The notes under the pieces were generated by a model, which searched no databases, was not told the origin of the DNA, and worked only from the letters and a program-made list of their open reading frames with translations. Shown in pieces: positions 1 to 64,000 of a DNA stretch of 64,000 bases. Each line of letters opens with the position of its first letter. The first letter of the stretch is position 1. Both the position numbers and the translations under genes were made by a program. Source of the DNA: Clostridiales bacterium 38-18 (GTDB lineage Bacteria > Bacillota > Clostridia > Peptostreptococcales > Acidaminobacteraceae); NCBI GenBank assembly GCA_001897605.1, contig MKTL01000004.1, positions 62,001-126,000 on the forward strand. The letters run 5' to 3'.

Positions 1-1069
1 ATGCTGCGCCAACATCGCCTGATAACACTTGTGTATTTGAAATACATCTTCTTAATAGAAGATCATTAAAATTCGGTTCTTGAAGTGCAATTAACTCTGC
101 GACGATATTTTCAAAATATCTAGATTGTGAGCCTGTATTACCTTGGCTGCCCACTTCCTCTTTATCCATAAACATACCGCAAGCTGTCGTTTGAACGTTT
201 TCAAGCGCAAGCATCGCAGCAAGTCCTGTGTAGCTGCAAACGCGATCGTCATGACCATATGCAGAAATCATAGAGCGGTCAAATCCAAGATCCTTCGCTT
301 TTCCAGCCGGTACGATTTCGAATTCTGCCGACATAAAATCAGCCTCTTCAATGCCGTATTTTTCACTAAGAATTTTAAGAACGTGGAGCTTAACTTTATC
401 TTTTGTTTTATCATCACCGATTGGCATATGACCAACTAAGACATTTAAAGTCTCGCCATCAATACCTTCTGCAAGTGATTTTGAAGCCTGATCCTTAGCA
501 AGATGTGGCAATAAATCTGTAATTGCAAGTACAGGGTCATTTTCATCTTCGCCGATAACAACTTCGATTTTTTCGTTATTTTTATTAAATACAACACCGT
601 GTAAAGCTAACGGCGTCGCAGTCCATTGGTATTTCTTAATGCCACCATAATAATGTGTTTTAAAAAAAGCCATATCGCTATCTTCATATAAAGGGAAAGG
701 CTTTAAGTCGATTCTTGGTACGTCAATATGTGCGCCAACGATGTTCATACCCTCTTTTAATGGTTTTTCTCCGATTACAAAAAGTACGATTGATTTGTCT
801 CGGTTCATCGCATAAATTTTAGAACCCGCTTTGATCTTTTCTTTTCCTTCTAAAAAGAGATCAATGCTCTTATAGCCTTTTTCAACCGCAAGTCTTAAAA
901 TTTCGTTAGCACTCTCACGTTCGGTTTTGCCCTTATCTAGAAATCGCTTATAATCTTCATTAAAGCTAAAGCACACCTTTGTTTCTTCTTCGCTTAATGC
1001 TTCCCATGCATTTTTAAAACTGTGTGTTAGAGATTTTGACAACTCTTCAAATGACTTAGAATCTTCCAT
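1..1069 (-). CDS. M18 family zinc aminopeptidase, 3' end cut off by the window
   Basis: Reading the minus strand from the ATG at 1069 gives an open frame of about 356 codons that runs off the left edge, so the C-terminus is missing. The product looks like the clostridial M18 (aspartyl/DAP) aminopeptidases that trim N-terminal residues from peptides in the cytoplasm. I see the expected metal-site signatures: VGAHIDVPRIDLKP with a following PLYED, a DDRVCSYTGL segment, and DKEEVGSQGNTG, which together hold the His, Asp and Glu ligands of a two-zinc site. A strong AGGGGG ribosome site lies 6 bases before the ATG. It stands alone, with about 80 bp to the DegU-like gene, and presumably has its own promoter in the AT-rich gap. 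Family assignment is firm; substrate is inferred. Confidence 0.88.
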   Translation of the reverse strand, partial: MEDSKSFEELSKSLTHSFKNAWEALSEEETKVCFSFNEDYKRFLDKGKTERESANEILRLAVEKGYKSIDLFLEGKEKIKAGSKIYAMNRDKSIVLFVIGEKPLKEGMNIVGAHIDVPRIDLKPFPLYEDSDMAFFKTHYYGGIKKYQWTATPLALHGVVFNKNNEKIEVVIGEDENDPVLAITDLLPHLAKDQASKSLAEGIDGETLNVLVGHMPIGDDKTKDKVKLHVLKILSEKYGIEEADFMSAEFEIVPAGKAKDLGFDRSMISAYGHDDRVCSYTGLAAMLALENVQTTACGMFMDKEEVGSQGNTGSQSRYFENIVAELIALQEPNFNDLLLRRCISNTQVLSGDVGAA

Positions 1070-1149
1070 AATATCCCCCTTGAATTGATTCAGCCTATCA
1101 CTACGCCATATATATAGGATATCTAAATAAATTTATATATTCAAGTCAA

Positions 1150-1800
1150 TTAAATTTTTGTAATATTATGCTTAATCGCATACAGTGCAGCCTGTGTACG
1201 ATCGGTCACCTTAATTTTCTTAAAAATATTAGAAACGTGATTTTTGACCGTTTTTTCTGAAATAAATAGCTCTATTGCTATTTCCTTGTTATTATATCCC
1301 TTCGATATCAAACGAATGACTTCATATTCTCTTTTAGTAAGATTATTACCTATGACATCTTCCATGTTCTTATCTTTTCTCTTGTATTCTCTGACTAGAA
1401 TACCAGAAAGTGTTGGATGGATATAAACCTCACCCTGAACCACCTTTTGGATGGCTTTAACTAGAGATGAAACATCTGCATCTTTAAGGACGTAGCCCTC
1501 TGCTCCTATGTTAATCGTCTCAATTAGATATTCAGCGTCCTCATGTATGGTCAACATAATGACTTTAATTTCTGGGTAGTCCTGTTTAATTTGCTTTAAG
1601 CAGTCAATGCCATTCATTACTGGCATATTGATGTCGAGTAAAACCACATCAGGTGATGTCTCTTTAATACTCGTTATTGCCTGCTCACCGTCTCCTGCCA
1701 ATGCGACGATTTCAAAATTTTCTTCAAGTTCTAATAACTTTTTGATTCCTTCACGAATTAGTGCATGGTCATCGGCAATCATTACTTTAATCTTATTCAT
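1150..1800 (-). CDS. DegU/NarL-type response regulator
   Basis: This is a two-domain response regulator of 216 residues. The receiver domain (about 1-120) has the acidic pair in IADDH, the phospho-acceptor Asp56 in VVLLDINMP and the switch Lys in VLKDAD. The C-terminal LuxR-type helix-turn-helix carries LTKREYEVIRLISKGYNNKEIA and VKNHVSNIFKKI. It should be phosphorylated by the DegS-like kinase encoded immediately upstream and bind DNA. A TTG at 1815 would add five residues, but GGAGG falls inside that extension and ideally precedes the ATG at 1800, so I chose 1800. The kinase gene stops at 1812, giving near-contact and probable co-transcription. Whether it controls secreted enzymes or competence as in Bacillus is not visible. 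Confidence 0.9.
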   Translation of the reverse strand: MNKIKVMIADDHALIREGIKKLLELEENFEIVALAGDGEQAITSIKETSPDVVLLDINMPVMNGIDCLKQIKQDYPEIKVIMLTIHEDAEYLIETINIGAEGYVLKDADVSSLVKAIQKVVQGEVYIHPTLSGILVREYKRKDKNMEDVIGNNLTKREYEVIRLISKGYNNKEIAIELFISEKTVKNHVSNIFKKIKVTDRTQAALYAIKHNITKI

Positions 1801-1811
1801 ATAAGCCTCCG

Positions 1812-2939
1812 TCAACTATTAGGTATTCTTATTTTGATTGTCGTTCCTTGAAGGTGACCTGAAACGAGCTCTAAGGTTCCATTGATAATCTCAATTCTTT
1901 CCTTCATGTTATATAATCCAAAACCCATTGGGTTAAGAGTCGTTTTATCGACATCGAAACCAACACCATCATCGGTTATGGTTAATGTCACTTCTAAATC
2001 GCTTATATACAAATCTATATTAACTTTCTTGCAATTCGAGTGCTTGACAATGTTATTAAACGCCTCCTGAATCACTCTAAAAACCATTAAATTCGTGAGT
2101 TGATTATCGATGACAGATGATTGCACGACATTGAAATCAATGTGGATACTTGTGGTATCCATTATGTTGTTGATCAGTTTTTTTATCGTTGGTACAAGTC
2201 CTAAATCATCTAAAGACATAGGCATTAAATCGTAGATGATCTTTCTAATGTCTTTTAGTGTAACGCGAACATCTTCCTGAAGCTCTGCAATTTCTCGTTT
2301 TGCTTTTACAGGTGAACTGTCGATCATTTTAGATGCATACTCCGCTTTGAAAATGACATTTGCCAAAGATTGTGCCGGGCCATCGTGTATATCTCTTGAA
2401 ATTCTCTTTTTTTCATTTTCTTGAGCCTCGACGATTTTGATGCTTAAATCACGCTTTTGCTTCAAATCTTCTATTTGCTCAAATACGCCACTGGTTAAGT
2501 ATTCTAAAGCAACACTCACTTTAGTTTCAAGTATTTCTGACTTCTTTATTACTTCTATGCTGTTTCTCATCAGTCTTTCAAGTTCATTTCTTCGTTCGCC
2601 AAGCTCCTTTTCCTCTTGTCTCTTGGAGTTCAAAGCAACTATTACCTTCTGCGAAAGCGCGTAGGCCTCTTTGATATCATTTTCTGTAAACTCTTCGAAA
2701 TGTTCATTGATGGTTTTGATCATATTACGCGCCATTTTTGATCTAATCTCAAGCTTATCAACCTCATTGATCATGATGGTCAACTTTGCCTTGATCCCGA
2801 GCAGCTCTTGCTCATAGGAAATAAAGTCATGTCTAGCACGCTCTGATATTTCAAATATTTCTTTTTTTCCCTCTTCTATTGCTGAAGCGGTCTTCTGAAT
2901 TATTTGATCTAAACTGCCAATTGTAATAGTGTTTTTCAC
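1812..2939 (-). CDS. DegS-like cytoplasmic sensor histidine kinase
   Basis: The 375-residue protein has no membrane segment. The first ~165 residues are a long, charged coiled-coil like the DegS sensor domain, followed by a HisKA_3 dimerisation box with the phospho-acceptor His185 in RISRDIHDGPAQSL and an HATPase_c domain whose N box (VIQEAFNNIVKHS), G1 (ITDDGVGFD) and G2 (GFGLYNMKERI) motifs are intact. It should autophosphorylate in response to a soluble signal and pass phosphate to the adjacent response regulator. The start is GTG, preceded by GGGGTG six bases upstream. Length and architecture match Bacillus DegS (about 385 residues). A strong hairpin separates it from the upstream cheW gene, so degS-degU is probably its own unit. 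Confidence 0.9.
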   Translation of the reverse strand: MKNTITIGSLDQIIQKTASAIEEGKKEIFEISERARHDFISYEQELLGIKAKLTIMINEVDKLEIRSKMARNMIKTINEHFEEFTENDIKEAYALSQKVIVALNSKRQEEKELGERRNELERLMRNSIEVIKKSEILETKVSVALEYLTSGVFEQIEDLKQKRDLSIKIVEAQENEKKRISRDIHDGPAQSLANVIFKAEYASKMIDSSPVKAKREIAELQEDVRVTLKDIRKIIYDLMPMSLDDLGLVPTIKKLINNIMDTTSIHIDFNVVQSSVIDNQLTNLMVFRVIQEAFNNIVKHSNCKKVNIDLYISDLEVTLTITDDGVGFDVDKTTLNPMGFGLYNMKERIEIINGTLELVSGHLQGTTIKIRIPNS

Positions 2940-2978
2940 ATCAACACCCCGTATTTAGTCTAAAGAGTATTATACCAC

Positions 2979-3013
2979 AAAAGCCCACGTGTATATATAA
3001 CGTGGGCTTTTTT
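2979..3013. terminator. Bidirectional-looking intrinsic terminator between cheW and degS
   Basis: A perfect 12-bp inverted repeat (AAAAGCCCACGT at 2979-2990 and its complement at 3000-3011) encloses a 9-base AT loop and is flanked by T runs on both strands. It lies 40 bp after the cheW stop and would end that minus-strand transcript. Confidence 0.8.
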
Positions 3014-3052
3014 GAAACTTGAGTCCTAGTAATCTAGTAAATATATTCTGTA

Positions 3053-3499
3053 TTAAAATCCGGTCAGTTCATCTATTTCTTCATCACTTAAGACGCGATC
3101 AAGGTCGATTACAATTATGAGTTCACCCTTATGAACACATACCTCTGATATATATGCATTGTCTCTTTTAATGGCGATCTTTGGTGGTGGTAAAATGTCT
3201 GCAGTATCCACCGTCATTGATTGAGAAGCATCATCAACTAAAAAGCCAATTTGCATTTCCCCTTTTCGCGCAATTAGTATTCTCTTTTGATTCATTCGTT
3301 GTTCAGCCAAATTAAAGCGCTTCTTTAAGTTGACTACAGGTATGATGTCACCTCTTAGGTTCAATAAACCATCAACGTATGCCGGACCATTGGGAAGTGG
3401 CGTAATTGAGGCATATTCAGTAATTGAAGCTATATGGTTAATGTTTGCTGCGAATTTTTCATCATTCAGCTTAAATATGATATACTGCTTATCTGCCAT
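3053..3499 (-). CDS. cheW: CheW-like chemotaxis coupling protein
   Basis: A single CheW domain of 148 residues, the adaptor that links chemoreceptors to the CheA kinase at the membrane. Family features seen are the opening KQYIIFKLNDEKFA, the core PNGPAYVDGLLNLRGDIIPVVNLKKRF, and IGFLVDDASQSM. The ATG at 3499 has AGGTGAG four bases upstream; a GTG at 3514 would add five residues but contains that ribosome site and overlaps the upstream stop, so it is unlikely to be used. The gene follows the DUF896 gene by 14 bp and is probably co-transcribed with it. No cheA, cheY or receptor gene is in the window, so this is a stand-alone coupling protein here. Confidence 0.9.
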   Translation of the reverse strand: MADKQYIIFKLNDEKFAANINHIASITEYASITPLPNGPAYVDGLLNLRGDIIPVVNLKKRFNLAEQRMNQKRILIARKGEMQIGFLVDDASQSMTVDTADILPPPKIAIKRDNAYISEVCVHKGELIIVIDLDRVLSDEEIDELTGF

Positions 3500-3513
3500 A
3501 CACTCACCTCTCA

Positions 3514-3690
3514 CTAGTCTTTATAAACAATTTCAACGTTCTCTAGCTGTTGTTTGAAGTTTTTTCTAAAGGCTTCCAGATACTTTGCTCTTAGCTCTGC
3601 TTGTTCAATTGCTTCCGCCTCTGTAAGTCCTTCTGTTTTCTTCTTATTCGCTAGAAAATTAATTCGATCCAACTTATCTTGTCCTAACAA
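3514..3690 (-). CDS. DUF896 (YnzC family) small protein
   Basis: A 58-residue frame begins at a TTG at 3690 preceded by AAAGGTG five bases upstream, and ends with TAG just before the cheW ribosome site. The translation, which starts MLGQDKLDRINFLANKKK and contains GLTEAEAIEQAELRAKYL and AFRKNFKQQLENV, matches the DUF896/YnzC family: a short, helical hairpin protein widespread in Firmicutes and linked to the SOS-regulated yneA operon in Bacillus. The function is not established. It is easy to miss because it is short and lacks an ATG. It sits between hutH and cheW and may be co-transcribed with cheW. Confidence 0.85.
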   Translation of the reverse strand: MLGQDKLDRINFLANKKKTEGLTEAEAIEQAELRAKYLEAFRKNFKQQLENVEIVYKD

Positions 3691-3756
3691 ATTTTCACCT
3701 TTCTAAGCCTGAACCTCTTTAGCACTATTGAACCAAAATCATTGATAAAGTTTCAA

Positions 3757-5286
3757 CTATGCTTTAAGAGCTCCAAGCACTTCTTCTACTCTTGATAAAA
3801 TAACATTTGACTTTATTATATCATAAATCTTGTTAAAATCTACATTCATTACTCTATCTTCTTCTATTTTGTCAACTACTTCTCTGATGCATTTATAAGC
3901 AATAGAGGTTCCTTTTCCTAGTTTACTCGCATCATTAAAATCAATCGCCTGTGCCGCACATAATAGCTCGATTGCAATTACATTTTGAGCGTTAAATAGA
4001 ATTTCTTTTGCTTTTCTAGCTGCGATGGTTCCCATACTAACATGGTCCTCTTGGTTAGCCGAAGATGGGATAGAATCAACACTTGCAGGATGCGCCAATA
4101 CTTTATTTTCGGATACAAGCGCTGCTGCAGCGTATTGCGCAATCATAAATCCTGAGTGCAAGCCACCATGAGGGGTCAAGAATGCTGGCAATCCACTTAA
4201 TTGAGGGTTCACAAGTCGTTCAATTCTTCTCTCTGATACATTGGCAACCTCTGAAAGTGCTATTCCTAAGAAGTCGAACGGCAACGCCATCGGCTGACCA
4301 TGGAAATTACCACCAGAGAAAGCAACGCCATCCTCAGGGAACAAAATTGGATTATCTGTTACTGCATTAATTTCAATATTGATTTTATCGACAACGTAGT
4401 TAAGCGCATCCTTTGAAGCACCATGAATTTGCGGAATACATCTTAACGTATAAGCATCTTGTACTCTAATTTCACCCTGTCTAGTTGTCAACCCACTCGC
4501 TTCAACAAGTCTAAGCATATTTGCCGCCGTGTCGATTTGACCTTGGTGTGGTCTTACTAGATGTAATCTCGGATCAAATGCATCTGTAATACCATTTAAC
4601 GCCTCAAGAGTTAAAGCTGCAGAAATATCACTCAGCTTAACCAGCTGAATCGCTTCATAGGCAGCAATAGTACCAACCGCAGTCATAACCTGAGTACCAT
4701 TTATTAAAGCTAAGCCCTCTTTTGAAGTCAACTCTATTGGTTCAATACCAGCTTGCTTCATCGCTTCAGCACCAGACATTCTTTCACCTTTAAAGGTCGC
4801 TTCTCCTAGACCAATCATAACGAGTACCATATGAGATAATGGTGCAAGATCTCCACTTGCGCCTAAAGAACCCTTCTCAGGGATAATTGGATTAACCCCT
4901 TTATTTAACATATCAACTAAGGTTTGAATCGTCACTGGACGAACACCACTGTGGCCTTTTGATAAATTGTTTACTCTGAGTAGCATAATTGCTCTAGCGA
5001 TTTCTTCGGAAAAAGGATTACCCACACCACATGCATGGCTGATGATTAGATTTCTTTGTAGATCCTTTGTTTCATCTTTCGATATAACTACGTCAGAAAA
5101 TTTACCAAAACCTGTGGTTATCCCATAAACGACTTTTTTAGAATCTACTAGCTCATCAACAAATTGTCTCGCTTTCTCAACCTTTATAGCTGCCTCTTCA
5201 GAAATGACAACCTCAGCACCAAATCTAGCAACCTCTAAAACTTTATCAATCGTTAAACTTTGACCATCAATCACAACTTTTTTCAT
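3757..5286 (-). CDS. hutH: Histidine ammonia-lyase
   Basis: The enzyme removes ammonia from L-histidine to give urocanate, the first step of histidine degradation. At 509 residues it is the normal family length. The Ala143-Ser144-Gly145 triad in GSLGASGDLAPLSH is the tripeptide that cyclises to the MIO electrophile, and the surrounding YGITTGFGKF, NLIISHACGVG and GGNFHGQP motifs are conserved. GGGGAAG stands six bases before the ATG. The other histidine-degradation genes (ftcD, hutI, fchA) lie about 24 kb away as a separate operon and urocanate hydratase is not in the window. The identification is strong; regulation is not apparent. Confidence 0.96.
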   Translation of the reverse strand: MKKVVIDGQSLTIDKVLEVARFGAEVVISEEAAIKVEKARQFVDELVDSKKVVYGITTGFGKFSDVVISKDETKDLQRNLIISHACGVGNPFSEEIARAIMLLRVNNLSKGHSGVRPVTIQTLVDMLNKGVNPIIPEKGSLGASGDLAPLSHMVLVMIGLGEATFKGERMSGAEAMKQAGIEPIELTSKEGLALINGTQVMTAVGTIAAYEAIQLVKLSDISAALTLEALNGITDAFDPRLHLVRPHQGQIDTAANMLRLVEASGLTTRQGEIRVQDAYTLRCIPQIHGASKDALNYVVDKINIEINAVTDNPILFPEDGVAFSGGNFHGQPMALPFDFLGIALSEVANVSERRIERLVNPQLSGLPAFLTPHGGLHSGFMIAQYAAAALVSENKVLAHPASVDSIPSSANQEDHVSMGTIAARKAKEILFNAQNVIAIELLCAAQAIDFNDASKLGKGTSIAYKCIREVVDKIEEDRVMNVDFNKIYDIIKSNVILSRVEEVLGALKA

Positions 5287-5330
5287 AACGCTTCCCCTTT
5301 TTGTTGATATTTTGTCTAAATCGTATCAAA

Positions 5331-7205
5331 TTATCGTCTTTTTTGAGTCTTTTGCGTACTTTTACCGGAAGGGGTGCCCTTCCCTGATTTGAATGGTTGT
5401 TGACGCTTTTCATTTCGTGGGCGGATCAGTGCTTTGTCCTGAAATCCGATTAAATCTGTTCTACCCTCTAAAACGAGTGCTTCATAAACTAAATCATAAT
5501 TTTTTGGATTTTTGTACTGAAGCAGCGCACGCTGCATGGCCTTTTCATGAGTTGATTTCGGGATATAGACTGGCTTCATCGTTCTTGGATCAAGACCAGT
5601 GTGGTACATACATGTACTGAGTGTTCCTGGTGTCGGATAAAAATCTTGAACCTGCTCAGGTGTATAGTTGATATCTCTAAGGTATTCCGCAAGCTTGATC
5701 GCTGATTTAATCGTACTCCCTGGATGTGAACTCATCAGATAAGGGATAATATATTGGTCTTTGTGTAGCGAAGCATTTATCGAATCAAAGGTCTTAACAA
5801 AATCACCATAAAGCTTACCACTAGGTTTCCCCATATAATCGAGTACCGTTTGATCGATATGCTCAGGCGCAACCTTTAACTGTCCAGAGACATGGTGCTC
5901 ACACAAATCAACGAAAAAGTCCTTTGAATCATCGTACATGAGATAATCGTATCGAATCCCACTTCGAATGAAAACCTTTTTTACGCCTTCCATCTCACGA
6001 AGCTTCTTCATAAGCTCTGCATAATCCTCATGATTGACGTTTAAATGCTCACAAGGCTCTGGGTAGAGACACTGCCTATGCTTACAAGCACCGTGCTTTA
6101 ATTGTTTTTCGCAGGCTGGATTTCTAAAATTCGCCGTTGGACCACCTACATCATTTATATAGCCCTTGAAATCCTTATCCGTTATAATCTCCTGAGCCTC
6201 TTCCATAATTGATTCATGTGATCGAGAGGTTATAATTCGTCCCTGATGAAACCCTAGTGCACAAAACGAGCAGTTTCCAAAGCAGCCTCTCTCACTGATA
6301 ATGCTCAGCTTAACCTCTGAAATTGCTGGAACACCTTGCGATAAATAGGAAGGATGAATTTCTCTTTGATAGCCAAGCTTAAATACCCAGTCAAAATCCT
6401 TTCTTTCCAAGGGTCTCGCAGGTGGATTTTGAACGATATATGAATTTTGATGTTTCTGTGCTATAATTTTGCCTCTTATTGGGTCTTGCTCATCATAAAG
6501 GACTTTAAAGCTTTTCGCATAAGCGATTTTATCGGTTGATACAATCTCAAATGGATCAATTTCTATTGCGCCTGGAACGTTTGAAAGATCATCGGTTATA
6601 AAGCAAGTTCCTGGAATATGTTGAATGTACTTCACATCGATGCCATTGTCCAAAAACTCTGCAATTTCAACAATTTGAGATTCACCCATTCCAAAGACAA
6701 GTAGGTCAGCACCACTGTCAAAAAGGACAGAGCGTCGCACCTTATCGTCCCAATAATCATAGTGCGCAAATCTTCTAAGTGAGGCTTCAATACCACCTAT
6801 AATGATTGGCATATCTTTATAGGATTTCCGAATCAGGTTGGTATATACAATTGTTGCTCGGTCAGGCCTTAACCCCATTTCACCACCAGGAGAATAGTTG
6901 TCGGTCGTTCTCTTTCTTCTCGAGACATAGTAGTGATTTACCATAGAGTCCATGTTGCCTGCTGTGACCAAAAATCCCAATCTTGGCGTGCCTAACACCT
7001 TAACACTTTCTGGATCATTCCAGTTAGGCTGAGCAATAATGCCTACCTTATAGCCCGCATCAAGCAAAACCCTGCCAATAATGGCAGGACCAAAGCTTGG
7101 ATGGTCAACATATGCATCGCCTGAAACGAGTACAAAGTCAACCGATTCCCATTCTAATCGGTTTAAATCCTCCCTATTCATAGGAAGAAAATCATTTAAA
7201 ATCAT
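5331..7205 (-). CDS. YgiQ-family radical SAM protein
   Basis: A 624-residue UPF0313/YgiQ protein. An N-terminal B12-binding-like domain (LNDFLPMNREDLNRLEW, DYVDHPSFG-type region) is followed by a radical SAM core whose 4Fe-4S cysteines are Cys308, Cys312 and Cys315 in GCFGNCSFCALGF. The C-terminus is the family's basic tail, rich in Lys, Arg, Gln and Ser. The reaction catalysed by this widespread family is not known to me. The start at 7205 is supported by GGAAAGGG eight bases upstream; a start at 7250 would lack a ribosome site and touch the upstream gene. It follows the giant GGDEF gene by 41 bp and precedes hutH by 44 bp, so the three could share a transcript. Confidence 0.92.
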   Translation of the reverse strand: MILNDFLPMNREDLNRLEWESVDFVLVSGDAYVDHPSFGPAIIGRVLLDAGYKVGIIAQPNWNDPESVKVLGTPRLGFLVTAGNMDSMVNHYYVSRRKRTTDNYSPGGEMGLRPDRATIVYTNLIRKSYKDMPIIIGGIEASLRRFAHYDYWDDKVRRSVLFDSGADLLVFGMGESQIVEIAEFLDNGIDVKYIQHIPGTCFITDDLSNVPGAIEIDPFEIVSTDKIAYAKSFKVLYDEQDPIRGKIIAQKHQNSYIVQNPPARPLERKDFDWVFKLGYQREIHPSYLSQGVPAISEVKLSIISERGCFGNCSFCALGFHQGRIITSRSHESIMEEAQEIITDKDFKGYINDVGGPTANFRNPACEKQLKHGACKHRQCLYPEPCEHLNVNHEDYAELMKKLREMEGVKKVFIRSGIRYDYLMYDDSKDFFVDLCEHHVSGQLKVAPEHIDQTVLDYMGKPSGKLYGDFVKTFDSINASLHKDQYIIPYLMSSHPGSTIKSAIKLAEYLRDINYTPEQVQDFYPTPGTLSTCMYHTGLDPRTMKPVYIPKSTHEKAMQRALLQYKNPKNYDLVYEALVLEGRTDLIGFQDKALIRPRNEKRQQPFKSGKGTPSGKSTQKTQKRR

Positions 7206-7246
7206 TTGTTTCCCTTTCCAAATCGTTACAGCCACTCGCTGTAAAA

Positions 7247-10200
7247 TCAAAATAAAATATGTTCAAGAACAGGTCTTAACGATTCAACAAAGTTGAAATT
7301 GCTAAAATCAAATTCTTTCACCTTAATTCTTACAGAAATTGCTAAAAGTCCACAATTGTCCTCAGAATGGAAGCTCATGATAATATAAGATTTCCAATCC
7401 GGTGTAATCGCGTCGTCTATAGCAAGTGCATCTTTATCCGTAATTTCTTCCCAATCGATAAAGTAATGACTTTGATTGGTGCCTGTAAATTGCTCGATGA
7501 GCCTTTGATCTATTATTTGACGGTCGACGATCTCATCGTATCCCTTCTTCTTGTACAATAAATCTTGTATACTTCCTTTTTGATCAAACTTAATAAACTG
7601 AATCTCGTCTCCCTCTGTGATGTCTAAGAGTGAAATGAAGGTGTTTTTTATACCATCCCTTTGGCTATGACCATGATTCAATTGATTGATTATGTCCAAA
7701 ATGGCTTGCATATTTCTCGTATCTGAGGATATGTTGCCCGTTAAAATACCTGTTAATCGATCATAACGATGACCTTCCTTAATCAAGTTATCATCCCAGC
7801 TGGTCGAGCGGTTTCTGCCATTGTTTTTGCTATAATATAAGGCTTGATCGGCTTTTTCTATAAGTTCCTCTTCGTTGGCCCCATCTATTGGATAAGTCGC
7901 TATACCTAAGCTGACCGTTAATGGATGCTCTTCTCCTAAAAGCTTACTTTCCTGAACTAAAAGTCTAATTTTCTCAGCGACCTTATAGCCACTAGTAGCA
8001 TCCGTTTCAGGTAAGATAATGATAAATTCTTCACCACCATATCTACCAACATAATCTGTATTTCTAACTGATTTCAAAAGTAGCTCGCCAATGACAGATA
8101 GTATCTCGTCACCTTTTCTATGACCATAGGTATCATTGACATTTTTGAATTTATCTATATCTAGCATAATTACTGATAGACTATAGTTTTGTTGTCGAGA
8201 AATACTCATTAAAACTGCAAATTGCTGCTCTATATGCTTTCTTAGGTAGACGCCAGTGAGCTTATCAATTGTTGACAGCTTTTTAAGGTTGTAATTATCA
8301 ATAAATACATAAATCAGGTTAATAAATGACTTGGCTTGTTCAAAGGTATAGTCATTAAAACGATTGATTACATTTGCGGTATCTAAAAAGACATAGCCGC
8401 TGATCCGCTTCTTTGATGAAAAAATATCGTCACGTCTTTTTTCACCATTTTTATGATCGGCAGAGGCTTCGTAGATAGGAAAACAAATCATGGCCTTTTG
8501 ATCTTCAGTTAAAAGCTGAACATTGGTGTGCGGATTAAGCTTCGATATATGGATCCCTTCGATATCATTGCCAAAATTATTGATTAGCTTCAATATATCG
8601 TAATCGGGTGTAAACGCCTCTGTCTTAATCACTTCACTAATGTTATCATTTTCATCTAACAGATAAATAAAAGCACGCTCACCGATCGTCAGCTGTTGCA
8701 AATACTTCAGAATTAACTTTAAATTCGTAATTTCATCTTTTTCCAAATGCTTTATGAGATCAATTGAGCTCTCATATTTCTCGCTATCTGCTAAGTCATA
8801 ATTCTTATACACAAGATTAAGGAATTCTGAATTGTTATAAAGCAAATTAAACTGACTGAGATCAAAGAAGTCCTCTACAGTATCAATTCTACCTTCTGCT
8901 ATGACGCCATAGCGTGTCCCCTCAAAATTAAGGAGTATTCTAATAATTTTGTTGATTTTATTCTTCAACGCCATTTTTAAATCGTCGTGAAGGATATAGG
9001 TTTCTTTAAACTCAAATGGGATGTTCACCGTTAGATCCGCGATAACATCTAATGCCATTAAGTAGTATTTCAAAGCTTCATAGGTGTTATTTTTATCATA
9101 GTACTCATTGCCTAAGATATAATAAACCCGCCATAAAAACTCATCTGATTGCTCTTTTATTTGATCGAGCAACGACACGGTTCTCTCAATTGAATAATCA
9201 GAAAAACACGCCTCAATAAAATCTCTTTTAAGTCGCACCAATTTGGTATTATATCTTTTCATAAGCGCATTGTCAATTTGAAGCAGCTTCTCTGCCTGCA
9301 GATAGTCTCTCTCAACGATTATATCGATTAAGAGCTCAAGAACAAATTCTCTTAAAAGCTTCGATTCGGCTGGATTTTCTGTTATTTCAAACAGTTTTTC
9401 TATCTCAGTTATGGGTAAAACACGCTTCATGGTGCCTTCGCTCATCTGAGGCACCGCAAGGTGCTCTTTTCTATAGCTCAGCTTTAAATCGATTATTTTC
9501 AGTCGATATTTTCTATAGTCATCAATGACATCATCAGCATTAAACTCATATCGCCACTGGTTGACCTTCATTATACTGTTCATGGTTAAGAAGTATTCAA
9601 AATGAAGCAGATAAAAGTCTAGCTTATCGTAATCTCTTTTTTGAACAATCCCAATTTCATGCTCTAATCTAGCGATTAGCTTATGTGTCTTACCATACGC
9701 TTCATTTAATAGCTTACCATGGCATAGGTTGAGAAGTGCCAAAATGATCATGGTTTTATCGCCTACGTTTTCGGCCATTTGATAGGCTTCATCAAAGTAT
9801 TTATTTGCCATCTCATAGCGGCCTTCAATTCGGTAGGTTTCACCAAGATTGTTTAAATATACAGGTAGATTCATAAAATAATTTTTTGAATTTGCTTTGG
9901 TATATGCTTTTCTAAAATAATCGCGCGCGACGATGTAGTCGCCATATCCATCGAGATAGATAACGCCAAAGTTATTATAAGCCTTTACGATATTTTCATC
10001 GTCCTCAATCTCTTTGTGTAGCTTCAAGCTTTCAGTAAATGCCTCGATACTATCATCGAATCGATTGTTATAAAGGCTGTTTATACCTCTTTCATTTTCA
10101 AAAACGGCATTATGATATATCAAATGATGCTTTTTACTTAATTCTAGACACTCTAAGGTAAGCTTTTCATGCGCCTCTAGTTCACCACGACCAATCAAGC

Positions 10201-12625
10201 ATCTCGCGATAATATAGCCTGCTCTAAGCTCACCATCAAGATACAAAATCGTCCGTGCAGCTTCTTGTGCTTCTCTTGCAAGTGCCTCTGAAACTGAAAT
10301 GTCATTTTTGAAATACAAAATATGCGCATTTTCAATCTTCAAGTCGATCAGTCTCTCTATAGCTACCTCTGGTAGGATCGTATAGGTATATTCAACCTTC
10401 TCAATAGCGCGTTCAAGCCTTCCAGCCTTTATTAATAATTTAATCAGCTGAATTGAATAATCTATAACCTTCGTCGTTTCACCTTGCTTCATGTATAGCT
10501 CTAAGCCCTGCTCCATAAGATCAAGCGCCTTATGGATATTGGATTTATCCATATAAACCTTTGAAAACTTCATGCAATAGTCAGCAGCACCTGGTAAATT
10601 TTCGCTTGCAACGAGGTAATCAATTAATGCTTCGTTTACTTCACCATGATGACTAAACTTATTTTCGAATAAATCTGCTGCTTTTCTAGAAATTTCAACG
10701 ATTTCTTCGCTTGAAAGCGTGTCATAGAAAGCCTTCCTCATTTCATTGGTATGAAATACGAAAACATATTCAACATCACTGATTCTCTTATTTAATATGT
10801 GCTTATCTTCCATTTCATATATAAAGTAATAGCCAAACTCTTCTTCAACATCTGCAAAATTGATCAATGTTTGCATGCTAAATGAGCCCTTCAAAACAGA
10901 TAGCTTTCTGAGGACCTCGTAATGTTCTTTTTTTATACTATTGATAACAGAATCAAAATCTTCCTTTTTTTGATCCACATAGTCAAAGGTAAAGCTGTCA
11001 TCTACTTCATCAAAATTCCAAATCATCTTTTGGTCATCAAAATAAATAACATTATCGTACCAAAGTCTTTTTACTAACCTTTTAGTGACGCTGGCTTTAC
11101 CTTGATTTTCAAGCATCAAACGATGGGTCAGCTTATATGGGATATAATTCAAGCCCAACAATGCTTTGACCATTTGTCCTGTTTCCTCAAGATTGAGAGA
11201 GGATAACTTAAAATGAGCAATCACTTCATCGTATTTTCTATAGGTCGCATCCTCTTCTGAGGTTGTTGCAATCACAAAGTAATTACTAGGCGCCTTATAA
11301 TCGAAAAGCATTTCAAAAAAGGTGCGTTCAACCTTACTTATCTTATCAAAATCATCGATTAAAAATAGAAAAAACTTATTGTTCGTATAATCTATAAAAA
11401 AGTTGAAGACGCGGTTTAAAACTCTCAAATATTGATTTTTAATATCGATGCTCTTTACGTCTTTAATATTCCACTGAACTGCAAGCTCAGGTACAAGACA
11501 AACAAGCTCCTGTCCGTATTTTTGTATTAACATCGGAGAGACATCATCTTGAGCCGATATATGACGTATCAGTGCTTTCGTGGTATAAAACATGTCTGAA
11601 TAATCGGTTGGTCTCATTTGAATGTAATTATAACGACTAAACTTTGAAATATAGTAGATTTCATTTAACACCCTTGTCTTACCACTACCAATTTCACCCT
11701 GCACCATAATACCGTGCTGATTTAAAGCCTTTCGACTTTTTAGATTCAAGAGTCGCTTGACATCCTTTATCAATGAATCCCTTCCGATTAAACGTGTGCT
11801 TTCATTAATTTTGTCATAAAACTTCACATCATCATGGTCGATTTCTATCCAGATTAAGCTCGACAATTCGGATATAAACCTATTTATATTTTCATGTCTT
11901 TCATCTCTTATCTGGCTAGTAGCCTTCATAATCATTCTTTGTATTTCGTTGTTGTGTCCACTTCCAATTAAGGTCTGCAGGGACTTAGTTCTAAAGTCAA
12001 TTCTATAATACAAATAATAGACCATCGCGCCTAACGAGTAGATATCTACTTGTTCATTTGTCTCCTCACCCCAAACGATTTCAGGGGCAATGAATTGACT
12101 AAAGCGTTCATGGTCCATTTTAAAATAATAATCATTGATGAAGTTACTTGCGATGTCTTTAAGCTTAAGCTGTATACCCCCCTCTTTTTTAATCAGAATC
12201 AGCTGATCAAAATTGAGGTACTTGTATACGACGCCTCTAAAGTGCAGATATCGTATCGCCTTGCATAACTGTGTAATAACGCTATTAATTTCAGATTTAT
12301 TCAATTCTATATAACTAACAATTTCAGAGTCCTCGTAATGCTCATAGGTATAGAAATATTGCTTGCGATTCACGCGATTGCCATTGACAGTAAGAATCGC
12401 TTGAAACTCATAATTTGAAAGTAGATTTTCATGTATTATGGTTTTTAATTCGACAAATTGCTCCTCCATTTGCTTGATAAAGTCATAGTTGGACATTTCA
12501 GTGTCGAAAATTCTAATGCGTTTAATTTCTTTATTTTTTGCCTTGTCGGATACAAGATATTCAATAAAACTACTGTCTTTATGCAATAATTTTATGACGT
12601 CGTATCGGTCGTTAATAACCTTCAA
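7247..12625 (-). CDS. Giant pseudokinase-AAA-TPR-GAF-GGDEF signalling protein
   Basis: This 1792-residue soluble protein combines several modules. Residues about 1-270 resemble a Ser/Thr kinase fold, but the HRD motif is Tyr134-Lys135-Tyr136, DFG is Asp157-Ile-Ala and no glycine-rich loop is seen, so it is probably a pseudokinase. Residues about 280-560 form a STAND/AAA-type ATPase with Walker A GEIGSGKT (310-317) and Walker B FLFLIDDFD (~420). TPR-like helical repeats cover about 680-1010. A GAF-like domain (~1300-1430) precedes a GGDEF domain with an active GGEEF signature at 1530-1534 and an RNTD inhibition site five residues before it. Another GAF-like region ends the protein. I place the start at the TTG at 12625, which has AGGAGG nine bases upstream; an upstream TTG/GTG start at 12646 would swallow that site. 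It likely couples an unknown ligand to c-di-GMP synthesis. Confidence 0.88.
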   Translation of the reverse strand: MKVINDRYDVIKLLHKDSSFIEYLVSDKAKNKEIKRIRIFDTEMSNYDFIKQMEEQFVELKTIIHENLLSNYEFQAILTVNGNRVNRKQYFYTYEHYEDSEIVSYIELNKSEINSVITQLCKAIRYLHFRGVVYKYLNFDQLILIKKEGGIQLKLKDIASNFINDYYFKMDHERFSQFIAPEIVWGEETNEQVDIYSLGAMVYYLYYRIDFRTKSLQTLIGSGHNNEIQRMIMKATSQIRDERHENINRFISELSSLIWIEIDHDDVKFYDKINESTRLIGRDSLIKDVKRLLNLKSRKALNQHGIMVQGEIGSGKTRVLNEIYYISKFSRYNYIQMRPTDYSDMFYTTKALIRHISAQDDVSPMLIQKYGQELVCLVPELAVQWNIKDVKSIDIKNQYLRVLNRVFNFFIDYTNNKFFLFLIDDFDKISKVERTFFEMLFDYKAPSNYFVIATTSEEDATYRKYDEVIAHFKLSSLNLEETGQMVKALLGLNYIPYKLTHRLMLENQGKASVTKRLVKRLWYDNVIYFDDQKMIWNFDEVDDSFTFDYVDQKKEDFDSVINSIKKEHYEVLRKLSVLKGSFSMQTLINFADVEEEFGYYFIYEMEDKHILNKRISDVEYVFVFHTNEMRKAFYDTLSSEEIVEISRKAADLFENKFSHHGEVNEALIDYLVASENLPGAADYCMKFSKVYMDKSNIHKALDLMEQGLELYMKQGETTKVIDYSIQLIKLLIKAGRLERAIEKVEYTYTILPEVAIERLIDLKIENAHILYFKNDISVSEALAREAQEAARTILYLDGELRAGYIIARCLIGRGELEAHEKLTLECLELSKKHHLIYHNAVFENERGINSLYNNRFDDSIEAFTESLKLHKEIEDDENIVKAYNNFGVIYLDGYGDYIVARDYFRKAYTKANSKNYFMNLPVYLNNLGETYRIEGRYEMANKYFDEAYQMAENVGDKTMIILALLNLCHGKLLNEAYGKTHKLIARLEHEIGIVQKRDYDKLDFYLLHFEYFLTMNSIMKVNQWRYEFNADDVIDDYRKYRLKIIDLKLSYRKEHLAVPQMSEGTMKRVLPITEIEKLFEITENPAESKLLREFVLELLIDIIVERDYLQAEKLLQIDNALMKRYNTKLVRLKRDFIEACFSDYSIERTVSLLDQIKEQSDEFLWRVYYILGNEYYDKNNTYEALKYYLMALDVIADLTVNIPFEFKETYILHDDLKMALKNKINKIIRILLNFEGTRYGVIAEGRIDTVEDFFDLSQFNLLYNNSEFLNLVYKNYDLADSEKYESSIDLIKHLEKDEITNLKLILKYLQQLTIGERAFIYLLDENDNISEVIKTEAFTPDYDILKLINNFGNDIEGIHISKLNPHTNVQLLTEDQKAMICFPIYEASADHKNGEKRRDDIFSSKKRISGYVFLDTANVINRFNDYTFEQAKSFINLIYVFIDNYNLKKLSTIDKLTGVYLRKHIEQQFAVLMSISRQQNYSLSVIMLDIDKFKNVNDTYGHRKGDEILSVIGELLLKSVRNTDYVGRYGGEEFIIILPETDATSGYKVAEKIRLLVQESKLLGEEHPLTVSLGIATYPIDGANEEELIEKADQALYYSKNNGRNRSTSWDDNLIKEGHRYDRLTGILTGNISSDTRNMQAILDIINQLNHGHSQRDGIKNTFISLLDITEGDEIQFIKFDQKGSIQDLLYKKKGYDEIVDRQIIDQRLIEQFTGTNQSHYFIDWEEITDKDALAIDDAITPDWKSYIIMSFHSEDNCGLLAISVRIKVKEFDFSNFNFVESLRPVLEHILF

Positions 12626-12681
12626 CTGAACATTCCTCCTACACAATTTGTCTTTTCAAACGATAAAAATACCATATTCTA

Positions 12682-13107
12682 CTACAGCTCTACTTTTTCA
12701 TTAAAAATACTAAAGCCTCTATCAATTTCGTTAATTGTCTCTTCGTCTAGCTCAGTTAAAATACTCTCAACGTAATTAACACGATTGTCCATAACCAGCT
12801 TAATGAGATCGTGACCCTTTTGAAGAACCACAATACGCACAATTCTTCTGTCATTCTCGTCCTTCACTCGCTTAACCAGCTCATTTCTCTCCATACGGTC
12901 TAATAGATCCGTCACGGTACTACATGCGAGGTACATCTGACTGCTGAGCTCACCAATCGTAAGATTGTCTTGTTTTCTCAAATACTGTAGCGCTTCAAAT
13001 TGTGGTGGTGTTATGTCAACGTCGTTTAAGATTTCTCTGCCTTTTTTCTTAATTTTATAGCAAACTCTACGTAAGTTTTCCTCTATTCTAATCGTTCTTT
13101 CGTTCAT
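12682..13107 (-). CDS. MarR family transcriptional regulator
   Basis: A 141-residue winged-helix regulator. Helices around QFEALQYLRKQDNLTIGELSSQMYLACSTVTDLLDRMERNELV form the DNA-reading unit and the wing carries the family's DENDRR turn. GGAGG lies seven bases before the ATG. It is transcribed away from the M23 peptidase/bactofilin operon, and a 13-bp palindrome covers the -35 element of its own promoter, so autoregulation is likely. Its gene target could include the divergent peptidase operon or the downstream giant signalling protein; MarR proteins commonly answer to phenolics, oxidants or lipids, but no ligand can be told from sequence. Confidence 0.92.
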   Translation of the reverse strand: MNERTIRIEENLRRVCYKIKKKGREILNDVDITPPQFEALQYLRKQDNLTIGELSSQMYLACSTVTDLLDRMERNELVKRVKDENDRRIVRIVVLQKGHDLIKLVMDNRVNYVESILTELDEETINEIDRGFSIFNEKVEL

Positions 13108-13139
13108 TTATAAACCTCCATTGTTTTCTCTTATACTCT

Positions 13140-13172
13140 ATTTTACAGAATAAATATAGTTAGGTAAACTAA
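13140..13172 (-). promoter_or_regulatory. marR promoter with overlapping palindromic operator
   Basis: On the minus strand TTTACC (13163-13168) and TAAAAT (13140-13145) are 17 bp apart and read toward marR. The palindrome TTAGTTTACCTAA (13160-13172) has inverted TTAG/CTAA half-sites and covers the -35 hexamer, which is the usual layout of a MarR autorepressor site. Confidence 0.55.
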
Positions 13173-13186
13173 ATTCTCCATTAAGA

Positions 13187-13216
13187 TTGTTTTTTTATCT
13201 GAAACTGTGGTACAAT
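13187..13216 (+). promoter_or_regulatory. Promoter of the M23 peptidase-bactofilin operon
   Basis: TTGTTT (13187-13192) and TACAAT (13211-13216) are separated by 18 bp and would start transcription about 25 bases before the peptidase ATG. The site lies 15 bp from the marR palindrome, so the same regulator could affect both directions. Confidence 0.5.
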
Positions 13217-13246
13217 ATATTAAGTTTTTATTACAACGGGGGTAAT

Positions 13247-14251
13247 ATGGAAAAAATCAAAAATTACTTTATGCGTAATAAAGTAACGATCATGATCATA
13301 CCAAACGCTGAAAAATCCATAAAGCAATGGAAGTTTAATATAGCGATCGCTTTTATCATTTTAGTGGGGTTAATCTTAGTTAATGTGACACTTCTTATAA
13401 ATACGATTTCATCAAACTACGTTTCGCAGTCTCTAACAAGCGAAAATTCCCAGCTTTCGACGGACCTATTGATGACTCAAGATAAAATTGCACTACTTGA
13501 AAATATCAATTCGAATAAGACGGAAGAGATAACCACACTTAAGGCTTCTCTTCAGAATTCGAATGACTTTTTAGTTGCCAGATTAGCTGAGATGGAGCAA
13601 ACACAAACCTATGTCACTCAGTTGGTGGATTTATTCAATAAAGAAACCAACTCGGATGTTAAAGCGCCAATTAGTCGTTCCTTCAACCGTGAGCTTGAAA
13701 CAAACCAAGCTCAAAGTGCTGAGCTGAGTGCAGACGATATTTTATTATCTGATATCAATGCGCTGATTACAAACGATGATATTTCTATCATTATTGCAGA
13801 GCAAACGCAGGCCTACAACGACCTCGTTAATTCTATGGCATCTCAACTTAGCTATTTAGATGCTCGGCCAGATTTCTATCCCACTAAGGGGACCTATAGC
13901 TCTCCATTTGGATATAGAAAAGATCCTATAACTGGTAAAACCACATTACACAACGGTATCGATATTAGCAATAAGGTCGGAACACCTATTTATGCCGCAG
14001 GTACTGGTATTGTAACCTTTGCAGGCTATGATGGCAATTTTGGAAACGTCCTTATTATCGATCATGGTTACGGCTATGAATCTGTTTATGCACATTGTAA
14101 GACATTGCTCTATAGTCCTGGAGACGAAATAGCGAAAGGCGAACAGGTGGCTACTATCGGTCAGTCTGGTAGAACGACTGGACCTCATTTACACTTTGAG
14201 ATTCGATATAACGGAACACCAATTAATCCACTCAAGATACTCAACCAATAG
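13247..14251 (+). CDS. Membrane-anchored M23 (LytM) family endopeptidase
   Basis: A 334-residue murein hydrolase-type protein. One transmembrane anchor near residues 28-52 (FNIAIAFIILVGLILVNV) is followed by a coiled coil (about 60-125), a linker, and a C-terminal LytM domain. The zinc ligands are visible in LHNGIDISN and in the HxH of GPHLHFEIR, so the enzyme is probably catalytic on cell-wall cross-links. The ATG at 13247 has GGGGG six bases upstream; an upstream in-frame start at 13187 would overlap the promoter. The next gene, bactofilin, starts 16 bp after the stop. M23-bactofilin pairs are known to localise wall remodelling and control cell shape, which I infer here. Confidence 0.92.
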   Translation: MEKIKNYFMRNKVTIMIIPNAEKSIKQWKFNIAIAFIILVGLILVNVTLLINTISSNYVSQSLTSENSQLSTDLLMTQDKIALLENINSNKTEEITTLKASLQNSNDFLVARLAEMEQTQTYVTQLVDLFNKETNSDVKAPISRSFNRELETNQAQSAELSADDILLSDINALITNDDISIIIAEQTQAYNDLVNSMASQLSYLDARPDFYPTKGTYSSPFGYRKDPITGKTTLHNGIDISNKVGTPIYAAGTGIVTFAGYDGNFGNVLIIDHGYGYESVYAHCKTLLYSPGDEIAKGEQVATIGQSGRTTGPHLHFEIRYNGTPINPLKILNQ

Positions 14252-14267
14252 TAATTAGGAGGCTGAA

Positions 14268-14753
14268 ATGTTTCAAAGAAGAGAAATGGAAGTAAACTTC
14301 GATATTATCATAGGTCCAAACTCAATTATACGTGGAGATATCGAAAGCGAAGGTAGCATTCGTGTAGATGGCAAAATTTATGGAAATATCACCGCTCTTG
14401 GTAATGTAATTATTAGCGAAAATGCTTTTGTTAAGGGCGATATTACAAGCATCAATGCAGATATCTATGGTAGATGCGAGGGTAACGTTCACGTGAAAGG
14501 TAAAATTAACATTCATCAAAATTCTTCACTACTTGGTGACATTATCGCAAAAAGCTTTAATACCAAGGAAGGTTCTACATTCAAGGGTAACTGTGTCGTA
14601 GATCCCAACGAAGAGCTTGTAATAAATGTTAATGTTAATGAACTCTCTGAAACAAATTTAGTTGATTTTTCAAAACCAGGTAACAAGCAGACTAAAGAGA
14701 ATAAATATGAGAACAACGATAAAAATCAAAATCTTGAGGATAAGAAAGCTTAA
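14268..14753 (+). CDS. Bactofilin (polymer-forming cytoskeletal protein)
   Basis: A 161-residue protein whose residues about 10-115 form the bactofilin beta-helix: repeated short strands with glycine turns, as in GPNSIIRGDIESEGSIRVDGKIYGNI and VISENAFVKGDI. The C-terminal ~40 residues are a polar, Asn/Lys-rich tail. Bactofilins assemble without nucleotide into membrane-associated filaments. TTAGGAGG precedes the ATG by six bases. It shares an operon with the M23 peptidase just upstream and probably scaffolds it. A strong hairpin closes the operon. Confidence 0.93.
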   Translation: MFQRREMEVNFDIIIGPNSIIRGDIESEGSIRVDGKIYGNITALGNVIISENAFVKGDITSINADIYGRCEGNVHVKGKINIHQNSSLLGDIIAKSFNTKEGSTFKGNCVVDPNEELVINVNVNELSETNLVDFSKPGNKQTKENKYENNDKNQNLEDKKA

Positions 14754-14758
14754 TTAAC

Positions 14759-14793
14759 AAGGGCTGATACATAAATTTAATGTATCAGCCCTT
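14759..14793 (+). terminator. Terminator of the peptidase-bactofilin operon
   Basis: A perfect 14-bp stem (AAGGGCTGATACAT and its complement at 14780-14793) with a 7-base loop follows the bactofilin stop by five bases. It lies between convergent genes and may also stop the LtaS-family transcript. Confidence 0.8.
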
Positions 14794-14823
14794 TAATTAT
14801 TGTACCGCCTTTTTGGTTATAAG

Positions 14824-16674
14824 CTATTCAATTTCGTATTTACTGTTTTTGTTCATTAGCTCAGTGACGATGTCCATAACTGAGTCTGATTCTGTTATTT
14901 TTTTACTTAAATTGATGCGTTTGATTGCATATTCGTAGCCAGCTCTACAACTAGCAATATCAACTGGTTCATGTGTATCTCGTGTATAAGCAGTCGAGTT
15001 TTCAAATACACCATCTCTTGCTATTTGGAATACCTTTTCATCATCGATGAACGAGCCCTTTTCCATAAAGGTCTGAGTGGCTACAAAACCGTTTTCAGAG
15101 TTGAGTAAATCCTGTCCAAGAGTTAAATAATTGTTCTCTATTCCAAGTAGGTTTAACAGGGTCGGGAGCAGGTCAATTTGTCCACCTGTAATATCCTTCG
15201 TAACCGATACTCCTGATCCAGGGATATGAAATACCAACGGAATATTAAACATCTCCTCAAATGTATAAGGAACACCTAAAAAGTTTTCCATTCTCTCAAG
15301 CGCTACCTCATCCTCCATGCCAATGCCAAAATGATCGCCATAGAAAACAATTATTGAATCCTCATATAGCCCCTCTTCTTTAAGTCCCTCTATAAATTTA
15401 CCAAAGGCATCATCCATATAGTGAACAGATTGAATATAATGGCCAAAAAAGTTCTCATCTGCTTCATCAAGCTGGATCCATTTTTTATCTTCTGGTAAAG
15501 TAAATGGCTTGTGCGATGACAAGGTTACCAAAAAGTTGAAATTTTTACCCTCTTGATTCTTTAGCATGGGTAGGGTTTGTTCAAAAAAGTCGTGGTCATC
15601 TAAACCAAACACAATTTTCTCACCAAGTATATAATCTGGTTCAAAATGACTTAGCTCAAAGCCTTCCTGTGGATAAATATTTTCACGATTCCAAAAGCCT
15701 GCCTCATAACCATGATATGAGGTTGCAGAATATCCATTTTCTCTTAAAATCCATGGCATACCGTAGAAGTTATTGTTTTCATATACATTATAAGTATTTC
15801 CGGTCGTAATGGCGTAGAGAGAATTCAGGGTGGTAAACTCTGCATCAGAAGTATTCCCTTTTCCAATCATTTGATAATAGTGATCAAAGTAAATTGAATC
15901 TTCCTTCAATAATTTATTGATGTTAGGTGTAATTTCCTGTCCATTGTAGTATTTACCAATTAAAGCATTTTGCAGCGATTCAATTTGAACGACATAAACA
16001 TTTCGTTTATCCGCGGCCAAACCAAAGTAATTACCTGAAAAACTATCGCGATAATCTGATCTCATCTCATCTACAACTGCATTTTTTTCCTCATTGGTCA
16101 AATTGCCATTTTCCGTATCTAAAGAAATCAAATCATACACGTGATAATTGAAAAATTCGTACTTTTTAATACCTGTATAAATAGATGAAAACGAAATACT
16201 TAGAATTACCGTAGGTAAAATAATAAGCGTTAGAATAAATGATAGCTTATGAGCAAAAAGCTCAAGTTTATTCTTGTTTTTTGTTAAAACCATGTAGACG
16301 ATAATATCGATAAATAATATTAGGTCTGTTGGTTTGAAAATCGACACAATTATTGAAGTTACTGAGCCTACAAATGTCGCCTGATTCATTAGCTTTACAG
16401 ATAAAAAATCATTAAAATACCTAAAATACAACAAATCACCAAACATGATAGTTGTAACCGCAAAACTGACGACAATGTACCATTTTCTCAATTTATAAAG
16501 TAATGTTAGCAATAAAAAAAGCACCGATACCGTAACGACGCTATAACTGATCTTATTGAGGGGCATTCCTGTTGAAAAATTGAAATAATTGACTTTAATT
16601 AAATAACAAATAATTAGTATAATAGCATGTTTGATTGTGTCGCTTCTAAAATTGACTTTATGCAGCAATTTCAT
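14824..16674 (-). CDS. LTA synthase (LtaS) family membrane sulfatase
   Basis: A 616-residue membrane enzyme with about five N-terminal transmembrane helices (residues 1-160) and an extracellular sulfatase-type domain. The nucleophilic Thr275 lies in GKGNTSDAEF and the metal site in FYGDHFGIG, with a further His in VTLSSHKPFTLP, as in LtaS enzymes that transfer glycerol phosphate from phosphatidylglycerol to build lipoteichoic acid or prime it. The ATG at 16674 follows GGAGG with good spacing, so I reject the longer start at 16707. Whether it makes a true polyglycerol-phosphate polymer or modifies another polymer cannot be decided. It is a single gene between two terminators. Confidence 0.9.
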   Translation of the reverse strand: MKLLHKVNFRSDTIKHAIILIICYLIKVNYFNFSTGMPLNKISYSVVTVSVLFLLLTLLYKLRKWYIVVSFAVTTIMFGDLLYFRYFNDFLSVKLMNQATFVGSVTSIIVSIFKPTDLILFIDIIVYMVLTKNKNKLELFAHKLSFILTLIILPTVILSISFSSIYTGIKKYEFFNYHVYDLISLDTENGNLTNEEKNAVVDEMRSDYRDSFSGNYFGLAADKRNVYVVQIESLQNALIGKYYNGQEITPNINKLLKEDSIYFDHYYQMIGKGNTSDAEFTTLNSLYAITTGNTYNVYENNNFYGMPWILRENGYSATSYHGYEAGFWNRENIYPQEGFELSHFEPDYILGEKIVFGLDDHDFFEQTLPMLKNQEGKNFNFLVTLSSHKPFTLPEDKKWIQLDEADENFFGHYIQSVHYMDDAFGKFIEGLKEEGLYEDSIIVFYGDHFGIGMEDEVALERMENFLGVPYTFEEMFNIPLVFHIPGSGVSVTKDITGGQIDLLPTLLNLLGIENNYLTLGQDLLNSENGFVATQTFMEKGSFIDDEKVFQIARDGVFENSTAYTRDTHEPVDIASCRAGYEYAIKRINLSKKITESDSVMDIVTELMNKNSKYEIE

Positions 16675-16693
16675 GTCACACCTCCATATCGTG

Positions 16694-16722
16694 ATTATAA
16701 TCTTCACATTTGTGGATTACAA
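16694..16722 (-). promoter_or_regulatory. Candidate promoter of the LtaS-family gene
   Basis: TTGTAA (16717-16722) and TATAAT (16694-16699) are 17 bp apart on the minus strand. The predicted start point lies only about 13 bases before the ATG, so the leader would be very short; this lowers confidence. Confidence 0.4.
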
Positions 16723-16856
16723 TATAATTAAATTAACAAATTCTTCACATTTCTATGACAAGAATCTTAAAAATTTGTTAACACGAAAATAATCATTCAA
16801 AAAACATAAGGTCTCAATTTTTCAGAATCGCCATAGTAACCACATCCATTAAAACA

Positions 16857-16881
16857 TAAAAAAGCCACGTAAACGTGGCTT
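16857..16881 (-). terminator. Terminator of the 6S-like RNA
   Basis: AAGCCACGT (16873-16881, read on minus) pairs with ACGTGGCTT (16862-16870) across a two-base gap and is followed on the minus strand by a run of seven Ts. Confidence 0.8.
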
Positions 16882-17069
16882 AATTGTTATTTTATCCAGA
16901 ATGCCGTCATCCCTAAAATCTCACACCACACCTTCACAAGGTGGGTGGACTATCTACTGGTTCTGACTTCTACCTTAAGCAGCTTGTCATACGCAGTGGA
17001 ACACGTCTTCCCTATAAATAATCAGTGGTAAAATTTCAAAAGATGACCAACATTCCAGAAGCTTTTCTT
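16858..17069 (-). ncRNA. ssrS: Probable 6S RNA
   Basis: The 413-bp space between the LtaS-family and RluA-family genes holds a self-contained transcription unit of about 210 nucleotides without an open frame: a consensus promoter, then a structured region, then an intrinsic terminator. The 5' part (CTGGAATGTTGG, then TCATC) pairs with the 3' part (GATGACGGCATTCTGG) through 16 base pairs with G-U pairs and one bulge. A central arm nests ACTG/CAGT, TGAC/GTCA and CTGC/GTAG stems, and a small CACCTTGTGAAGGTG hairpin lies on the 3' side between arm and closing stem. A long closing stem, open central bubble and apical arm at about 200 nt fit 6S RNA, which holds RNA polymerase in stationary phase. 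SRP RNA, tmRNA and RNase P do not fit in length or motifs. Covariance-model confirmation is lacking. Confidence 0.62.
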
Positions 17070-17075
17070 AGACCT

Positions 17076-17104
17076 ATTATACCTCTTTTAAACTTTATTA
17101 TCAA
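17076..17104 (-). promoter_or_regulatory. Strong promoter of the 6S-like RNA, overlapping the end of the RluA-family gene
   Basis: TTGATA (17099-17104) and TATAAT (17076-17081) are exactly 17 bp apart. The -35 hexamer and most of the spacer lie within the last codons of the RluA-family gene, whose stop is at 17088. Transcription would begin near 17069. Confidence 0.75.
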
Positions 17105-18017
17105 TCCTTATCTCTAAATTCAATTGATTCATCAAGTAAACGATGTCTTGAGGCAATTGACTTATCGCATCCACGCGCTCGTTCTCTCGTGGTGGTTTAA
17201 AGGACATCTGATAGCAATGCAATGCTTGACGGTCAATCAGATCACTAGGTTCACCATATAATGAATCACCTACAATTGCATGTCCAATATGCGAAAAATG
17301 CACTCTGATTTGATGCGTTCTCCCCGTCTCAAGCTTTATTTTCAAAAAGCTATGCGTTTCAGTAGTCGATACAACTTCATAATGGGTTACACATCTTAAT
17401 CCAGTATCGATTACGATTCTTTTAATGTCCTCTTCTTTTTCTCTATCAATTGGTAGATCTATAGTACCCTTTGAAGGTACTGGAGTTCCCTTCACTACAG
17501 CATAATATGTTTTATCCACCTCATCTGCTTGCATTTGCTCAGAAATTATCTGCTGTGCATAGGCATTCTTTGCGATCAAAACAATCCCGGAGGTATCTCT
17601 GTCCAAACGATTAATAAAACGTATTTTATAATTCTCTCCAGTTAAATATTGATGATGTGATAGTGCATTGGCCAGTGTACCTTCGGGATGTCCCTTAGTA
17701 GGATGTACGACTAAAAACGGTTTTTTTGCAACGGCCATCATATCACAATCTTCATAGAGAATCTCGACAGAAATAGGGTTCGGCTCAAAGCTATTATCAT
17801 CATGGTCGAGCATCATTGTAATAATATCATTCTCATACACCATGCGATTAACGGACCCACTTTTACCATTTAACAGTATATTCTTATGATTTTTACACTT
17901 TCGTATCAACCGACTGGATAGATTCATTGATGTCGCTAAAACATCAATTACCTTTAGCCCCTCATCCTTTTTTTCGACCTGATAAGCAAGCTTTAATGTT
18001 TCTTTATTTACAAACAT
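17088..18017 (-). CDS. RluA/RluD-family pseudouridine synthase
   Basis: A 309-residue RNA-uridine isomerase. An N-terminal S4-like segment (about 20-75) precedes the catalytic domain, where Asp139 in FINRLDRDTSGIVL is the catalytic residue of the family. KLETGRTHQIRVH and GDSLYG are the other conserved blocks. The protein is the normal RluD length, but whether it modifies 23S rRNA positions or another RNA cannot be read from sequence. AAAGGAA precedes the ATG by seven bases. A terminator ends the gene upstream just before this start, so it is a single gene; its 3' end doubles as the promoter region of the 6S-like RNA. Confidence 0.92.
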   Translation of the reverse strand: MFVNKETLKLAYQVEKKDEGLKVIDVLATSMNLSSRLIRKCKNHKNILLNGKSGSVNRMVYENDIITMMLDHDDNSFEPNPISVEILYEDCDMMAVAKKPFLVVHPTKGHPEGTLANALSHHQYLTGENYKIRFINRLDRDTSGIVLIAKNAYAQQIISEQMQADEVDKTYYAVVKGTPVPSKGTIDLPIDREKEEDIKRIVIDTGLRCVTHYEVVSTTETHSFLKIKLETGRTHQIRVHFSHIGHAIVGDSLYGEPSDLIDRQALHCYQMSFKPPRENERVDAISQLPQDIVYLMNQLNLEIRIDNKV

Positions 18018-18044
18018 AACATTTCCTTTTGTATTTATGACTTT

Positions 18045-18074
18045 AAAAAAGTAGTCACTTTTAAGTGACTACTT
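18045..18074 (-). terminator. Terminator of the threonine aldolase operon
   Basis: A 12-bp stem (AAGTAGTCACTT at 18049-18060 and its complement at 18063-18074) with a minimal loop is followed on the minus strand by six Ts. It begins five bases after the stop of the unknown gene. Confidence 0.82.
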
Positions 18075-18078
18075 AAAG

Positions 18079-18666
18079 CTAAAAATTATATCTAAGCAAC
18101 AAAATACATTGAGTTTCTAATTCTCTGAGTAGAATGTAATGACGATATTTTGTTTCAGCGATAGCGCGAACCCTATTTTCATCCAGCTTTTTATCAAACT
18201 CAACGATATCAACAGAAACCTTTTTCCAACCACATCTGATAAGCTTAGCGATGCCATCCGTATCCGCCATTTCTAACGGCATTGAACCGTAAACATTACC
18301 ATAAATGATCTCATGCGCCTGCCAAAACTCATTATGAGCCTCAATCGTGCCTGATTCCATCAGCTCTTCTGTTCGATCTCTTGAGTAAAGCTCGATTTCA
18401 TTTCCCTCATATATATTTTGAAAATACATAGGTTTATAAAGAAATTCTATCGTATTTATTATTCTGTATTCTTTCGATTTTGACTGCACCGGCTGTATAA
18501 TGATGTCTTCTTCATTAACATGTTGACTCCAGTAGTCATTCTTAATCTGTGTGACGATATTTTTAATCATCCTAACAAACATATCTACTTCTTCAGGGTC
18601 ATCACGTAACAAACAATCGCTTAGTCTCTCAACCGCCTCTTTCAAATCGTTTATTTGATAACTCAT
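18079..18666 (-). CDS. Unknown protein, translationally coupled to threonine aldolase
   Basis: I do not recognise this 195-residue protein. It is soluble and acidic, has no signal peptide or membrane segment, and opens with a helical, Leu-rich stretch (MSYQINDLKEAVERLSDCLL). Its middle contains YKPMYFQNIYEGNEIELYSRDRTEELM, and the C-terminal half (AHEIIYGNVYGSMPLEMADTD, then WKKVSVDIVEFDKKL) ends in a Leu-rich helix. The ATG overlaps the TGA of the aldolase gene (ATGA), and TTGGAGG before it lies in the aldolase's last codons, so the two are translationally coupled. A terminator follows its stop. Coding character is clear because of the coupling, ribosome site and terminator; the role is unknown. 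Confidence 0.85.
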   Translation of the reverse strand: MSYQINDLKEAVERLSDCLLRDDPEEVDMFVRMIKNIVTQIKNDYWSQHVNEEDIIIQPVQSKSKEYRIINTIEFLYKPMYFQNIYEGNEIELYSRDRTEELMESGTIEAHNEFWQAHEIIYGNVYGSMPLEMADTDGIAKLIRCGWKKVSVDIVEFDKKLDENRVRAIAETKYRHYILLRELETQCILLLRYNF

Positions 18667-19694
18667 TTTGCCTCCAAGATTTGTTTGATTTCTGTCACAA
18701 GCTTTTCAATCGCTTCTATCGGTGTCCAATAGTTGGTAACAAATCTGAATTCGCCATCTTCAGAGCCATTGACCTTGATTCCTGCATCTAGTAGTTTTTT
18801 TACAAACGCATCCTCAGTCAAATGGTTCAAACGAATTTTACAGAAAACCATGTTGATGTCTAATCGATCTTCTAATACGGTAATGCCTTCAATGGCATTG
18901 AGCTTTTCGGCTAGATATTTTGCACCCTCATGGTCTTCAACTAAGCGATCTACCATAGACTCTAAAGCAACAATTCCTGCTGCAGCAACAATTCCTGCTT
19001 GTCTTAAGCCGCCGCCCATTAGCTTTCTATTTTTGCGTGCTTTATCAATAAATGCTTTTTCTCCCACCAGCATAGACCCAATTGGTGCACATAGACCTTT
19101 AGAAAGACAGAACATAATTGAATCCGCGTATGCTGCAATCTGACTGGCAGGAACGCCTAACACAAGAGCCGCATTAAACAATCTAGCGCCATCTAAATGT
19201 ACAGGAATCTTCTTTTGTGAAGCCAACTCATAAATTGCTTTCATTTCACTTAATTTGACGACTGATCCTGAGGAATGCGCATTCTCCACACAAATCAAAC
19301 CAGTGTCAGGATAATGAATATCTTCTTCGCGAATCATGCGATTAATATCTTTAAGAGACATTGAACCATTAATTGAAGGAACCTGTCTTAATTGTACACC
19401 TGCAATCACAGCTGCAGCACCAACTTCATGCATAACGATATGACACGCATCTCCGACGATAACTTCATCGCCCCTTCTAGCATGCGTTAGCAATGCTAGC
19501 TGATTTCCGAAAGTCCCACTTGGAACGAATAATGCAGCTTCTTTACCTAATAATTTGGCACTCATTTCTTCAAGTCTTGCTACTGTAGGGTCATCCCCAT
19601 AAACATCATCGCCAACTAGCGCCTGAGCCATAGCCTTTCTCATCTCATCTGTTGGCAAAGTCACTGTATCACTTCTAAAATCAAAATATTGCAT
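18663..19694 (-). CDS. ltaE: Low-specificity threonine aldolase
   Basis: A 343-residue PLP enzyme of the beta-eliminating lyase family that cleaves L-threonine or allo-threonine to glycine and acetaldehyde. The start MQYFDFRSDTVTLPT is diagnostic, Lys199 in FCLSKGLCAPIGS binds PLP, and HLDGARLFNAAL is conserved. I chose the ATG at 19694 because AAGGTGAAG precedes it; starts at 19709 or 19727 would place this ribosome site inside the protein. It overlaps the following unknown gene by four bases. Together with the threonine dehydrogenase at 30.5-31.5 kb it gives two routes from threonine to glycine. Confidence 0.94.
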   Translation of the reverse strand: MQYFDFRSDTVTLPTDEMRKAMAQALVGDDVYGDDPTVARLEEMSAKLLGKEAALFVPSGTFGNQLALLTHARRGDEVIVGDACHIVMHEVGAAAVIAGVQLRQVPSINGSMSLKDINRMIREEDIHYPDTGLICVENAHSSGSVVKLSEMKAIYELASQKKIPVHLDGARLFNAALVLGVPASQIAAYADSIMFCLSKGLCAPIGSMLVGEKAFIDKARKNRKLMGGGLRQAGIVAAAGIVALESMVDRLVEDHEGAKYLAEKLNAIEGITVLEDRLDINMVFCKIRLNHLTEDAFVKKLLDAGIKVNGSEDGEFRFVTNYWTPIEAIEKLVTEIKQILEAK

Positions 19695-19793
19695 AATCTT
19701 CACCTTCATATAATTATTTTGTGCCATTTAGGTTATAATATATATAATTATACCATAGCGACTTAACTAAAAAAATACCTAAGGAGGACGCTT

Positions 19794-20870
19794 ATGAACG
19801 TGTTTGTTTCCAAAATCTTATTTGTCATCGTCTTTGCGTCACTTGTCATTGCAGGTTTATGGCTGAGTGTTAGAGTGTTCTTTATTGCAATCCCCTTTAT
19901 CATATCTTATCTGCTTTCAAAACCATTATCAAGATTTACTAGATGGCTACACAAAAAAATAAAAATTCCTTTTGGTATCTTAACCTTGCTAATTGTGTTG
20001 CTTTTTGTTTCATCCTTTATCTTCTTAATCTCCTTTTCAGTTTATCAATTTGCAATTTCCTTGAGTGGGTTTTCAACACATATATCATCAACAATAGATT
20101 CAATACAGTCACTAACAAGTAATTTACAGGATTTTGAGATCGATCTGCCCTGGCTAGATCAACCCCTCTCGTTAAACGATATGCTCTTACAGGGCTATAA
20201 CCTAATTTTCGAATCACTATCTAGTATTACGAACTCTGTAGTGGATACCTTATTAAGCATCCTCAAAACGATTCCTATTGTACTTTTTTTCTTCTTTTTT
20301 CTATTTATTTCACTCTACTTTTTCATCAAAGACCAGGATAGAGTAAATGAATTACTTAAAAAGGGTTATTCAAAAATAAATTCTTCTTTTTTGGTTCTAC
20401 TACTGAAAAAAACCAAGGAAACGCTATTTAACTACATTAAAGCTCAATTGATCTTAGTTAGCATTACCTTCACGATATCCTTAATCGGATTAACGATTCT
20501 GAAGATTCCATTTTCTCCTTTAATTGCGTTTTTAATTGCCTTTGTCGATTTAATTCCAATGGTTGGACCTGCCTTTGTTTATATGCCATGGATTGGTTTT
20601 ACTGTACTTATTTCCGAATATTCAACAAGTTTTGGACTACTTATCGCATATTTGGTAACGACACTAACTCGTCAAATTATAGAGCCCAAAATACTAAGTA
20701 GTAAGATTGGAACGCATCCGCTTATCACGATAATTTCAATGTATACATGCTATAGAATCTTTGGTGTAATCGGGTTTGTTTTGGGTGCGGTCTTAGTTAT
20801 GCTGGGCATAATCACACTTCAAACCTACAAAGAATTAAAAGCAAAAGACGAACATTCAACAAATTGTTGA
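19794..20870 (+). CDS. AI-2E family (PerM-like) membrane protein
   Basis: A 358-residue integral membrane protein with about seven to eight hydrophobic helices. The family signature is present in the C-terminal half: IPFSPLIAFLIAFVDLIPMVGP followed by a region around LVTTLTRQIIEPKILSSKIGTHPL. Members were first linked to autoinducer-2 export, but others act in sodium/proton transport or have no known substrate, so transport is all that should be concluded. TAAGGAGG precedes the ATG by seven bases. It is a single gene with the divergent aldolase operon upstream. A second, distantly similar family member is encoded at 62.7-63.8 kb. Confidence 0.88.
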   Translation: MNVFVSKILFVIVFASLVIAGLWLSVRVFFIAIPFIISYLLSKPLSRFTRWLHKKIKIPFGILTLLIVLLFVSSFIFLISFSVYQFAISLSGFSTHISSTIDSIQSLTSNLQDFEIDLPWLDQPLSLNDMLLQGYNLIFESLSSITNSVVDTLLSILKTIPIVLFFFFFLFISLYFFIKDQDRVNELLKKGYSKINSSFLVLLLKKTKETLFNYIKAQLILVSITFTISLIGLTILKIPFSPLIAFLIAFVDLIPMVGPAFVYMPWIGFTVLISEYSTSFGLLIAYLVTTLTRQIIEPKILSSKIGTHPLITIISMYTCYRIFGVIGFVLGAVLVMLGIITLQTYKELKAKDEHSTNC

Positions 20871-20948
20871 ACTTATTATAATTTTTGAATAACCCTGTTC
20901 GCATATTAAAACACAAGGAATGTAGAGATTTTTTGTTCAAATAAAATC

Positions 20949-20976
20949 TTTACATTTTTTTATGCCATGCTATAAT
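20949..20976 (+). promoter_or_regulatory. Promoter of the glutamine synthetase gene
   Basis: TTTACA (20949-20954) and TATAAT (20971-20976) are 16 bp apart; the expected start point is about 40 bases before the ATG. No GlnR or TnrA palindrome is obvious to me. Confidence 0.55.
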
Positions 20977-21024
20977 AATTCATATAATCGATGTGTGTAT
21001 ACAATTTTATAAGGAGGCAATAAA

Positions 21025-22926
21025 ATGCTATACGTCGTTAAGTCAGAAGACAAATCGCCAGCTAAACTAGCGGCACTTTTAAAGGAACATCCTGAAATTC
21101 AATTTCTTTCATTATTAGCTGTAGACTTCGGTAACAATCATACAGACGAAAAAATACCTGTAGAATTGGTAATCGATGATCTTGAAGATTTCTTAAAAGT
21201 GGGTATTCAAACAGATGGTTCATCCGTATACCTTCCTGAAATTGCTTCTATAAACAACGCAAAAGTTGATTTAATTCCTGATCTAGATGCGAACTGGGTA
21301 GTTGATTACAATTATGGACATATTCTACCAAGTGGAAAACCTTGTGGTTCACTTCTTATCCCTGCCTTTTTAGTTCATGATGACAAAGAAGTTTGTTCTA
21401 GAAGTGTTCTAAAAAATGCTGTTGTAAATTTCAAAAATGAGATTATCGAATTGTTTAAGGAAAATCCAACATTAGTAAACGATTATGAAGGCATTACTTC
21501 TGCTGATGACATTGATGACGTTATATTGACAAGCGCGACTGAACTTGAATTTTGGGTTAAAACGCCTGAATCAAAAACTGACATTGAAAAGCTTGCCACT
21601 TCACAAAATTTAAAAGAGCAATACTGGAAAAGAACCTATGGTCAAGTAAGAACTGCTTTGGAAAAATCACTTATGTCTTTGCAAAACTACGGTTTTGAGC
21701 CTGAAATGGGCCACAAAGAAGTTGGTGGCGTTGCCTCTAAATTATCTGGTACTAACATTCACACATCTGTTATGGAACAACTTGAAATCGACTGGAAGTA
21801 TGATAAAACGCTTCTAGCTGCAGATAAAGAATTATTAGCTAAAGATATCATCAAGGATGCATTTGAATCTTGTGGTTTAAGTGTTACCTTCCAAGCAAAA
21901 CCACTTGAAGGCGTTGCAGGAAGTGGCGAGCATCACCATATCGGCGCTGCACTTAAGCTTAAAAACGGTAAAATAATTAACTTATTTTCACCTATTGACA
22001 TGTCAAAGAACTATATGACAAAAGTTGGTTACGGTGCATTGATGGGTATTTTGAAAAACTACGAAATTATCAACCCATTTGTATCTTCTACAAACGACAG
22101 CTTAAACAGATTAAAACCTGGCTTTGAAGCTCCAGTTTGTATCGTTTCTTCTTTGGGTCACTCACCTGAGGTACCTTCAAGAAATAGAACGGTTTTAATT
22201 GGTTTGGTTAGAGATATGGGTAGCAAATACGCAACTCGTTTTGAATTAAGAGCACCAAACCCTAATTCAAACTCTTACCTTCTACTTGCTGCTGTATGCC
22301 AAGCGAGCTTACAAGGTATAAAAGCAACTTTAAAAAGTGGCTTAGACTTAGCAGCAGTTGAACAAAGCTTCAACAAAGGCTATGGCGAAAAACATTTCTA
22401 TTTAGAAGAAAACCGTACCTACAGAGCTGAGGAAGATGTATTTGAAGATTATTCGCCAGAGGAAAGAGATAAATTGTTTGGAATGCCTCCAAAAACAGTT
22501 TATGAAAACCTTCTTGCATTTGATCAAAATGCCGACAAAGCACAAGTTCTTCTCGGTAATAATGTATTTACAGATAAAATCATTGCTTCTTATAAATCTT
22601 TTATGTTAAGCGAATGGTCAATTGAACTTAAAGATAGAATTATTCCAGATCACTTAAAAACGATTAGAAGATTGGTAAAACTTCATACCGATGAAGAAAT
22701 TACTGATTTAGATATCGTTAACTGGGAAAAAATCAAAACACTAAAACATTATCTAATGAAAGATTCGCTTGATACGAAATCACTTTTTACTCGTATTAGA
22801 GAAGCTTTAGCTGATGGCAATTACTCACTTGCTTCACTTCTTCAAATTGAAATGAACGCACAGATGACTGCCCTCACAAAAATGTATTTAGATTACAGAC
22901 GCAATCTCCTCATTATCAGTGAATAA
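21025..22926 (+). CDS. glnA: Glutamine synthetase, long clostridial form
   Basis: At 633 residues this is longer than the classic ~440-residue type I enzyme and shorter than GlnN type III. A beta-grasp N-terminal domain with DGSSVYLPEIASINNAKVDL is followed by a catalytic domain with the metal/substrate motifs ATELEFWVK, EPEMGHKEVGG, GVAGSGEHHHIG and the Arg-rich FELRAPNPNSNS, so it should condense glutamate and ammonia with ATP. The last ~170 residues (from about LEENRTYRAEED) form an extra helical tail of unknown use. TAAGGAGG precedes the ATG by nine bases. The gene is monocistronic, with its own promoter and a very strong terminator; codon use is AT-rich and regular, suggesting high expression. 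Confidence 0.88.
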   Translation: MLYVVKSEDKSPAKLAALLKEHPEIQFLSLLAVDFGNNHTDEKIPVELVIDDLEDFLKVGIQTDGSSVYLPEIASINNAKVDLIPDLDANWVVDYNYGHILPSGKPCGSLLIPAFLVHDDKEVCSRSVLKNAVVNFKNEIIELFKENPTLVNDYEGITSADDIDDVILTSATELEFWVKTPESKTDIEKLATSQNLKEQYWKRTYGQVRTALEKSLMSLQNYGFEPEMGHKEVGGVASKLSGTNIHTSVMEQLEIDWKYDKTLLAADKELLAKDIIKDAFESCGLSVTFQAKPLEGVAGSGEHHHIGAALKLKNGKIINLFSPIDMSKNYMTKVGYGALMGILKNYEIINPFVSSTNDSLNRLKPGFEAPVCIVSSLGHSPEVPSRNRTVLIGLVRDMGSKYATRFELRAPNPNSNSYLLLAAVCQASLQGIKATLKSGLDLAAVEQSFNKGYGEKHFYLEENRTYRAEEDVFEDYSPEERDKLFGMPPKTVYENLLAFDQNADKAQVLLGNNVFTDKIIASYKSFMLSEWSIELKDRIIPDHLKTIRRLVKLHTDEEITDLDIVNWEKIKTLKHYLMKDSLDTKSLFTRIREALADGNYSLASLLQIEMNAQMTALTKMYLDYRRNLLIISE

Positions 22927-22964
22927 CCATAAAATCCCATCTCACTCCTATTCTTATTTCAAAG

Positions 22965-23003
22965 GGAAAAGGCTCAAGCATATGCTTGAGCCTTTTCCTT
23001 TTT
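22965..23003 (+). terminator. Strong intrinsic terminator of glnA
   Basis: A near-perfect 17-bp inverted repeat (GGAAAAGGCTCAAGCAT and its complement, 22965-22998) runs straight into TTTTTC. It sits between convergent genes and may serve both. Confidence 0.88.
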
Positions 23004-23038
23004 CATCTCATTCTCTCTTATTTCAAGTCGAAATTAAC

Positions 23039-24289
23039 TTATTCACCAAGTTTATGAACGAATAAACCACTTCTCAACTTTGGTTCGAACCAAGTTGATT
23101 TAGGTGGCATTACTTCACCCGCATTTGCGATGTCAATTAGGTCATCCATAGTTGTTGGATACATTGAGAACGCTACTGCAAGGCCTTCATTTACTCTTCT
23201 TTCTAGCTCGCCTAAACCTCTAATGCCACCAACAAAGTCGATTCTATCATCGGTTCTAGGGTTTTCGATGCCTAAAATCGGTTGCAGAAGGTTCTTTTGT
23301 AAAATAGAGACATCTAATCTATCGATTGGGTCATTTGCATCATAAGTACCTGGTTTTGCGGTTAATTTGTACCAAGCACCATCAAGATACATCCCGAAGG
23401 TTGCTCTGCTCATCGGTTTAAATGGACCCTCTTGAGTCGCTAACTCGTATTCAAACTTTTCACTAACCGCTTTTAAGAATGCGCCTTTATCATTGCCATT
23501 AAGATCTTTAACGATTCTGTTGTAATCCATAATGAACAAATCTTCATCAGGGAAAATAACAGCCATAAAATAGTTAAATTCTTCTGTACCATCATAATTA
23601 GGGAATTCTTCTCTGCGCTTTAAGCCAACTTTTACAGAAGATGCAGATCTGTGATGGCCATCTGCGATATATAAATAATCGATGCCATTGAATATTTCGT
23701 GGATTCTACTTACCAAAGCTTGATCATCTAATTTCCAGAAAATATGTGTGATTGCATCGTCAGAAGTAAAGTTGTAAATCGGCATGTGGAATTTAATCCA
23801 GTCATTGACGATATGATTGATCTCATCATTTTTTCTGTAGGTTAAAAATACAGGTTCAGTATTCGCGTCGCAATAATCAAAGTTGTTGATTCTATCTACT
23901 TCTTTAGCAGGACGTGTAAACTCGTGCTTTTTGATGATATCGTTCATATAATCGTCAATTGAAGTACAAGCTACGATCCCAGTTTGAACTCTGCCATTCA
24001 TTAATTGACGATAGATATAGTAAATAGGCTCAGAATCTTGCGACATGATGCCCTCAGCAACAAATTTGTCTAAATTTTTACGTGCTGTTTCATAAACCAA
24101 TTTATCATAATCGCCTACTGAATCAGGTAAATCAATTTCAGAACGAACGATGTGTAGATAAGAATTCGGATTTCCTTCAGCCATTTGTTTTGCTTCTTTA
24201 CGATTCATAACATCATAAGGTAAGCATGCTACTTGTTCAGCTAACTCTTGCTTTGGTACAATTCCTTTAAAAGGTCTAACTACTGCCAC
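23039..24289 (-). CDS. DUF1015 family protein of the serine operon
   Basis: A 416-residue soluble protein with the DUF1015 signatures AVVRPFKGIVPKQ at the N-terminus, LPYDVMNRKEA, YLHIVRSEI and YIADGHHRSASS. The start is GTG at 24289 with GGAGG six bases upstream. It is the last gene of a serC-like/serA/DUF1015 cluster transcribed from one promoter, an arrangement I recognise as recurrent in Clostridia. No phosphoserine phosphatase gene is present in the cluster, so a role tied to phosphoserine or serine is a reasonable inference, but the biochemical activity is not shown by the sequence. Confidence 0.88.
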   Translation of the reverse strand: MAVVRPFKGIVPKQELAEQVACLPYDVMNRKEAKQMAEGNPNSYLHIVRSEIDLPDSVGDYDKLVYETARKNLDKFVAEGIMSQDSEPIYYIYRQLMNGRVQTGIVACTSIDDYMNDIIKKHEFTRPAKEVDRINNFDYCDANTEPVFLTYRKNDEINHIVNDWIKFHMPIYNFTSDDAITHIFWKLDDQALVSRIHEIFNGIDYLYIADGHHRSASSVKVGLKRREEFPNYDGTEEFNYFMAVIFPDEDLFIMDYNRIVKDLNGNDKGAFLKAVSEKFEYELATQEGPFKPMSRATFGMYLDGAWYKLTAKPGTYDANDPIDRLDVSILQKNLLQPILGIENPRTDDRIDFVGGIRGLGELERRVNEGLAVAFSMYPTTMDDLIDIANAGEVMPPKSTWFEPKLRSGLFVHKLGE

Positions 24290-24319
24290 AATATACCTCC
24301 AAAATTTAATTATCTCAAA

Positions 24320-25234
24320 CTATAAGTTAAAATGCGCTTTGATTACAGTTATCGTTTCATCACCAATTCTTTCTTGTGCTTCACCTGTAGAAGCCCCTAT
24401 GTGAGGTGTGCAAGAAACCTTTGGATGGTTGATTAGCTCAAGATTCTTAGTTGGCTCTTCTTCAAAAACATCGATACCAGCGCCAGCTACTTTACCAGAA
24501 TTCAAAGCGTCAAGTAAGTCCTTTTCACAAACAACACCGCCACGAGCAGTATTGATAATGTAAACGCCATCCTTCATCATATCGAACTGCTCTTTTTTTA
24601 GTGTAGCACCAACATTTTTATCGAACGGAATGTGTAGTGAGATAAAATCAGAAACCTTTACTAGTTCGTCCATAGTCTTGTATTCAAATTCAGGATACTC
24701 AGCCAATTTACCGCGTCTATTTGTGTAAATAACATTCATACCAAGTGCTCTAGCTCTTACAGCAACTTCGTATGAAATTCTGCCCATACCGATTAAACCG
24801 AGAGTTTTACCTGAAAGTTCTATGCCAGTATATTTGTTTTTATTCCATTCACCATTTCTCATAGTTACATTAGAGATATGAATAAATCTTGCCAATGTGA
24901 ACATATGTCCAATTGCAAGCTCTGCAACAGCAGCACTTGACGAATTTGGTGTGTTTTTAACAGTAAAGCCTTGCTCAGCAGCATAAATATGATCAATATT
25001 GTCTATACCAACACCTGCTCTGATCATCAATTTAAGACGGCTTCCCTTTACTTGATCGATCAAATCTTTTCTGATTTTGGTAGCAGAACGTATAACGATA
25101 ACGTCAGTATCTCTTAATACGTCAACCAATGCATCTCCGTCGTAGTGATTTGTATCTACGACATGACCCAACTCAACAAGTGCGTCAACTGCACTTTTAT
25201 CCATGCCATCGTTTGCTAAAATTTTTAAAACCAT
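24320..25234 (-). CDS. serA: D-3-phosphoglycerate dehydrogenase
   Basis: A 304-residue D-isomer-specific 2-hydroxyacid dehydrogenase that oxidises 3-phosphoglycerate to phosphohydroxypyruvate, the first step of serine synthesis. The Rossmann motif GLIGMGRIS, the catalytic Arg in NTARGGVV, the Glu in DVFEEEP and the His in TPHIGAST are all present. It is the short form, without the C-terminal ACT domain that gives serine feedback. GGAGAGGGG stands before the ATG at 25234; a start at 25252 would include it in the protein. The assignment to SerA rather than another family member rests mainly on the neighbouring serC-like gene. Confidence 0.9.
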   Translation of the reverse strand: MVLKILANDGMDKSAVDALVELGHVVDTNHYDGDALVDVLRDTDVIVIRSATKIRKDLIDQVKGSRLKLMIRAGVGIDNIDHIYAAEQGFTVKNTPNSSSAAVAELAIGHMFTLARFIHISNVTMRNGEWNKNKYTGIELSGKTLGLIGMGRISYEVAVRARALGMNVIYTNRRGKLAEYPEFEYKTMDELVKVSDFISLHIPFDKNVGATLKKEQFDMMKDGVYIINTARGGVVCEKDLLDALNSGKVAGAGIDVFEEEPTKNLELINHPKVSCTPHIGASTGEAQERIGDETITVIKAHFNL

Positions 25235-25291
25235 GAGACCCCTCTCCTTCATAAGTTAGGGCAATTGTTGTCAATTGCCCTAGAATGGTAA

Positions 25292-26362
25292 TTATAAGCC
25301 AAGAATTTCTTCAATAACAGATAATAAAGTCTTTAGTTCATCAACTTGAGTATCAGCCATATGTGCAATTCTGAAGGTTAAGTCTTTAAGTTTACCATAA
25401 CCATTCGAGATCATATAACCGCGTTTAGCAAGTTCTTTATTTAAGTCAGAAACACTGATTTCTTTAGTGTTTTTTATTGTAGTGAGTGTATTAGAAGCAT
25501 ATTTTTCATCTGCTAACATTTCAAAGTGTTTATTTGCCCATTCTCTTGTGATTTTAGCCATTTCAAGGTGTCTAGCAAATCTATTTTCTTGTCCTTCAGC
25601 TAAAATATTATCTAATTGATAATCAAGAGCAAACATGTGAGATAAAGAAGGTGTAGATGGATATTGATAATCTTTATCTTGAATGTATTGATATAATTCA
25701 AGTAAGTCAAAGTATAAGCCTCTGTGTTCAACTTGCTCTGCAGCTGCTTTAGCTTTCTCAGAGAAAGTACAAATTGCCATACCTGCTGGCAAGCCTAAAC
25801 ATTTTTGAGTAGACGTGATACAAATATCTACGCCAAGCTTATCGACTTCAATTTTTGTACCTCCGAGAGAAGATACTGTATCTAAACAGAAAATCACTTC
25901 AGGATATTTTTTTACTACTTCAGCGATTTCATCGACTGGGTTCATAATACCAGTTGATGTTTCATTATGTGTAATGGTGATTAAATCGTATTTTCCAGTT
26001 GCCAATGCTTCTTCTACCATTTCAGGAGTGGTTGGTTGACCAAGCTCCGATTTGAAGATATCTGCAGGAACATTATTTGAGGTAGCCATTTTGTACCATC
26101 TATCCCCAAACGCACCAACAGAAAAAATTGCAGCTCTTTTACGTGTACAAGATCTAACTGCGCCTTCCATCAATCCACTACCTGAAGATGTTGAAAGTAG
26201 GATTTCGCTTTCTGTGTACATTAACTTTTTAAGCTTATCAGAAATACCTCTTTGTAAAGCAGAAGCATCTTTTGTTCTATGACCGATTTGCGGTGTTGCC
26301 ATTTTCAAAAGAACATCTTCTCTAACGTCTACAGGACCTGGAATAAACAATTTCTTATGCAT
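25292..26362 (-). CDS. Class V aminotransferase, probable phosphoserine aminotransferase
   Basis: A 356-residue PLP enzyme of the alanine-glyoxylate/serine-pyruvate aminotransferase group. The opening KLFIPGPVDVREDVLLKM, the STSSGSGLMEGAVRS phosphate-binding loop, the DTVSSLGG Asp motif and Lys187 in CITSTQKCLGLPAG are clear. It is not a classic SerC by sequence, but heading an operon with serA it most likely makes phosphoserine from phosphohydroxypyruvate; serine-glyoxylate transamination is the alternative. GAGGTGA precedes the ATG by six bases, and a 17-bp-spaced promoter lies 37-65 bases before the start. Confidence 0.88.
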   Translation of the reverse strand: MHKKLFIPGPVDVREDVLLKMATPQIGHRTKDASALQRGISDKLKKLMYTESEILLSTSSGSGLMEGAVRSCTRKRAAIFSVGAFGDRWYKMATSNNVPADIFKSELGQPTTPEMVEEALATGKYDLITITHNETSTGIMNPVDEIAEVVKKYPEVIFCLDTVSSLGGTKIEVDKLGVDICITSTQKCLGLPAGMAICTFSEKAKAAAEQVEHRGLYFDLLELYQYIQDKDYQYPSTPSLSHMFALDYQLDNILAEGQENRFARHLEMAKITREWANKHFEMLADEKYASNTLTTIKNTKEISVSDLNKELAKRGYMISNGYGKLKDLTFRIAHMADTQVDELKTLLSVIEEILGL

Positions 26363-26398
26363 TCAAATCACCTCAAAATTATTATTTAAATCAAGTTT

Positions 26399-26427
26399 AT
26401 CATATCATTTAATAGGGTGAATAACAA
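26399..26427 (-). promoter_or_regulatory. Promoter of the serine operon
   Basis: TTGTTA (26422-26427) and TATGAT (26399-26404) are 17 bp apart on the minus strand and place the start near 26391, about 30 bases before the ATG. I see no T-box or riboswitch in the remaining gap up to the degV terminator. Confidence 0.6.
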
Positions 26428-26594
26428 TATTTGTCCCACTAAGTTTTCCCCAAAATCTTTTAAATTTATTTCATATATTCAATTTTTTTTGCAATTTGAC
26501 ATCAATTTAACAATTCCTGGCATAAAAAATATTTTAGATAATTCTTCATGCAGTGAATTATCAGCTTTATCCACAAACAAGATTTTTGCTTAAT

Positions 26595-26630
26595 AAAAAA
26601 GTCGATTGAATTTAAAAACTCAATCGACTT
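26595..26630 (-). terminator. Terminator of degV
   Basis: An 11-bp stem (AAGTCGATTGA at 26599-26609 with its complement at 26620-26630) and a 10-base loop are followed on the minus strand by six Ts, 20 bp after the degV stop. Confidence 0.8.
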
Positions 26631-26650
26631 ACGTTTTATTCTTACATTAA

Positions 26651-27490
26651 TTAAAAGGCTACAATTATTCCTTTTTTATCCGCGTACAACGAGGACAAGC
26701 CCGCACATTTGACGTTTACGATTTCCTCGACACAATCCATCTTAGAAATTTCTTCCTCAATTTGATTTGCACGTTCAGGGTTGCCAACATGTGTGATCGC
26801 AACTATTTTCTTACCATTTTTAATGAGTTCCTGTTGCATGATTTCAATCAATCTTGAATAAGCTTTATTCGTGTTTCTCACCTTTTCAATCAATTTTATC
26901 TCACCGTGGCCATCACTACCCATAATAGGTAAAATGTTCAATGTTGAGGCAATTAAGCCCTTCCATTTGGATATTCTGCCATTTTTAATTAGATTGTCCA
27001 AGCTCTCTGAAATAAATATGACGCGCATGTCATTAATAAAATCCGTCATTTGCTCAATTAGCTTTTCGGTCGAATAGCCAAGATTCTTAAATTCATATAT
27101 TTTTCTCGCTATAAGTGTTTCCCCAGCAGCTGCGCCAAGTGAATCAAAAATATGAATCAATTTCTTAGCTGGGTTTTCTGAATCATATATATTTTTAGCC
27201 AACATTGCACTATTATAAGTTCCACTCAATTTAGAAGATATGGTTACGATGAAAATTTCATCATCATCGCCTTCAAAATGCGCTAAAAAATCGTTGGGTG
27301 ATGGACACGCTGACTTAGGCGTATTTTCTGATTTTTTCATATCTGAAATAAAATGATCCACATCAAGCGACGCATCATCAACATATTCATTTCCATCAAT
27401 CATTAATTTAAATGGCACTATCGTAACTGGATATTTTTCTTGGAAAGCTTGATCCACATCCGTACTACTATCTCCTATCACTTTAAACAT
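26651..27490 (-). CDS. DegV family fatty-acid-binding protein
   Basis: A 279-residue DegV/FakB-like protein. Family motifs are the opening KVIGDSSTDV, the pocket segment TISSKLSGTYNSAMLAKN and the C-terminal THVGNPERANQIEEEI. Such proteins bind a fatty acid and, when they are true FakB subunits, present it to the FakA kinase for phosphorylation; no fakA is nearby, so that role is only possible. The ATG at 27490 has AGGAGATG upstream at good spacing; the adjacent TTG is too close to be preferred. It is flanked by terminators on both sides and so is monocistronic. Confidence 0.9.
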   Translation of the reverse strand: MFKVIGDSSTDVDQAFQEKYPVTIVPFKLMIDGNEYVDDASLDVDHFISDMKKSENTPKSACPSPNDFLAHFEGDDDEIFIVTISSKLSGTYNSAMLAKNIYDSENPAKKLIHIFDSLGAAAGETLIARKIYEFKNLGYSTEKLIEQMTDFINDMRVIFISESLDNLIKNGRISKWKGLIASTLNILPIMGSDGHGEIKLIEKVRNTNKAYSRLIEIMQQELIKNGKKIVAITHVGNPERANQIEEEISKMDCVEEIVNVKCAGLSSLYADKKGIIVAF

Positions 27491-27557
27491 CAAATCATCT
27501 CCTAAGGGTTAATATCTACATTATACTGTATAGACAACTGTTTTACAAATAAAAGTA

Positions 27558-27585
27558 ACACCAGAAAGGTCATCCTCTCTGGTGT
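27558..27585 (-). terminator. Terminator of the ftcD-hutI-fchA operon
   Basis: An 8-bp stem (ACACCAGA / TCTGGTGT) with extra pairing inside lies about 55 bp after the fchA stop and is followed on the minus strand by a T-rich stretch. Confidence 0.6.
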
Positions 27586-27638
27586 CTAATATATTACCTA
27601 ATTTAGTTAATACAAAACAGATTTGTACAAATCTTAAC

Positions 27639-28256
27639 TTATAATGTAGATAAGCTGAGCACGCGCTTTTCCTCAGAAATCGCTTTTTCTTCTAATGCTT
27701 TTACTTTCGATGTCATATCAGCTACATAGGCTTCATCCTTAATGCTGCCGAGGTTGATTTTTACATTGTATAGTGCTGAAAGAATTGCAGTTCTTGCCAT
27801 CATAGCTGCAACGAGTGCATCTGTTTGTGCATTCTGATTGCCATTTTCCACAAGAAAAGCAAGATCATTAAAAAGCTCAGAGGTTGTTTTAGCAACTTCA
27901 TAAGGAACCGAAGCAGCATACTTCATCCCTTCCTGAATCATTTGAGTTCTGTGTGCTTTTTCTTCTTCAGTTTCTTTTGGTAATTTATATGCTTTCATAA
28001 CGCTATCGAATGAAGTTGCATCTTTATCAATCATATCGACAAAGTAAACTTTGTGATTGCTCATTCTAGCTGCAACTGCCTGCATTTCATCATTTACTGC
28101 TTCATAGTTTTTTTTGCCTACGGTTAGATTTGCCACCATTGCTCCAAGTGCGACAGAAAGTGCAGACGAAAGAGCAGCAACACTACCACCACCAGGTACA
28201 GGCTCGTTAGATTCTAATTGATTAAGAAACGCTTGTAATCCAAGTTCTTTTAACAT
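27639..28256 (-). CDS. fchA: Formiminotetrahydrofolate cyclodeaminase
   Basis: A 205-residue all-helical protein of the FTCD_C family, with the typical VPGGGSVAALSSALSVALGAMVANLTVGKK near the N-terminus. It releases ammonia from 5-formimino-THF to give 5,10-methenyl-THF, feeding one-carbon metabolism. It is the third gene of the ftcD-hutI-fchA operon, 20 bp after hutI, with AGGAGG before the ATG. In animals this domain is fused to FtcD; here the two are separate genes, as in histidine- and purine-fermenting clostridia. Confidence 0.93.
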   Translation of the reverse strand: MLKELGLQAFLNQLESNEPVPGGGSVAALSSALSVALGAMVANLTVGKKNYEAVNDEMQAVAARMSNHKVYFVDMIDKDATSFDSVMKAYKLPKETEEEKAHRTQMIQEGMKYAASVPYEVAKTTSELFNDLAFLVENGNQNAQTDALVAAMMARTAILSALYNVKINLGSIKDEAYVADMTSKVKALEEKAISEEKRVLSLSTL

Positions 28257-28275
28257 TATTCCTCCTAAGAAGTGC

Positions 28276-29547
28276 TTAAAGCGGTTGATTGTTTTCTTTA
28301 TCTAAAATTATAACGCCATTTTTCACGACTTTTTCAACGGTGCTCACACCGATGTGGTATGGTAAGAATTTATAGGACGGGAATTCATGAACAACCAAAT
28401 CAGCTTTTTTACCAATGTCAATACTACCCACTTGATCTGCTCGATCAACTGCTGCAGCACCATTTATGGTTAATGCTGTTATGGTTTCTTCAATGGTCAT
28501 TCCCATCTGATTTGTAGCAAGTGCAATTAAAAGAGGAATTGATTCAGTGAAACAGCTACCCGGATTAAAATCAGTCGCAAGTGCTACTACTAGTCCCTGA
28601 TCAATCATATGACGCACGCGTGCATACGATTCCTTGAGCGAAAATGCGGTACATGGTAATACGGTTGCAACGACACCGGCCTCTTTCATAGCATTGATGC
28701 CTTCATCAGAAGCTTGAAGTAAATGATCTGCAGAAATGGCACCTAATTCAGCTGCGAGCTCTGCGCCACCAAGACGCACAATTTCATCCGCATGTACCTT
28801 AAGCTTAAAGCCTCTTTTTTGAGCAGCTAACAGGAACCTTCTCGATTGCTCAACAGAAAATACATTTTCCTCACAGAAGATATCCGCAAACTCTGCTAAG
28901 CCTCTTTGATCTACGATCGGCAAAACGTCGTCAATCATAAAATCAATAAATTTATCAGGCTCTTGCTTGTATTCAACTGGACGTGCATGTGGTCCTAAAA
29001 ATGTCGTAATAATATCGAGTGAATGTATCTTATTAAGCTCTTTCATTACTTCTAATTGTTTGATTTCAGTGTCTAAATCAAGACCATAACCACTTTTACC
29101 TTCAACAGTAGTCACACCAAAACCTGCCATCGAATTCAAACGACGAATGCCTAATGAAATCAACTCTTCCTTAGTCGTTTCCTTTGTGCCCTTTACTGAA
29201 TTGATGATACCACCACCGCGATTCATGATCTCCATATACGAAACACCATTTAATCGCCAGTTATACTCATCGGCACGGTAGCCACCAAATATAAAATGCG
29301 TGTGCGAATCAACAAATCCAGGTAGTACACATTTGTTAGTTGCATCTATTAATGCGAACTCTTTCTCTCTGTAGTAATTCAGGTCTAAAACATCATCAGT
29401 AATTTTAGTAATTATGCCATCCTCTACAACGATAGAAGCATTCTTAATTACCTTTAAATCTTGCATTTGATCTCCTGCTTTTCCTTTAAATCCGCTACAT
29501 GTAACGACTTCAGATGCGTTATAGATCACTATGCTTCCTTTTTTCAT
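28276..29547 (-). CDS. hutI: Imidazolonepropionase
   Basis: A 423-residue amidohydrolase that opens imidazolone-propionate to N-formimino-glutamate, the third step of histidine breakdown. Metal and substrate motifs are VDSHTHFIFGG, KVHADEIVRLGG, SADHLLQASDEG and ALATDFNPGS. GGAGTAAATTC precedes the ATG; this ribosome site lies in the last codons and stop of ftcD, four bases upstream, so the two are tightly coupled. The upstream steps are encoded elsewhere: hutH at 3.8-5.3 kb, and hutU outside the window. Confidence 0.96.
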   Translation of the reverse strand: MKKGSIVIYNASEVVTCSGFKGKAGDQMQDLKVIKNASIVVEDGIITKITDDVLDLNYYREKEFALIDATNKCVLPGFVDSHTHFIFGGYRADEYNWRLNGVSYMEIMNRGGGIINSVKGTKETTKEELISLGIRRLNSMAGFGVTTVEGKSGYGLDLDTEIKQLEVMKELNKIHSLDIITTFLGPHARPVEYKQEPDKFIDFMIDDVLPIVDQRGLAEFADIFCEENVFSVEQSRRFLLAAQKRGFKLKVHADEIVRLGGAELAAELGAISADHLLQASDEGINAMKEAGVVATVLPCTAFSLKESYARVRHMIDQGLVVALATDFNPGSCFTESIPLLIALATNQMGMTIEETITALTINGAAAVDRADQVGSIDIGKKADLVVHEFPSYKFLPYHIGVSTVEKVVKNGVIILDKENNQPL

Positions 29548-29551
29548 GAAT

Positions 29552-30445
29552 TTACTCCATTATTCTTTTTTCTAATACTTGCTCATATGAGAAATTTTCG
29601 ATTCCAAGATAATACTCAGAAGTTGCTAAAAGTGCATCCATCGGTACAAGTCCAATAATCTCACTACCGACTATAGAAACGCCATATCTTTTAGCTTCAA
29701 TACGAATCAACTCAAACGCTCTATATAAAGGCGTCTTAGTAAAATCTGTCATATTCATTGAAATTTGAACAATTCCTCTCTCCTCAAGAGCAATGCCAAG
29801 CGCTTTACAATATCTTAAGCCACCACTCAGGTGTCTAACATTTTTTGCTATTTTGTTGGCTATTTCAATATCATTGGTATTTAAGTTAACATTAAATGCA
29901 ACTAGCGGCATTCTTGCTCCAATAGCTGTAATACCAGCCGTTGGATGTATCTCAGTCCCAAAATCAGGCGTCCATTCAGGATCCTTAACCTTTTCAGCCA
30001 TACCTTCAAATTGACCTTTTCTTACAGTAGCAAGGTTTTCTCTTTCTGATTTAGAAGCTGATTTCTCATATAAAAAGCTTGGTACGCCATACTTTGAATA
30101 CACCAGTTCAGCTACTTCCTTAGAAAGCTTAATACATTCTTCCATTGATGCATTTTTAATTGGAATAAATGGAATAACGTCAGTTGCACCCATTCTTGGA
30201 TGTTGTCCTTCATGCTTCGTCATATCAATAATCTCTGTTGCAATACCTACGGCTTCTACAACTGCATTTTTTAATGCCTCATACTCGCCAACTACAGTCA
30301 CAACCAGTCTATTGTGATCCTCATCGTTACTGTAATCTAATAACTTAACGCCAGGCTTTCCTCTAAAAGGAGATACAATTTTATCGATTTTATCAAGGTC
30401 GCGGCCTTCGCTAAAGTTAGGAACACATTGAATAATTTGATGCAT
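29552..30445 (-). CDS. ftcD: Glutamate formimidoyltransferase
   Basis: A 297-residue single-function formiminotransferase that moves the formimino group from N-formimino-glutamate to THF, releasing glutamate. The start MHQIIQCVPNFSEGRDL is diagnostic, and GHEGQHPRMGATDV-type sequence (KHEGQHPRMGATDVIPF) is the folate/substrate loop. I use the ATG at 30445, which has GGAGG six bases upstream, rather than the one at 30457. It is the first gene of the operon; a TATAAT lies in the short upstream gap without a good -35. Its presence shows the THF-dependent route from histidine to glutamate. Confidence 0.95.
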   Translation of the reverse strand: MHQIIQCVPNFSEGRDLDKIDKIVSPFRGKPGVKLLDYSNDEDHNRLVVTVVGEYEALKNAVVEAVGIATEIIDMTKHEGQHPRMGATDVIPFIPIKNASMEECIKLSKEVAELVYSKYGVPSFLYEKSASKSERENLATVRKGQFEGMAEKVKDPEWTPDFGTEIHPTAGITAIGARMPLVAFNVNLNTNDIEIANKIAKNVRHLSGGLRYCKALGIALEERGIVQISMNMTDFTKTPLYRAFELIRIEAKRYGVSIVGSEIIGLVPMDALLATSEYYLGIENFSYEQVLEKRIME

Positions 30446-30523
30446 AATAACCTCCAAATGTTTGATGGTGTAATTATACTGATAGGACGTCTATTTTGCG
30501 CCCATCATGATGAATATTAGGTT

Positions 30524-31480
30524 TTACTTAATATCTAATTTTATCGTTAATTTTTCAATCATATCTGCAGTCATTTTTTCAAGATCAAACTTTGGATTCC
30601 AACCCCACTCAGCTCTTGCACATGAGTCATCGAGTGAATTTGGCCAAGAGTTAGCAATTTTTTGCTTCACTTCATCTATTTCATAATCCATTTCAAACTC
30701 TGGTATATGTTTTTGAATCGCCTTCTTGATGTCTTCTGGGCAGAAGCTCATTGCAGTAATGTTAAATGCATTTCTATGAACAAGCTTTGATCCCTCTGCT
30801 TCACAAAGCTGTATGATCGATTCGATTGCATCAGGCATGTACATCATATCCATATACGTATCTGCTGCTAGGTTACATGTGAATTTTTTGTTTTTAAGTG
30901 CTTCATAATAAATGTGAACTGCATAATCAGTAGTACCACCACCAGGTAGTGCGCTATATGAAATTAAGCCCGGAAACCTTACCCCTCTTGTATCAACACC
31001 AAATTTATTGAAATAATAATCGCAAAGTAATTCTCCAGCAACCTTAGAAACCCCATAGATAGTAGTCGGTCTTTGGATCGTGTCTTGAGGTGTTAAATCA
31101 GCTGGCGTTGAAGGGCCAAAGGCTGCTATTGAGCTAGGTGTAAATACCATTGCACCTGTTTCTCTTGCAACTTCTAAGCAATTATAAAGACCATTCATGT
31201 TAACGTCCCATAACAGTTGAGGATTCTTTTCGCCTACAGCAGATAATAAAGCAGCGAGATTCATGATAGTATCGATTTCATACTTCTTAACGAGTTCTAG
31301 CATACGGTTGTAGTCTGTTACGTTTAATTCTTCGAATATACCTTCGTTTTCAACCGTTTCACTACTTCCTCTACGGATATTTGTAGCTACGACATTTTCA
31401 ACCCCATAAAGCTTTCTCAAGGTATGTGTCAGTTCGGTACCAATCTGACCACAAGCTCCCGTAATCAATATTTTTTTCAT
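30524..31480 (-). CDS. L-threonine 3-dehydrogenase, short-chain (SDR) type
   Basis: A 318-residue extended SDR protein. The NAD site ILITGACGQIG and catalytic Tyr-Lys in TIYGVSKVAGE are intact, and TYMDMMYMPDAIE plus SFCPEDIKKAI resemble the epimerase-like threonine dehydrogenases of animals and some anaerobes, which oxidise threonine to 2-amino-3-ketobutyrate. A plain UDP-sugar epimerase is less likely because of these segments. AGGGGAG precedes the ATG by seven bases. The partner ligase (kbl) is not in the window, so glycine formation by this route needs a gene elsewhere. Confidence 0.83.
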   Translation of the reverse strand: MKKILITGACGQIGTELTHTLRKLYGVENVVATNIRRGSSETVENEGIFEELNVTDYNRMLELVKKYEIDTIMNLAALLSAVGEKNPQLLWDVNMNGLYNCLEVARETGAMVFTPSSIAAFGPSTPADLTPQDTIQRPTTIYGVSKVAGELLCDYYFNKFGVDTRGVRFPGLISYSALPGGGTTDYAVHIYYEALKNKKFTCNLAADTYMDMMYMPDAIESIIQLCEAEGSKLVHRNAFNITAMSFCPEDIKKAIQKHIPEFEMDYEIDEVKQKIANSWPNSLDDSCARAEWGWNPKFDLEKMTADMIEKLTIKLDIK

Positions 31481-31641
31481 TTAACGCTCCCCTTATAAAA
31501 ATATTTGAAACCTTAAAAACAATTCACCAACTCTATTTTACATGATTGTTACAGCGAGTGATATAAATCTTTTCTTAAATTGTTTTAACATTTGCCTCTC
31601 AGTAGTGACTATAAAATTACCTCAAGGCTGTGTTGTACCGC

Positions 31642-31929
31642 CTACACATATATAATGTGATCGGTTGCAACAAAGTAACCCATTATCAACAAGTAAATTA
31701 ATATACTGAGTAAACCCGTCCATCTAAATCTTGGTTTTGAAAGCTTATGTTTCGCTATAATCATTCCAAGCACCATGCCAATTCCACCACCAAAAAAAGC
31801 ATGCAATAATAACAGGTTTTCTGACAACCGCCACTTCCCTTTTACAGCATATCGTTTGTCCAGTAGCATCGAAATAAATGCAGACAGATTTACCAACCCC
31901 AATATAAAAATGATGCTTTTAAAAAACAT
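31642..31929 (-). CDS. DUF1294 small membrane protein
   Basis: A 95-residue protein with about three to four transmembrane helices. The family signature is visible: SMLLDKRYAVKGKWRLSE, then FFGGGIGMVLGMIIAKHKLSKPRF. The function of the family is not known. ACTGGAGG precedes the ATG by five bases. It stands alone between the threonine dehydrogenase and the divergent MgtC gene. Confidence 0.85.
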   Translation of the reverse strand: MFFKSIIFILGLVNLSAFISMLLDKRYAVKGKWRLSENLLLLHAFFGGGIGMVLGMIIAKHKLSKPRFRWTGLLSILIYLLIMGYFVATDHIIYV

Positions 31930-32050
31930 ATTGCCTCCAGTAAAACGCTCTTTAATAATACTCTTATTATAATGTATAATGTAAGAAATATCTTGTTTTT
32001 TAAGTAAGCTTCATATTTTCACACGATTCTTTTTTTGTAAAGAGGTAAAT

Positions 32051-32491
32051 ATGACACTAGAATTAGAGAGTGTAATTAAGTTAATTATTGCCGTCGTAGT
32101 TGGTGGACTCATTGGTTTAGAGCGAGAGTCCGTAAGACGACCAGCTGGCTTCAGAACCCACATCCTCGTTTGTGTCGCTAGTGCATTAATCATGGATATG
32201 AATCTTCTAGTCGCTAAGGAATTTGTAAATTCTGATCCTATGCGTCTTGGCGCACAGGTTATAAGTGGAATGGGTTTTTTAGGTGCTGGAACCATATTAA
32301 AAGAAGGGGCAACCGTAAGTGGTTTGACGACGGCTGCGGGTCTATGGGCTGTCGCATGTTTGGGGTTGGTTATTGGTGCAGGCTATTATCTATTAGCTGT
32401 ATTTGCAGCACTTTTAATGCTTTTAACGCTAAAAACATTCAGTCAGCTTGAAAGAAAGTACACAGGTAGAAAAAAACCACCTAAAGCATAA
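32051..32491 (+). CDS. MgtC/SapB family membrane protein
   Basis: A 146-residue membrane protein with four hydrophobic helices and the family motifs GGLIGLERESVRRPAGFRTH, QVISGMGFLGAGTI and GLTTAAGLWAVACLG. MgtC proteins modulate magnesium or acid adaptation and, in pathogens, ATP synthase; short forms lacking the C-terminal ACT-like domain such as this are common in Firmicutes and of unclear role. AAGAGG precedes the ATG by seven bases. A strong terminator begins at the stop codon. Confidence 0.9.
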   Translation: MTLELESVIKLIIAVVVGGLIGLERESVRRPAGFRTHILVCVASALIMDMNLLVAKEFVNSDPMRLGAQVISGMGFLGAGTILKEGATVSGLTTAAGLWAVACLGLVIGAGYYLLAVFAALLMLLTLKTFSQLERKYTGRKKPPKA

Positions 32492-32524
32492 ATAGAGGAT
32501 AGACAATCTATCCTCTATTTTTTT
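32491..32524 (+). terminator. Terminator of the MgtC-family gene
   Basis: A perfect 13-bp stem (AATAGAGGATAGA / TCTATCCTCTATT) with a three-base loop is followed by a T run. It overlaps the last codons of the convergent receiver/kinase gene. Confidence 0.88.
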
Positions 32525-33672
32525 ATGAATGCAACACTTACTCGCGTTGTTTTTTCAAGCTGTTCTAGTTCTATATTACCACCGAGTTTATTGACAATTA
32601 TATCATAAGCGATGCTAAGGCCTAAACCCATATGGTGCTGCTTTGATTTAGTGGTGAAAAAAGGCTCAAACACCCGTCCTGTCGCTTTTCCAATTACAGG
32701 CTCTCCATTATCCTCTACAATCAAAAAAACCGCTCCGCTATTGCTAAATGTTTTTATCTCGATCCTGCTACGAGGAAGCTCCTTCACTGCTTCTACTGCA
32801 TTTTCAACTATATATTTAATTGCCTGCTTTAGCATTAAAGGGTTACAGTAAATCATCTGTTCTTCTCGATAATCTCTAACAAGCTCACTGATATTTGATA
32901 GCTCTCTACTCATTAAAAAAATAACATCATCGACTAATTCACAAAGAGTTACATAGATAAAACCGCCCTTTTCATCCTCATCAAAGTAAGCTTTAATAGC
33001 GCTAATTCTCTTTTGTACACTACCAAGCTGTTTTTCGATATTCTCCAAGGATTTAAAGTTGACCTCTAATGGTAATGAAAGCTGATCTAGTGTATCTCTA
33101 AGATGGTTTAATTCCATAAGAGAATAATCAATAGGCTTTTCAATCTCCTCAGACAGATTTTTTAACAAGCTGCCAATGGCTGTAATTTTTTCCTTTTCGA
33201 CGACATAGCTCTGCGTATCCTTAAGAGACTGGTTAATTCGTTTCAGCTCCACATTTTGATTTTCAAGAAGACTTAATGCTTTATTCAGTTTTGTATCCTT
33301 CTCAACTGAGCTGATAACAGCTTGAACTCTAACAGAAAACTCCAAAGCATTAAATGGCGTTCTGATAAAGTCCTTTGCACCAAGTTCGAAGCATTCTCTC
33401 AATATCTCTAAATCCTCTACCTTGGTCACCATGATCACTTGTTTTTGAGACATTAGCTCTGTTTGCTTCATGATCTTTAAAACATCAAGCCCCGACATCC
33501 CAGGCATGACCAAATCCAGCAAAACAACATTAACCTCATTGCTTTTCATAATCTCTACAGCTTCTTCGCCACTAGAAGCCTTTAAAATATAGTGATCCCC
33601 TTGTAATTGGTGCAATATATCTTCAATTAATTTAACATTCAACCGACTATCATCAACTATGAGAATATTCAT
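32515..33672 (-). CDS. Receiver-histidine kinase hybrid lacking the phospho-acceptor His
   Basis: A 385-residue cytoplasmic protein: an N-terminal receiver domain (1-125) with Asp53 in VVLLDLVMPGMSG, a coiled-coil linker (125-165), a dimerisation region and a C-terminal HATPase_c domain with NAVEAV, RVFEPFFTTK and HHMGLGLSIAYDI. In the dimerisation helix the sequence GSLLKNLSEEIEKPI aligns with the usual GQLVAGVAHEINNPL box, but the histidine position is Glu175, so normal autophosphorylation looks impossible. The G1 box is also altered (EDNGEPV). It may act as an ATP-binding signalling switch. The ATG at 33672 follows AAGGAGG; the longer start at 33714 is rejected. It is a single gene downstream of a possible asnS terminator. 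Confidence 0.85.
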   Translation of the reverse strand: MNILIVDDSRLNVKLIEDILHQLQGDHYILKASSGEEAVEIMKSNEVNVVLLDLVMPGMSGLDVLKIMKQTELMSQKQVIMVTKVEDLEILRECFELGAKDFIRTPFNALEFSVRVQAVISSVEKDTKLNKALSLLENQNVELKRINQSLKDTQSYVVEKEKITAIGSLLKNLSEEIEKPIDYSLMELNHLRDTLDQLSLPLEVNFKSLENIEKQLGSVQKRISAIKAYFDEDEKGGFIYVTLCELVDDVIFLMSRELSNISELVRDYREEQMIYCNPLMLKQAIKYIVENAVEAVKELPRSRIEIKTFSNSGAVFLIVEDNGEPVIGKATGRVFEPFFTTKSKQHHMGLGLSIAYDIIVNKLGGNIELEQLEKTTRVSVAFIKK

Positions 33673-33723
33673 GCATGCCTCCTTAACTTTTAACTTTATA
33701 CCCAAGATATCCATTAAATATCA

Positions 33724-33769
33724 AAGGAGCTGTGATACAACTAAATAAATAGTCATATCACAGCTCCTT
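33724..33769 (-). terminator. Probable terminator of asnS
   Basis: A perfect 14-bp stem (AAGGAGCTGTGATA and its complement) with an 18-base loop begins three bases after the asnS stop. The following T run is weak. Confidence 0.65.
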
Positions 33770-33772
33770 ATA

Positions 33773-35164
33773 TTAAAATTCTGCGTTCTTTACAGTTCTT
33801 GGGAATGGAACAACATCTCTAATGTTTCCCATACCAGTTAAGTACATAATCATTCTTTCAAAGCCAAGTCCATAGCCTGCATGTCTTGTTGTACCAAACT
33901 TTCTAAGCTCCAAATACCACCAGTAATCTGACTCATGTAGGCCAAGCTCCTTAACTCTTTCAAGTAAAAGATCAAGACGTTCTTCTCTTTGAGAGCCCCC
34001 GATTAACTCACCAACACCTGGTACGAGTAAGTCCATCGCCGCAACGGTCTTTTGGTCTTCGTTCATTCTCATGTAGAATGACTTAATCTCTTTTGGGTAG
34101 TTGATAACAAAGACTGGTCTATTATAAATCACTTCAGTTAAATATCTTTCGTGCTCCGTCTGTAAATCAGCTCCCCAGAACACTGGATATTCAAATTCTT
34201 CACCCGATTTTATTAAAGCCTCTACCGCTTCAGTGTAAGTCACTTTACCAAAATCTGAATTAAGTACATGTGTTAATCTTTCTAATAATCCTTGATCGAT
34301 TCTCTCATTGAAGAACTTCATTTCTTCAGGACAAGTTTCCATTACATATGCAATGATGTATTTAACCATATCCTCAGCTAACGCCATATTGTCATTCAAA
34401 TCAGCGAATGCAATTTCAGGCTCAATCATCCAAAACTCAGCTGCATGTCTTTTCGTATTTGAATTTTCAGCTCTAAAGGTCGGTCCAAATGTGTATACAT
34501 CCCTGAATGCAAGTGCAAAGGTTTCAGCCTCTAGCTGACCACTTACAGTTAAATTCGTTTCTTTTCCAAAGAAATCTAAAGTGGTATCAATTGCACCCGC
34601 TTCTGTCTTAGGGAGATCGTTAAAGTCCAAGGTTGTAACTCTAAACATTTGACCTGCACCCTCAGCATCACTACCAGTGATAATTGGCGTATGAACATAC
34701 ACAAAGCCTCTGTCTTGGAAAAATTTGTGGATGGCATAAGCGGCTGCTGATCTAACTCTAAATACGGCAGAGAACGTGTTGCTTCTTGGTCTAAGATGTG
34801 CAATCGTTCTAAGATACTCCATAGTATGTCTTTTCTTTTGAAGGGGATAATCCGCACTAGAATAACCCTCTACTACAATTTCATTCGCTTTTAGCTCAAA
34901 TGGTTGTTTGGCATTTGGTGTTTCAACCAATGTACCCCTTATGATCAATGCTGAGGATATTGCACATTTTTCTATATCTTGAAAATTTCCAAGCGTATCA
35001 TCGTATACAACTTGTAAATTATTAAAGTAAGTTCCATCATTCAACTCAATAAATGCAAATGTTTTTGAACTTCTAGAGGTTCTAATCCAACCTGAAACCT
35101 GTACTTCCTTTCCAACATATTCCGAAGGCTTGAGAAATAATTCTCTAATAACGGTATTTTTCAT
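33773..35164 (-). CDS. asnS: Asparaginyl-tRNA synthetase
   Basis: A 463-residue class IIb aminoacyl-tRNA synthetase that charges tRNA-Asn. An OB-fold anticodon domain (1-105, [24 protein letters not shown]) precedes the catalytic core with motif 2 ([22 protein letters not shown]) and motif 3 ([16 protein letters not shown]). The AEFWM form and lack of an Asp-type insertion favour AsnRS over AspRS. GGAGG lies six bases before the ATG. I see no T-box leader in the 160-bp gap upstream. Confidence 0.96.
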
Positions 35165-35328
35165 ATTTTTCCTCCATAATCTATCTAATATGACCTTCTG
35201 TCTCGCTCTAAAATTCTATTAAATTATAATACAATCAACCGTCTAAGTCAAAATAATACGTTGAAAAATCAATCACTTTCTTATACTATAATAGTACTAA
35301 ACTCTTTAAAAAGTAAGGAGACTTGAAC

Positions 35329-36501
35329 ATGCAACATATTAACCTCATGTTTCTACTAGCTTCACTTTTATTCACAAATTTTGTATATCATTTGGCGTTT
35401 ACAAACAAGAAAAACATCGCATTCCTAACTGACTTAATTCCATTTGCTACAATTTGGATGACTTCACTTATGCCATTACACATGAGCAGCTTTACAATAT
35501 TAAAGCTTAGCTTAATATTTAGTATTGGCGGTCGCTTAGCCTTTGAACGTTTAAAGATGATTGCATCCAAGGATTATCTACTAGTATACAATTTGATTGC
35601 TACTGCCATCCTGCTGACAATTGCTATAAAGCCAATCCTAATACCTATTTTGTTCATTAATATACTCACCGCATTTGTTTTTTCATTAGAAATTATTGCT
35701 AAGCTGCAAACCAACAATGTTGAACGATCACTCTATACCAAAGAAACTATGGAGGTTGGATTCATCGGCTGGGTTGGTGGCATCAGTTTATCTCTTGGTT
35801 CAAGTATGTTCAACCAAAATCTCGGGGTATCAGTAATTATAATTGCCGTTATCGCTCATTTAGCACTTGAAGCAAAGCACTCGAGAAAGGCAATTGAAAG
35901 TACAGATGATAGACTCCTAGAGCTAGAAAATAAATTCGAGCGTTCTGTTGAATATGAGGCAAAAAAGAGAACTGCGCAGCTAGCGGACAAAGTTGAGTAT
36001 ATAAAGGAAAAATCTCAAAAGGATCCATTAACTAAAGCCTATAATCGAAATGGTATTCTAAATGAAATGAATGGACTTATAAATGATTCTTCAGTGAAAA
36101 TCTTTTCAATTGCCCTTTTTGACATTGATTTCTTTAAAGCAATCAATGACACAAAGGGACATATTATCGGTGACGAGTGTTTAAAATTCTTATCCTATAC
36201 TTTCATGACACATAACCGAAAAACCGATATTCTGGGTCGATACGGCGGTGACGAATTTATTTTGCTCATGCCACATATCAATGCGCCTGCAGCTATAGAA
36301 ATTTGTGATCGACTACGTAAAGAAATAGTTGTAAAATCCTCGCCAAAGTTTTCTATTTCAATGGGAATCGCTTCTTATCCCTACGATGGAAGAAGCTTTA
36401 ATGAATTACTAGAAAACGCTGATAAAAGCCTTTATAAGGCAAAAGAGCTTGGAAAAAACAGAGTATCCTATGAGGGGAATGTCCCAATTCTAAAAAAATA
36501 A
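35329..36501 (+). CDS. Membrane-bound diguanylate cyclase (GGDEF)
   Basis: A 390-residue protein with about six to seven N-terminal transmembrane helices (1-185), a coiled coil (about 190-228) and a C-terminal GGDEF domain. The active site GRYGGDEFILLMPH is intact and RKTD five residues earlier is the product-inhibition I-site, so it should make c-di-GMP under feedback control. The membrane part has no domain I recognise. AAGGAG is eight bases before the ATG at 35329; the TTG at 35323 is too close to it. It is a single gene closed by a bidirectional terminator. Confidence 0.93.
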   Translation: MQHINLMFLLASLLFTNFVYHLAFTNKKNIAFLTDLIPFATIWMTSLMPLHMSSFTILKLSLIFSIGGRLAFERLKMIASKDYLLVYNLIATAILLTIAIKPILIPILFINILTAFVFSLEIIAKLQTNNVERSLYTKETMEVGFIGWVGGISLSLGSSMFNQNLGVSVIIIAVIAHLALEAKHSRKAIESTDDRLLELENKFERSVEYEAKKRTAQLADKVEYIKEKSQKDPLTKAYNRNGILNEMNGLINDSSVKIFSIALFDIDFFKAINDTKGHIIGDECLKFLSYTFMTHNRKTDILGRYGGDEFILLMPHINAPAAIEICDRLRKEIVVKSSPKFSISMGIASYPYDGRSFNELLENADKSLYKAKELGKNRVSYEGNVPILKK

Positions 36502-36516
36502 TGCCCTATTATAATC

Positions 36517-36552
36517 AAAACCACTAGCTCATTTGATAAAGCTAGTGGTTTT
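36517..36552. terminator. Bidirectional terminator between the cyclase and lipoprotein genes
   Basis: AAAACCACTAGCT (36517-36529) pairs with AGCTAGTGGTTTT (36540-36552) around a 10-base loop, with A and T runs suited to both directions between convergent genes. Confidence 0.82.
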
Positions 36553-36553
36553 A

Positions 36554-37573
36554 TTAATTTCCTGAGAAATCATAAATTTTAGGTACTGTATCGGTATTGC
36601 TTATCCAATAGGTCACCTTGTTTCTCATTTCATTATTCTGATCATCAACATAGGTTTCAACTATTGAAACAACAACATATGGTTTTTCCTCATGTATTTC
36701 GTAGGCGTAAAATTTGTAAAAACGATACCCCTTATCCTCAGTTATATCAATTGAGTCTAGTTTTTCTACAGCAGGTGATTCTAACTCGACCAGCTTCCAG
36801 ATGGCTTCATCTCCATCCTTAATAAAGCTATCCCAAGACTGATTAAACCCCAATAATAAATTATAGATAGAAACTGGAATATTAATTGAAACCATTGGCA
36901 TACTTTCTGCTTGAGCTTCTAAACTAGTTTCAACCTCAGTTGTGACTGGAACCTCTGAATTAGCTTCACTTTCAGAGCTAAAGGTGCTATGATATCCAGT
37001 GATGATTGAGGTTCCTTTATATGAGAGCTCTTTTACAAAGTCAATGGTGCCTCGACCACTGAAGATAGTTCGCTCTTCTCTGTAGCCGTCCTTGCTCTCA
37101 TATTTGACTTTAACGGCATTGCCATTATCCCAAACATCAATTATTTCAGCATTGAAGGCTACTTTATTACCAACCTTATTTACTGCTTTATAGTGCCATT
37201 TATGACCGATTTCAATCGGGGCTTCAAGTATTGTAACCTCATTAAAATCACTATCATTTAGTCTTGAACCTTCAATCGTTTGAATCATTCTATTACCGAT
37301 CACCGTACAAGTGACTTCAAATTCATACTCACTTTTAGAACCACTGGTTGAATTATTCTTAACCTCGCCGCTTAATTTAACTGAATCTGAAGTTTCAGAA
37401 GAAATTGCCTTTACAACGTGAAAGTAGTTGTCGTCACCAGTATAGGTATCCGTGGTACTTTGAAGAAACTCTAAAAGGGCATCGTTAGGAGACTCAAGAT
37501 TTAAGGCGTCACGACTACAGGATGTCAATAGCAATAGCAACATCATGACAAGCCATATAATGATTTTCCTCAT
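36554..37573 (-). CDS. Putative lipoprotein of unknown function
   Basis: A 339-residue secreted protein with a lipoprotein signal peptide: MRKIIIWLVMMLLLLLTSC, with the acylated Cys19. The mature part is beta-rich and Ser/Thr/Glu-rich, with a segment around residues 195-235 (SSESEANSEVPVTTEVETSLE) that looks like a flexible linker between two halves. I recognise no domain. AAAGGAGG precedes the ATG at 37573; the start at 37594 would overlap the glutaminase stop and include that ribosome site. It is the second gene after glsA, 20 bp downstream, so probably co-transcribed with glutaminase, though a functional link is not evident. Confidence 0.85.
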   Translation of the reverse strand: MRKIIIWLVMMLLLLLTSCSRDALNLESPNDALLEFLQSTTDTYTGDDNYFHVVKAISSETSDSVKLSGEVKNNSTSGSKSEYEFEVTCTVIGNRMIQTIEGSRLNDSDFNEVTILEAPIEIGHKWHYKAVNKVGNKVAFNAEIIDVWDNGNAVKVKYESKDGYREERTIFSGRGTIDFVKELSYKGTSIITGYHSTFSSESEANSEVPVTTEVETSLEAQAESMPMVSINIPVSIYNLLLGFNQSWDSFIKDGDEAIWKLVELESPAVEKLDSIDITEDKGYRFYKFYAYEIHEEKPYVVVSIVETYVDDQNNEMRNKVTYWISNTDTVPKIYDFSGN

Positions 37574-37593
37574 CCTGTCCTCCTTTGGTCTCA

Positions 37594-38511
37594 TTAGTAA
37601 ATGCTAAGTTCTAAGCTTTGTGACAGCATTTCAAGTAGTTTAATGCCTGCCAAGCTATTTCCTTTTTTATCTAGAGACGGGCTAAATACGCCAATTCCTA
37701 TATCGTTTAATACCGTGCACATTATGCCGCCACCGACACCGCTTTTTGCTGGAATTCCAACATTAATAGCAAACTCACCAGAGCCGTCATACATACCACA
37801 GGTAGCCATGTAGGATTTCACAATTCTACTGTATCTTGCTGTAAACAATCTTTCGCCAGTAACAATATCAATACCATCATTTGCAAGCAATGCTCCAATG
37901 TATGCCAGATCTCTAGTGTTCACTTCTATTGAACACTGCTTAAAGTAAACTTCTAGTGTATCTTCAACATCGCCTTCAATATTGCCAAAGTCCTTTAAAA
38001 AATATGCCATTGATCGGTTTCGATGTCCAGTTCTTGCCTCCGACCTAAAGACAGCCTCGTTAATTTGAATATCGGGATTATGTGTTAATTTTCTTATAAA
38101 ACTTAATATGCGATTGATTTTTTCCTCTGCAGAATCACCTTTAATTAATGCCGAAACAGATATTGCGCCTGCATTAATCATCGGATTAAGAGGTTTATGC
38201 TCATCAAAGGTCTCAAGTCTAACTATTGAATTAAAGGGATCTCCTGTTGGCTCTTTTCCAACCTTTTCAAATACTCTGTCCTCACCATTGTCCAAAAGTG
38301 CCAATAAAAGCACAATAGGTTTAGAAATACTTTGAATGGTAAATAAAGTACTGGTATCTCCTGCTTCAAATAGATTCCCCTCAATATCAAACACCGAAAT
38401 ACCAAGTTGATCGGGGTTTGCTTTACTAAGCTCGGGGATATAGCTAGCGACTTTTCCCTGAGCACATAATGGTAAATTTTTGCTGACAAGTTCTTGAAGT
38501 AATGACTGCAT
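37594..38511 (-). CDS. glsA: Glutaminase A
   Basis: A 305-residue serine-dependent beta-lactamase-like glutaminase that hydrolyses glutamine to glutamate and ammonia. FTIQSISKPIVLLLAL carries the catalytic Ser-x-x-Lys, and the PTGDPFNSIV, NPMINAGAI and PAKSGVGGGI blocks are all conserved. The ATG at 38511 has GAGGTGGG upstream and gives the usual GlsA length; the longer frame to 38613 runs through the promoter. The organism thus has both glutamine synthetase and glutaminase in this window. Confidence 0.95.
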   Translation of the reverse strand: MQSLLQELVSKNLPLCAQGKVASYIPELSKANPDQLGISVFDIEGNLFEAGDTSTLFTIQSISKPIVLLLALLDNGEDRVFEKVGKEPTGDPFNSIVRLETFDEHKPLNPMINAGAISVSALIKGDSAEEKINRILSFIRKLTHNPDIQINEAVFRSEARTGHRNRSMAYFLKDFGNIEGDVEDTLEVYFKQCSIEVNTRDLAYIGALLANDGIDIVTGERLFTARYSRIVKSYMATCGMYDGSGEFAINVGIPAKSGVGGGIMCTVLNDIGIGVFSPSLDKKGNSLAGIKLLEMLSQSLELSIY

Positions 38512-38542
38512 TTTACCCACCTCATGTATAGTTTCAATATTC

Positions 38543-38570
38543 ATTATAACAGTGATACAGAAAATTTGAA
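38543..38570 (-). promoter_or_regulatory. Promoter of glsA
   Basis: TTCAAA (38565-38570) and TATAAT (38543-38548) are 16 bp apart on the minus strand, and the -10 is extended by TGT. Start about 25 bases before the ATG. Confidence 0.5.
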
Positions 38571-38702
38571 GTGATTTTAACAATTGTGTATTTTTTTTTA
38601 GACATGACGGCATTCTGATAAAGATTCCTTATTTACAAACATGCTGATATTTGGTAGTATATTATATGTTACATATCCATATCACATAAGGAGTTGTCAG
38701 GA

Positions 38703-39164
38703 ATGAAGAAAACTTTATTAACTGAATCGGCACTTGCAAAACTACAACAAGAATACGATGAACTCATAGAAAAGAGACATCAGATTTCTGACGAGATAAA
38801 AAGAGCCAGAGGATTTGGAGACCTTTCAGAAAACGCAGAGTATCATGCTGCTCGTGAAGCTCAATCGCATAATGAGACTGAAATTTTGAAACTTAAAGAG
38901 ATATTAGAGAGCTATGAACTCGTTCAAGAGACTTTTGATAAAGACAGCATCACTATCGGTTCAAAAATCAAAGTTAAATACTTAGACTTTGACGATATTG
39001 AAGAGATCGAAATCGTAACTAAAATTGAGTCTGATCCATTAAATTCTAAGATTTCAAATGAATCCCCTATTGGTAGTGTACTGATGGGTAAGAAAAAAGG
39101 CGATAAAGTGGAAGCGCAATCTCCAAATGGACTAGTTAAGCTTGAAGTGTTAGATATTTTATAA
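38703..39164 (+). CDS. greA: Transcription elongation factor GreA
   Basis: A 153-residue protein with the N-terminal coiled coil (about 1-75) containing the tip acidic pair in GFGDLSENAEYHAAREAQ and the C-terminal globular domain ending SPIGSVLMGKKKGDKVEAQSPNG. It rescues backtracked RNA polymerase by stimulating transcript cleavage. AAGGAG is nine bases before the ATG at 38703; the TTG at 38694 abuts the ribosome site and is unlikely. It is monocistronic with a terminator 15 bp after the stop. Confidence 0.96.
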   Translation: MKKTLLTESALAKLQQEYDELIEKRHQISDEIKRARGFGDLSENAEYHAAREAQSHNETEILKLKEILESYELVQETFDKDSITIGSKIKVKYLDFDDIEEIEIVTKIESDPLNSKISNESPIGSVLMGKKKGDKVEAQSPNGLVKLEVLDIL

Positions 39165-39179
39165 TTATCAAAATCAAAT

Positions 39180-39224
39180 AAAGGATTTGAAGCTATTTTA
39201 TCAATGGCCTCAAATCCTTTTTTT
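39180..39224 (+). terminator. Terminator of greA
   Basis: An 11-bp stem (AAAGGATTTGA / TCAAATCCTTT) with a 19-base loop is followed by seven Ts, between convergent genes. Confidence 0.78.
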
Positions 39225-40488
39225 ATTGCACGACGACATGCTCCTTCGCCTTCGGTTGATCTATGTGCTTGAATACCTTATACAAGATAAAGGTACCTAT
39301 TAAATAACAGACGATTGTCCAATAATACGGCGTATTATAGCTATATCTAAACATGATGATACCGCCTAGATAAATTCCCACAGCCCTAAATAAATTATTG
39401 GTTAAACTTACCAGACTACTCATAAAGGTTCTAGCTTCGTCACCAGCGATTTCCATCGCTAAGCTGCCAATAATTGGACTGGCCATATTCATTAGCGAGC
39501 TTCTAAAGAAAAATGACATCGTAATGATTAAAATACCTTGTGGAAATGAAATTGAAATCAAAAAAGGAATTGAAAATAGTTGACAGATAATCACCGTTCT
39601 AATTCGTCCATGCTTTTTAGCTAGCGGTGGTACAATTAATCCACCTATCACCGTTCCAATTTGACTAATTGCCATGATATTCCCTACGACACCATCTGAA
39701 ATAGTCAGCGTATATTTTAAATACATACTGAAGAAGGGTACGATCATTCCAGCCCCTAAACCAATTAGTGACACTTGAATAAGATAGAGTAATGTTTTGC
39801 CTTGTAAGAGCTTTTTAAATCCATTAATCGTTACACTAACTGTTGTCGATAGTGGCTGCTCTCGCTGACTCGAAACCATATGCGTTCCTGAAAATTTAAG
39901 TGCAATGATAACTGCAATAAATATAAGTGCAGTAGAAACGTTTAGCACAATTCTCCCCGCCATTTGATCGCTGTAAAATGTCCCAAGCATGCTAGACAGA
40001 TGCCCAAGGACTAAGCTCCCTGTTACAAAGGCAACATTTTGTAGAACAAAGGCCATACTAAAGGCTGTCACTCTATGTTCAGCAGGTGTATGCTCATAAA
40101 TTATAGGCGCCTGAAGAATCATTAGCGTTGAGTTGCCAATACCAAATGTAAATGCGAAAAATACCATTATAAAAGGAATATGTACATTAAGAACAATTAA
40201 ATTGCTAATGACCATTATCAACAATCCGACAATTAAGGTCACCTTCTTGTTCATACGTTCTGCAAAAATGGCAACGGGCAACGCACCCAGAGCAACGCCA
40301 AGTGTGTTTACAGACATAATTTGTCCAACAAAGGCTTCATTAAATCCTGAGTTTTTTAAGTATATGCCAAACAGAACATTATATGCCGAGCTGACAACTG
40401 TTGCGAAAAATATGATTCCCAAATAAAGCTTAACATTTTTGGAAATATTTTTAAAGAAATCTACGTATACTGAAAATGCTGTTTTCAT
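39223..40488 (-). CDS. MFS transporter
   Basis: A 421-residue major facilitator superfamily protein with about 12 transmembrane helices in two halves split around residue 200 (SSQREQPLSTTVSVTINGF). The NTLGVALGALPVAIFAERMNKK stretch contains the loop 2-3 signature of the family. Substrate is unknown; drug or metabolite export is the commonest role for such proteins. GGTGATG precedes the ATG at 40488; the longer start at 40506 is rejected. An inverted repeat covers the -35 region of its promoter, so it is probably under a dedicated repressor or activator encoded elsewhere. Confidence 0.88.
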   Translation of the reverse strand: MKTAFSVYVDFFKNISKNVKLYLGIIFFATVVSSAYNVLFGIYLKNSGFNEAFVGQIMSVNTLGVALGALPVAIFAERMNKKVTLIVGLLIMVISNLIVLNVHIPFIMVFFAFTFGIGNSTLMILQAPIIYEHTPAEHRVTAFSMAFVLQNVAFVTGSLVLGHLSSMLGTFYSDQMAGRIVLNVSTALIFIAVIIALKFSGTHMVSSQREQPLSTTVSVTINGFKKLLQGKTLLYLIQVSLIGLGAGMIVPFFSMYLKYTLTISDGVVGNIMAISQIGTVIGGLIVPPLAKKHGRIRTVIICQLFSIPFLISISFPQGILIITMSFFFRSSLMNMASPIIGSLAMEIAGDEARTFMSSLVSLTNNLFRAVGIYLGGIIMFRYSYNTPYYWTIVCYLIGTFILYKVFKHIDQPKAKEHVVVQ

Positions 40489-40504
40489 ATCATCACCAAT
40501 ACAC

Positions 40505-40513
40505 ATTATAGCA
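40505..40513 (-). promoter_or_regulatory. Extended -10 promoter of the MFS gene
   Basis: TGC-TATAAT on the minus strand lies 17 bases before the MFS start codon. The -35 position (about 40527-40533) falls within the adjacent inverted repeat. Confidence 0.5.
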
Positions 40514-40516
40514 TAA

Positions 40517-40554
40517 ATTTCGGGATTCGAAATATAAATTTAGGAATCCGAAAT
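40517..40554. promoter_or_regulatory. Inverted repeat, possible operator for the MFS gene
   Basis: ATTTCGGGATTC (40517-40528) and GAATCCGAAAT (40544-40554) form an imperfect inverted repeat with one extra G, and are separated by 15 AT-rich bases. It lies between the divergent MFS and fRMsr promoters and overlaps the MFS -35 zone. Lack of a T run and position argue for an operator rather than a terminator. Confidence 0.5.
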
Positions 40555-40580
40555 GTTATATTTTTTTTACAATATTCGCA

Positions 40581-40609
40581 TTGTCATTCGATACACTTTT
40601 GGGTATACT
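40581..40609 (+). promoter_or_regulatory. Promoter of the fRMsr gene
   Basis: TTGTCA (40581-40586) and TATACT (40604-40609) are exactly 17 bp apart; transcription would start about 20 bases before the ATG. Confidence 0.65.
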
Positions 40610-40635
40610 GAATATAAAAATATTGGAGGTCAACC

Positions 40636-41130
40636 ATGGCTTGTATGTACCCATCCACAAGTAAAGAACCTGAAATCTTGTATCCATATATTGAACAGGA
40701 AATGAAAAAACTCCTTGCAGAAGAGACAGATTGGATTGCGAATGCAGCTAATGCGGCATCTACGCTTGGTTTCTTACTTCACGATTTAAACTGGGCTGGC
40801 TTTTACCTATTAAAAGATGAAGAACTTGTCCTTGGCCCATTTTGGGGAAAACCTGCTGTCACCAGAATTGCTTTAGGAAAAGGTGTATGTGGAGATGCAG
40901 CGTCTGCACGTAAAACCATTGTAGTTGAGGATGTTCATCAATACCCAGGTCATATTGCCTGTGATTTATTCTCAAACAGTGAGATTGTCATTCCACTAAT
41001 TAAAGACGATCGATTAATAGGCGTGTTAGATATTGATAGTCCTGAAATTGGACGTTTTAAAGAGGTTGATCAATTAGCACTTGAAAAAATAGCTGCGCTG
41101 ATAGTTGATTTCGTTAATTTCCCACTATAA
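40636..41130 (+). CDS. Free methionine-R-sulfoxide reductase (GAF domain)
   Basis: A 164-residue single GAF-domain protein of the fRMsr/YebR family, which reduces free methionine-R-sulfoxide with thioredoxin. The signature GKGVCGDAASARKTIVVEDVHQ followed by YPGHIACD gives catalytic and resolving cysteines Cys85 and Cys109; the third cysteine found in the E. coli enzyme is absent, as in other two-Cys members. GGAGG is five bases before the ATG. It is monocistronic with its own promoter and terminator and would act in oxidative-stress defence. Confidence 0.93.
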   Translation: MACMYPSTSKEPEILYPYIEQEMKKLLAEETDWIANAANAASTLGFLLHDLNWAGFYLLKDEELVLGPFWGKPAVTRIALGKGVCGDAASARKTIVVEDVHQYPGHIACDLFSNSEIVIPLIKDDRLIGVLDIDSPEIGRFKEVDQLALEKIAALIVDFVNFPL

Positions 41131-41149
41131 TACATTAATTTTAAAAATA

Positions 41150-41174
41150 AAAACACCGCAAAGCGGTGTTTTTT
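41150..41174. terminator. Bidirectional terminator between fRMsr and the polyprenyl synthase gene
   Basis: AAAACACCGC and GCGGTGTTTT form a perfect 10-bp stem with a three-base loop and have A/T runs on both sides, between convergent genes. Confidence 0.85.
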
Positions 41175-42132
41175 AGTATTTACGATCTAACAACTGTCGC
41201 GCCAATTCACTCAATACTAGCTTTGCATCGCAATCTGGTAAAGCGTCAATTTTCCGATAGGCACGGTTTGTATATTTCTGAGCAAGTGCTCTCGCTTTTT
41301 CAAGGCCTTTTTTCTTCTTAACCAATTCTAGTAATTCAACCTCTGATTTCTGTAAAACAGAAGCATCCTCACGCTGAAAGGAGTAAATTACAGGTAATGT
41401 GTAATATCCTTTCTTCAAATCGTTGTGCGTTGATTTTCCAACCAATGCTTGATCATCTGAAAAATCCAAAATATCATCTATAATTTGAAAAGCAATACCT
41501 AATTCATAGCCGATTCTTCCAAGTAGATTGGATAAGCGCTCTGAGCATTTACTTTCATAGGCGCCTGCATACATGCTTACAGCAAAAAGAGCAGCAGTTT
41601 TTCCAGAAACGACCCTCAAGTAATTTTTTACTGTCATAAACTGAAACTTACTGTGGAATTGTAACAATTCACTCTCACAAATATGTTCAATGGCTTTAGC
41701 GATTTTCTGCATATGCTCACCATCATAGTCATTATTATTTAGCATGCCCATGACTTTTGAAAGCAAATAGTCGCCTGCATAAACCGCCATATCCTTCCCG
41801 TATTTGCTTTGAATGCTCTCTTTATTTCTTCTTAATTTAGAGTCATCAATTATATCGTCATGAATCAAAGTCGCCATATGAAGCATTTCGACTGCAGCAG
41901 CGAGCTTAATACTCTTTTCCGATTGATACTCTCCAAAGTGAGCTGAAACGATAGACATTTGTGGTCTAAGCATCTTTCCATTTAAATCAATGATATCTGT
42001 AATGATTTCACTAATACCTGAAAACTTTGACTTTGACTGTTTGTTTATGGTTTCTCTAACTTTAGTCAACTCTATTGAAAGCGCTTGCTGTAATTCAGTT
42101 GTTCCATTCTTTTGTTGTACAGTAAGTGCCAT
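41173..42132 (-). CDS. Polyprenyl diphosphate synthase (DmkB/HepT-like)
   Basis: A 319-residue trans-isoprenyl diphosphate synthase. The first Asp-rich motif HDDIIDD is at 91-97 and the second, QIIDDILDF, at about 216, so it should elongate a prenyl chain for the quinone tail. NGKMLRPQM replaces the more usual GKRIRP. The gene is last in ndh2-NusG_II-Gx-synthase, the layout of the demethylmenaquinone and electron-transfer genes of the Listeria EET locus, where this protein is DmkB. GGAG precedes the ATG at 42132; the ATG at 42144 has no ribosome site. Confidence 0.9.
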   Translation of the reverse strand: MALTVQQKNGTTELQQALSIELTKVRETINKQSKSKFSGISEIITDIIDLNGKMLRPQMSIVSAHFGEYQSEKSIKLAAAVEMLHMATLIHDDIIDDSKLRRNKESIQSKYGKDMAVYAGDYLLSKVMGMLNNNDYDGEHMQKIAKAIEHICESELLQFHSKFQFMTVKNYLRVVSGKTAALFAVSMYAGAYESKCSERLSNLLGRIGYELGIAFQIIDDILDFSDDQALVGKSTHNDLKKGYYTLPVIYSFQREDASVLQKSEVELLELVKKKKGLEKARALAQKYTNRAYRKIDALPDCDAKLVLSELARQLLDRKY

Positions 42133-42156
42133 AACAATCTCCATTTCAAACTTATG

Positions 42157-42693
42157 CTATCTCATAAATTTTACTTTTTCTAAATAGTTTATTAGTATCC
42201 TTGCAACAATACCAACGAATATACCTGTTGGGATCGCAACAATTAGTAAGATTGGCAAATATGTGAAAATTAAAACATTGTGTATCATTATCGTTGCAAC
42301 TACAAGCTGACCGATATTATGTGCAACTGCACCAGCAACACTGACCCCCATCAAACTGATTTCACCTTTAAAGACTTTAAGAATTCCAGCCATGATTAAT
42401 AGACTTAATACGCCACCCGACAAGCTGTATAGAAAGCTTGAAAGTGATCCAAAAGTAACAGCAGTTAGTAAAACTCTTAATAAGACAACTGCTGAAGCTT
42501 GTTTGAATGTCAATAGATATATAGCTGCCAATGTAACAATGTTCGCTAATCCAAGCTTTGCACCCGGTGCGATAAATGGTATAGGTAACATCGTTTCAAT
42601 GAACGAAAGTATCATCCCTTGCGCTACTAGTACAGAGATAAAAACTAGCATTCTAGTCTTTGAAGGAGGTCGATTACTTTTGGTTTGTTCCAT
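42157..42693 (-). CDS. Gx transporter family protein (EetB-like, HepS-I annotated)
   Basis: A 178-residue membrane protein with five to six helices, of the family often labelled heptaprenyl diphosphate synthase component I. Conserved segments are PIPFIAPGAKLGLANIVTLAAIYLLTFKQA, FLYSLSGGVLSLLIM and GVSVAGAVAHNIGQLVVA. In Listeria a protein of this family, EetB, is needed for flavin-based extracellular electron transfer. The ATG at 42693 has AAGGAG upstream; the TTG at 42708 is rejected. It follows the NusG_II gene by 15 bp and precedes the synthase by 24 bp, so the three are an operon. Confidence 0.87.
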   Translation of the reverse strand: MEQTKSNRPPSKTRMLVFISVLVAQGMILSFIETMLPIPFIAPGAKLGLANIVTLAAIYLLTFKQASAVVLLRVLLTAVTFGSLSSFLYSLSGGVLSLLIMAGILKVFKGEISLMGVSVAGAVAHNIGQLVVATIMIHNVLIFTYLPILLIVAIPTGIFVGIVARILINYLEKVKFMR

Positions 42694-42708
42694 ATGCGTC
42701 TCCTTCAA

Positions 42709-43092
42709 TTAATCTGCAATACTATCTAAGCCGTCGCTATCTGTTGTTTCAGAAAAAATCTCAACAGTTACTTTATGCGGTAAACAAACGATGATTTCTC
42801 CATTTTGTGAGATAGCAGCTGTCTTAACACAAATTTGATCTCGACAATTAGCTTCAATCATACTGACGACACCATCCTTAATCTGAATGATATTGAGCTC
42901 ATCATCCTCTTCAAAGATATAGGTTTCATTTGTTTTGGGTGAAAATGGATATGATTTTATGACCTCTCCATCATGTTTTATCAAAACCTCAAGATCGCCT
43001 TGATTCGACTCAGATGATATTTTAAACCCTATAAAAGCAACAACCGCAATTACAAGGACAATCAACATGAGAATAATATCATTCTTCTTCAT
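42709..43092 (-). CDS. NusG domain II protein (EetA-like)
   Basis: A 127-residue protein with one N-terminal transmembrane helix (5-23) and an extracellular NusG_II domain. The three family cysteines, Cys83 and Cys88 in ANCRDQICVKTAAIS and Cys103 in IVCLPHKV, are present. In Firmicutes such proteins sit beside the Gx transporter gene; EetA of the Listeria electron-transfer locus belongs here, which is my basis for the label. AAGAAGG precedes the ATG by five bases. A hairpin lies between it and ndh2, so expression may depend on read-through or a local promoter. Confidence 0.85.
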   Translation of the reverse strand: MKKNDIILMLIVLVIAVVAFIGFKISSESNQGDLEVLIKHDGEVIKSYPFSPKTNETYIFEEDDELNIIQIKDGVVSMIEANCRDQICVKTAAISQNGEIIVCLPHKVTVEIFSETTDSDGLDSIAD

Positions 43093-43120
43093 TTATACCT
43101 TCTTTTTATAAATCATTTAA

Positions 43121-43149
43121 AAATCGTATCTGCAGAGCAGATACGATTT
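43121..43149 (-). terminator. Hairpin between ndh2 and the eetA-like gene
   Basis: A perfect 13-bp stem (AAATCGTATCTGC and its complement) with a three-base loop is followed on the minus strand by five Ts. It would end or attenuate the ndh2 transcript before the downstream genes. Confidence 0.7.
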
Positions 43150-43205
43150 AATTTTAGTTCACAAACTCTTGTGATTCATCTGTAGCATGGCTACTGATTA
43201 TTTAA

Positions 43206-44984
43206 TTAATGGAAATACAAATACGACTTCTTAGCAAACGGCGTTTTCTTCCACCATTTTTTAAGAACTGGAAGGACATAGTAGTCTAATCCAAGTGCAC
43301 TACCTGAACCACCGATCATAGCGATACCACCGAAGAAGAACCATAAGATTGATGCATCAGACATACCTGTTAGTGTAATACCAACTGTCATAAATGTTGT
43401 TGCAATCGATGCGATAAATGTGAATAAACCAGCAATTAACATTAAACCGAAGATAATTTCCATAAATACCATACCTGTTTGGAATAAAACAGCATGTGGT
43501 GCAATGATATTATCGATCGCCCATTGAACGACACCAGGAACCTTTTCGATTAATGGCTTAGCTGCATCTACTGCAGCTTCTGCATTTTCAGAAGCTTGAG
43601 TAACTGCGTCTGACGCATACATTTTTGCTTCTACTAACCAACCTTCATCGATCTTATTAAGACCTTCAATTAACCACATAACTCCTAAGAATACTCTGAA
43701 TGGCATTAAGAAGAAATTAGGTGATGCTTTAGAGAAATGACCACCAACGAATGATCTTCTGTTTTTAACTTTAAAGAATTCATTTTGCATATACTCAAAC
43801 AATTGAGCCAAACCTGCTACCATAAATAAGTAGTAGAAGTTAACCATATGCTTAACAAGTACTGCTAACCAACCATTGAATTTTAATCCATTGTTATCAG
43901 AAACTGCGTATCTAGATCCGATAGATACCATGAACCCGTGATAATTTTGTTTGTGCTCATGAAGCGGTTTATTTTGAATTAAGTTACCGATATTTAATGC
44001 TGCAGTATGACCAGATTGCTCAGCAGCTTCAACGATTTGTGGTAAGAAACCATCTTTATCTTCGTAGTGCGCATTGTCACCAGCCATAAACACATAGTCA
44101 TACTTGTTAGTTTGCATGAATTTATTGACGATAACTCTTCCGCCTCTACCTGCTTCAAGACCTAATTTACCAACAAAGTTGCTAACCTTGATACCAGCAC
44201 CCCAGATTAAAGTCTTAGTGCTGATGAATCTGCCATCCTTAAGCTCAAAGCCTTCCTCAGTTGCTTTAACTAAAGCAGCATTTTTAAGAAGCTCGATACC
44301 TAATTTTTTATATCTATTTTCTACTTTAGCAATTTGTCTTTCGTCCTTAAGTGTATTAAGGATTCTTGGAGTTGCTTCGATGTTGTAAATAGTAACTTCT
44401 TTCTTATCAACACCATATTTTTCAGCTAAGTGATCTTTAGCTTCGCCGATTTCACCAACCATCTCAACGCCAGTGAATCCACCACCAACAACTGCGAAAG
44501 TTAATAATTGTTTTCTTTTAGCTTCATTTTCTTCTACTGCTGCCATTTGGAACATTTTTTCGATATGTGCTCTTAAAGTAACAGCATCTTCATAAGACCA
44601 AAGTGTAAATGCGTGTTGATCTACCCCTTCAATACCAAATGAGTTTGAATCTGAACCAGCAGCTAAGATCAAGTAATCAAATGGATATTCTTTTCTTTCT
44701 GAAACCAGTTTTTTACCTTCAAAGTCAACGTTTGTAATTGTGTCTGTTACAACTTTAACTTTTCTTGCTGCAAAAACTTTTCTCAAATCGATTTGGATTG
44801 CGTGTGGTTCTGTACGATGTCCAGCAACCTCGTGAAGTTCTGTCATCAATGTGTGGTATGGTTTTTTGTCGATCAATGTGATTTCTACAGAATCATCATT
44901 TTTGAAGATCTTGTGGAGCGTCTTGCCCGCTTTGACTCCGGCATAGCCACCGCCGAGAATCAAAATTCGCTTCTTGTCAGCCAT
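43206..44984 (-). CDS. ndh2: Type II NADH dehydrogenase with DoxX-like membrane tail
   Basis: A 592-residue fusion. The N-terminal ~400 residues are a two-dinucleotide FAD/NAD oxidoreductase (ILILGGGYAGVKAGKTL, TFAVVGGGFTGVEMVGE and the FAD motif YVFMAGDNAHYED). After a short helical hinge, residues about 420-580 form four transmembrane helices of DoxX type (FRVFLGVMWLIEGLNKI, FQTGMVFMEIIFGLMLIAGLF). It should oxidise NADH and reduce a membrane quinone. Ndh2 enzymes with an extra membrane domain mark flavin-based extracellular electron transfer loci, and the three genes downstream fit that setting. AGAGGG precedes the ATG by six bases. Confidence 0.9.
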   Translation of the reverse strand: MADKKRILILGGGYAGVKAGKTLHKIFKNDDSVEITLIDKKPYHTLMTELHEVAGHRTEPHAIQIDLRKVFAARKVKVVTDTITNVDFEGKKLVSERKEYPFDYLILAAGSDSNSFGIEGVDQHAFTLWSYEDAVTLRAHIEKMFQMAAVEENEAKRKQLLTFAVVGGGFTGVEMVGEIGEAKDHLAEKYGVDKKEVTIYNIEATPRILNTLKDERQIAKVENRYKKLGIELLKNAALVKATEEGFELKDGRFISTKTLIWGAGIKVSNFVGKLGLEAGRGGRVIVNKFMQTNKYDYVFMAGDNAHYEDKDGFLPQIVEAAEQSGHTAALNIGNLIQNKPLHEHKQNYHGFMVSIGSRYAVSDNNGLKFNGWLAVLVKHMVNFYYLFMVAGLAQLFEYMQNEFFKVKNRRSFVGGHFSKASPNFFLMPFRVFLGVMWLIEGLNKIDEGWLVEAKMYASDAVTQASENAEAAVDAAKPLIEKVPGVVQWAIDNIIAPHAVLFQTGMVFMEIIFGLMLIAGLFTFIASIATTFMTVGITLTGMSDASILWFFFGGIAMIGGSGSALGLDYYVLPVLKKWWKKTPFAKKSYLYFH

Positions 44985-45024
44985 AGTATCCCTCTTTCTA
45001 TAATTTCTATAATTCCTCTTTAAT

Positions 45025-45033
45025 ATTATACCA
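45025..45033 (-). promoter_or_regulatory. Extended -10 promoter of ndh2
   Basis: TGG-TATAAT on the minus strand lies about 40 bases before the ndh2 ATG. No good -35 hexamer is seen at normal spacing. Confidence 0.45.
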
Positions 45034-45109
45034 AAAACCTCATAAATAGAAATACAATTTTAATAATTGCTTAACAAAATTGAATAAAATTTGTCAATGT
45101 TTCCTACAT

Positions 45110-46828
45110 TTATTGATTTTTGACTAACATTCCTAATTTTTCAATGATTGCGTTATATTCTATTTCTTCTTTTACACAATCCACTCTTTTAGAGAATTCG
45201 ACGATTCCCTCTTCAATGCCTTTACCAACTGTTACTCTCAAAGGAATTCCAATTAAATCAGCATCTGTAAATTTAACGCCAGCTCTTTCATTTCTATCAT
45301 CGATCATAACTGTGATGCCCATCTTTTGTAATTCTACATAAAGCTCAAATGCCTTCTCAACTTGAAGCTCATTCTTAACATTTACAATTGTGATTAGAAC
45401 CTGGTAAGGGGCTACCGCAAGAGGCCATACAATTCCCTTTTCATCATGAAACTGCTCGACTATTGCAGAAACACATCTTGATATCCCTATACCATATGAA
45501 CCCATTACGAAATGCTTTGCTTTTCCATCTTTATCTAAAAATGTGGCATTCATAGCTTTGGAATACTTATCACCTAATTGGAATATATTCCCTACTTCAG
45601 TGCCTCTATCAATTGATAGTGGTTTTTGACAATGTGGACAAGCATCTCCTGCTTCAACTGAAACTAGATCATCAATCCCTTTACAAATTGATTTATCTAA
45701 TTTAACGCTCTTTAAGTGGTAGTCAGCTTCATTAGCACCACAAATACCATTTTGAATATCAAAAACGCGATGATCCGCATAAAGTTCAACATTTGGGCTT
45801 AAGCCTATCGGTCCAACAAAGCCAAGTACCGTTTCTGCCAATGTTTTAATTTCGTCTTCAGATAACATGACTATTTCATCTTCAGATATGCCAGCAAGCT
45901 TACCAAATTTGACCAAGTTTAAGGTTCTATGACCTGGCACCATAACGGCAAAAACGCGTTTTGTATCCTCTGAACGATAAAGCAATGTCTTTATAAAACG
46001 GCTTGCATCACAATGGAAAAAGCTTTCTAGCTCCTCAATTGTTTTTACATTTGGCGTGTGCACTTTTTCGTTTTCTAACGAATCCGTTTGTTTTGACGCT
46101 TCAATGTTAAATATTGCAGGTGCAACTTCATCCGTTGCAGCAAAATCACAGGCATCACAATAAGCAATCGTACTTTCACCACTAGGTGTAATAGCGATAT
46201 ACTCATGAGAAATACTGCCACCCATGTTTCCTGAATCACCTAAGACAACCTTATATTTCATCGCCATTCTATCGAACGCTTTATTATAAGCAACCGCCAT
46301 ATTATCGTAAGATTTAACCATGCTTTCATGATCAACATCAAATGTATAGGCGTCTTTCATAATAAACTCCCTTGCTCTTACAAGTCCAAAGCGTGGGCGT
46401 CTCTCATCTCTATATTTTGTCTGAATTTGATAGAGATTAAGTGGCAATTGTTTGTATGATTTTAGTTCATTATTAATTAAAAATGTAAAATATTCCTCGT
46501 GTGTGGGTCCTAAACAAAACTCACGATCGTGTCGGTCCCTTAACTTAAACATCTCTGGACCAAAGTTTTCCCATCTTTGACTTGCATCCCATATTTCTCT
46601 TGGTTGAATCGCGCTCATTAGTACTTCTTGTGCACCATGAGCATCCATCTCTTCTCTAACGATTTGTTCAATATTTTTCATAACTCTAAAGCCCAGTGGT
46701 AGGAATGAATACACGCCTGAAACGAGTTTTCTGATCATACCAGCTCTTAATAAAAGTTGTGCGCTCATGATATCTGCATCACTTGGCACTTCTCTTAATG
46801 TAGGCATATATAAACTTGACATTTTCAT
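45110..46828 (-). CDS. proS: Prolyl-tRNA synthetase (bacterial, with editing domain)
   Basis: A 572-residue class II synthetase of the bacterial type. The core has motif 2 (IQTKYRDERRPRFGLVRAREFIMKDAYTFD) and motif 3 (GSYGIGISRCVSAIVEQ); the insertion between them (about 225-410) is the Ala-tRNA-Pro editing domain; the anticodon-binding domain ends the protein. GAGGTGAAT precedes the ATG at 46828, and a GTG at 46837 overlaps that ribosome site. A consensus-spaced promoter lies just upstream, without a T-box. Confidence 0.96.
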   Translation of the reverse strand: MKMSSLYMPTLREVPSDADIMSAQLLLRAGMIRKLVSGVYSFLPLGFRVMKNIEQIVREEMDAHGAQEVLMSAIQPREIWDASQRWENFGPEMFKLRDRHDREFCLGPTHEEYFTFLINNELKSYKQLPLNLYQIQTKYRDERRPRFGLVRAREFIMKDAYTFDVDHESMVKSYDNMAVAYNKAFDRMAMKYKVVLGDSGNMGGSISHEYIAITPSGESTIAYCDACDFAATDEVAPAIFNIEASKQTDSLENEKVHTPNVKTIEELESFFHCDASRFIKTLLYRSEDTKRVFAVMVPGHRTLNLVKFGKLAGISEDEIVMLSEDEIKTLAETVLGFVGPIGLSPNVELYADHRVFDIQNGICGANEADYHLKSVKLDKSICKGIDDLVSVEAGDACPHCQKPLSIDRGTEVGNIFQLGDKYSKAMNATFLDKDGKAKHFVMGSYGIGISRCVSAIVEQFHDEKGIVWPLAVAPYQVLITIVNVKNELQVEKAFELYVELQKMGITVMIDDRNERAGVKFTDADLIGIPLRVTVGKGIEEGIVEFSKRVDCVKEEIEYNAIIEKLGMLVKNQ

Positions 46829-46863
46829 ATAATTCACCTCATTATCGTACTGCTCAATTCACT

Positions 46864-46892
46864 ATAATATATGAAAAAACATAAAAATACAA
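46864..46892 (-). promoter_or_regulatory. Promoter of proS
   Basis: TTGTAT (46887-46892) and TATTAT (46864-46869) are 17 bp apart on the minus strand and place the start about 30 bases before the ATG. Confidence 0.55.
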
Positions 46893-46980
46893 GGAAAACC
46901 CGACTAAAATAATAATAATTAACATCTCTGTTATTAATATGACAATCAGCTTTTACAATAAGCCATTTATCTTCTAAGAA

Positions 46981-47020
46981 GGAAAATCCTCAAACCCATT
47001 GTTTCCAATAAATTTGAGGA
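46981..47020 (-). terminator. Probable terminator of the U32 gene
   Basis: TCCTCAAA and TTTGAGGA form an 8-bp stem with a long loop, about 50 bp after the U32 stop, followed on the minus strand by TTTTCC. Confidence 0.55.
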
Positions 47021-47071
47021 CTTGTTTATATTTTTAACTACTTTGATCAACGATTTGATTAGCAAAATTAA

Positions 47072-49315
47072 TTACATAATTTCCTTGTTGTAATGCCCTC
47101 TTGTATCTGTCTCTTGACTGAAGACCGATCGATTAAGAGAGCCATCTAACTTTCCTAATGCCTGATTGATGGTTTTGATCACTTGTTCTTTTGATTCAAC
47201 GGTGAAGTTCAATCGAAATGCCTCAATGCCTTTTATATTTGGAATTTCATCTAGTAAATTCAATGTTTTTCCGTTCAAAATGGTTACAGTGCAATCCTTG
47301 TGTGTGATAATAGGAAACGTACCATGCTCGTCTTTGATCACATATTGCTTCGTTCTACACAAACCACATTGATTCATTTTTTTTAGTGGGCAGTATTTGG
47401 TGAACATCAAAGGTGCTTTGCCATAGACGATCATCTCAAGTGCGGGTGCACCCTCATTTTCTTTATGATAAGTTTCAATTAAGTCATCAATTTGACTTTT
47501 ATTAAGCTCATAAGATAAAGTAACGCGTTTGGCACCCAAATTATAAAGCTCTAAACAGCTGGTTGCATTGACAACATTCAACGAATAGTCTGTTACACAG
47601 TCATTTTTATCTTTATAGTGGTAAACACCACCATAGCCACCAATAAGCAATTGTCCTGACTTTGCTTGATATTCAATTTGATTTCTTCTAATGATGTTAT
47701 CAAAATAGACTTCCTTAATTCCACTGCTAACACACGCATCGTACTGCTCCTTATTCGTTACAGTTGCAGTAAGATACGGCTGATTAAGTGAAAATGCTAT
47801 TTTTTTACTTGGCTCAACTGATTTTACTCGGTTTTTCTGACTATTTAACTTTAAGTCATATAATGCCTGAACAATATCACGTCTTGCAGCGTTAAGGAGT
47901 TTAGCAGGAATAAACGCACCATATTCGTCGAACTCTACGTGGTTTAGCTCAAATATCGTATCGTTTAATCTTGCAACTTGTTTCATCACTTGATCCTTTG
48001 TGGTCGGATTATTAATTGCCTCAGCTAAAACTTCTTCACTTTCATAGACGTAATTAAATCCCAACCCTTCAGCATCGATAACCAGTTTTGAATCTGGGTA
48101 GGCATAGATTTTCAAGTTTAAATCAAATCTTTTAAACTCATTTTCAAGTGAAGCCTCAAGTGATTTATAGTACGCATAGTCTTTAGTGATATAAACAAGG
48201 TCACCTTTTGATAATTTTTCTTTAATCTTGATATAGCAAACTCGGTCTGCTTTATTAATTAAATTTCCCTCTTTATCATATAATTTGACTACAGTGAGTA
48301 CGACGTCTTCATTTTCGTGACTGATTCTGATAATGTCGTTTTGATTTAATTGCTTCGTTAGAGTAATCTCATACGTATCTTTAATAATCTTCGAAATCCA
48401 ACCAATCTCAAATCCAACGTTATTAGGTCGAGTGATATTGGTAATGTCTTTTTTATCTTCATGAAATAGATAGCCCTTTGTGTAGGTTCTATTAAAGGTC
48501 TTACTTAAATCTGCAATATCAGTCTTAGTAATTTCACCATCTAAGGCTTTTCTATACTTAGAAACCACATTTGCCACATATGCAGGCTCTTTCATCCGAC
48601 CTTCTATTTTTAAAGAATCAATCTCTTTTAAATCTTCAATATGCTCAATGGTATTTAGATCTTTTGTCGATAAAATATAGTTCTTTCCTATTATCGTATC
48701 TGTAGTTTGGTCTATGAGCTCATATTCTTTTCGACAAGAACCAACACAGCGACCACGGTTGCCACTTCTATAGCCAATTAATCCTGACATGAGACAATTG
48801 CCTGAATAAGAGACACATAGAGCACCATGTACGAAAATTTCTAAAGGAATATTCGCCTTTTTCTTAATTTCTTTTACTTTTTCAATCTCGACTTCGCGAG
48901 ACAAGACGACACGTTTTGCCCCTAACTCTTTAAAGAGAAGTGTCCCCTCTAAATCATCAATGCCCATTTGAGTTGAACAGTGTGCCTCTAAATCCACAAA
49001 GTTTTTAACGATATAATTGAGAGCGGCCAAATCCTGAACGATAATACCATCAACACCAATCTCATTTAAAAGATTCATTTGCTCTTTCATTTCTGAAATT
49101 TCACTTTCAAATACGATGGTATTCATTGTAATGTAGATTTTTACATTTCTAAGATGTGCATATGCCACAGCTTCTTTCAACGTTTCAAAATCAAAATTCG
49201 ATGAATAAGCACGCGCACCAAATTTTTGCATTCCTAGATATATTGCATCACACCCATTTGAAATAGCAGCCTTTAAAGCCTCCATATTTCCTGCAGGAGC
49301 TAATAATTCCGTCAT
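47072..49315 (-). CDS. U32 peptidase family protein with DUF3656 region (RlhA/TrhP type)
   Basis: A 747-residue protein. The N-terminal U32 domain opens MTELLAPAGNMEALKAAI and carries the signature EIFVHGALCVSYSGNC-LMSGLIGYRSGNRGRC with the iron-sulfur-type cysteines; a collagenase-like/DUF3656 region and a second Cys-bearing segment (KYCPLKKMNQCGLCRTKQY) follow. Though named as peptidases, long members of this family hydroxylate RNA bases using prephenate (RlhA on 23S rRNA, TrhP on tRNA), which is the more likely job. GGAGG lies six bases before the ATG at 49315; the ORF start at 49408 lacks a ribosome site. It is a single gene. Confidence 0.9.
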   Translation of the reverse strand: MTELLAPAGNMEALKAAISNGCDAIYLGMQKFGARAYSSNFDFETLKEAVAYAHLRNVKIYITMNTIVFESEISEMKEQMNLLNEIGVDGIIVQDLAALNYIVKNFVDLEAHCSTQMGIDDLEGTLLFKELGAKRVVLSREVEIEKVKEIKKKANIPLEIFVHGALCVSYSGNCLMSGLIGYRSGNRGRCVGSCRKEYELIDQTTDTIIGKNYILSTKDLNTIEHIEDLKEIDSLKIEGRMKEPAYVANVVSKYRKALDGEITKTDIADLSKTFNRTYTKGYLFHEDKKDITNITRPNNVGFEIGWISKIIKDTYEITLTKQLNQNDIIRISHENEDVVLTVVKLYDKEGNLINKADRVCYIKIKEKLSKGDLVYITKDYAYYKSLEASLENEFKRFDLNLKIYAYPDSKLVIDAEGLGFNYVYESEEVLAEAINNPTTKDQVMKQVARLNDTIFELNHVEFDEYGAFIPAKLLNAARRDIVQALYDLKLNSQKNRVKSVEPSKKIAFSLNQPYLTATVTNKEQYDACVSSGIKEVYFDNIIRRNQIEYQAKSGQLLIGGYGGVYHYKDKNDCVTDYSLNVVNATSCLELYNLGAKRVTLSYELNKSQIDDLIETYHKENEGAPALEMIVYGKAPLMFTKYCPLKKMNQCGLCRTKQYVIKDEHGTFPIITHKDCTVTILNGKTLNLLDEIPNIKGIEAFRLNFTVESKEQVIKTINQALGKLDGSLNRSVFSQETDTRGHYNKEIM

Positions 49316-49574
49316 TTTTTTCCTCCAAACGATTCGCTTCAAAGCGCTAGATCTTTCCAATAGGCATTTCCAATAGACATTTACTATTATCACTATGACG
49401 TCGCTCAATCACAGCTTATAAGATTTGTGTCACTTATTGATCACACCCTATTTTTACCCATTTATATTAAAACTTATGACTTAAATTTCCTCAAATAGCA
49501 TTATAACAAGTCAAGTCAAACAAAACAAGAAATCTTGTGTGAACATTTAGACATGACTCTGATATAAGACGACG

Positions 49575-49614
49575 AAAAAAATCTCTAAACACGTTTGTAT
49601 TTGTGTTTAGAGAT
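49575..49614 (-). terminator. Terminator of the cobalamin operon
   Basis: A perfect 12-bp stem (ATCTCTAAACAC / GTGTTTAGAGAT) with a 10-base loop is followed by seven Ts on the minus strand. It lies about 145 bp after the cbiA stop, beyond the tandem repeats, so these repeats are transcribed. Confidence 0.83.
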
Positions 49615-49656
49615 ACATTGCAACGATTTCTCGTTCTTAAGCAAATATCAAATATA

Positions 49657-49748
49657 TTAGTTAAATTACTTAATTTATATTAGTTAAATTACTTAATTTA
49701 TATTAGTTAAATTACTTAATTTATATTAGTTAATTACTTAATTTTATA
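49657..49748. repeat. Four tandem 23-bp repeats in the 3' leader of the cobalamin operon
   Basis: Four head-to-tail copies start at 49657, 49680, 49703 and 49726. The first three are identical and begin TTAGTTAAATTACTTAATTT; the fourth differs by a deleted and an inserted base but keeps the length. Each unit contains an imperfect palindrome (TAAATTA / TAATTTA), so the transcript could form weak hairpins. The block ends nine bases before the cbiA stop codon. Confidence 0.92.
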
Positions 49749-49757
49749 TTCTTAAAA

Positions 49758-51347
49758 TCATTTCTTAGATAAATGTGATACTAGATAATCAAAAAACTCA
49801 AGATTGCTGTACCAATGCGTATGAACATAGGTACCGAAGGCATTTTTATATTTAAGGCCACATAAATGTTGTTTCCCTTTACGGTTGACTACAATCTGAT
49901 AACTTTGTTCGCTTTTGGGGATGATTTGAGAATGATGAAATTCATGTCCTCTAACAGACACTAAAGACTCAAATTCTGCCTCTACATGTCCAAAACGCTG
50001 CAATCTTTGAGTCATAACCGTTTCAGCATCTATAGCACCAACCATATTATATGTGTTTTGGTTCAAATCGGTGATTGAGTTCGTCAAGTACATGAAACCA
50101 CCACATTCTGCGTAAATAGAACCACCTTTAAGTATAAAATCGTGAATACACTTCCTCATTGTACTATTTTGCTTTAAGGCTTCACTGAAAATTTCTGGAT
50201 AGCCACCTCCTAATAAAACCGCATTGGCTTGAGATGGTAGTTCGGAATCCAACATCGGTGAAAATGGTATTAATCTTACACCAACCGCTTCAAGTAACTC
50301 CAAATTATCCGCATAGTAAAATGAAAAAGCCTGATCCTTCGCATAAGCTAAAGTAAGTCCACCATTTTGCAGAACCCTATTTTTAATAAGCTCAATTTTA
50401 TTTAAAACGTATTGCTTATAGTTACTCCCAACAGTCGTATAACTATTATTACTTGAGACTTTGTGAATGCAAGATTCACTATTCATATTATAATTAGTAT
50501 TATTACTAGTAGTGTTTGGATTACTATCAGAGTTACTCTCTGGATCACTATTTGAATTACTATTTGAACTACTATTTAAATTACTATTTGAACTACTATT
50601 TAAATTACTATTCACTTCTCTATTATACACTGACTCTGATATGGCTTCTGATTGTGCCTGAGTCTGTACGGTTCTAAAATCCGCTACGATCCCATCGACA
50701 TCAACCGTTTCCTCGACCATTTTAGCCATCGCACATATTTTAGCTTCGATCTCTACATCTTCTTCAGCCTGAACCAAACCTAAATGACGACTTTTTAGGC
50801 TAATAGATTCATTGGGTTTTAAATAACCATAGGCTTTAATTGGCAAGTGTGTTTCTACTGCTCGTTTCAGTAGCTGATAGTGGTGCTCTGTTTTGATCTT
50901 ATTAAAAACAACGCCTTGAATTTTGGAAGGCGAATGAAACCCTATCAATCCGCTTAAAACAGCAGCTGCCGTAAGCGCTGTACTTGAACCATCCATCACG
51001 ATCACAACAGGGGTATCGATGACCTCTGCAAGGTGAGCAGAACTGCCCGTTATATCAGCAGGATCATGCCCATCAAAGTATCCCATTACACCCTCTATGA
51101 CTGACAGATCCACCGACTCAGAATGTTTGTTATAAAGGTAAACTAAAGCATCATTTGGAACCATCCAAGTGGGTAAATTATAGGATGGGTTTCCAGTTGC
51201 TAGACGGTGAAACATAGGATCGATATAGTCTGGCCCTGATTTAAAGCCTGCAACTCTTAATCCTCTATCCCTTAATGCTCGCATCAATCCAATCGTTAAT
51301 GTCGTTTTCCCCGATCCACTGGAAACGCCAGCTATCATTATCCCCAT
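49758..51347 (-). CDS. cbiA: Cobyrinate a,c-diamide synthase with Asn/Ser-rich insertion
   Basis: CbiA uses ATP and glutamine to amidate the a and c side chains of cobyrinate. The N-terminal dethiobiotin-synthetase-like domain has the P-loop GVSSGSGKTTLTIG, and the C-terminal glutamine amidotransferase has Cys in YAECGGFMYLT and His in GTYVHTHWYS. The protein is 529 residues, about 70 more than usual; the excess lies at about 240-305 between the two domains and is a low-complexity Asn/Ser linker containing an exact duplication of eight residues. GGGGAG precedes the ATG six bases upstream, and the start overlaps the cobS stop by 10 bp. It is the last gene of the cobalamin operon. Confidence 0.92.
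   Translation of the reverse strand: MGIMIAGVSSGSGKTTLTIGLMRALRDRGLRVAGFKSGPDYIDPMFHRLATGNPSYNLPTWMVPNDALVYLYNKHSESVDLSVIEGVMGYFDGHDPADITGSSAHLAEVIDTPVVIVMDGSSTALTAAAVLSGLIGFHSPSKIQGVVFNKIKTEHHYQLLKRAVETHLPIKAYGYLKPNESISLKSRHLGLVQAEEDVEIEAKICAMAKMVEETVDVDGIVADFRTVQTQAQSEAISESVYNREVNSNLNSSSNSNLNSSSNSNSNSDPESNSDSNPNTTSNNTNYNMNSESCIHKVSSNNSYTTVGSNYKQYVLNKIELIKNRVLQNGGLTLAYAKDQAFSFYYADNLELLEAVGVRLIPFSPMLDSELPSQANAVLLGGGYPEIFSEALKQNSTMRKCIHDFILKGGSIYAECGGFMYLTNSITDLNQNTYNMVGAIDAETVMTQRLQRFGHVEAEFESLVSVRGHEFHHSQIIPKSEQSYQIVVNRKGKQHLCGLKYKNAFGTYVHTHWYSNLEFFDYLVSHLSKK
50557..50604. repeat. Exact 24-bp tandem duplication inside cbiA
   Basis: Two identical 24-bp units (50557-50580 and 50581-50604, each starting TTACTATTTGAACTACTA) encode LNSSSNSN twice. 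Partial copies continue on both sides, giving the Asn/Ser-rich linker. Unit length is a multiple of three, so copy number can change without a frameshift. Confidence 0.9.
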
Positions 51348-52084
51348 ATTTGACTCCCCATTAAAGCACTACAGATATAACCTGCAAGTAAAAAACAAAC
51401 TTGAATGACTTCTATGGTCATACCAATCGTATCTCCCGTATGTCCACCAATCGTTTTAATACACTTATTTTGAATCAAAAATAACATCAATAAACAAAAA
51501 AGGATGGCTAATAGTCCCACTAAACCTAGAAAAACACCAACCGCGCATGCTACTACCGCAAGAATGAGTAACCCATGTAATGGTTTAAGATGATGCATAA
51601 ACAAATAGCCCATACCTTGATCTTTTCTCGCATAATCTGAAAAACTTCCCGCAATCAGGCCAAAGGATTTCCCAATAAAAGGCATTAACAGGAGCCACAT
51701 AAATGATAGATTACCTGAAATGATTACTATACTAATAAAATAAAGGATGAGTGCGATTACACCAAAAGAACCAATGTGCGAGTCCTTCATTATCACCAAA
51801 ATACGCTCTTTATCTCTCGCACTGAAAAGTCCATCTGTACTATCAGCAAGCCCATCTAAATGAATGCCTCCAGATATAAAGAGATAAACGATGGTAATGA
51901 GCAGCCCTTTAATTAAAGTATTATCTATTGGCAGCATTGAGAATGGCACAAGAAAAAGACCAATGATCAATCCCACAAATGGAAAGTACTTTAATCCACT
52001 GAGATATCTTTTTTCGGTATACTCAACTCGATTACCGATTGGAATTCTAGTAAAAAAACTAATCATTAATAAAAATCCCGACAT
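51338..52084 (-). CDS. cobS: Adenosylcobinamide-GDP ribazoletransferase (cobalamin synthase)
   Basis: A 248-residue membrane enzyme with about six hydrophobic helices that joins adenosylcobinamide-GDP and alpha-ribazole. Signature segments are LMISFFTRIPIG, GGIHLDGLADSTDGLFSARDKERILVIMKDSHIGSFG in pieces, and GHTGDTIG near the C-terminus. GGAAGG lies about a dozen bases before the ATG, a long spacing; translation may rely on coupling to cobU 28 bp upstream. It overlaps cbiA by 10 bp. Confidence 0.93.
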   Translation of the reverse strand: MSGFLLMISFFTRIPIGNRVEYTEKRYLSGLKYFPFVGLIIGLFLVPFSMLPIDNTLIKGLLITIVYLFISGGIHLDGLADSTDGLFSARDKERILVIMKDSHIGSFGVIALILYFISIVIISGNLSFMWLLLMPFIGKSFGLIAGSFSDYARKDQGMGYLFMHHLKPLHGLLILAVVACAVGVFLGLVGLLAILFCLLMLFLIQNKCIKTIGGHTGDTIGMTIEVIQVCFLLAGYICSALMGSQIWG

Positions 52085-52112
52085 AGGTTCATTTTCCTTC
52101 CTAAAATGCTTT

Positions 52113-52682
52113 TTATTCAGCCACTTTTAACTTAAGTGGCAATCCCACAGCGACAAATGTGACTTCATCCGCAAGTGTTGCTACATACCGATTGACGCGT
52201 CCAGAAATGTCTCTAAAGTAATTGCCCAGCTTATAGGGTGCTACCAAACCTAAACCCACCTCATTGGTGACAAGGATCAGTTCTTTCCCATGTTTTCGGC
52301 AACTATCGACCAAACTATCGAACTCACCTATGATGTTACTTTCAACTTCATCAAGTTGTTCGGGTGAAATCGCTTCATAATCTTGATGATACGCAAACAT
52401 GAGATTAGTCATCATCACTGTCATACAGTCCAGTAGAATCACATCCGCACCTATAAAATCCTTATGCTGCTCAATTGACTTAAAATGTATAAACTGTTCA
52501 ATCGTTGGCCAAGTAGAAGGTCGACTCTCTATATGTTTTTTAATTCGATCTGACATCGAACCATCGGTATCAATTGCGGTTGCAATATAAGTCACCTTCT
52601 TGGATAGTGCTTTTGCACAGCCTTCAGCATACTCTGATTTGCCACTTCTTGCGCCGCCGACGACGAGATGTACTATAGACAT
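52113..52682 (-). CDS. cobU: Adenosylcobinamide kinase / GTP:adenosylcobinamide-phosphate guanylyltransferase
   Basis: A 189-residue bifunctional nucleotide-loop enzyme. The P-loop HLVVGGARSGKSEYAE, the RIKKHIESRP segment with the guanylylated His, and the VTNEVGLGLVAPY motif are all diagnostic. It phosphorylates adenosylcobinamide and adds GMP ahead of CobS. AGGAGG is five bases before the ATG. A 72-bp gap separates it from cobD; the operon order supports its role. Confidence 0.95.
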   Translation of the reverse strand: MSIVHLVVGGARSGKSEYAEGCAKALSKKVTYIATAIDTDGSMSDRIKKHIESRPSTWPTIEQFIHFKSIEQHKDFIGADVILLDCMTVMMTNLMFAYHQDYEAISPEQLDEVESNIIGEFDSLVDSCRKHGKELILVTNEVGLGLVAPYKLGNYFRDISGRVNRYVATLADEVTFVAVGLPLKLKVAE

Positions 52683-52754
52683 ATTGCCTCCTACTTAAAT
52701 TTTCTCTCAATGCCGTTATATTATGAGTTCAATCAGTTGTTTAAATTTCCTGTA

Positions 52755-53852
52755 TTATTTCACAGACTTTATATATGCCTTTAGCACACTTCTAAACGCA
52801 TTGATCATCTTCTGGTTTTCTTCACGTGTACTAATCGCAATTCGATAATAGCTTGCATCCAAACCTCTAAAATCAAGACATTTTCTAAAATGCACGTCTT
52901 GATCTATAAGATCTCGATAAATTTTTTCGCAAATTTCAACTTCGTAATCCAGCTTGATTAAAACAAAGTTTGCCTCTGCTGAAAAAACATCAACGCCGTT
53001 TATCCCTTTGAACTGATCTTCTACCCATGTACTTTCTGTAATGACCCATTTTTCCAAATCGCTTCTAAATGCCGACTGCTTCATAAAATAAGGGATCATA
53101 CGTAGGGCAAAATGGTTCAGTGCCCAGGGTTCTCGCAATTTGTTTATCTTCTCTATAAGAAACTTACTACCAAACAAGTAGCCAATTCTAATGCCAGGGA
53201 CGCGATAAGTTTTCGTCATAGACCGAATGATAATGATCGGATATTTTTGAGTTAAGACCTTCATTTTCTCATGGTGATCTGGTCGATCCTTAAACTCGAC
53301 AAAGGATTCATCGATCACTAACGTTGGCACTTCATTTTCTGGAAAAAGTGCCAGAAACTTTTCAATCTCATCAGCATGTATAAAATGACCAGTTGGATTA
53401 TTCGGGTTACAAAAATAGGCTGCCTCAGCCATGCGACCAAATCTTAATCTCGCTGTCTTCAATACCGCATCTGAAACATGCATCATATTTAGATCACGTT
53501 CCATAAATGTAGCTACGTGTTCAATTTCAGTTTGATTTTGTTTTAAAGCTCTTTCATACTCTGTAAATGTCGGTTGAAGTATCACTGCGCTTTCAAATTT
53601 AAGTGCTCTTGCGATGAGATAGATTAAGTCAGTAGCGCCATTTCCTAAGACGATTTCACTTTCACTTAAGCCCAGTGCCTCTCCGATAGACCGTCTAGCG
53701 GTAATGCCATCAATTTCAGGATACTTCATCATTTCTTCTAGGCTGTCATAGATCAGTGCTTTTAGCTCATTTTCGAACTTAATTTGTGGAATGTTCACAC
53801 TTAAATCAATGAGACCTTCTTTTTTAAGCTGCCCGCCATGGTAGTTCATCAT
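52755..53852 (-). CDS. cobD: Threonine-phosphate decarboxylase (CobD type)
   Basis: A 365-residue class I/II PLP enzyme, histidinol-phosphate aminotransferase-like. The N-terminal HGGQLKKEGLIDLSVNI is the CobD/CobC signature, FCNPNNPTGHF and DESFVEF are conserved, and Lys in RSMTKTYRVPGIRIGY binds PLP. It makes (R)-1-amino-2-propanol phosphate, the arm linking corrin and nucleotide loop. AAGGAG precedes the ATG by nine bases. Position between cbiB and cobU distinguishes it from HisC. Confidence 0.92.
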   Translation of the reverse strand: MMNYHGGQLKKEGLIDLSVNIPQIKFENELKALIYDSLEEMMKYPEIDGITARRSIGEALGLSESEIVLGNGATDLIYLIARALKFESAVILQPTFTEYERALKQNQTEIEHVATFMERDLNMMHVSDAVLKTARLRFGRMAEAAYFCNPNNPTGHFIHADEIEKFLALFPENEVPTLVIDESFVEFKDRPDHHEKMKVLTQKYPIIIIRSMTKTYRVPGIRIGYLFGSKFLIEKINKLREPWALNHFALRMIPYFMKQSAFRSDLEKWVITESTWVEDQFKGINGVDVFSAEANFVLIKLDYEVEICEKIYRDLIDQDVHFRKCLDFRGLDASYYRIAISTREENQKMINAFRSVLKAYIKSVK

Positions 53853-53890
53853 TCGATTTTACTCCTTGTCTTTGAAAAGCAAAGCACGTT

Positions 53891-54946
53891 TTACCCCAAA
53901 GGATGAAACGTACTAAAAATTGCCAATAGTATGGTTATCGCTGCTACAAGCCACAATGTGCTATAGAGGATTCGATTGGTTTCGTCTATGTGCTGAACCT
54001 CGATTTCATGGATTGAATCACCGATGGTTGGCTTTACAACGACGTTGCCAAAATAGGTATTGGTGCCACCCAGTCTAATGCCCAAAAGTCCCGCTACCAC
54101 CGATTCAGGATGTGCAGAGTTCGGACTTTTGTGATTATAACGATCTCTCATAAATACACGATAGGCATTCTTTATTGAGTAGTCGTTATTTATCGCATAA
54201 GCTCTCTTTACTGAATAGGTATCCTCTACTGAGGTTTCGTTTTTACCTGTGTTGGCGTTCTTCCTCAAGCTACCGCTCACCCCACCTGCAAGGATCATCA
54301 GCAATGCGCCAAGCCTCGCTGGAATGAGATTAAATAGATCGTCCAACTTGGCAGATGCAAACCCAATTTCACGATAGGGATCATGGATATAGCCCACCAT
54401 TGAATCCAATGTATTTACTACCTTATACGCCACAGCAAGCTCAACTGAGATGCCGAATGGCGCACCGATCAGCATCATAAAAAGTGGCGCTAAAACACCA
54501 TCTATGGTATTTTCAGCAACGGTTTCAACAGTTGCTCTAACAATGCCCGTTTCATCTAACTGACTGGTATCACGACCAACCAAATATGAGATTTGAAGCC
54601 TCGCCTTTTCTATATCGTTTTGCAATAGTGTCTCTGCAACCTTTTTTGCTTCATCACATAAGCATTTTGAAGCCAAGCAGGTAAACAGTACATAAACTGC
54701 AAGAATATTAAAAAATAGAGGTGGGAGAAGTAGATGCAGGATCACAATAGGTAAAACTGCAGCCGCAATTGAAAGGAAGACGAGAAAGTAACCACCTACC
54801 ACAAGGTTTGTGAAATGCTTTCTGACCCACCTTTCATTACGTTTGATCAACCACCCGTAAAACCTAACTGGATGCGGCCAATTAGGAGGATCACCAATTA
54901 ATCGATCTAGAAGTATCGCAATTGCGATGATTACAAAATAGTTCAT
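53891..54946 (-). CDS. cbiB: Adenosylcobinamide-phosphate synthase with extra segment
   Basis: A 351-residue membrane protein that attaches aminopropanol (phosphate) to adenosylcobyrate. Family motifs include ILLDRLIGDPPNWPHPVRFYG, ATVETVAENTIDGVLAPLF, KVVNTLDSMVGY and SPNSAHPESVVAGLLGIRLGG. Residues about 228-262, just before the SPNS motif, form an insertion that most family members lack; it reads SVKRAYAINNDYSIKNAYR and looks like an imperfect internal repeat. AGGAG is seven bases before the ATG and the start is only two bases after the cobQ stop. Confidence 0.92.
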   Translation of the reverse strand: MNYFVIIAIAILLDRLIGDPPNWPHPVRFYGWLIKRNERWVRKHFTNLVVGGYFLVFLSIAAAVLPIVILHLLLPPLFFNILAVYVLFTCLASKCLCDEAKKVAETLLQNDIEKARLQISYLVGRDTSQLDETGIVRATVETVAENTIDGVLAPLFMMLIGAPFGISVELAVAYKVVNTLDSMVGYIHDPYREIGFASAKLDDLFNLIPARLGALLMILAGGVSGSLRKNANTGKNETSVEDTYSVKRAYAINNDYSIKNAYRVFMRDRYNHKSPNSAHPESVVAGLLGIRLGGTNTYFGNVVVKPTIGDSIHEIEVQHIDETNRILYSTLWLVAAITILLAIFSTFHPLG

Positions 54947-54948
54947 TC

Positions 54949-56451
54949 TTAACTCCTAGATGCATTTAGAATGTCTTTCAAAAGTGGCATGTTAAGGTGT
55001 TCTTTAACATGCTTTGCCAATCTATCGTATTCAAGGTCTTTTAGCTGCTCGTAGCTAAGTGTCGCCGTATTTTGAGCTAATCCCTTGTAGTTTCTAATTT
55101 CACCTAATAAAGCATTTCTAAAATCATCATTGTCAAAAATACCGTGATAATAAGTGCCCATAACAAGTCCATCTGAGCTGATTTGACCATCCTCATGACC
55201 CTTGTCTGTCACTAAAAATGCCTTCGATTCACCACTCAGCACAGTAGATTCACCCATATGGATCTCATAGCCGGTCACCTCAGTGCCAACTAGTTTCTCA
55301 TCTGTGATGGTATGAAGAATTTTGCCCTTTGCTTGACGTGTCGTTTTTTCTTTTGCCATTTGCGTCGCTACATTTAAAAGTCCTAGACCATTAATTTTCA
55401 CTTCTTTTGATTCTACGCCATAATTATCCTCTATGGTTTGTCCTAGGATTTGGTAACCACCACAGACGCCTATGAGCTTCTTACCTTGTCTATGGTATCT
55501 GTAAAGTGCTTGCTGAAATCCAGATTCACTTACAAATCGCATGTCGTGAATCGTATTTTTACTTCCAGGAATGATAATGAGGTCACAATCGCTCACTTGC
55601 TCTGCTTCTGTTAAATAATTCAGGTTTACATCGGGTTCGATATCAAAAACAGTAAAATCAGTAAAATTGGACATATAAGGGAGTTTAACCACTCCGATTT
55701 TGATATCGCCTTTTTTATTTGCATTAAACCTTTCAGTCACGCTGTCTTCATCGTCTATTTTTAAGTTTTGGATATGCGGAATAACACCAACACATGGGCG
55801 ATCGATTAGCTTTTCAAGCATTTCAACGCCTGGCATAAGTAAGCTAACATCCCCTCTAAATTTGTTGATCAAAAATCCTTTGACACGCTTCTGCTCAGAT
55901 TCACTCAAGAGCATAAAAGTACCATATAATGAAGCAAACACGCCACCTTTGTCCACATCTCCGATTATGATCACATCAGAATCAACGAGCTCTGCTAAGC
56001 CCATATTGACGATATCTCGCGATCTGAGATTGATCTCAGCTGGTGACCCTGCGCCTTCAATGACGACAACCTCATACTGATTTGCCAAAGCATCAAAAGC
56101 TGCCTTTACATGGGGAATTAAGATTTCTTTAGCTGAAAAATAATTAAGTGCATCCATATTGGTAAATACGACGCCATTTAATATGACTTGGCTGCCCACA
56201 TCACTTGTAGGCTTTAATAAAACAGGGTTCATTTCCACAGTTGGTTTAATACGTGCTGCCTCAGCTTGAACCACTTGCGCACGCCCCATTTCTTTTCCGT
56301 CTTCTGTAATAAAAGAGTTCAATGCCATATTCTGTGATTTATAGGGTGCTACTTTTATGCCTTCGTCATTCAAAATACGACACATAGCAGCCACAATTAA
56401 ACTTTTTCCAACAGATGAACCCGTACCCTGAAACATAATTTTTTTCGCCAT
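54949..56451 (-). CDS. cobQ: Adenosylcobyric acid synthase
   Basis: A 500-residue ATP- and glutamine-dependent amidase (CbiP/CobQ) acting on side chains b, d, e and g. The N-terminal P-loop domain has FQGTGSSVGKSLIVAA and YKSQNMALNSFIT; the C-terminal amidotransferase has Cys in LIGVCGGYQILGQ and His in GTYYHGIFDND. GGGGGAAAT precedes the ATG at 56451; the frame extending to 56562 crosses the terminator and has no ribosome site. It is the first gene of the operon and the direct target of the upstream riboswitch. Confidence 0.95.
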   Translation of the reverse strand: MAKKIMFQGTGSSVGKSLIVAAMCRILNDEGIKVAPYKSQNMALNSFITEDGKEMGRAQVVQAEAARIKPTVEMNPVLLKPTSDVGSQVILNGVVFTNMDALNYFSAKEILIPHVKAAFDALANQYEVVVIEGAGSPAEINLRSRDIVNMGLAELVDSDVIIIGDVDKGGVFASLYGTFMLLSESEQKRVKGFLINKFRGDVSLLMPGVEMLEKLIDRPCVGVIPHIQNLKIDDEDSVTERFNANKKGDIKIGVVKLPYMSNFTDFTVFDIEPDVNLNYLTEAEQVSDCDLIIIPGSKNTIHDMRFVSESGFQQALYRYHRQGKKLIGVCGGYQILGQTIEDNYGVESKEVKINGLGLLNVATQMAKEKTTRQAKGKILHTITDEKLVGTEVTGYEIHMGESTVLSGESKAFLVTDKGHEDGQISSDGLVMGTYYHGIFDNDDFRNALLGEIRNYKGLAQNTATLSYEQLKDLEYDRLAKHVKEHLNMPLLKDILNASRS

Positions 56452-56511
56452 ATTTCCCCCAAATAATCTATAAAAAACGCCATTAATATATAAGAAAATG
56501 TTTTCTTGTAT

Positions 56512-56544
56512 AAAAAAAACAGCACACGAGGAAAACGTGTGCTG
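56512..56544 (-). terminator. Terminator of the cobalamin riboswitch expression platform
   Basis: CAGCACACG and CGTGTGCTG (56520-56544) form a 9-bp stem with a 7-base loop followed by eight Ts on the minus strand. It sits between the aptamer and cobQ, so B12 binding most likely promotes this hairpin and stops transcription. Confidence 0.87.
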
Positions 56545-56589
56545 GTATCTACCATTCCACATAACTTCCCTCCGAAGTATTGGTTGTAT

Positions 56590-56755
56590 TGCATCAAGGC
56601 AGGTTTCCTGGCTTATAGTTCACTTTACTTTCCGACCTTCCCGATAATCGGTGGTATTCCGGATTTCATCCCTAATTACAGTAGCGGGGGCTGCAGAGGA
56701 TTTCAACCTCTTTCCCTCTTAGCTTATGGCTAAGCACCTAGATGGCTATTCAATT
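56590..56755 (-). promoter_or_regulatory. Adenosylcobalamin riboswitch
   Basis: Reading the minus strand, AGGTGCTTAGCC, GAGGGAAAGAGG, TTGAAATCCTCTGCAGCCCC, CGCTACTGTAA and the B12 box GCCAGGAAACCTGCC appear in the order and spacing of the cobalamin aptamer. It sits about 140 bp upstream of cobQ with an intrinsic terminator between them, so control is by transcription attenuation. The whole cobQ-cbiB-cobD-cobU-cobS-cbiA operon is downstream. Confidence 0.95.
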
Positions 56756-56895
56756 AAGCTCATTATAATCTTGTGACAAATAATTGTCAAGCTATAAACA
56801 AAATAATTAAGCATTTTCACATAAAAATACACTATATTTTGATTTTTAACTTATCCTCGATCAATATATAGTATATTGTTTATTTTTTTACTTTT

Positions 56896-57357
56896 TTACT
56901 TTTCAAGATATTCTTCGATAAAATTTAAAACCTCTTTTGCATGTCCAACTGCTTTAACATCTCGAAATTCCTTAATGCACTTCAATCCTTCATTGAATAC
57001 AAAGGTTGATCTTACTGTTCCCTTGACTGCCTTGCCATACATTTTTTTATCTTTTATTACATCAAACTCCGTAAGTAGGGATTTATCAATATCGCTTATT
57101 AATGTAAATGGAAGTTGATATTTGTCTTTAAATTTATCATGAGAGCCCATTGTGTCCTTACTAATGCCATAAACATGATATCCAAGCGTTCTAAAGTCAT
57201 CGTATAGCTCACCAAATTCTAAAGCTTCTGTTGTGCAGGCTGAAGTATTATCTTTTGGATAAAAATAAAGAATAAAGTTTTGATTTTTTAATAAGTCCAA
57301 AGTAATCACTTTATTTCCTGTTGCAGGTAGCTCAATAATATCTTTAAAATAGGACAT
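56896..57357 (-). CDS. bcp: Peroxiredoxin, BCP/PrxQ type
   Basis: A 153-residue thiol peroxidase of the AhpC/TSA superfamily. The peroxidatic Cys41 lies in FYPKDNTSACTTEALEF; the common TPGCTTEA is changed to TSACTTEA, and the resolving Cys five residues later is absent, so it may be a 1-Cys enzyme or use Cys in GLKCIKEF. GGAGG lies seven bases before the ATG at 57357; the frame to 57453 has no ribosome site. It is divergent from the pheB-hom-thrB-lysC operon. Confidence 0.92.
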   Translation of the reverse strand: MSYFKDIIELPATGNKVITLDLLKNQNFILYFYPKDNTSACTTEALEFGELYDDFRTLGYHVYGISKDTMGSHDKFKDKYQLPFTLISDIDKSLLTEFDVIKDKKMYGKAVKGTVRSTFVFNEGLKCIKEFRDVKAVGHAKEVLNFIEEYLEK

Positions 57358-57437
57358 CTTATGCCTCCAATTAATCGTATTTAACTGTATTATACCCTTG
57401 TTCAAGAAAAAAAACATTATTTTTCTTACGTATTTTA

Positions 57438-57466
57438 TTGTCTCATAGAACAACCTATGCTATAAT
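57438..57466 (+). promoter_or_regulatory. Promoter of the pheB-hom-thrB-lysC operon
   Basis: TTGTCT (57438-57443) and TATAAT (57461-57466) are 17 bp apart, with the start expected near 57473. Confidence 0.7.
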
Positions 57467-57483
57467 CCTTGTAATGCAATTGA

Positions 57484-57497
57484 CGTACAGTTGTACG
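57484..57497. promoter_or_regulatory. Palindrome in the leader of the threonine operon
   Basis: CGTACAGTTGTACG is a 14-bp palindrome with a two-base centre, about 10 bases after the predicted start point and 24 bases before the pheB ATG. Position suits an operator or a small leader hairpin. Confidence 0.4.
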
Positions 57498-57520
57498 CGA
57501 TAGAAAGACAGGGAGGCAAT

Positions 57521-57970
57521 ATGGAAAAAGGTAATTTTTTAATGATTCACATTAATGTACTTCCAGAAGTGTTCTTAAAAGTTGTTGAAGCAAAAGAGCT
57601 ACTACATAACGGAAAAGCATCCTCTGTGGCTGAGGCTGTTAAAATAGTTGGAATTAGTCGAAGTACATTTTATAAATACAATGATTATGTTTTCACACTA
57701 ACGGATGGCTTCTTAGGTAAAAAGGCAACCATTTCAATGACATTGGATCATCATTCTGGTATATTATCGCAAGTTCTAGAAATTATAGCTGAAAACCACG
57801 GTAATATTCTTACTATAAGTCAAAGCACACCCATTGATCGAAAGGCTAATGTCACCATTACATTAGATATAACTGAGATGTCTACGACCTTTACTTCTCT
57901 CACACAAGAACTAAAAAATATTGAAGGTGTCTATCGATTCACATTAGACGCTATCGAATCTAATGAATAA
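57521..57970 (+). CDS. UPF0735 ACT-domain protein (PheB-like)
   Basis: A 149-residue protein with an N-terminal helix-turn-helix-like part (SSVAEAVKIVGISRSTFYKYNDYVF) and a C-terminal ACT domain (about 70-145) of the kind that binds amino acids. It matches the UPF0735/PheB family found next to homoserine dehydrogenase and threonine genes in Firmicutes. A regulator of this operon sensing an amino acid is a natural inference, unproven. GGGAGG precedes the ATG at 57521; the start at 57491 falls within the palindrome. Confidence 0.87.
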   Translation: MEKGNFLMIHINVLPEVFLKVVEAKELLHNGKASSVAEAVKIVGISRSTFYKYNDYVFTLTDGFLGKKATISMTLDHHSGILSQVLEIIAENHGNILTISQSTPIDRKANVTITLDITEMSTTFTSLTQELKNIEGVYRFTLDAIESNE

Positions 57971-57988
57971 CACAACTAAGGGGGCAAT

Positions 57989-59239
57989 ATGAAAGTACTA
58001 CTTTTAGGCTATGGCGTCGTTGGATCTGGCGTCTATGAGTTAATACAAGCAAATAAAGACAGATTTTCTGAAGAATATGATCAAAATATTGAAGTAGTTG
58101 GTATACTCGTCAACAGATTAGATAAATATGTTAGCTTACCACATTTTAGCTTATTTAACAATGACTTTAAACAACTGTTTCAGATGGATTTCGATGTGGC
58201 TATTGAAACTATCGGTGGCATAATGCCTGCATTTGAATACGTCAGTTCACTTCTAAAACGCGGTATTCCGGTTATATCCTCCAATAAAGATCTAATCGCT
58301 GAAAAGGGTGCCGAACTGCATAAGCTCGCATTAGAGCATCACGTTGAGCTCAGCTACGAAGCAAGTGTAGGCGGTGGCATTCCAGTTCTTAAACCACTTA
58401 GAGAATGTCTTGGCGGTGATCAAATTCATGAGATCATGGGCATTATCAATGGTACTACCAACTTTATTCTGACAAAGATGATACATGAAAACATGAGCTA
58501 CAGTGATGCCTTAGCTGAAGCGCAGGCTGCAGGATTTGCTGAGGCGGATCCAACTTCAGATGTAGAGGGTCTAGATGCCACAAGAAAAATAACCATTTTA
58601 ACCAAGCTCGGTATGAAGACAAATATCAATTGGAAAGACGTTCCTGTCCAAGGAATTACAAAAATTGCATACGAAGATGTTTTATTTGCAAACAGTCAAC
58701 GGAAAATCATAAAACTTTTGGGTATTTCAAAGCAATTTGATGATGGGATTTATATCGGCGTTAGACCTGTGATGTTGCCATCAAGCTCAAAATTTGCTTC
58801 GATAAACAATGAGTTTAATGCAATTAGCGTTGTTGGCGAAGCTGTTGGAGAGCTTTTCTTTTCAGGAAAGGGTGCAGGTAAAAATCCAACCGCGACTGCA
58901 GTTATTGGAGATCTCGTCGATTTAATGCAAAACAAGAAAAAATCAATCAACCGAGTTTTAAGAGAGGTACCTCAATTAAAGTTATATCCGGTGGCTGCTT
59001 CATGGCTTATCAGCATTCCAAAACAGCACCTATCCCAAATTGATATTCGTTCACTTAATGATTATCCATTATACTCACTTAATGGCTCAGAAATTAAGCC
59101 TCTACTTTCGACAGATAAATTTGATGGTAATGTAGAGCATCTCTATATTAAACTTAACTCACTCACTGAAAAAGAAGTTATAGAGCTGAAAATAAAATTT
59201 CAGTTGTCCCATTTACAGCACTACCTTATGCTAGACTAA
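57989..59239 (+). CDS. hom: Homoserine dehydrogenase
   Basis: A 416-residue enzyme that reduces aspartate semialdehyde to homoserine. The NAD(P) site LLGYGVVGSGVYE, substrate segment SYEASVGGGIPVLKPL and active-site motif GIINGTTNFILTKM, then AEADPTSDVEGLDATRKITIL, are conserved. The C-terminal ~90 residues take the place of the ACT regulatory domain of longer Hom proteins, but are only weakly like it. GGGGG is six bases before the ATG. It is 18 bp after pheB and 11 bp before thrB. Confidence 0.94.
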   Translation: MKVLLLGYGVVGSGVYELIQANKDRFSEEYDQNIEVVGILVNRLDKYVSLPHFSLFNNDFKQLFQMDFDVAIETIGGIMPAFEYVSSLLKRGIPVISSNKDLIAEKGAELHKLALEHHVELSYEASVGGGIPVLKPLRECLGGDQIHEIMGIINGTTNFILTKMIHENMSYSDALAEAQAAGFAEADPTSDVEGLDATRKITILTKLGMKTNINWKDVPVQGITKIAYEDVLFANSQRKIIKLLGISKQFDDGIYIGVRPVMLPSSSKFASINNEFNAISVVGEAVGELFFSGKGAGKNPTATAVIGDLVDLMQNKKKSINRVLREVPQLKLYPVAASWLISIPKQHLSQIDIRSLNDYPLYSLNGSEIKPLLSTDKFDGNVEHLYIKLNSLTEKEVIELKIKFQLSHLQHYLMLD

Positions 59240-59250
59240 TTGGAGGTCCT

Positions 59251-60144
59251 ATGGTTCGTATAAAAGTTCCTGCAACCACAGCTAATCTCGGTCCAGGTTT
59301 CGATTGTCTCGGAATGGCTTTGGAGCTTTTTCAAACCATCACAATAGAAAAGAACGAATCCGAAAAAAAGGTACTATGGACCGATGAGAAGCTCGTCGAG
59401 GACAAAGATAATTATGTAATTCAAGCGATTGAATTTGTACTTGAGAAATTTAACCACTCAACTATGGGTTACAGCCTAGTTATGGAAGATACTCAAATTC
59501 CAGTATCAAGAGGTTTGGGCAGTTCAGCAGCTGCATTAGTAGCTGGATTATACGCAGCTAATTACCTATTGGATTATCCGCTTTCACAGCACGATATCCT
59601 CAATTATGCCAATCAATTAGAAGGACATCCAGACAATGTTGCACCGGCAATTTTAGGCAATGTTGTACTTGCAACTACAATTGATCATCAAACGATTTAT
59701 TCTCAGATTGAGTTTCCTCAAGAACTCGAGCTACTTGTATTCGTACCTAATTTTAAGCTCAGTACTGATATGGCTAGAAAAGCTCTGCCAGATCAGTATC
59801 CACGTGAAAAGGTAATTTTTAACATTTCGAGAATGGGTTTTTTAGTGAATAGCTTAATCACGCATAATTTTCAACATCTCAAAATGGCATTTGAGGACAC
59901 CATTCATCAACCATATAGGTATCCACTCATTGAAGATAGTCAACTTATTATTAATGCTATTCAACAAATCGATAATTTAGGGTATTTTATTTCTGGAGCT
60001 GGTCCAACCTTAATTGCATTAGTTAGAAAAGGAACTGTTCTTAATATGAAGGAACTTATTAATACATGTGAGTTTAAGCACAAATGGCAATACTATTCAC
60101 TACCAGTAAATCACAGTGGCACTACTATAGAAGTATTAAAGTGA
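59251..60144 (+). CDS. thrB: Homoserine kinase
   Basis: A 297-residue GHMP-family kinase that phosphorylates homoserine. The start VRIKVPATTANLGPGFDCLGMAL, the glycine-rich ATP loop PVSRGLGSSAAALVAGL and the C-terminal FISGAGPTLIAL motif are diagnostic. GGAGG precedes the ATG by five bases. The stop overlaps the ribosome site of lysC. Threonine synthase (thrC) is not in the operon. Confidence 0.95.
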   Translation: MVRIKVPATTANLGPGFDCLGMALELFQTITIEKNESEKKVLWTDEKLVEDKDNYVIQAIEFVLEKFNHSTMGYSLVMEDTQIPVSRGLGSSAAALVAGLYAANYLLDYPLSQHDILNYANQLEGHPDNVAPAILGNVVLATTIDHQTIYSQIEFPQELELLVFVPNFKLSTDMARKALPDQYPREKVIFNISRMGFLVNSLITHNFQHLKMAFEDTIHQPYRYPLIEDSQLIINAIQQIDNLGYFISGAGPTLIALVRKGTVLNMKELINTCEFKHKWQYYSLPVNHSGTTIEVLK

Positions 60145-60150
60145 GGCATT

Positions 60151-61368
60151 ATGGATATCATTGTTCAAAAATATGGTGGCACATCCGTCGGTAGCGTAGA
60201 GCGTATTCAAAATGTTGCTAGACGCGTTATAGAAACAAAGCAATCTGGACACCATGTCGTCGTAGTCGTGTCTGCTATGGGAGATACGACAGATCAATTA
60301 ATAACACTTGCACGACAAATTCATAAAAACCCGCCAAAGCGTGAACTAGATATGCTTATGGCAACCGGTGAACAAACCTCGATGGCTTTATTGGCCATGG
60401 CTATTGACGAATATGGCTATAAAGCGGTATCATTAACAGGGTATCAAGGTGGTATTCACACTGATGGCTACTTTTCAAAGGCAAAAATTGATTCTATTGA
60501 TCCACATAGGATTCAAGAAGCATTAGAAAAAGATCAAATTGTAATTGTTGCTGGATTTCAAGGGTATACGGATGCACTTGAGATAACGACGTTAGGACGT
60601 GGGGGTTCTGATACGACTGCCGTTGCAATTGCAGTTGCTTTAAACGCAGCCAAATGTGAAATTTATACTGATGTCCTTGGTATTTACACCGCTGACCCAC
60701 GAATGGTCAGTACAGCTAAATTGCTACCTACAATTAGCTACGATGAAATTCTAGAAATGGCTAAATTAGGCGCTGGCGTAATGCATCCTAGATCTGTAGA
60801 GCTCGCAAGAAAAAACAATATGCCGTTAGTTGTTCGATCAACCTTTGATTTTACTAATGACGGGACAGAAATAATCGAGGTGAAAGAAATGGAAAAAGCA
60901 CAAGTAAGAGGTGTTACATTAGATGAAGATATAGTGAGAATCTCTGTACCAAATGTACCCGATCGACCAGGTATAGCTTATAAACTATTCTCTTCTCTTA
61001 TTAACTTGAATGTTCACATTGATATGATTCTACAAAATTTAAATCACGATGGATTTAATGATATTAGTTTTACAGTTCCACTTGAAGATATTGATAGAAT
61101 CATCCCTACAATTGAAGCCTTTGTTGATGAGGTAGGTGCTTCTCCCATTTTGGTTAAAAAAGATGTTGCTAAGCTTTCTATTGTTGGAACAGGTATTACA
61201 TCAGATGTGAAAATTGCTTCAGGATTATTTGGTAAAATTTATGAATTAGGCATTAATATTGAAATGATTTCTACCTCAGAAATTAAAATTTCATGTATTA
61301 TCAATCAAAACCAAGCGCAGCAAGCTTTAGAAGAGGTTCATCGCTATTTTGAAGTCAACGGATTATAG
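60151..61368 (+). CDS. lysC: Aspartokinase
   Basis: A 405-residue kinase that phosphorylates aspartate at the head of the Lys/Thr/Met pathway. The N-terminal kinase domain has IIVQKYGGTSVGSVERI, LGRGGSDTTAVAIAV and YTDVLGIYTADPR; two C-terminal ACT domains (about 265-405, e.g. NVPDRPGIAYKLFSSL and VGTGITSDVKIASGLFGKI) bind effector amino acids. GAGG is six bases before the ATG. Being in an operon with hom and thrB suggests a threonine-responsive isozyme. A strong terminator follows. Confidence 0.95.
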   Translation: MDIIVQKYGGTSVGSVERIQNVARRVIETKQSGHHVVVVVSAMGDTTDQLITLARQIHKNPPKRELDMLMATGEQTSMALLAMAIDEYGYKAVSLTGYQGGIHTDGYFSKAKIDSIDPHRIQEALEKDQIVIVAGFQGYTDALEITTLGRGGSDTTAVAIAVALNAAKCEIYTDVLGIYTADPRMVSTAKLLPTISYDEILEMAKLGAGVMHPRSVELARKNNMPLVVRSTFDFTNDGTEIIEVKEMEKAQVRGVTLDEDIVRISVPNVPDRPGIAYKLFSSLINLNVHIDMILQNLNHDGFNDISFTVPLEDIDRIIPTIEAFVDEVGASPILVKKDVAKLSIVGTGITSDVKIASGLFGKIYELGINIEMISTSEIKISCIINQNQAQQALEEVHRYFEVNGL

Positions 61369-61381
61369 TTTTAAGCAAACT

Positions 61382-61416
61382 AAAAGCGTCTACATAGTTG
61401 TAGTCGCTTTTTTTTA
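61382..61416 (+). terminator. Terminator of the pheB-hom-thrB-lysC operon
   Basis: AAAAGCG-T-CTACA pairs with TGTAG-T-CGCTTTT around a four-base loop, with one T-T mismatch, and runs into nine Ts. Confidence 0.85.
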
Positions 61417-61460
61417 ATGAAGAAACAGTTGAACTAGTGAATGCTCAATTACTTCTCAAT

Positions 61461-62417
61461 TTATAATTTAAGATAATAATCACTCAGGTGTTCGTCCTTA
61501 TAAATTAAGGCATTCAAATATGCGATTGTATGTTCAAAAAACTTATCTGATAATGTTTTCGACCAACTACAGATATCAATTCCCAATCGATAAAGATTAA
61601 ACCTTAGCTCTTTATTAAAGCTATCATCAATATTTATGATACTCGTGTATCCCTTAAAAAAATGAGGGATCAATTTGGGTTCCTCTAAAAAATAACGTCT
61701 ATATAAATTGACAATGTCATAGTATTCATTATATATGACTGTTTTCTCAAAATCTAAAAACGCTTCTAAGCTCAATCCTCTCTCAAGATCCATCTTGATG
61801 ATGATATTTCTACCATCTAAGTCTCTATGACAATATCGCCCCTTTTGAAGGCATCTAATATTTGTATACTCACTTCTAATAATCTCTATAGCTTTTTTTA
61901 ATTCAGGTATCTCAGAAAGGTCTTGCATATTGATATTTTTGATTAAACGCTCTGTATCATCAATTACAAATGATTTATACGCATCACAGCTACTTTGCTT
62001 ATCACTGCTTAAATCCCCGAAATAATCAAATGTTTTTAAGCTGTGAAGCTGTGCTAGCTTCATTCCAACCTCTTCAAAAATGGCTCTTCTTTGATCTAAA
62101 TCTAAATCGTCAATAATGTGATCCAGTAGCCATCCTTCAATGTAATTATAAATAATCCATTCTGTACCATCCACTAATTCGCCCTGGTACAATATCCTTA
62201 AAGGATTAAACTCATACGTCTGAGGGATAATGTTGATCTCACGATCCCTTTTTAGTGGCTTATAAAAAAACTTAATAACATAGTGTTCACTCGAAAGCTT
62301 AACATGATAAACCAAATTACGTTTCAACTCATGATTACCACAAGGAAGAATTTCAATAACTTTATCATTGTATAGATTGAAAAATATGCGCTTCGTTTCT
62401 TGAATTCTATCTTCCAT
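61461..62417 (-). CDS. APH/CotS-like phosphotransferase
   Basis: A 318-residue protein kinase-like small-molecule kinase. The Brenner motif CHRDLDGRNIIIK and the metal-binding FLDFEKT (DFG equivalent) are intact, and the ATP lobe has YVIKFF. These resemble the CotS/YutH spore-coat and choline-kinase/aminoglycoside-kinase group; the substrate is unknown and antibiotic resistance should not be assumed. GGAGG precedes the ATG at 62417; the start at 62429 has none. No operon partner is visible, and a repeat block lies upstream. Confidence 0.85.
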   Translation of the reverse strand: MEDRIQETKRIFFNLYNDKVIEILPCGNHELKRNLVYHVKLSSEHYVIKFFYKPLKRDREINIIPQTYEFNPLRILYQGELVDGTEWIIYNYIEGWLLDHIIDDLDLDQRRAIFEEVGMKLAQLHSLKTFDYFGDLSSDKQSSCDAYKSFVIDDTERLIKNINMQDLSEIPELKKAIEIIRSEYTNIRCLQKGRYCHRDLDGRNIIIKMDLERGLSLEAFLDFEKTVIYNEYYDIVNLYRRYFLEEPKLIPHFFKGYTSIINIDDSFNKELRFNLYRLGIDICSWSKTLSDKFFEHTIAYLNALIYKDEHLSDYYLKL

Positions 62418-62518
62418 GCGAACCTCCATAATTATTTTTATTTACTAACTAATTATACACCCAATATTAGCTAATAACCTGCTTATTATGTTTTATTTCG
62501 TGATTAAATCTTGTTTTT

Positions 62519-62612
62519 TCATGTTCAATTTTTCTTGTTCTATTTCACGTTCTTTTTCCGTGTTCTTTTTTCATGTACTTTTTTCTTGTTCAATTTTCGT
62601 GTTCTATTTTAA
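62519..62612. repeat. Degenerate ~13-bp tandem repeats upstream of the APH/CotS-like gene
   Basis: About seven imperfect units in a row follow the pattern C-N-TGTTC-(A/T)2-TTTTT: copies read CATGTTCAATTTTT, CTTGTTCTATTT, CACGTTCTTTTT, CGTGTTCTTTTTT, CATGTACTTTTTT, CTTGTTCAATTTT and CGTGTTCTATTTT. It lies in the 243-bp gap between the APH/CotS-like start and the stop of the AI-2E gene and has no open frame of note. Confidence 0.8.
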
Positions 62613-62660
62613 ATGTCTTATTTTATCTATTTTATACTCCATTTTCAGTTAATCTTAAAC

Positions 62661-63794
62661 TCAACTATCTTTGAATCTATCGCTGGCTGTTTCATTGTGG
62701 TTCAATCTTTTTTTTACCGCTTTACTGGTAGCCGAATAAACAACAGCCATAAGCGGAACCCCTAATAACATTCCTGGTATTCCAAACAATCCGCCTCCTA
62801 CTGTAATCGCTAAGAATACCCAAAATCCACTAATTCCAATAGCATCCCCTACAACCTTAGGATAAATCAAGTTACCCTCAATTTGTTGTAAAATAACAAT
62901 AAATATAACAAAGAATAGCGCTTTTGATGGGCTTTCCATTGCGATAATCAATACCGATGGTACCGTTCCAATAAATGCACCTACAACGGGAATCAAACTG
63001 GTTACAGCTACTAAAACACTCACTAAAGGCGCATAAGGTATTTTAAACAAAATTAGTCCAATGAAACAAAGTGTTCCCAGTATCATTGCCTCAGTAAGCT
63101 GACCCCCAACAAATCTAGAAAATGTTTTTTCTGTCATTTGCATTAATTCACTCAAATACTTACTTATTTTTTTAGGTGCAAGCGCTTTATTTAAGTCAGA
63201 TACAATTCTTATTAATTTTTCTTTTTGTCCTAATATATATGCAGAGAATATGATACCCATAAAGGTAGTCAAAGCACTTGATGTAATCCCTAATGTTACA
63301 TCAATCACTTTTATAAAAGTGTTTGCAGTAAATGAGCTTAATCCTACAAAAATTTCTTTAAAATTGTCAAATAATTGTGCTGTTAAATCATTAGATAAGT
63401 TTAAATCTTCATATACATCCGTTCCCCAATCAGTCAACTTGACTGCATAATCTGGTAGCTTGTCGATCAATGTTTTTGCACTTGCTGCCACCTGAGGAAC
63501 AATGAAAATGATAATGAGCGTGATTACTAATAGAGTAATTAAATACGTTGACAAAAGACTTATCGCCCGACTTTTTTTATGTAGTTTTTCAAGCTTTTTA
63601 CTTGATAATACAAATTTCTCAATCTTTTTCATAAGCAAATTAAGAACAAATGCAATGGCAATTCCTACTATTAAAGGAGTGAGAACGGAAAATAGCTTAG
63701 ATAATAAGTTTCCAACAACTTCATAATACATAACGCCCCAAAACAACAAGATTGCATAGGTCACAATGGGAAAATATTTTTTAAAAACAGTCAT
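62661..63794 (-). CDS. AI-2E family (PerM-like) membrane protein, second copy
   Basis: A 377-residue integral membrane protein with about eight hydrophobic helices and the family's C-terminal signature (IPYAPLVSVLVAVTSLIPVVGAFIG, then QIEGNLIYPKVVGDAIGISGFWV). It is a different paralogue from the one at 19.8-20.9 kb, with a longer periplasmic-type loop (VAASAKTLIDKLPDYAVKLTDWGTDVYEDL). Transport substrate unknown. AAGGAG lies seven bases before the ATG. The 206 bp to the window end are AT-rich with no gene visible. Confidence 0.88.
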   Translation of the reverse strand: MTVFKKYFPIVTYAILLFWGVMYYEVVGNLLSKLFSVLTPLIVGIAIAFVLNLLMKKIEKFVLSSKKLEKLHKKSRAISLLSTYLITLLVITLIIIFIVPQVAASAKTLIDKLPDYAVKLTDWGTDVYEDLNLSNDLTAQLFDNFKEIFVGLSSFTANTFIKVIDVTLGITSSALTTFMGIIFSAYILGQKEKLIRIVSDLNKALAPKKISKYLSELMQMTEKTFSRFVGGQLTEAMILGTLCFIGLILFKIPYAPLVSVLVAVTSLIPVVGAFIGTVPSVLIIAMESPSKALFFVIFIVILQQIEGNLIYPKVVGDAIGISGFWVFLAITVGGGLFGIPGMLLGVPLMAVVYSATSKAVKKRLNHNETASDRFKDS

Positions 63795-64000
63795 TTTTAT
63801 ACTCCTTAAGTTGCTTTATTCTTTAATTAAAACTCGGGCTTTCTCATATAATATTATATCCAAATATCTATTATTAAGTCAATTTATGCAAAAATAAAAA
63901 CAGATTAGAATACCATTAGAAACTCAATTAATAAAATTGCTTATAAAATAATTGATGTAAATAATTGATTGTAAATAAAAAGGACGAGCACTTTGTGTTC

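Follow-up and report, generated by a model that had tools for sequence, protein, structure and literature searches.

A probable dispersed flavin-based electron transfer system in Clostridiales bacterium 38-18 and its proposed use of an imported quinone precursor

Flavin-based extracellular electron transfer (EET) in Listeria monocytogenes is encoded by the FLEET locus, lmo2634-lmo2641. In Clostridiales bacterium 38-18, a window of 64,000 nucleotides (the whole stretch of DNA analysed here; contig MKTL01000004.1) contains four genes on the minus strand, at 41173-44984, in the order ndh2-eetA-eetB-dmkB. A first, sequence-only reading had taken these genes for the core of an EET locus lacking its lipoprotein and flavin-transfer genes, and all four are located as claimed. 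This raises the question of where the remaining parts of such a system are encoded, and from which source its quinone is obtained.

The ndh2 gene (43206..44984, minus strand) encodes a type II NADH dehydrogenase of 592 amino acids with a C-terminal DoxX-like membrane domain. Domain search assigns residues 6-323 to PF07992 (132 bits), and the DoxX-like tail noted earlier is recovered by PF07681 with 25.9 bits, barely above the cut-off of 23.6. The best solved chain, the FAD-dependent pyridine nucleotide-disulfide oxidoreductase 4nwz_A (197.7 bits), covers residues 4-395 only. On the same strand, eetA (42709..43092) encodes a membrane-anchored NusG_II-domain protein of 127 amino acids (PF07009, 107.6 bits), and eetB (42157..42708) a membrane protein of the Hpre_diP_synt_I/Gx-transporter family (PF07456, 158 bits). 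The listed frame of eetB starts with TTG at 42708; an AAGGAG motif precedes the ATG at 42693, which is the likelier start. By analogy with Listeria, where EetB binds FAD as a subunit of an ECF-type exporter of this cofactor (PMC9973259), the protein is a probable ECF S-type FAD-export subunit. The dmkB gene (41173..42144, minus strand) encodes a polyprenyl diphosphate synthase of 323 amino acids (PF00348, 207 bits), with heptaprenyl diphosphate synthase component II as its best NCBIfam match (TIGR02748, 213 bits, under the cut-off of 456.55); DmkB may make the quinone side chain.

The gap of 113 bases between ndh2 and eetA contains a perfect hairpin of 13 pairs (43121..43149), a possible attenuator or partial terminator. 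Transcription of ndh2 and of eetA-eetB-dmkB may therefore be partly uncoupled. A terminator-like hairpin of 11 pairs (41149..41173, both strands) closes off the cluster from the GAF gene that converges on it; the region holds 8 terminator-like sites versus 2.5 expected. A promoter scan gave 17 sites versus 17.9 expected and is thus uninformative. No FMN riboswitch near the cluster reaches the Rfam threshold; a cobalamin riboswitch and a 6S RNA do so elsewhere in the window.

The order ndh2-eetA-eetB-dmkB is kept in all eight members of the host's family that were examined, and hence is no product of chance. Ndh2 displays 64-65% identity (from residue 3 or 4 to residue 493) to the Ndh2 proteins of two genomes, G008 and G020, whose loci hold PplA-like genes. 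In a phylogeny that covers Ndh2 alone among the four cluster proteins, excludes Listeria sequences and has weak deep branches, it groups with 100/100 support with the Ndh2s of L054, L055 and L106. All three of these loci hold PplA-like genes, and those of L055 and L106 hold apbE as well, in agreement with the proposed placement among EET proteins.

The sequence-only reading had supposed that the missing parts are encoded elsewhere or replaced. Most of them were found, contrary to the complete absence that would have spoken against this reading. Both the sole ApbE match of the genome (PF02424, 278 bits) and the sole match to the curated PplA model (NF041941) lie outside the window, on contig C16. 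The ApbE protein has a lipoprotein-type N-terminus (LLLLGGC). It adjoins a PplA-like lipoprotein with two repeats, two D-x-x-T-G-x-S sites and a signal peptide with FIGC, as read from the sequence; a further LGC lies ahead of it, where the frame can be extended upstream. The PplA-like protein scores 52 bits against NF041941 (E 5e-14), under the cut-off of 325. Its counterparts in the fused or linked loci of relatives (L053, L148, L106, L054 and L055) are 52, 49, 47, 39 and 37% identical to it, and the same model yields 23.6-81 bits for four of them and no match for that of L055. Two UbiA-family prenyltransferases are present in the genome. A DmkA/MenA-like one on contig C7 (L010, 9172-10113) scores 83 bits against PF01040 (cut-off 34.2); the top five NCBIfam models for it all describe 1,4-dihydroxy-2-naphthoate polyprenyltransferases, with scores under cut-off (NF004752, 278.6 versus 289; NF009926, 225 versus 316). 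With the ApbE, PplA-like and prenyltransferase genes located elsewhere in the genome, the idea of a minimal half pathway was discarded. "Inner-membrane half" also describes eetA and eetB poorly, considering that Listeria EetB belongs to an exporter and that a clean deletion of eetA leaves EET activity in Listeria at wild-type level (PMC9973259). The remainder of the reading is supported: the cluster looks like the central part of a system for flavin-based EET, with its missing parts encoded at other sites or replaced.

These flavin-related genes might serve other flavoproteins instead. Rnf and Nqr-type gene sets are both present in the genome, and each includes an FMN_bind subunit, so that EetB could export FAD for ApbE to flavinylate RnfG/NqrC, with the polyprenyl synthase supplying general isoprenoids, Ndh2 acting as an NADH valve, and no true EET. 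However, the only ApbE found adjoins a PplA-like lipoprotein that carries two sites of the flavinylation type, and PplA-like genes, apbE and ndh2 share one locus in relatives; we consider this explanation improbable.

As to the quinone, a MenA/DmkA enzyme had been expected, and the DmkA-like gene answers this expectation. The expected picture is nevertheless incomplete, as the genome also holds MqnL, MqnP and MqnM with an ABC transporter, and no early steps of either known pathway were seen. A second locus on C16 encodes MqnL, an MqnP-like protein, MqnM (UbiX) and SsuA/TauA-type ABC genes in one run. MqnL scores 643.6 bits against TIGR03701, above the curated cut-off of 495.9, and the MqnP-like protein stays below the curated cut-offs of three MqnP models (best 301 versus 430). 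MqnP, MqnL and MqnM are the last steps of the futalosine pathway, and mqnP/L/M were reported in every genome with this pathway and in none of the rest among 254 gut genomes (PMC4746308). In the present genome (97.88% complete, 30 contigs), MqnA/MqnD (PF02621) gave no match in a search whose controls gave matches in 4 of 14 genomes; the best scores for MqnC (TIGR03699) and MenD (TIGR00173) are 56 bits versus a cut-off of 428.1, and 70.9 bits (a frame of 612 amino acids) versus 244.2. Hence, none of the known routes to the naphthoate head group can be seen. Because the MqnL-MqnP-MqnM tail and the ABC genes are present and the early steps of both known pathways were not seen, the membrane quinone is probably scavenged, with its synthesis starting from a precursor that other microbes supply and not from scratch.

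The transporter consists of a binding lipoprotein with the NMT1/SsuA fold, a TauC-type permease and an ATPase (PF13379, PF00528, PF00005). A structure model of the binding protein of a relative (L095; mean pLDDT 94.8) resembles CmpA, NrtA, SsuA, TauA and PqqT with Z values of 24-28 at 15-18% identity. Proteins of this fold bind ligands as different as nitrate, bicarbonate, sulfonates, taurine, PQQ and pyrimidines. PF02621 separates into strong matches of at least 200 bits and weak ones of at most 43 bits. The weak matches in relatives, at nine places in eight genomes, were considered as MqnA/MqnD and rejected, as the four proteins inspected resemble lipoprotein binding proteins. A weak match to the binding-protein profile occurs in eight of these nine stretches, seven of which have an adjacent permease match; the ninth (L208) has permease and ATPase matches and no binding-protein match.

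The EET and mqn loci of the host itself are unfused, and their link rests on relatives. Of the 19 MqnL neighbourhoods of the order, 5 have ndh2, eetB and dmkB ahead of mqnL and mqnP. These five fused loci, more distant from the host than the family members above, include apbE in four, eetA in three and PplA-like genes in three cases; the ABC genes come after mqnLP in four, and the fifth stops at a contig edge. A renewed search for eetA in L048, L053, L099 and L120 gave no match. Among relatives, clostridia and a spirochaete have the mqnLP(M)-ABC module fused with ndh2, eetB and dmkB, often also with eetA, apbE and pplA, and EET genes accompany mqnLP in two phyla. Among 80 named loci, ndh2/eetA/eetB/pplA/apbE genes lie in the flank of 9 of the 34 ABC-linked loci versus 0 of the 46 others (Fisher p 2e-4, a value that ignores shared descent). 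An Ndh2 match at E <=1e-60 is found in 56 of 297 genomes of the order, including all 19 that have MqnL.

These data bear on the possibility that the DmkA-like enzyme is the sole source of demethylmenaquinone and uses imported 1,4-dihydroxy-2-naphthoate (DHNA), as was proposed for lactic acid bacteria, with the mqnLPM-ABC genes making another prenylated aromatic that is dispensable for EET. L. plantarum carries out EET when DHNA is supplied from outside (PMC10746273), and the host has a DmkA-like gene. Of the 56 Ndh2 genomes of the order, 49 score above 140 bits with the DmkA model, 23 of them with the match at most 5 kb from ndh2; DmkA alone might suffice. On the other hand, several families have mqnLP fused to ndh2-eetB-dmkB, EET genes accompany mqnLP in both phyla, and MqnL is present in six of the seven Ndh2 genomes of the order that lack DmkA. 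We therefore regard an exclusive role of DmkA as unlikely, although less so than the flavoprotein explanation above.

Another possibility is that the quinone is synthesized de novo by non-homologous enzymes in place of MqnA-E, and that the ABC transporter carries other cargo, e.g. a sulfonate. The breadth of the SsuA/TauA/NMT1-like fold group would permit this. Strong PF02621 matches (at least 200 bits) occur in 2 of 34 ABC-linked genomes versus 10 of 16 others, and MqnA/D and MqnC are both present in 2 of the 34. The six non-ABC MqnL genomes without strong MqnA/D matches also have no MqnC, which speaks for replacement enzymes, and they show that genomes outside the ABC group can lack strong MqnA/D matches as well. 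The idea that these six have another biosynthetic neighbourhood was rejected, as five of them (all except L128) share flanking families with MqnA/D-bearing genomes; our guess is that incomplete assemblies account for the missing MqnA/D. An unrelated cargo is hard to reconcile with ABC genes adjoining mqnLP in 34 of the 80 named loci and, within the order, in 18 of 19 loci, the remaining one being cut off by a contig edge. The most widely shared flanking families outside the mqnLP-ABC module reach 8 of these 19 loci. De novo synthesis thus has little probability in our estimation.

Based on this dataset, we favour, with moderate confidence, a flavin-based EET system that relies on demethylmenaquinone made with imported dihydroxynaphthoate. 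Such a FLEET-type system would be spread over at least four places: the window, pplA/apbE (C16), mqnLPM-ABC (C16) and dmkA (C7). The window cluster would represent its NADH-to-quinone and FAD-export part, with Ndh2 oxidizing NADH and reducing a membrane quinone, presumably demethylmenaquinone. This quinone would combine a prenyl chain provided by DmkB with a dihydroxynaphthoate head that is imported and not made. 1,4-Dihydroxy-6-naphthoate, the presumed cargo, may enter via the ABC transporter beside mqnLPM, be prenylated by MqnP, and then be decarboxylated by MqnL with prenyl-FMN made by MqnM; in addition or instead, 1,4-dihydroxy-2-naphthoate may be used through the DmkA-like enzyme. ApbE would attach FMN to the PplA-like lipoprotein, with FAD supplied through EetB. 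Electrons could then pass from the quinol to FMN on this lipoprotein, possibly also to two FMN_bind/FAD_binding_2 lipoproteins, and on to acceptors outside the cell, e.g. Fe(III).

The comparison with Listeria covers gene content, partly after PMC9973259 and PMC8837199. Both systems include an Ndh2 with a membrane tail, EetA, EetB and DmkB, which the host encodes in the window, and PplA-like, ApbE/FmnB-type and DmkA-like proteins, which it encodes elsewhere. In contrast to Listeria, the host system is split over several loci, no known head-group route was found, and there is an additional MqnL-MqnP-MqnM-ABC operon that is fused to EET genes in relatives. The host resembles the last part of the futalosine pathway (PMC4746308) in its MqnL above cut-off with adjacent MqnP-like and UbiX proteins, and differs in having no MqnA/MqnD and no MqnC above cut-off, the tail standing alone with a transporter. 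Lactic acid bacteria such as L. plantarum with DHNA likewise combine EET genes and a partial quinone pathway with an external head group (PMC10746273, PMC8837199). In the accessible text of these sources no uptake gene is named, and the incorporation pathway of L. plantarum "remains to be identified" (PMC10746273), whereas the host encodes an ABC transporter with prenylation genes. EET genes scattered across the genome are also described for 'Candidatus Contubernalis alkaliaceticus'; unlike in the host, no DmkA homologue is reported there, and the accessible text names no replacement (PMC10608574).

Uptake of precursors between microbes has been proposed before, with no importer named in the accessible parts of PMC4746308 and PMC10746273, and the former states that quinone-precursor transport genes "remain to be annotated". 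Among the matches listed for the openly licensed PMC literature, judged by counts and titles, none linked mqnP, MqnL or futalosine to flavin-based EET, and PMC8238504 holds no occurrence of the terms sought. The EET core is of a known kind; no earlier description was found in this literature of such a core apparently coupled to an orphan futalosine tail that has a transporter of its own. We hypothesize that mqnL-mqnP(-mqnM) are accompanied by a dedicated 1,4-dihydroxy-6-naphthoate importer, the SsuA/TauA-like ABC transporter, which together with the orphan tail forms a widespread quinone-scavenging cassette feeding the flavin-based EET of fermenters from two or more bacterial phyla, so that extracellular respiration would depend on precursor donors in the community. 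From the genomic evidence, we give this wider proposal an even chance. If true, the mqnLP(M)-ABC module would be a candidate quinone-precursor importer, it would account for EET genomes without DmkA, and it would predict which EET fermenters are quinone auxotrophs, making cross-feeding of precursors testable.

Within the host's family, Fusibacter ferrireducens has ndh2-eetA-eetB-dmkB, mqnLPM-ABC and DmkA at separate places. The title of its description calls the organism Fe(III)-reducing, a phenotype that fits the reading of EET with mqnLPM-ABC.

A cluster of ndh2, eetA, eetB and dmkB running in one direction, with a DoxX-like tail on Ndh2, had been proposed in a sequence-only reading; it is present in this order on the - strand at 44984 to 41173 of the window (contig C4, 62001-126000), Pfam matches agree with each gene name, and the tail scores barely above the Pfam cut-off. 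As the core of a flavin-based extracellular electron transfer (EET) system, the cluster belongs to a known type. The listed eetB frame begins directly after the eetA stop, eetB and dmkB are spaced by 12 bases, and the gap of 113 bases between ndh2 and eetA contains a perfect 13-pair hairpin (43121-43149), possibly an attenuator. The 3′ end of the cluster is a terminator-like hairpin, listed for both strands, and upstream lies a gene whose product, judged from its domains, resembles ProRS, being a class II tRNA synthetase that includes an editing domain. Listeria work is the basis for FAD export through EetB (PMC9973259, sections cited here), and by analogy EetB of the window is probably a FAD-export subunit. 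A cobalamin riboswitch (56581-56756, 110.6 bits) stands ahead of a cobalamin biosynthesis run.

The further suggestion that missing parts may be encoded elsewhere is supported for most of them in this genome (3.42 Mb, 30 contigs, 97.88% complete): PplA-like and ApbE proteins are encoded on contig C16, and one of the two UbiA-family matches is DmkA/MenA-like on C7, the other being MqnP-like on C16. ApbE (PF02424), the only one in the genome, has a lipoprotein-type N-terminus. Adjoining it on the opposite strand is a frame of 339 amino acids, the single match to the PplA model in the genome (52 bits, E 5e-14; curated cut-off 325), with two D-x-x-T-G-x-S sites, a type of motif that accepts FMN. 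Compared with PplA-like proteins of other loci, its product is 52% identical to that of L053, 49% to that of the spirochaete locus L148, and 47%, 39%, 37% and 27% to those of L106, L054, L055 and L120, respectively; L098 and L101 gave matches over shorter stretches. Some 4.4 kb from the DmkA-like gene, a second cobalamin riboswitch (L010 14474-14642) precedes genes for a small protein of secreted type and for a membrane protein, which look ECF-related.

Locus L008 on C16 encodes MqnL, MqnP, MqnM/UbiX, an ABC ATPase and a TauC-type permease, all in one direction and recognised by domain or model matches, with the gene of an NMT1/SsuA-type binding lipoprotein divergent from this run. MqnL lies above its curated cut-off; MqnP gives good matches to MqnP models, yet below their cut-offs. 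PF02621 has no match in the genome, and therefore neither MqnA nor MqnD was found; searches of the genome gave nothing above 56 bits for MqnC and nothing above 70.9 bits for MenD. By these searches, for MqnA, MqnD, MqnC and MenD, no known dihydroxynaphthoate route is visible in the genome sequence, about 2% of which is missing. MqnL (L008 10581-12317) has a form in the family of the window that is about 100 residues longer than usual; the extra stretch resembles a duplicated C-terminal segment, of which copy 1 keeps EGPLDALDHASN and copy 2 STVxWKxFNNIDPxRD.

EET genes and the mqnLP-ABC module belong together. In the sample of the order, 19 of 297 genomes, including the present one, have MqnL above cut-off (TIGR03701). 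At all 19 loci mqnP adjoins mqnL; ABC ATPase and permease are found at 18, the remaining locus being cut off by the end of its contig. The binding protein is encoded within the stretch at 17 loci, and ubiX is present at 16. Immediately before mqnL, five of the 19 loci (L048, L050, L053, L054, L055) carry ndh2, eetB and dmkB; of these fused loci, three have eetA, four apbE and three PplA-like genes, and L048 and L053 gave no match for eetA, though eetB is there.

A collection of named organisms, the best 80 of at least 565 mqnL loci, shares at least four genomes with the order sample (L095=G175, L096=G149, L097=G134, L117=G067), and therefore the two sets are not independent. We counted a locus as ABC-linked when its binding protein scored at least 170 bits or its permease at least 200 bits; 34 of these best 80 qualify. 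Within the same 80, ndh2, eetA, eetB, pplA or apbE occur in the flank of 9/34 ABC-linked loci vs 0/46 others (9/26 vs 0/29 for loci of at least 14 kb), and all five genes occur in Clostridium cuniculi (L098), Clostridium sp. (L101), Clostridiales GPF-1 (L106) and the spirochaete Sphaerochaeta (L148). That the mqnLP-ABC module accompanies EET genes in Clostridium (L098, L101), Fervidicola ferrireducens (L120) and a spirochaete (L148) suggests horizontal spread.

Matches to the Ndh2 of the window (E 1e-60 or better, many spanning only the first ~450 residues) occur in 56 of 297 genomes of the order and in all 19 MqnL genomes (Fisher 1e-15; all Fisher p values here ignore common descent). DmkA was scored in 72 genomes, namely these 56 and 16 of the 241 without such a match, the 16 all from the genus or family of the window; the model exceeds 140 bits in 49/56 vs 2/16. 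MqnL is present in six of the seven Ndh2 genomes without DmkA (G188, G008, G043, G078, G106, G175; Fisher 0.005), the exception, G082, being 72% complete. PF02621 reaches 200 bits in 2/34 ABC-linked vs 10/16 other genomes (Fisher 4e-5; from the best 80 of at least 565, the 16 chosen by us from 46 for long flanks). MqnC reaches 400 bits in 2/37 genomes (19 from the order plus 18 from the ABC-linked set of 34) vs 6/13 others, the two positives being the same two with strong MqnA/D. Against a neat picture, G340 has strong PF02621 and no MqnC, and six genomes (L127, L128, L129, L131, L138, L150) have mqnL with no ABC set next to it and lack strong MqnA/D and MqnC; these assemblies may be incomplete, or the naphthoate may be obtained in another way.

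In an unrooted tree of 42 rows (38 different sequences, none from Listeria) the window's Ndh2 shares a group of 17 rows, supported at 100/100, with the proteins of L054, L055 and L106, three loci that carry PplA-like genes. Support for deep branches is weak. A structure was predicted, with a mean pLDDT of 94.8, for a relative's binding protein (L095), which heads an alignment of 25. The model resembles CmpA, NrtA, SsuA, TauA, Thi5 and the PQQ-binding PqqT; MqnD and MqnA come lower in the list. R50 and R146 of the model are invariant across all 25. The predicted fold fits a small-acid transporter and says nothing firm on the cargo.

Fusibacter ferrireducens, a member of the same family whose published description calls it Fe(III)-reducing in its title, carries ndh2-eetA-eetB-dmkB at one locus (L213), mqnLPM-ABC at another (L058, L096), and DmkA. 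'Ca. Contubernalis alkaliaceticus' is reported to have scattered EET genes and no DmkA (PMC10608574, sections cited here). In the cited sections of PMC4746308, mqnP, mqnL and mqnM were found in 254 gut genomes only alongside the rest of the Mqn pathway, and transporters were still to be found for incomplete Men pathways; in contrast to those genomes, the tail is here an orphan coupled to a transporter. In the literature searched, no description was found of EET coupled with a transporter and the orphan last steps of the futalosine pathway, and as far as these searches reach the coupling is undescribed.

On contig C6, two lipoprotein-type proteins with FMN_bind and FAD_binding_2 domain matches (L013 7758-9737; L014 8325-10094, the latter adjoining an apparent sensor kinase and response regulator) are candidates for flavinylated extracytosolic reductases and could be the terminal reductases. 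Contig C1 holds an Nqr-type set (L011 9167-13056) of NqrB/RnfD-like, NqrC-like with FMN_bind, NqrD/E-like and NqrF (302 bits, cut-off 295) proteins, with no NqrA-like gene recognised in that stretch; a full Rnf set is encoded apart from it (L012).
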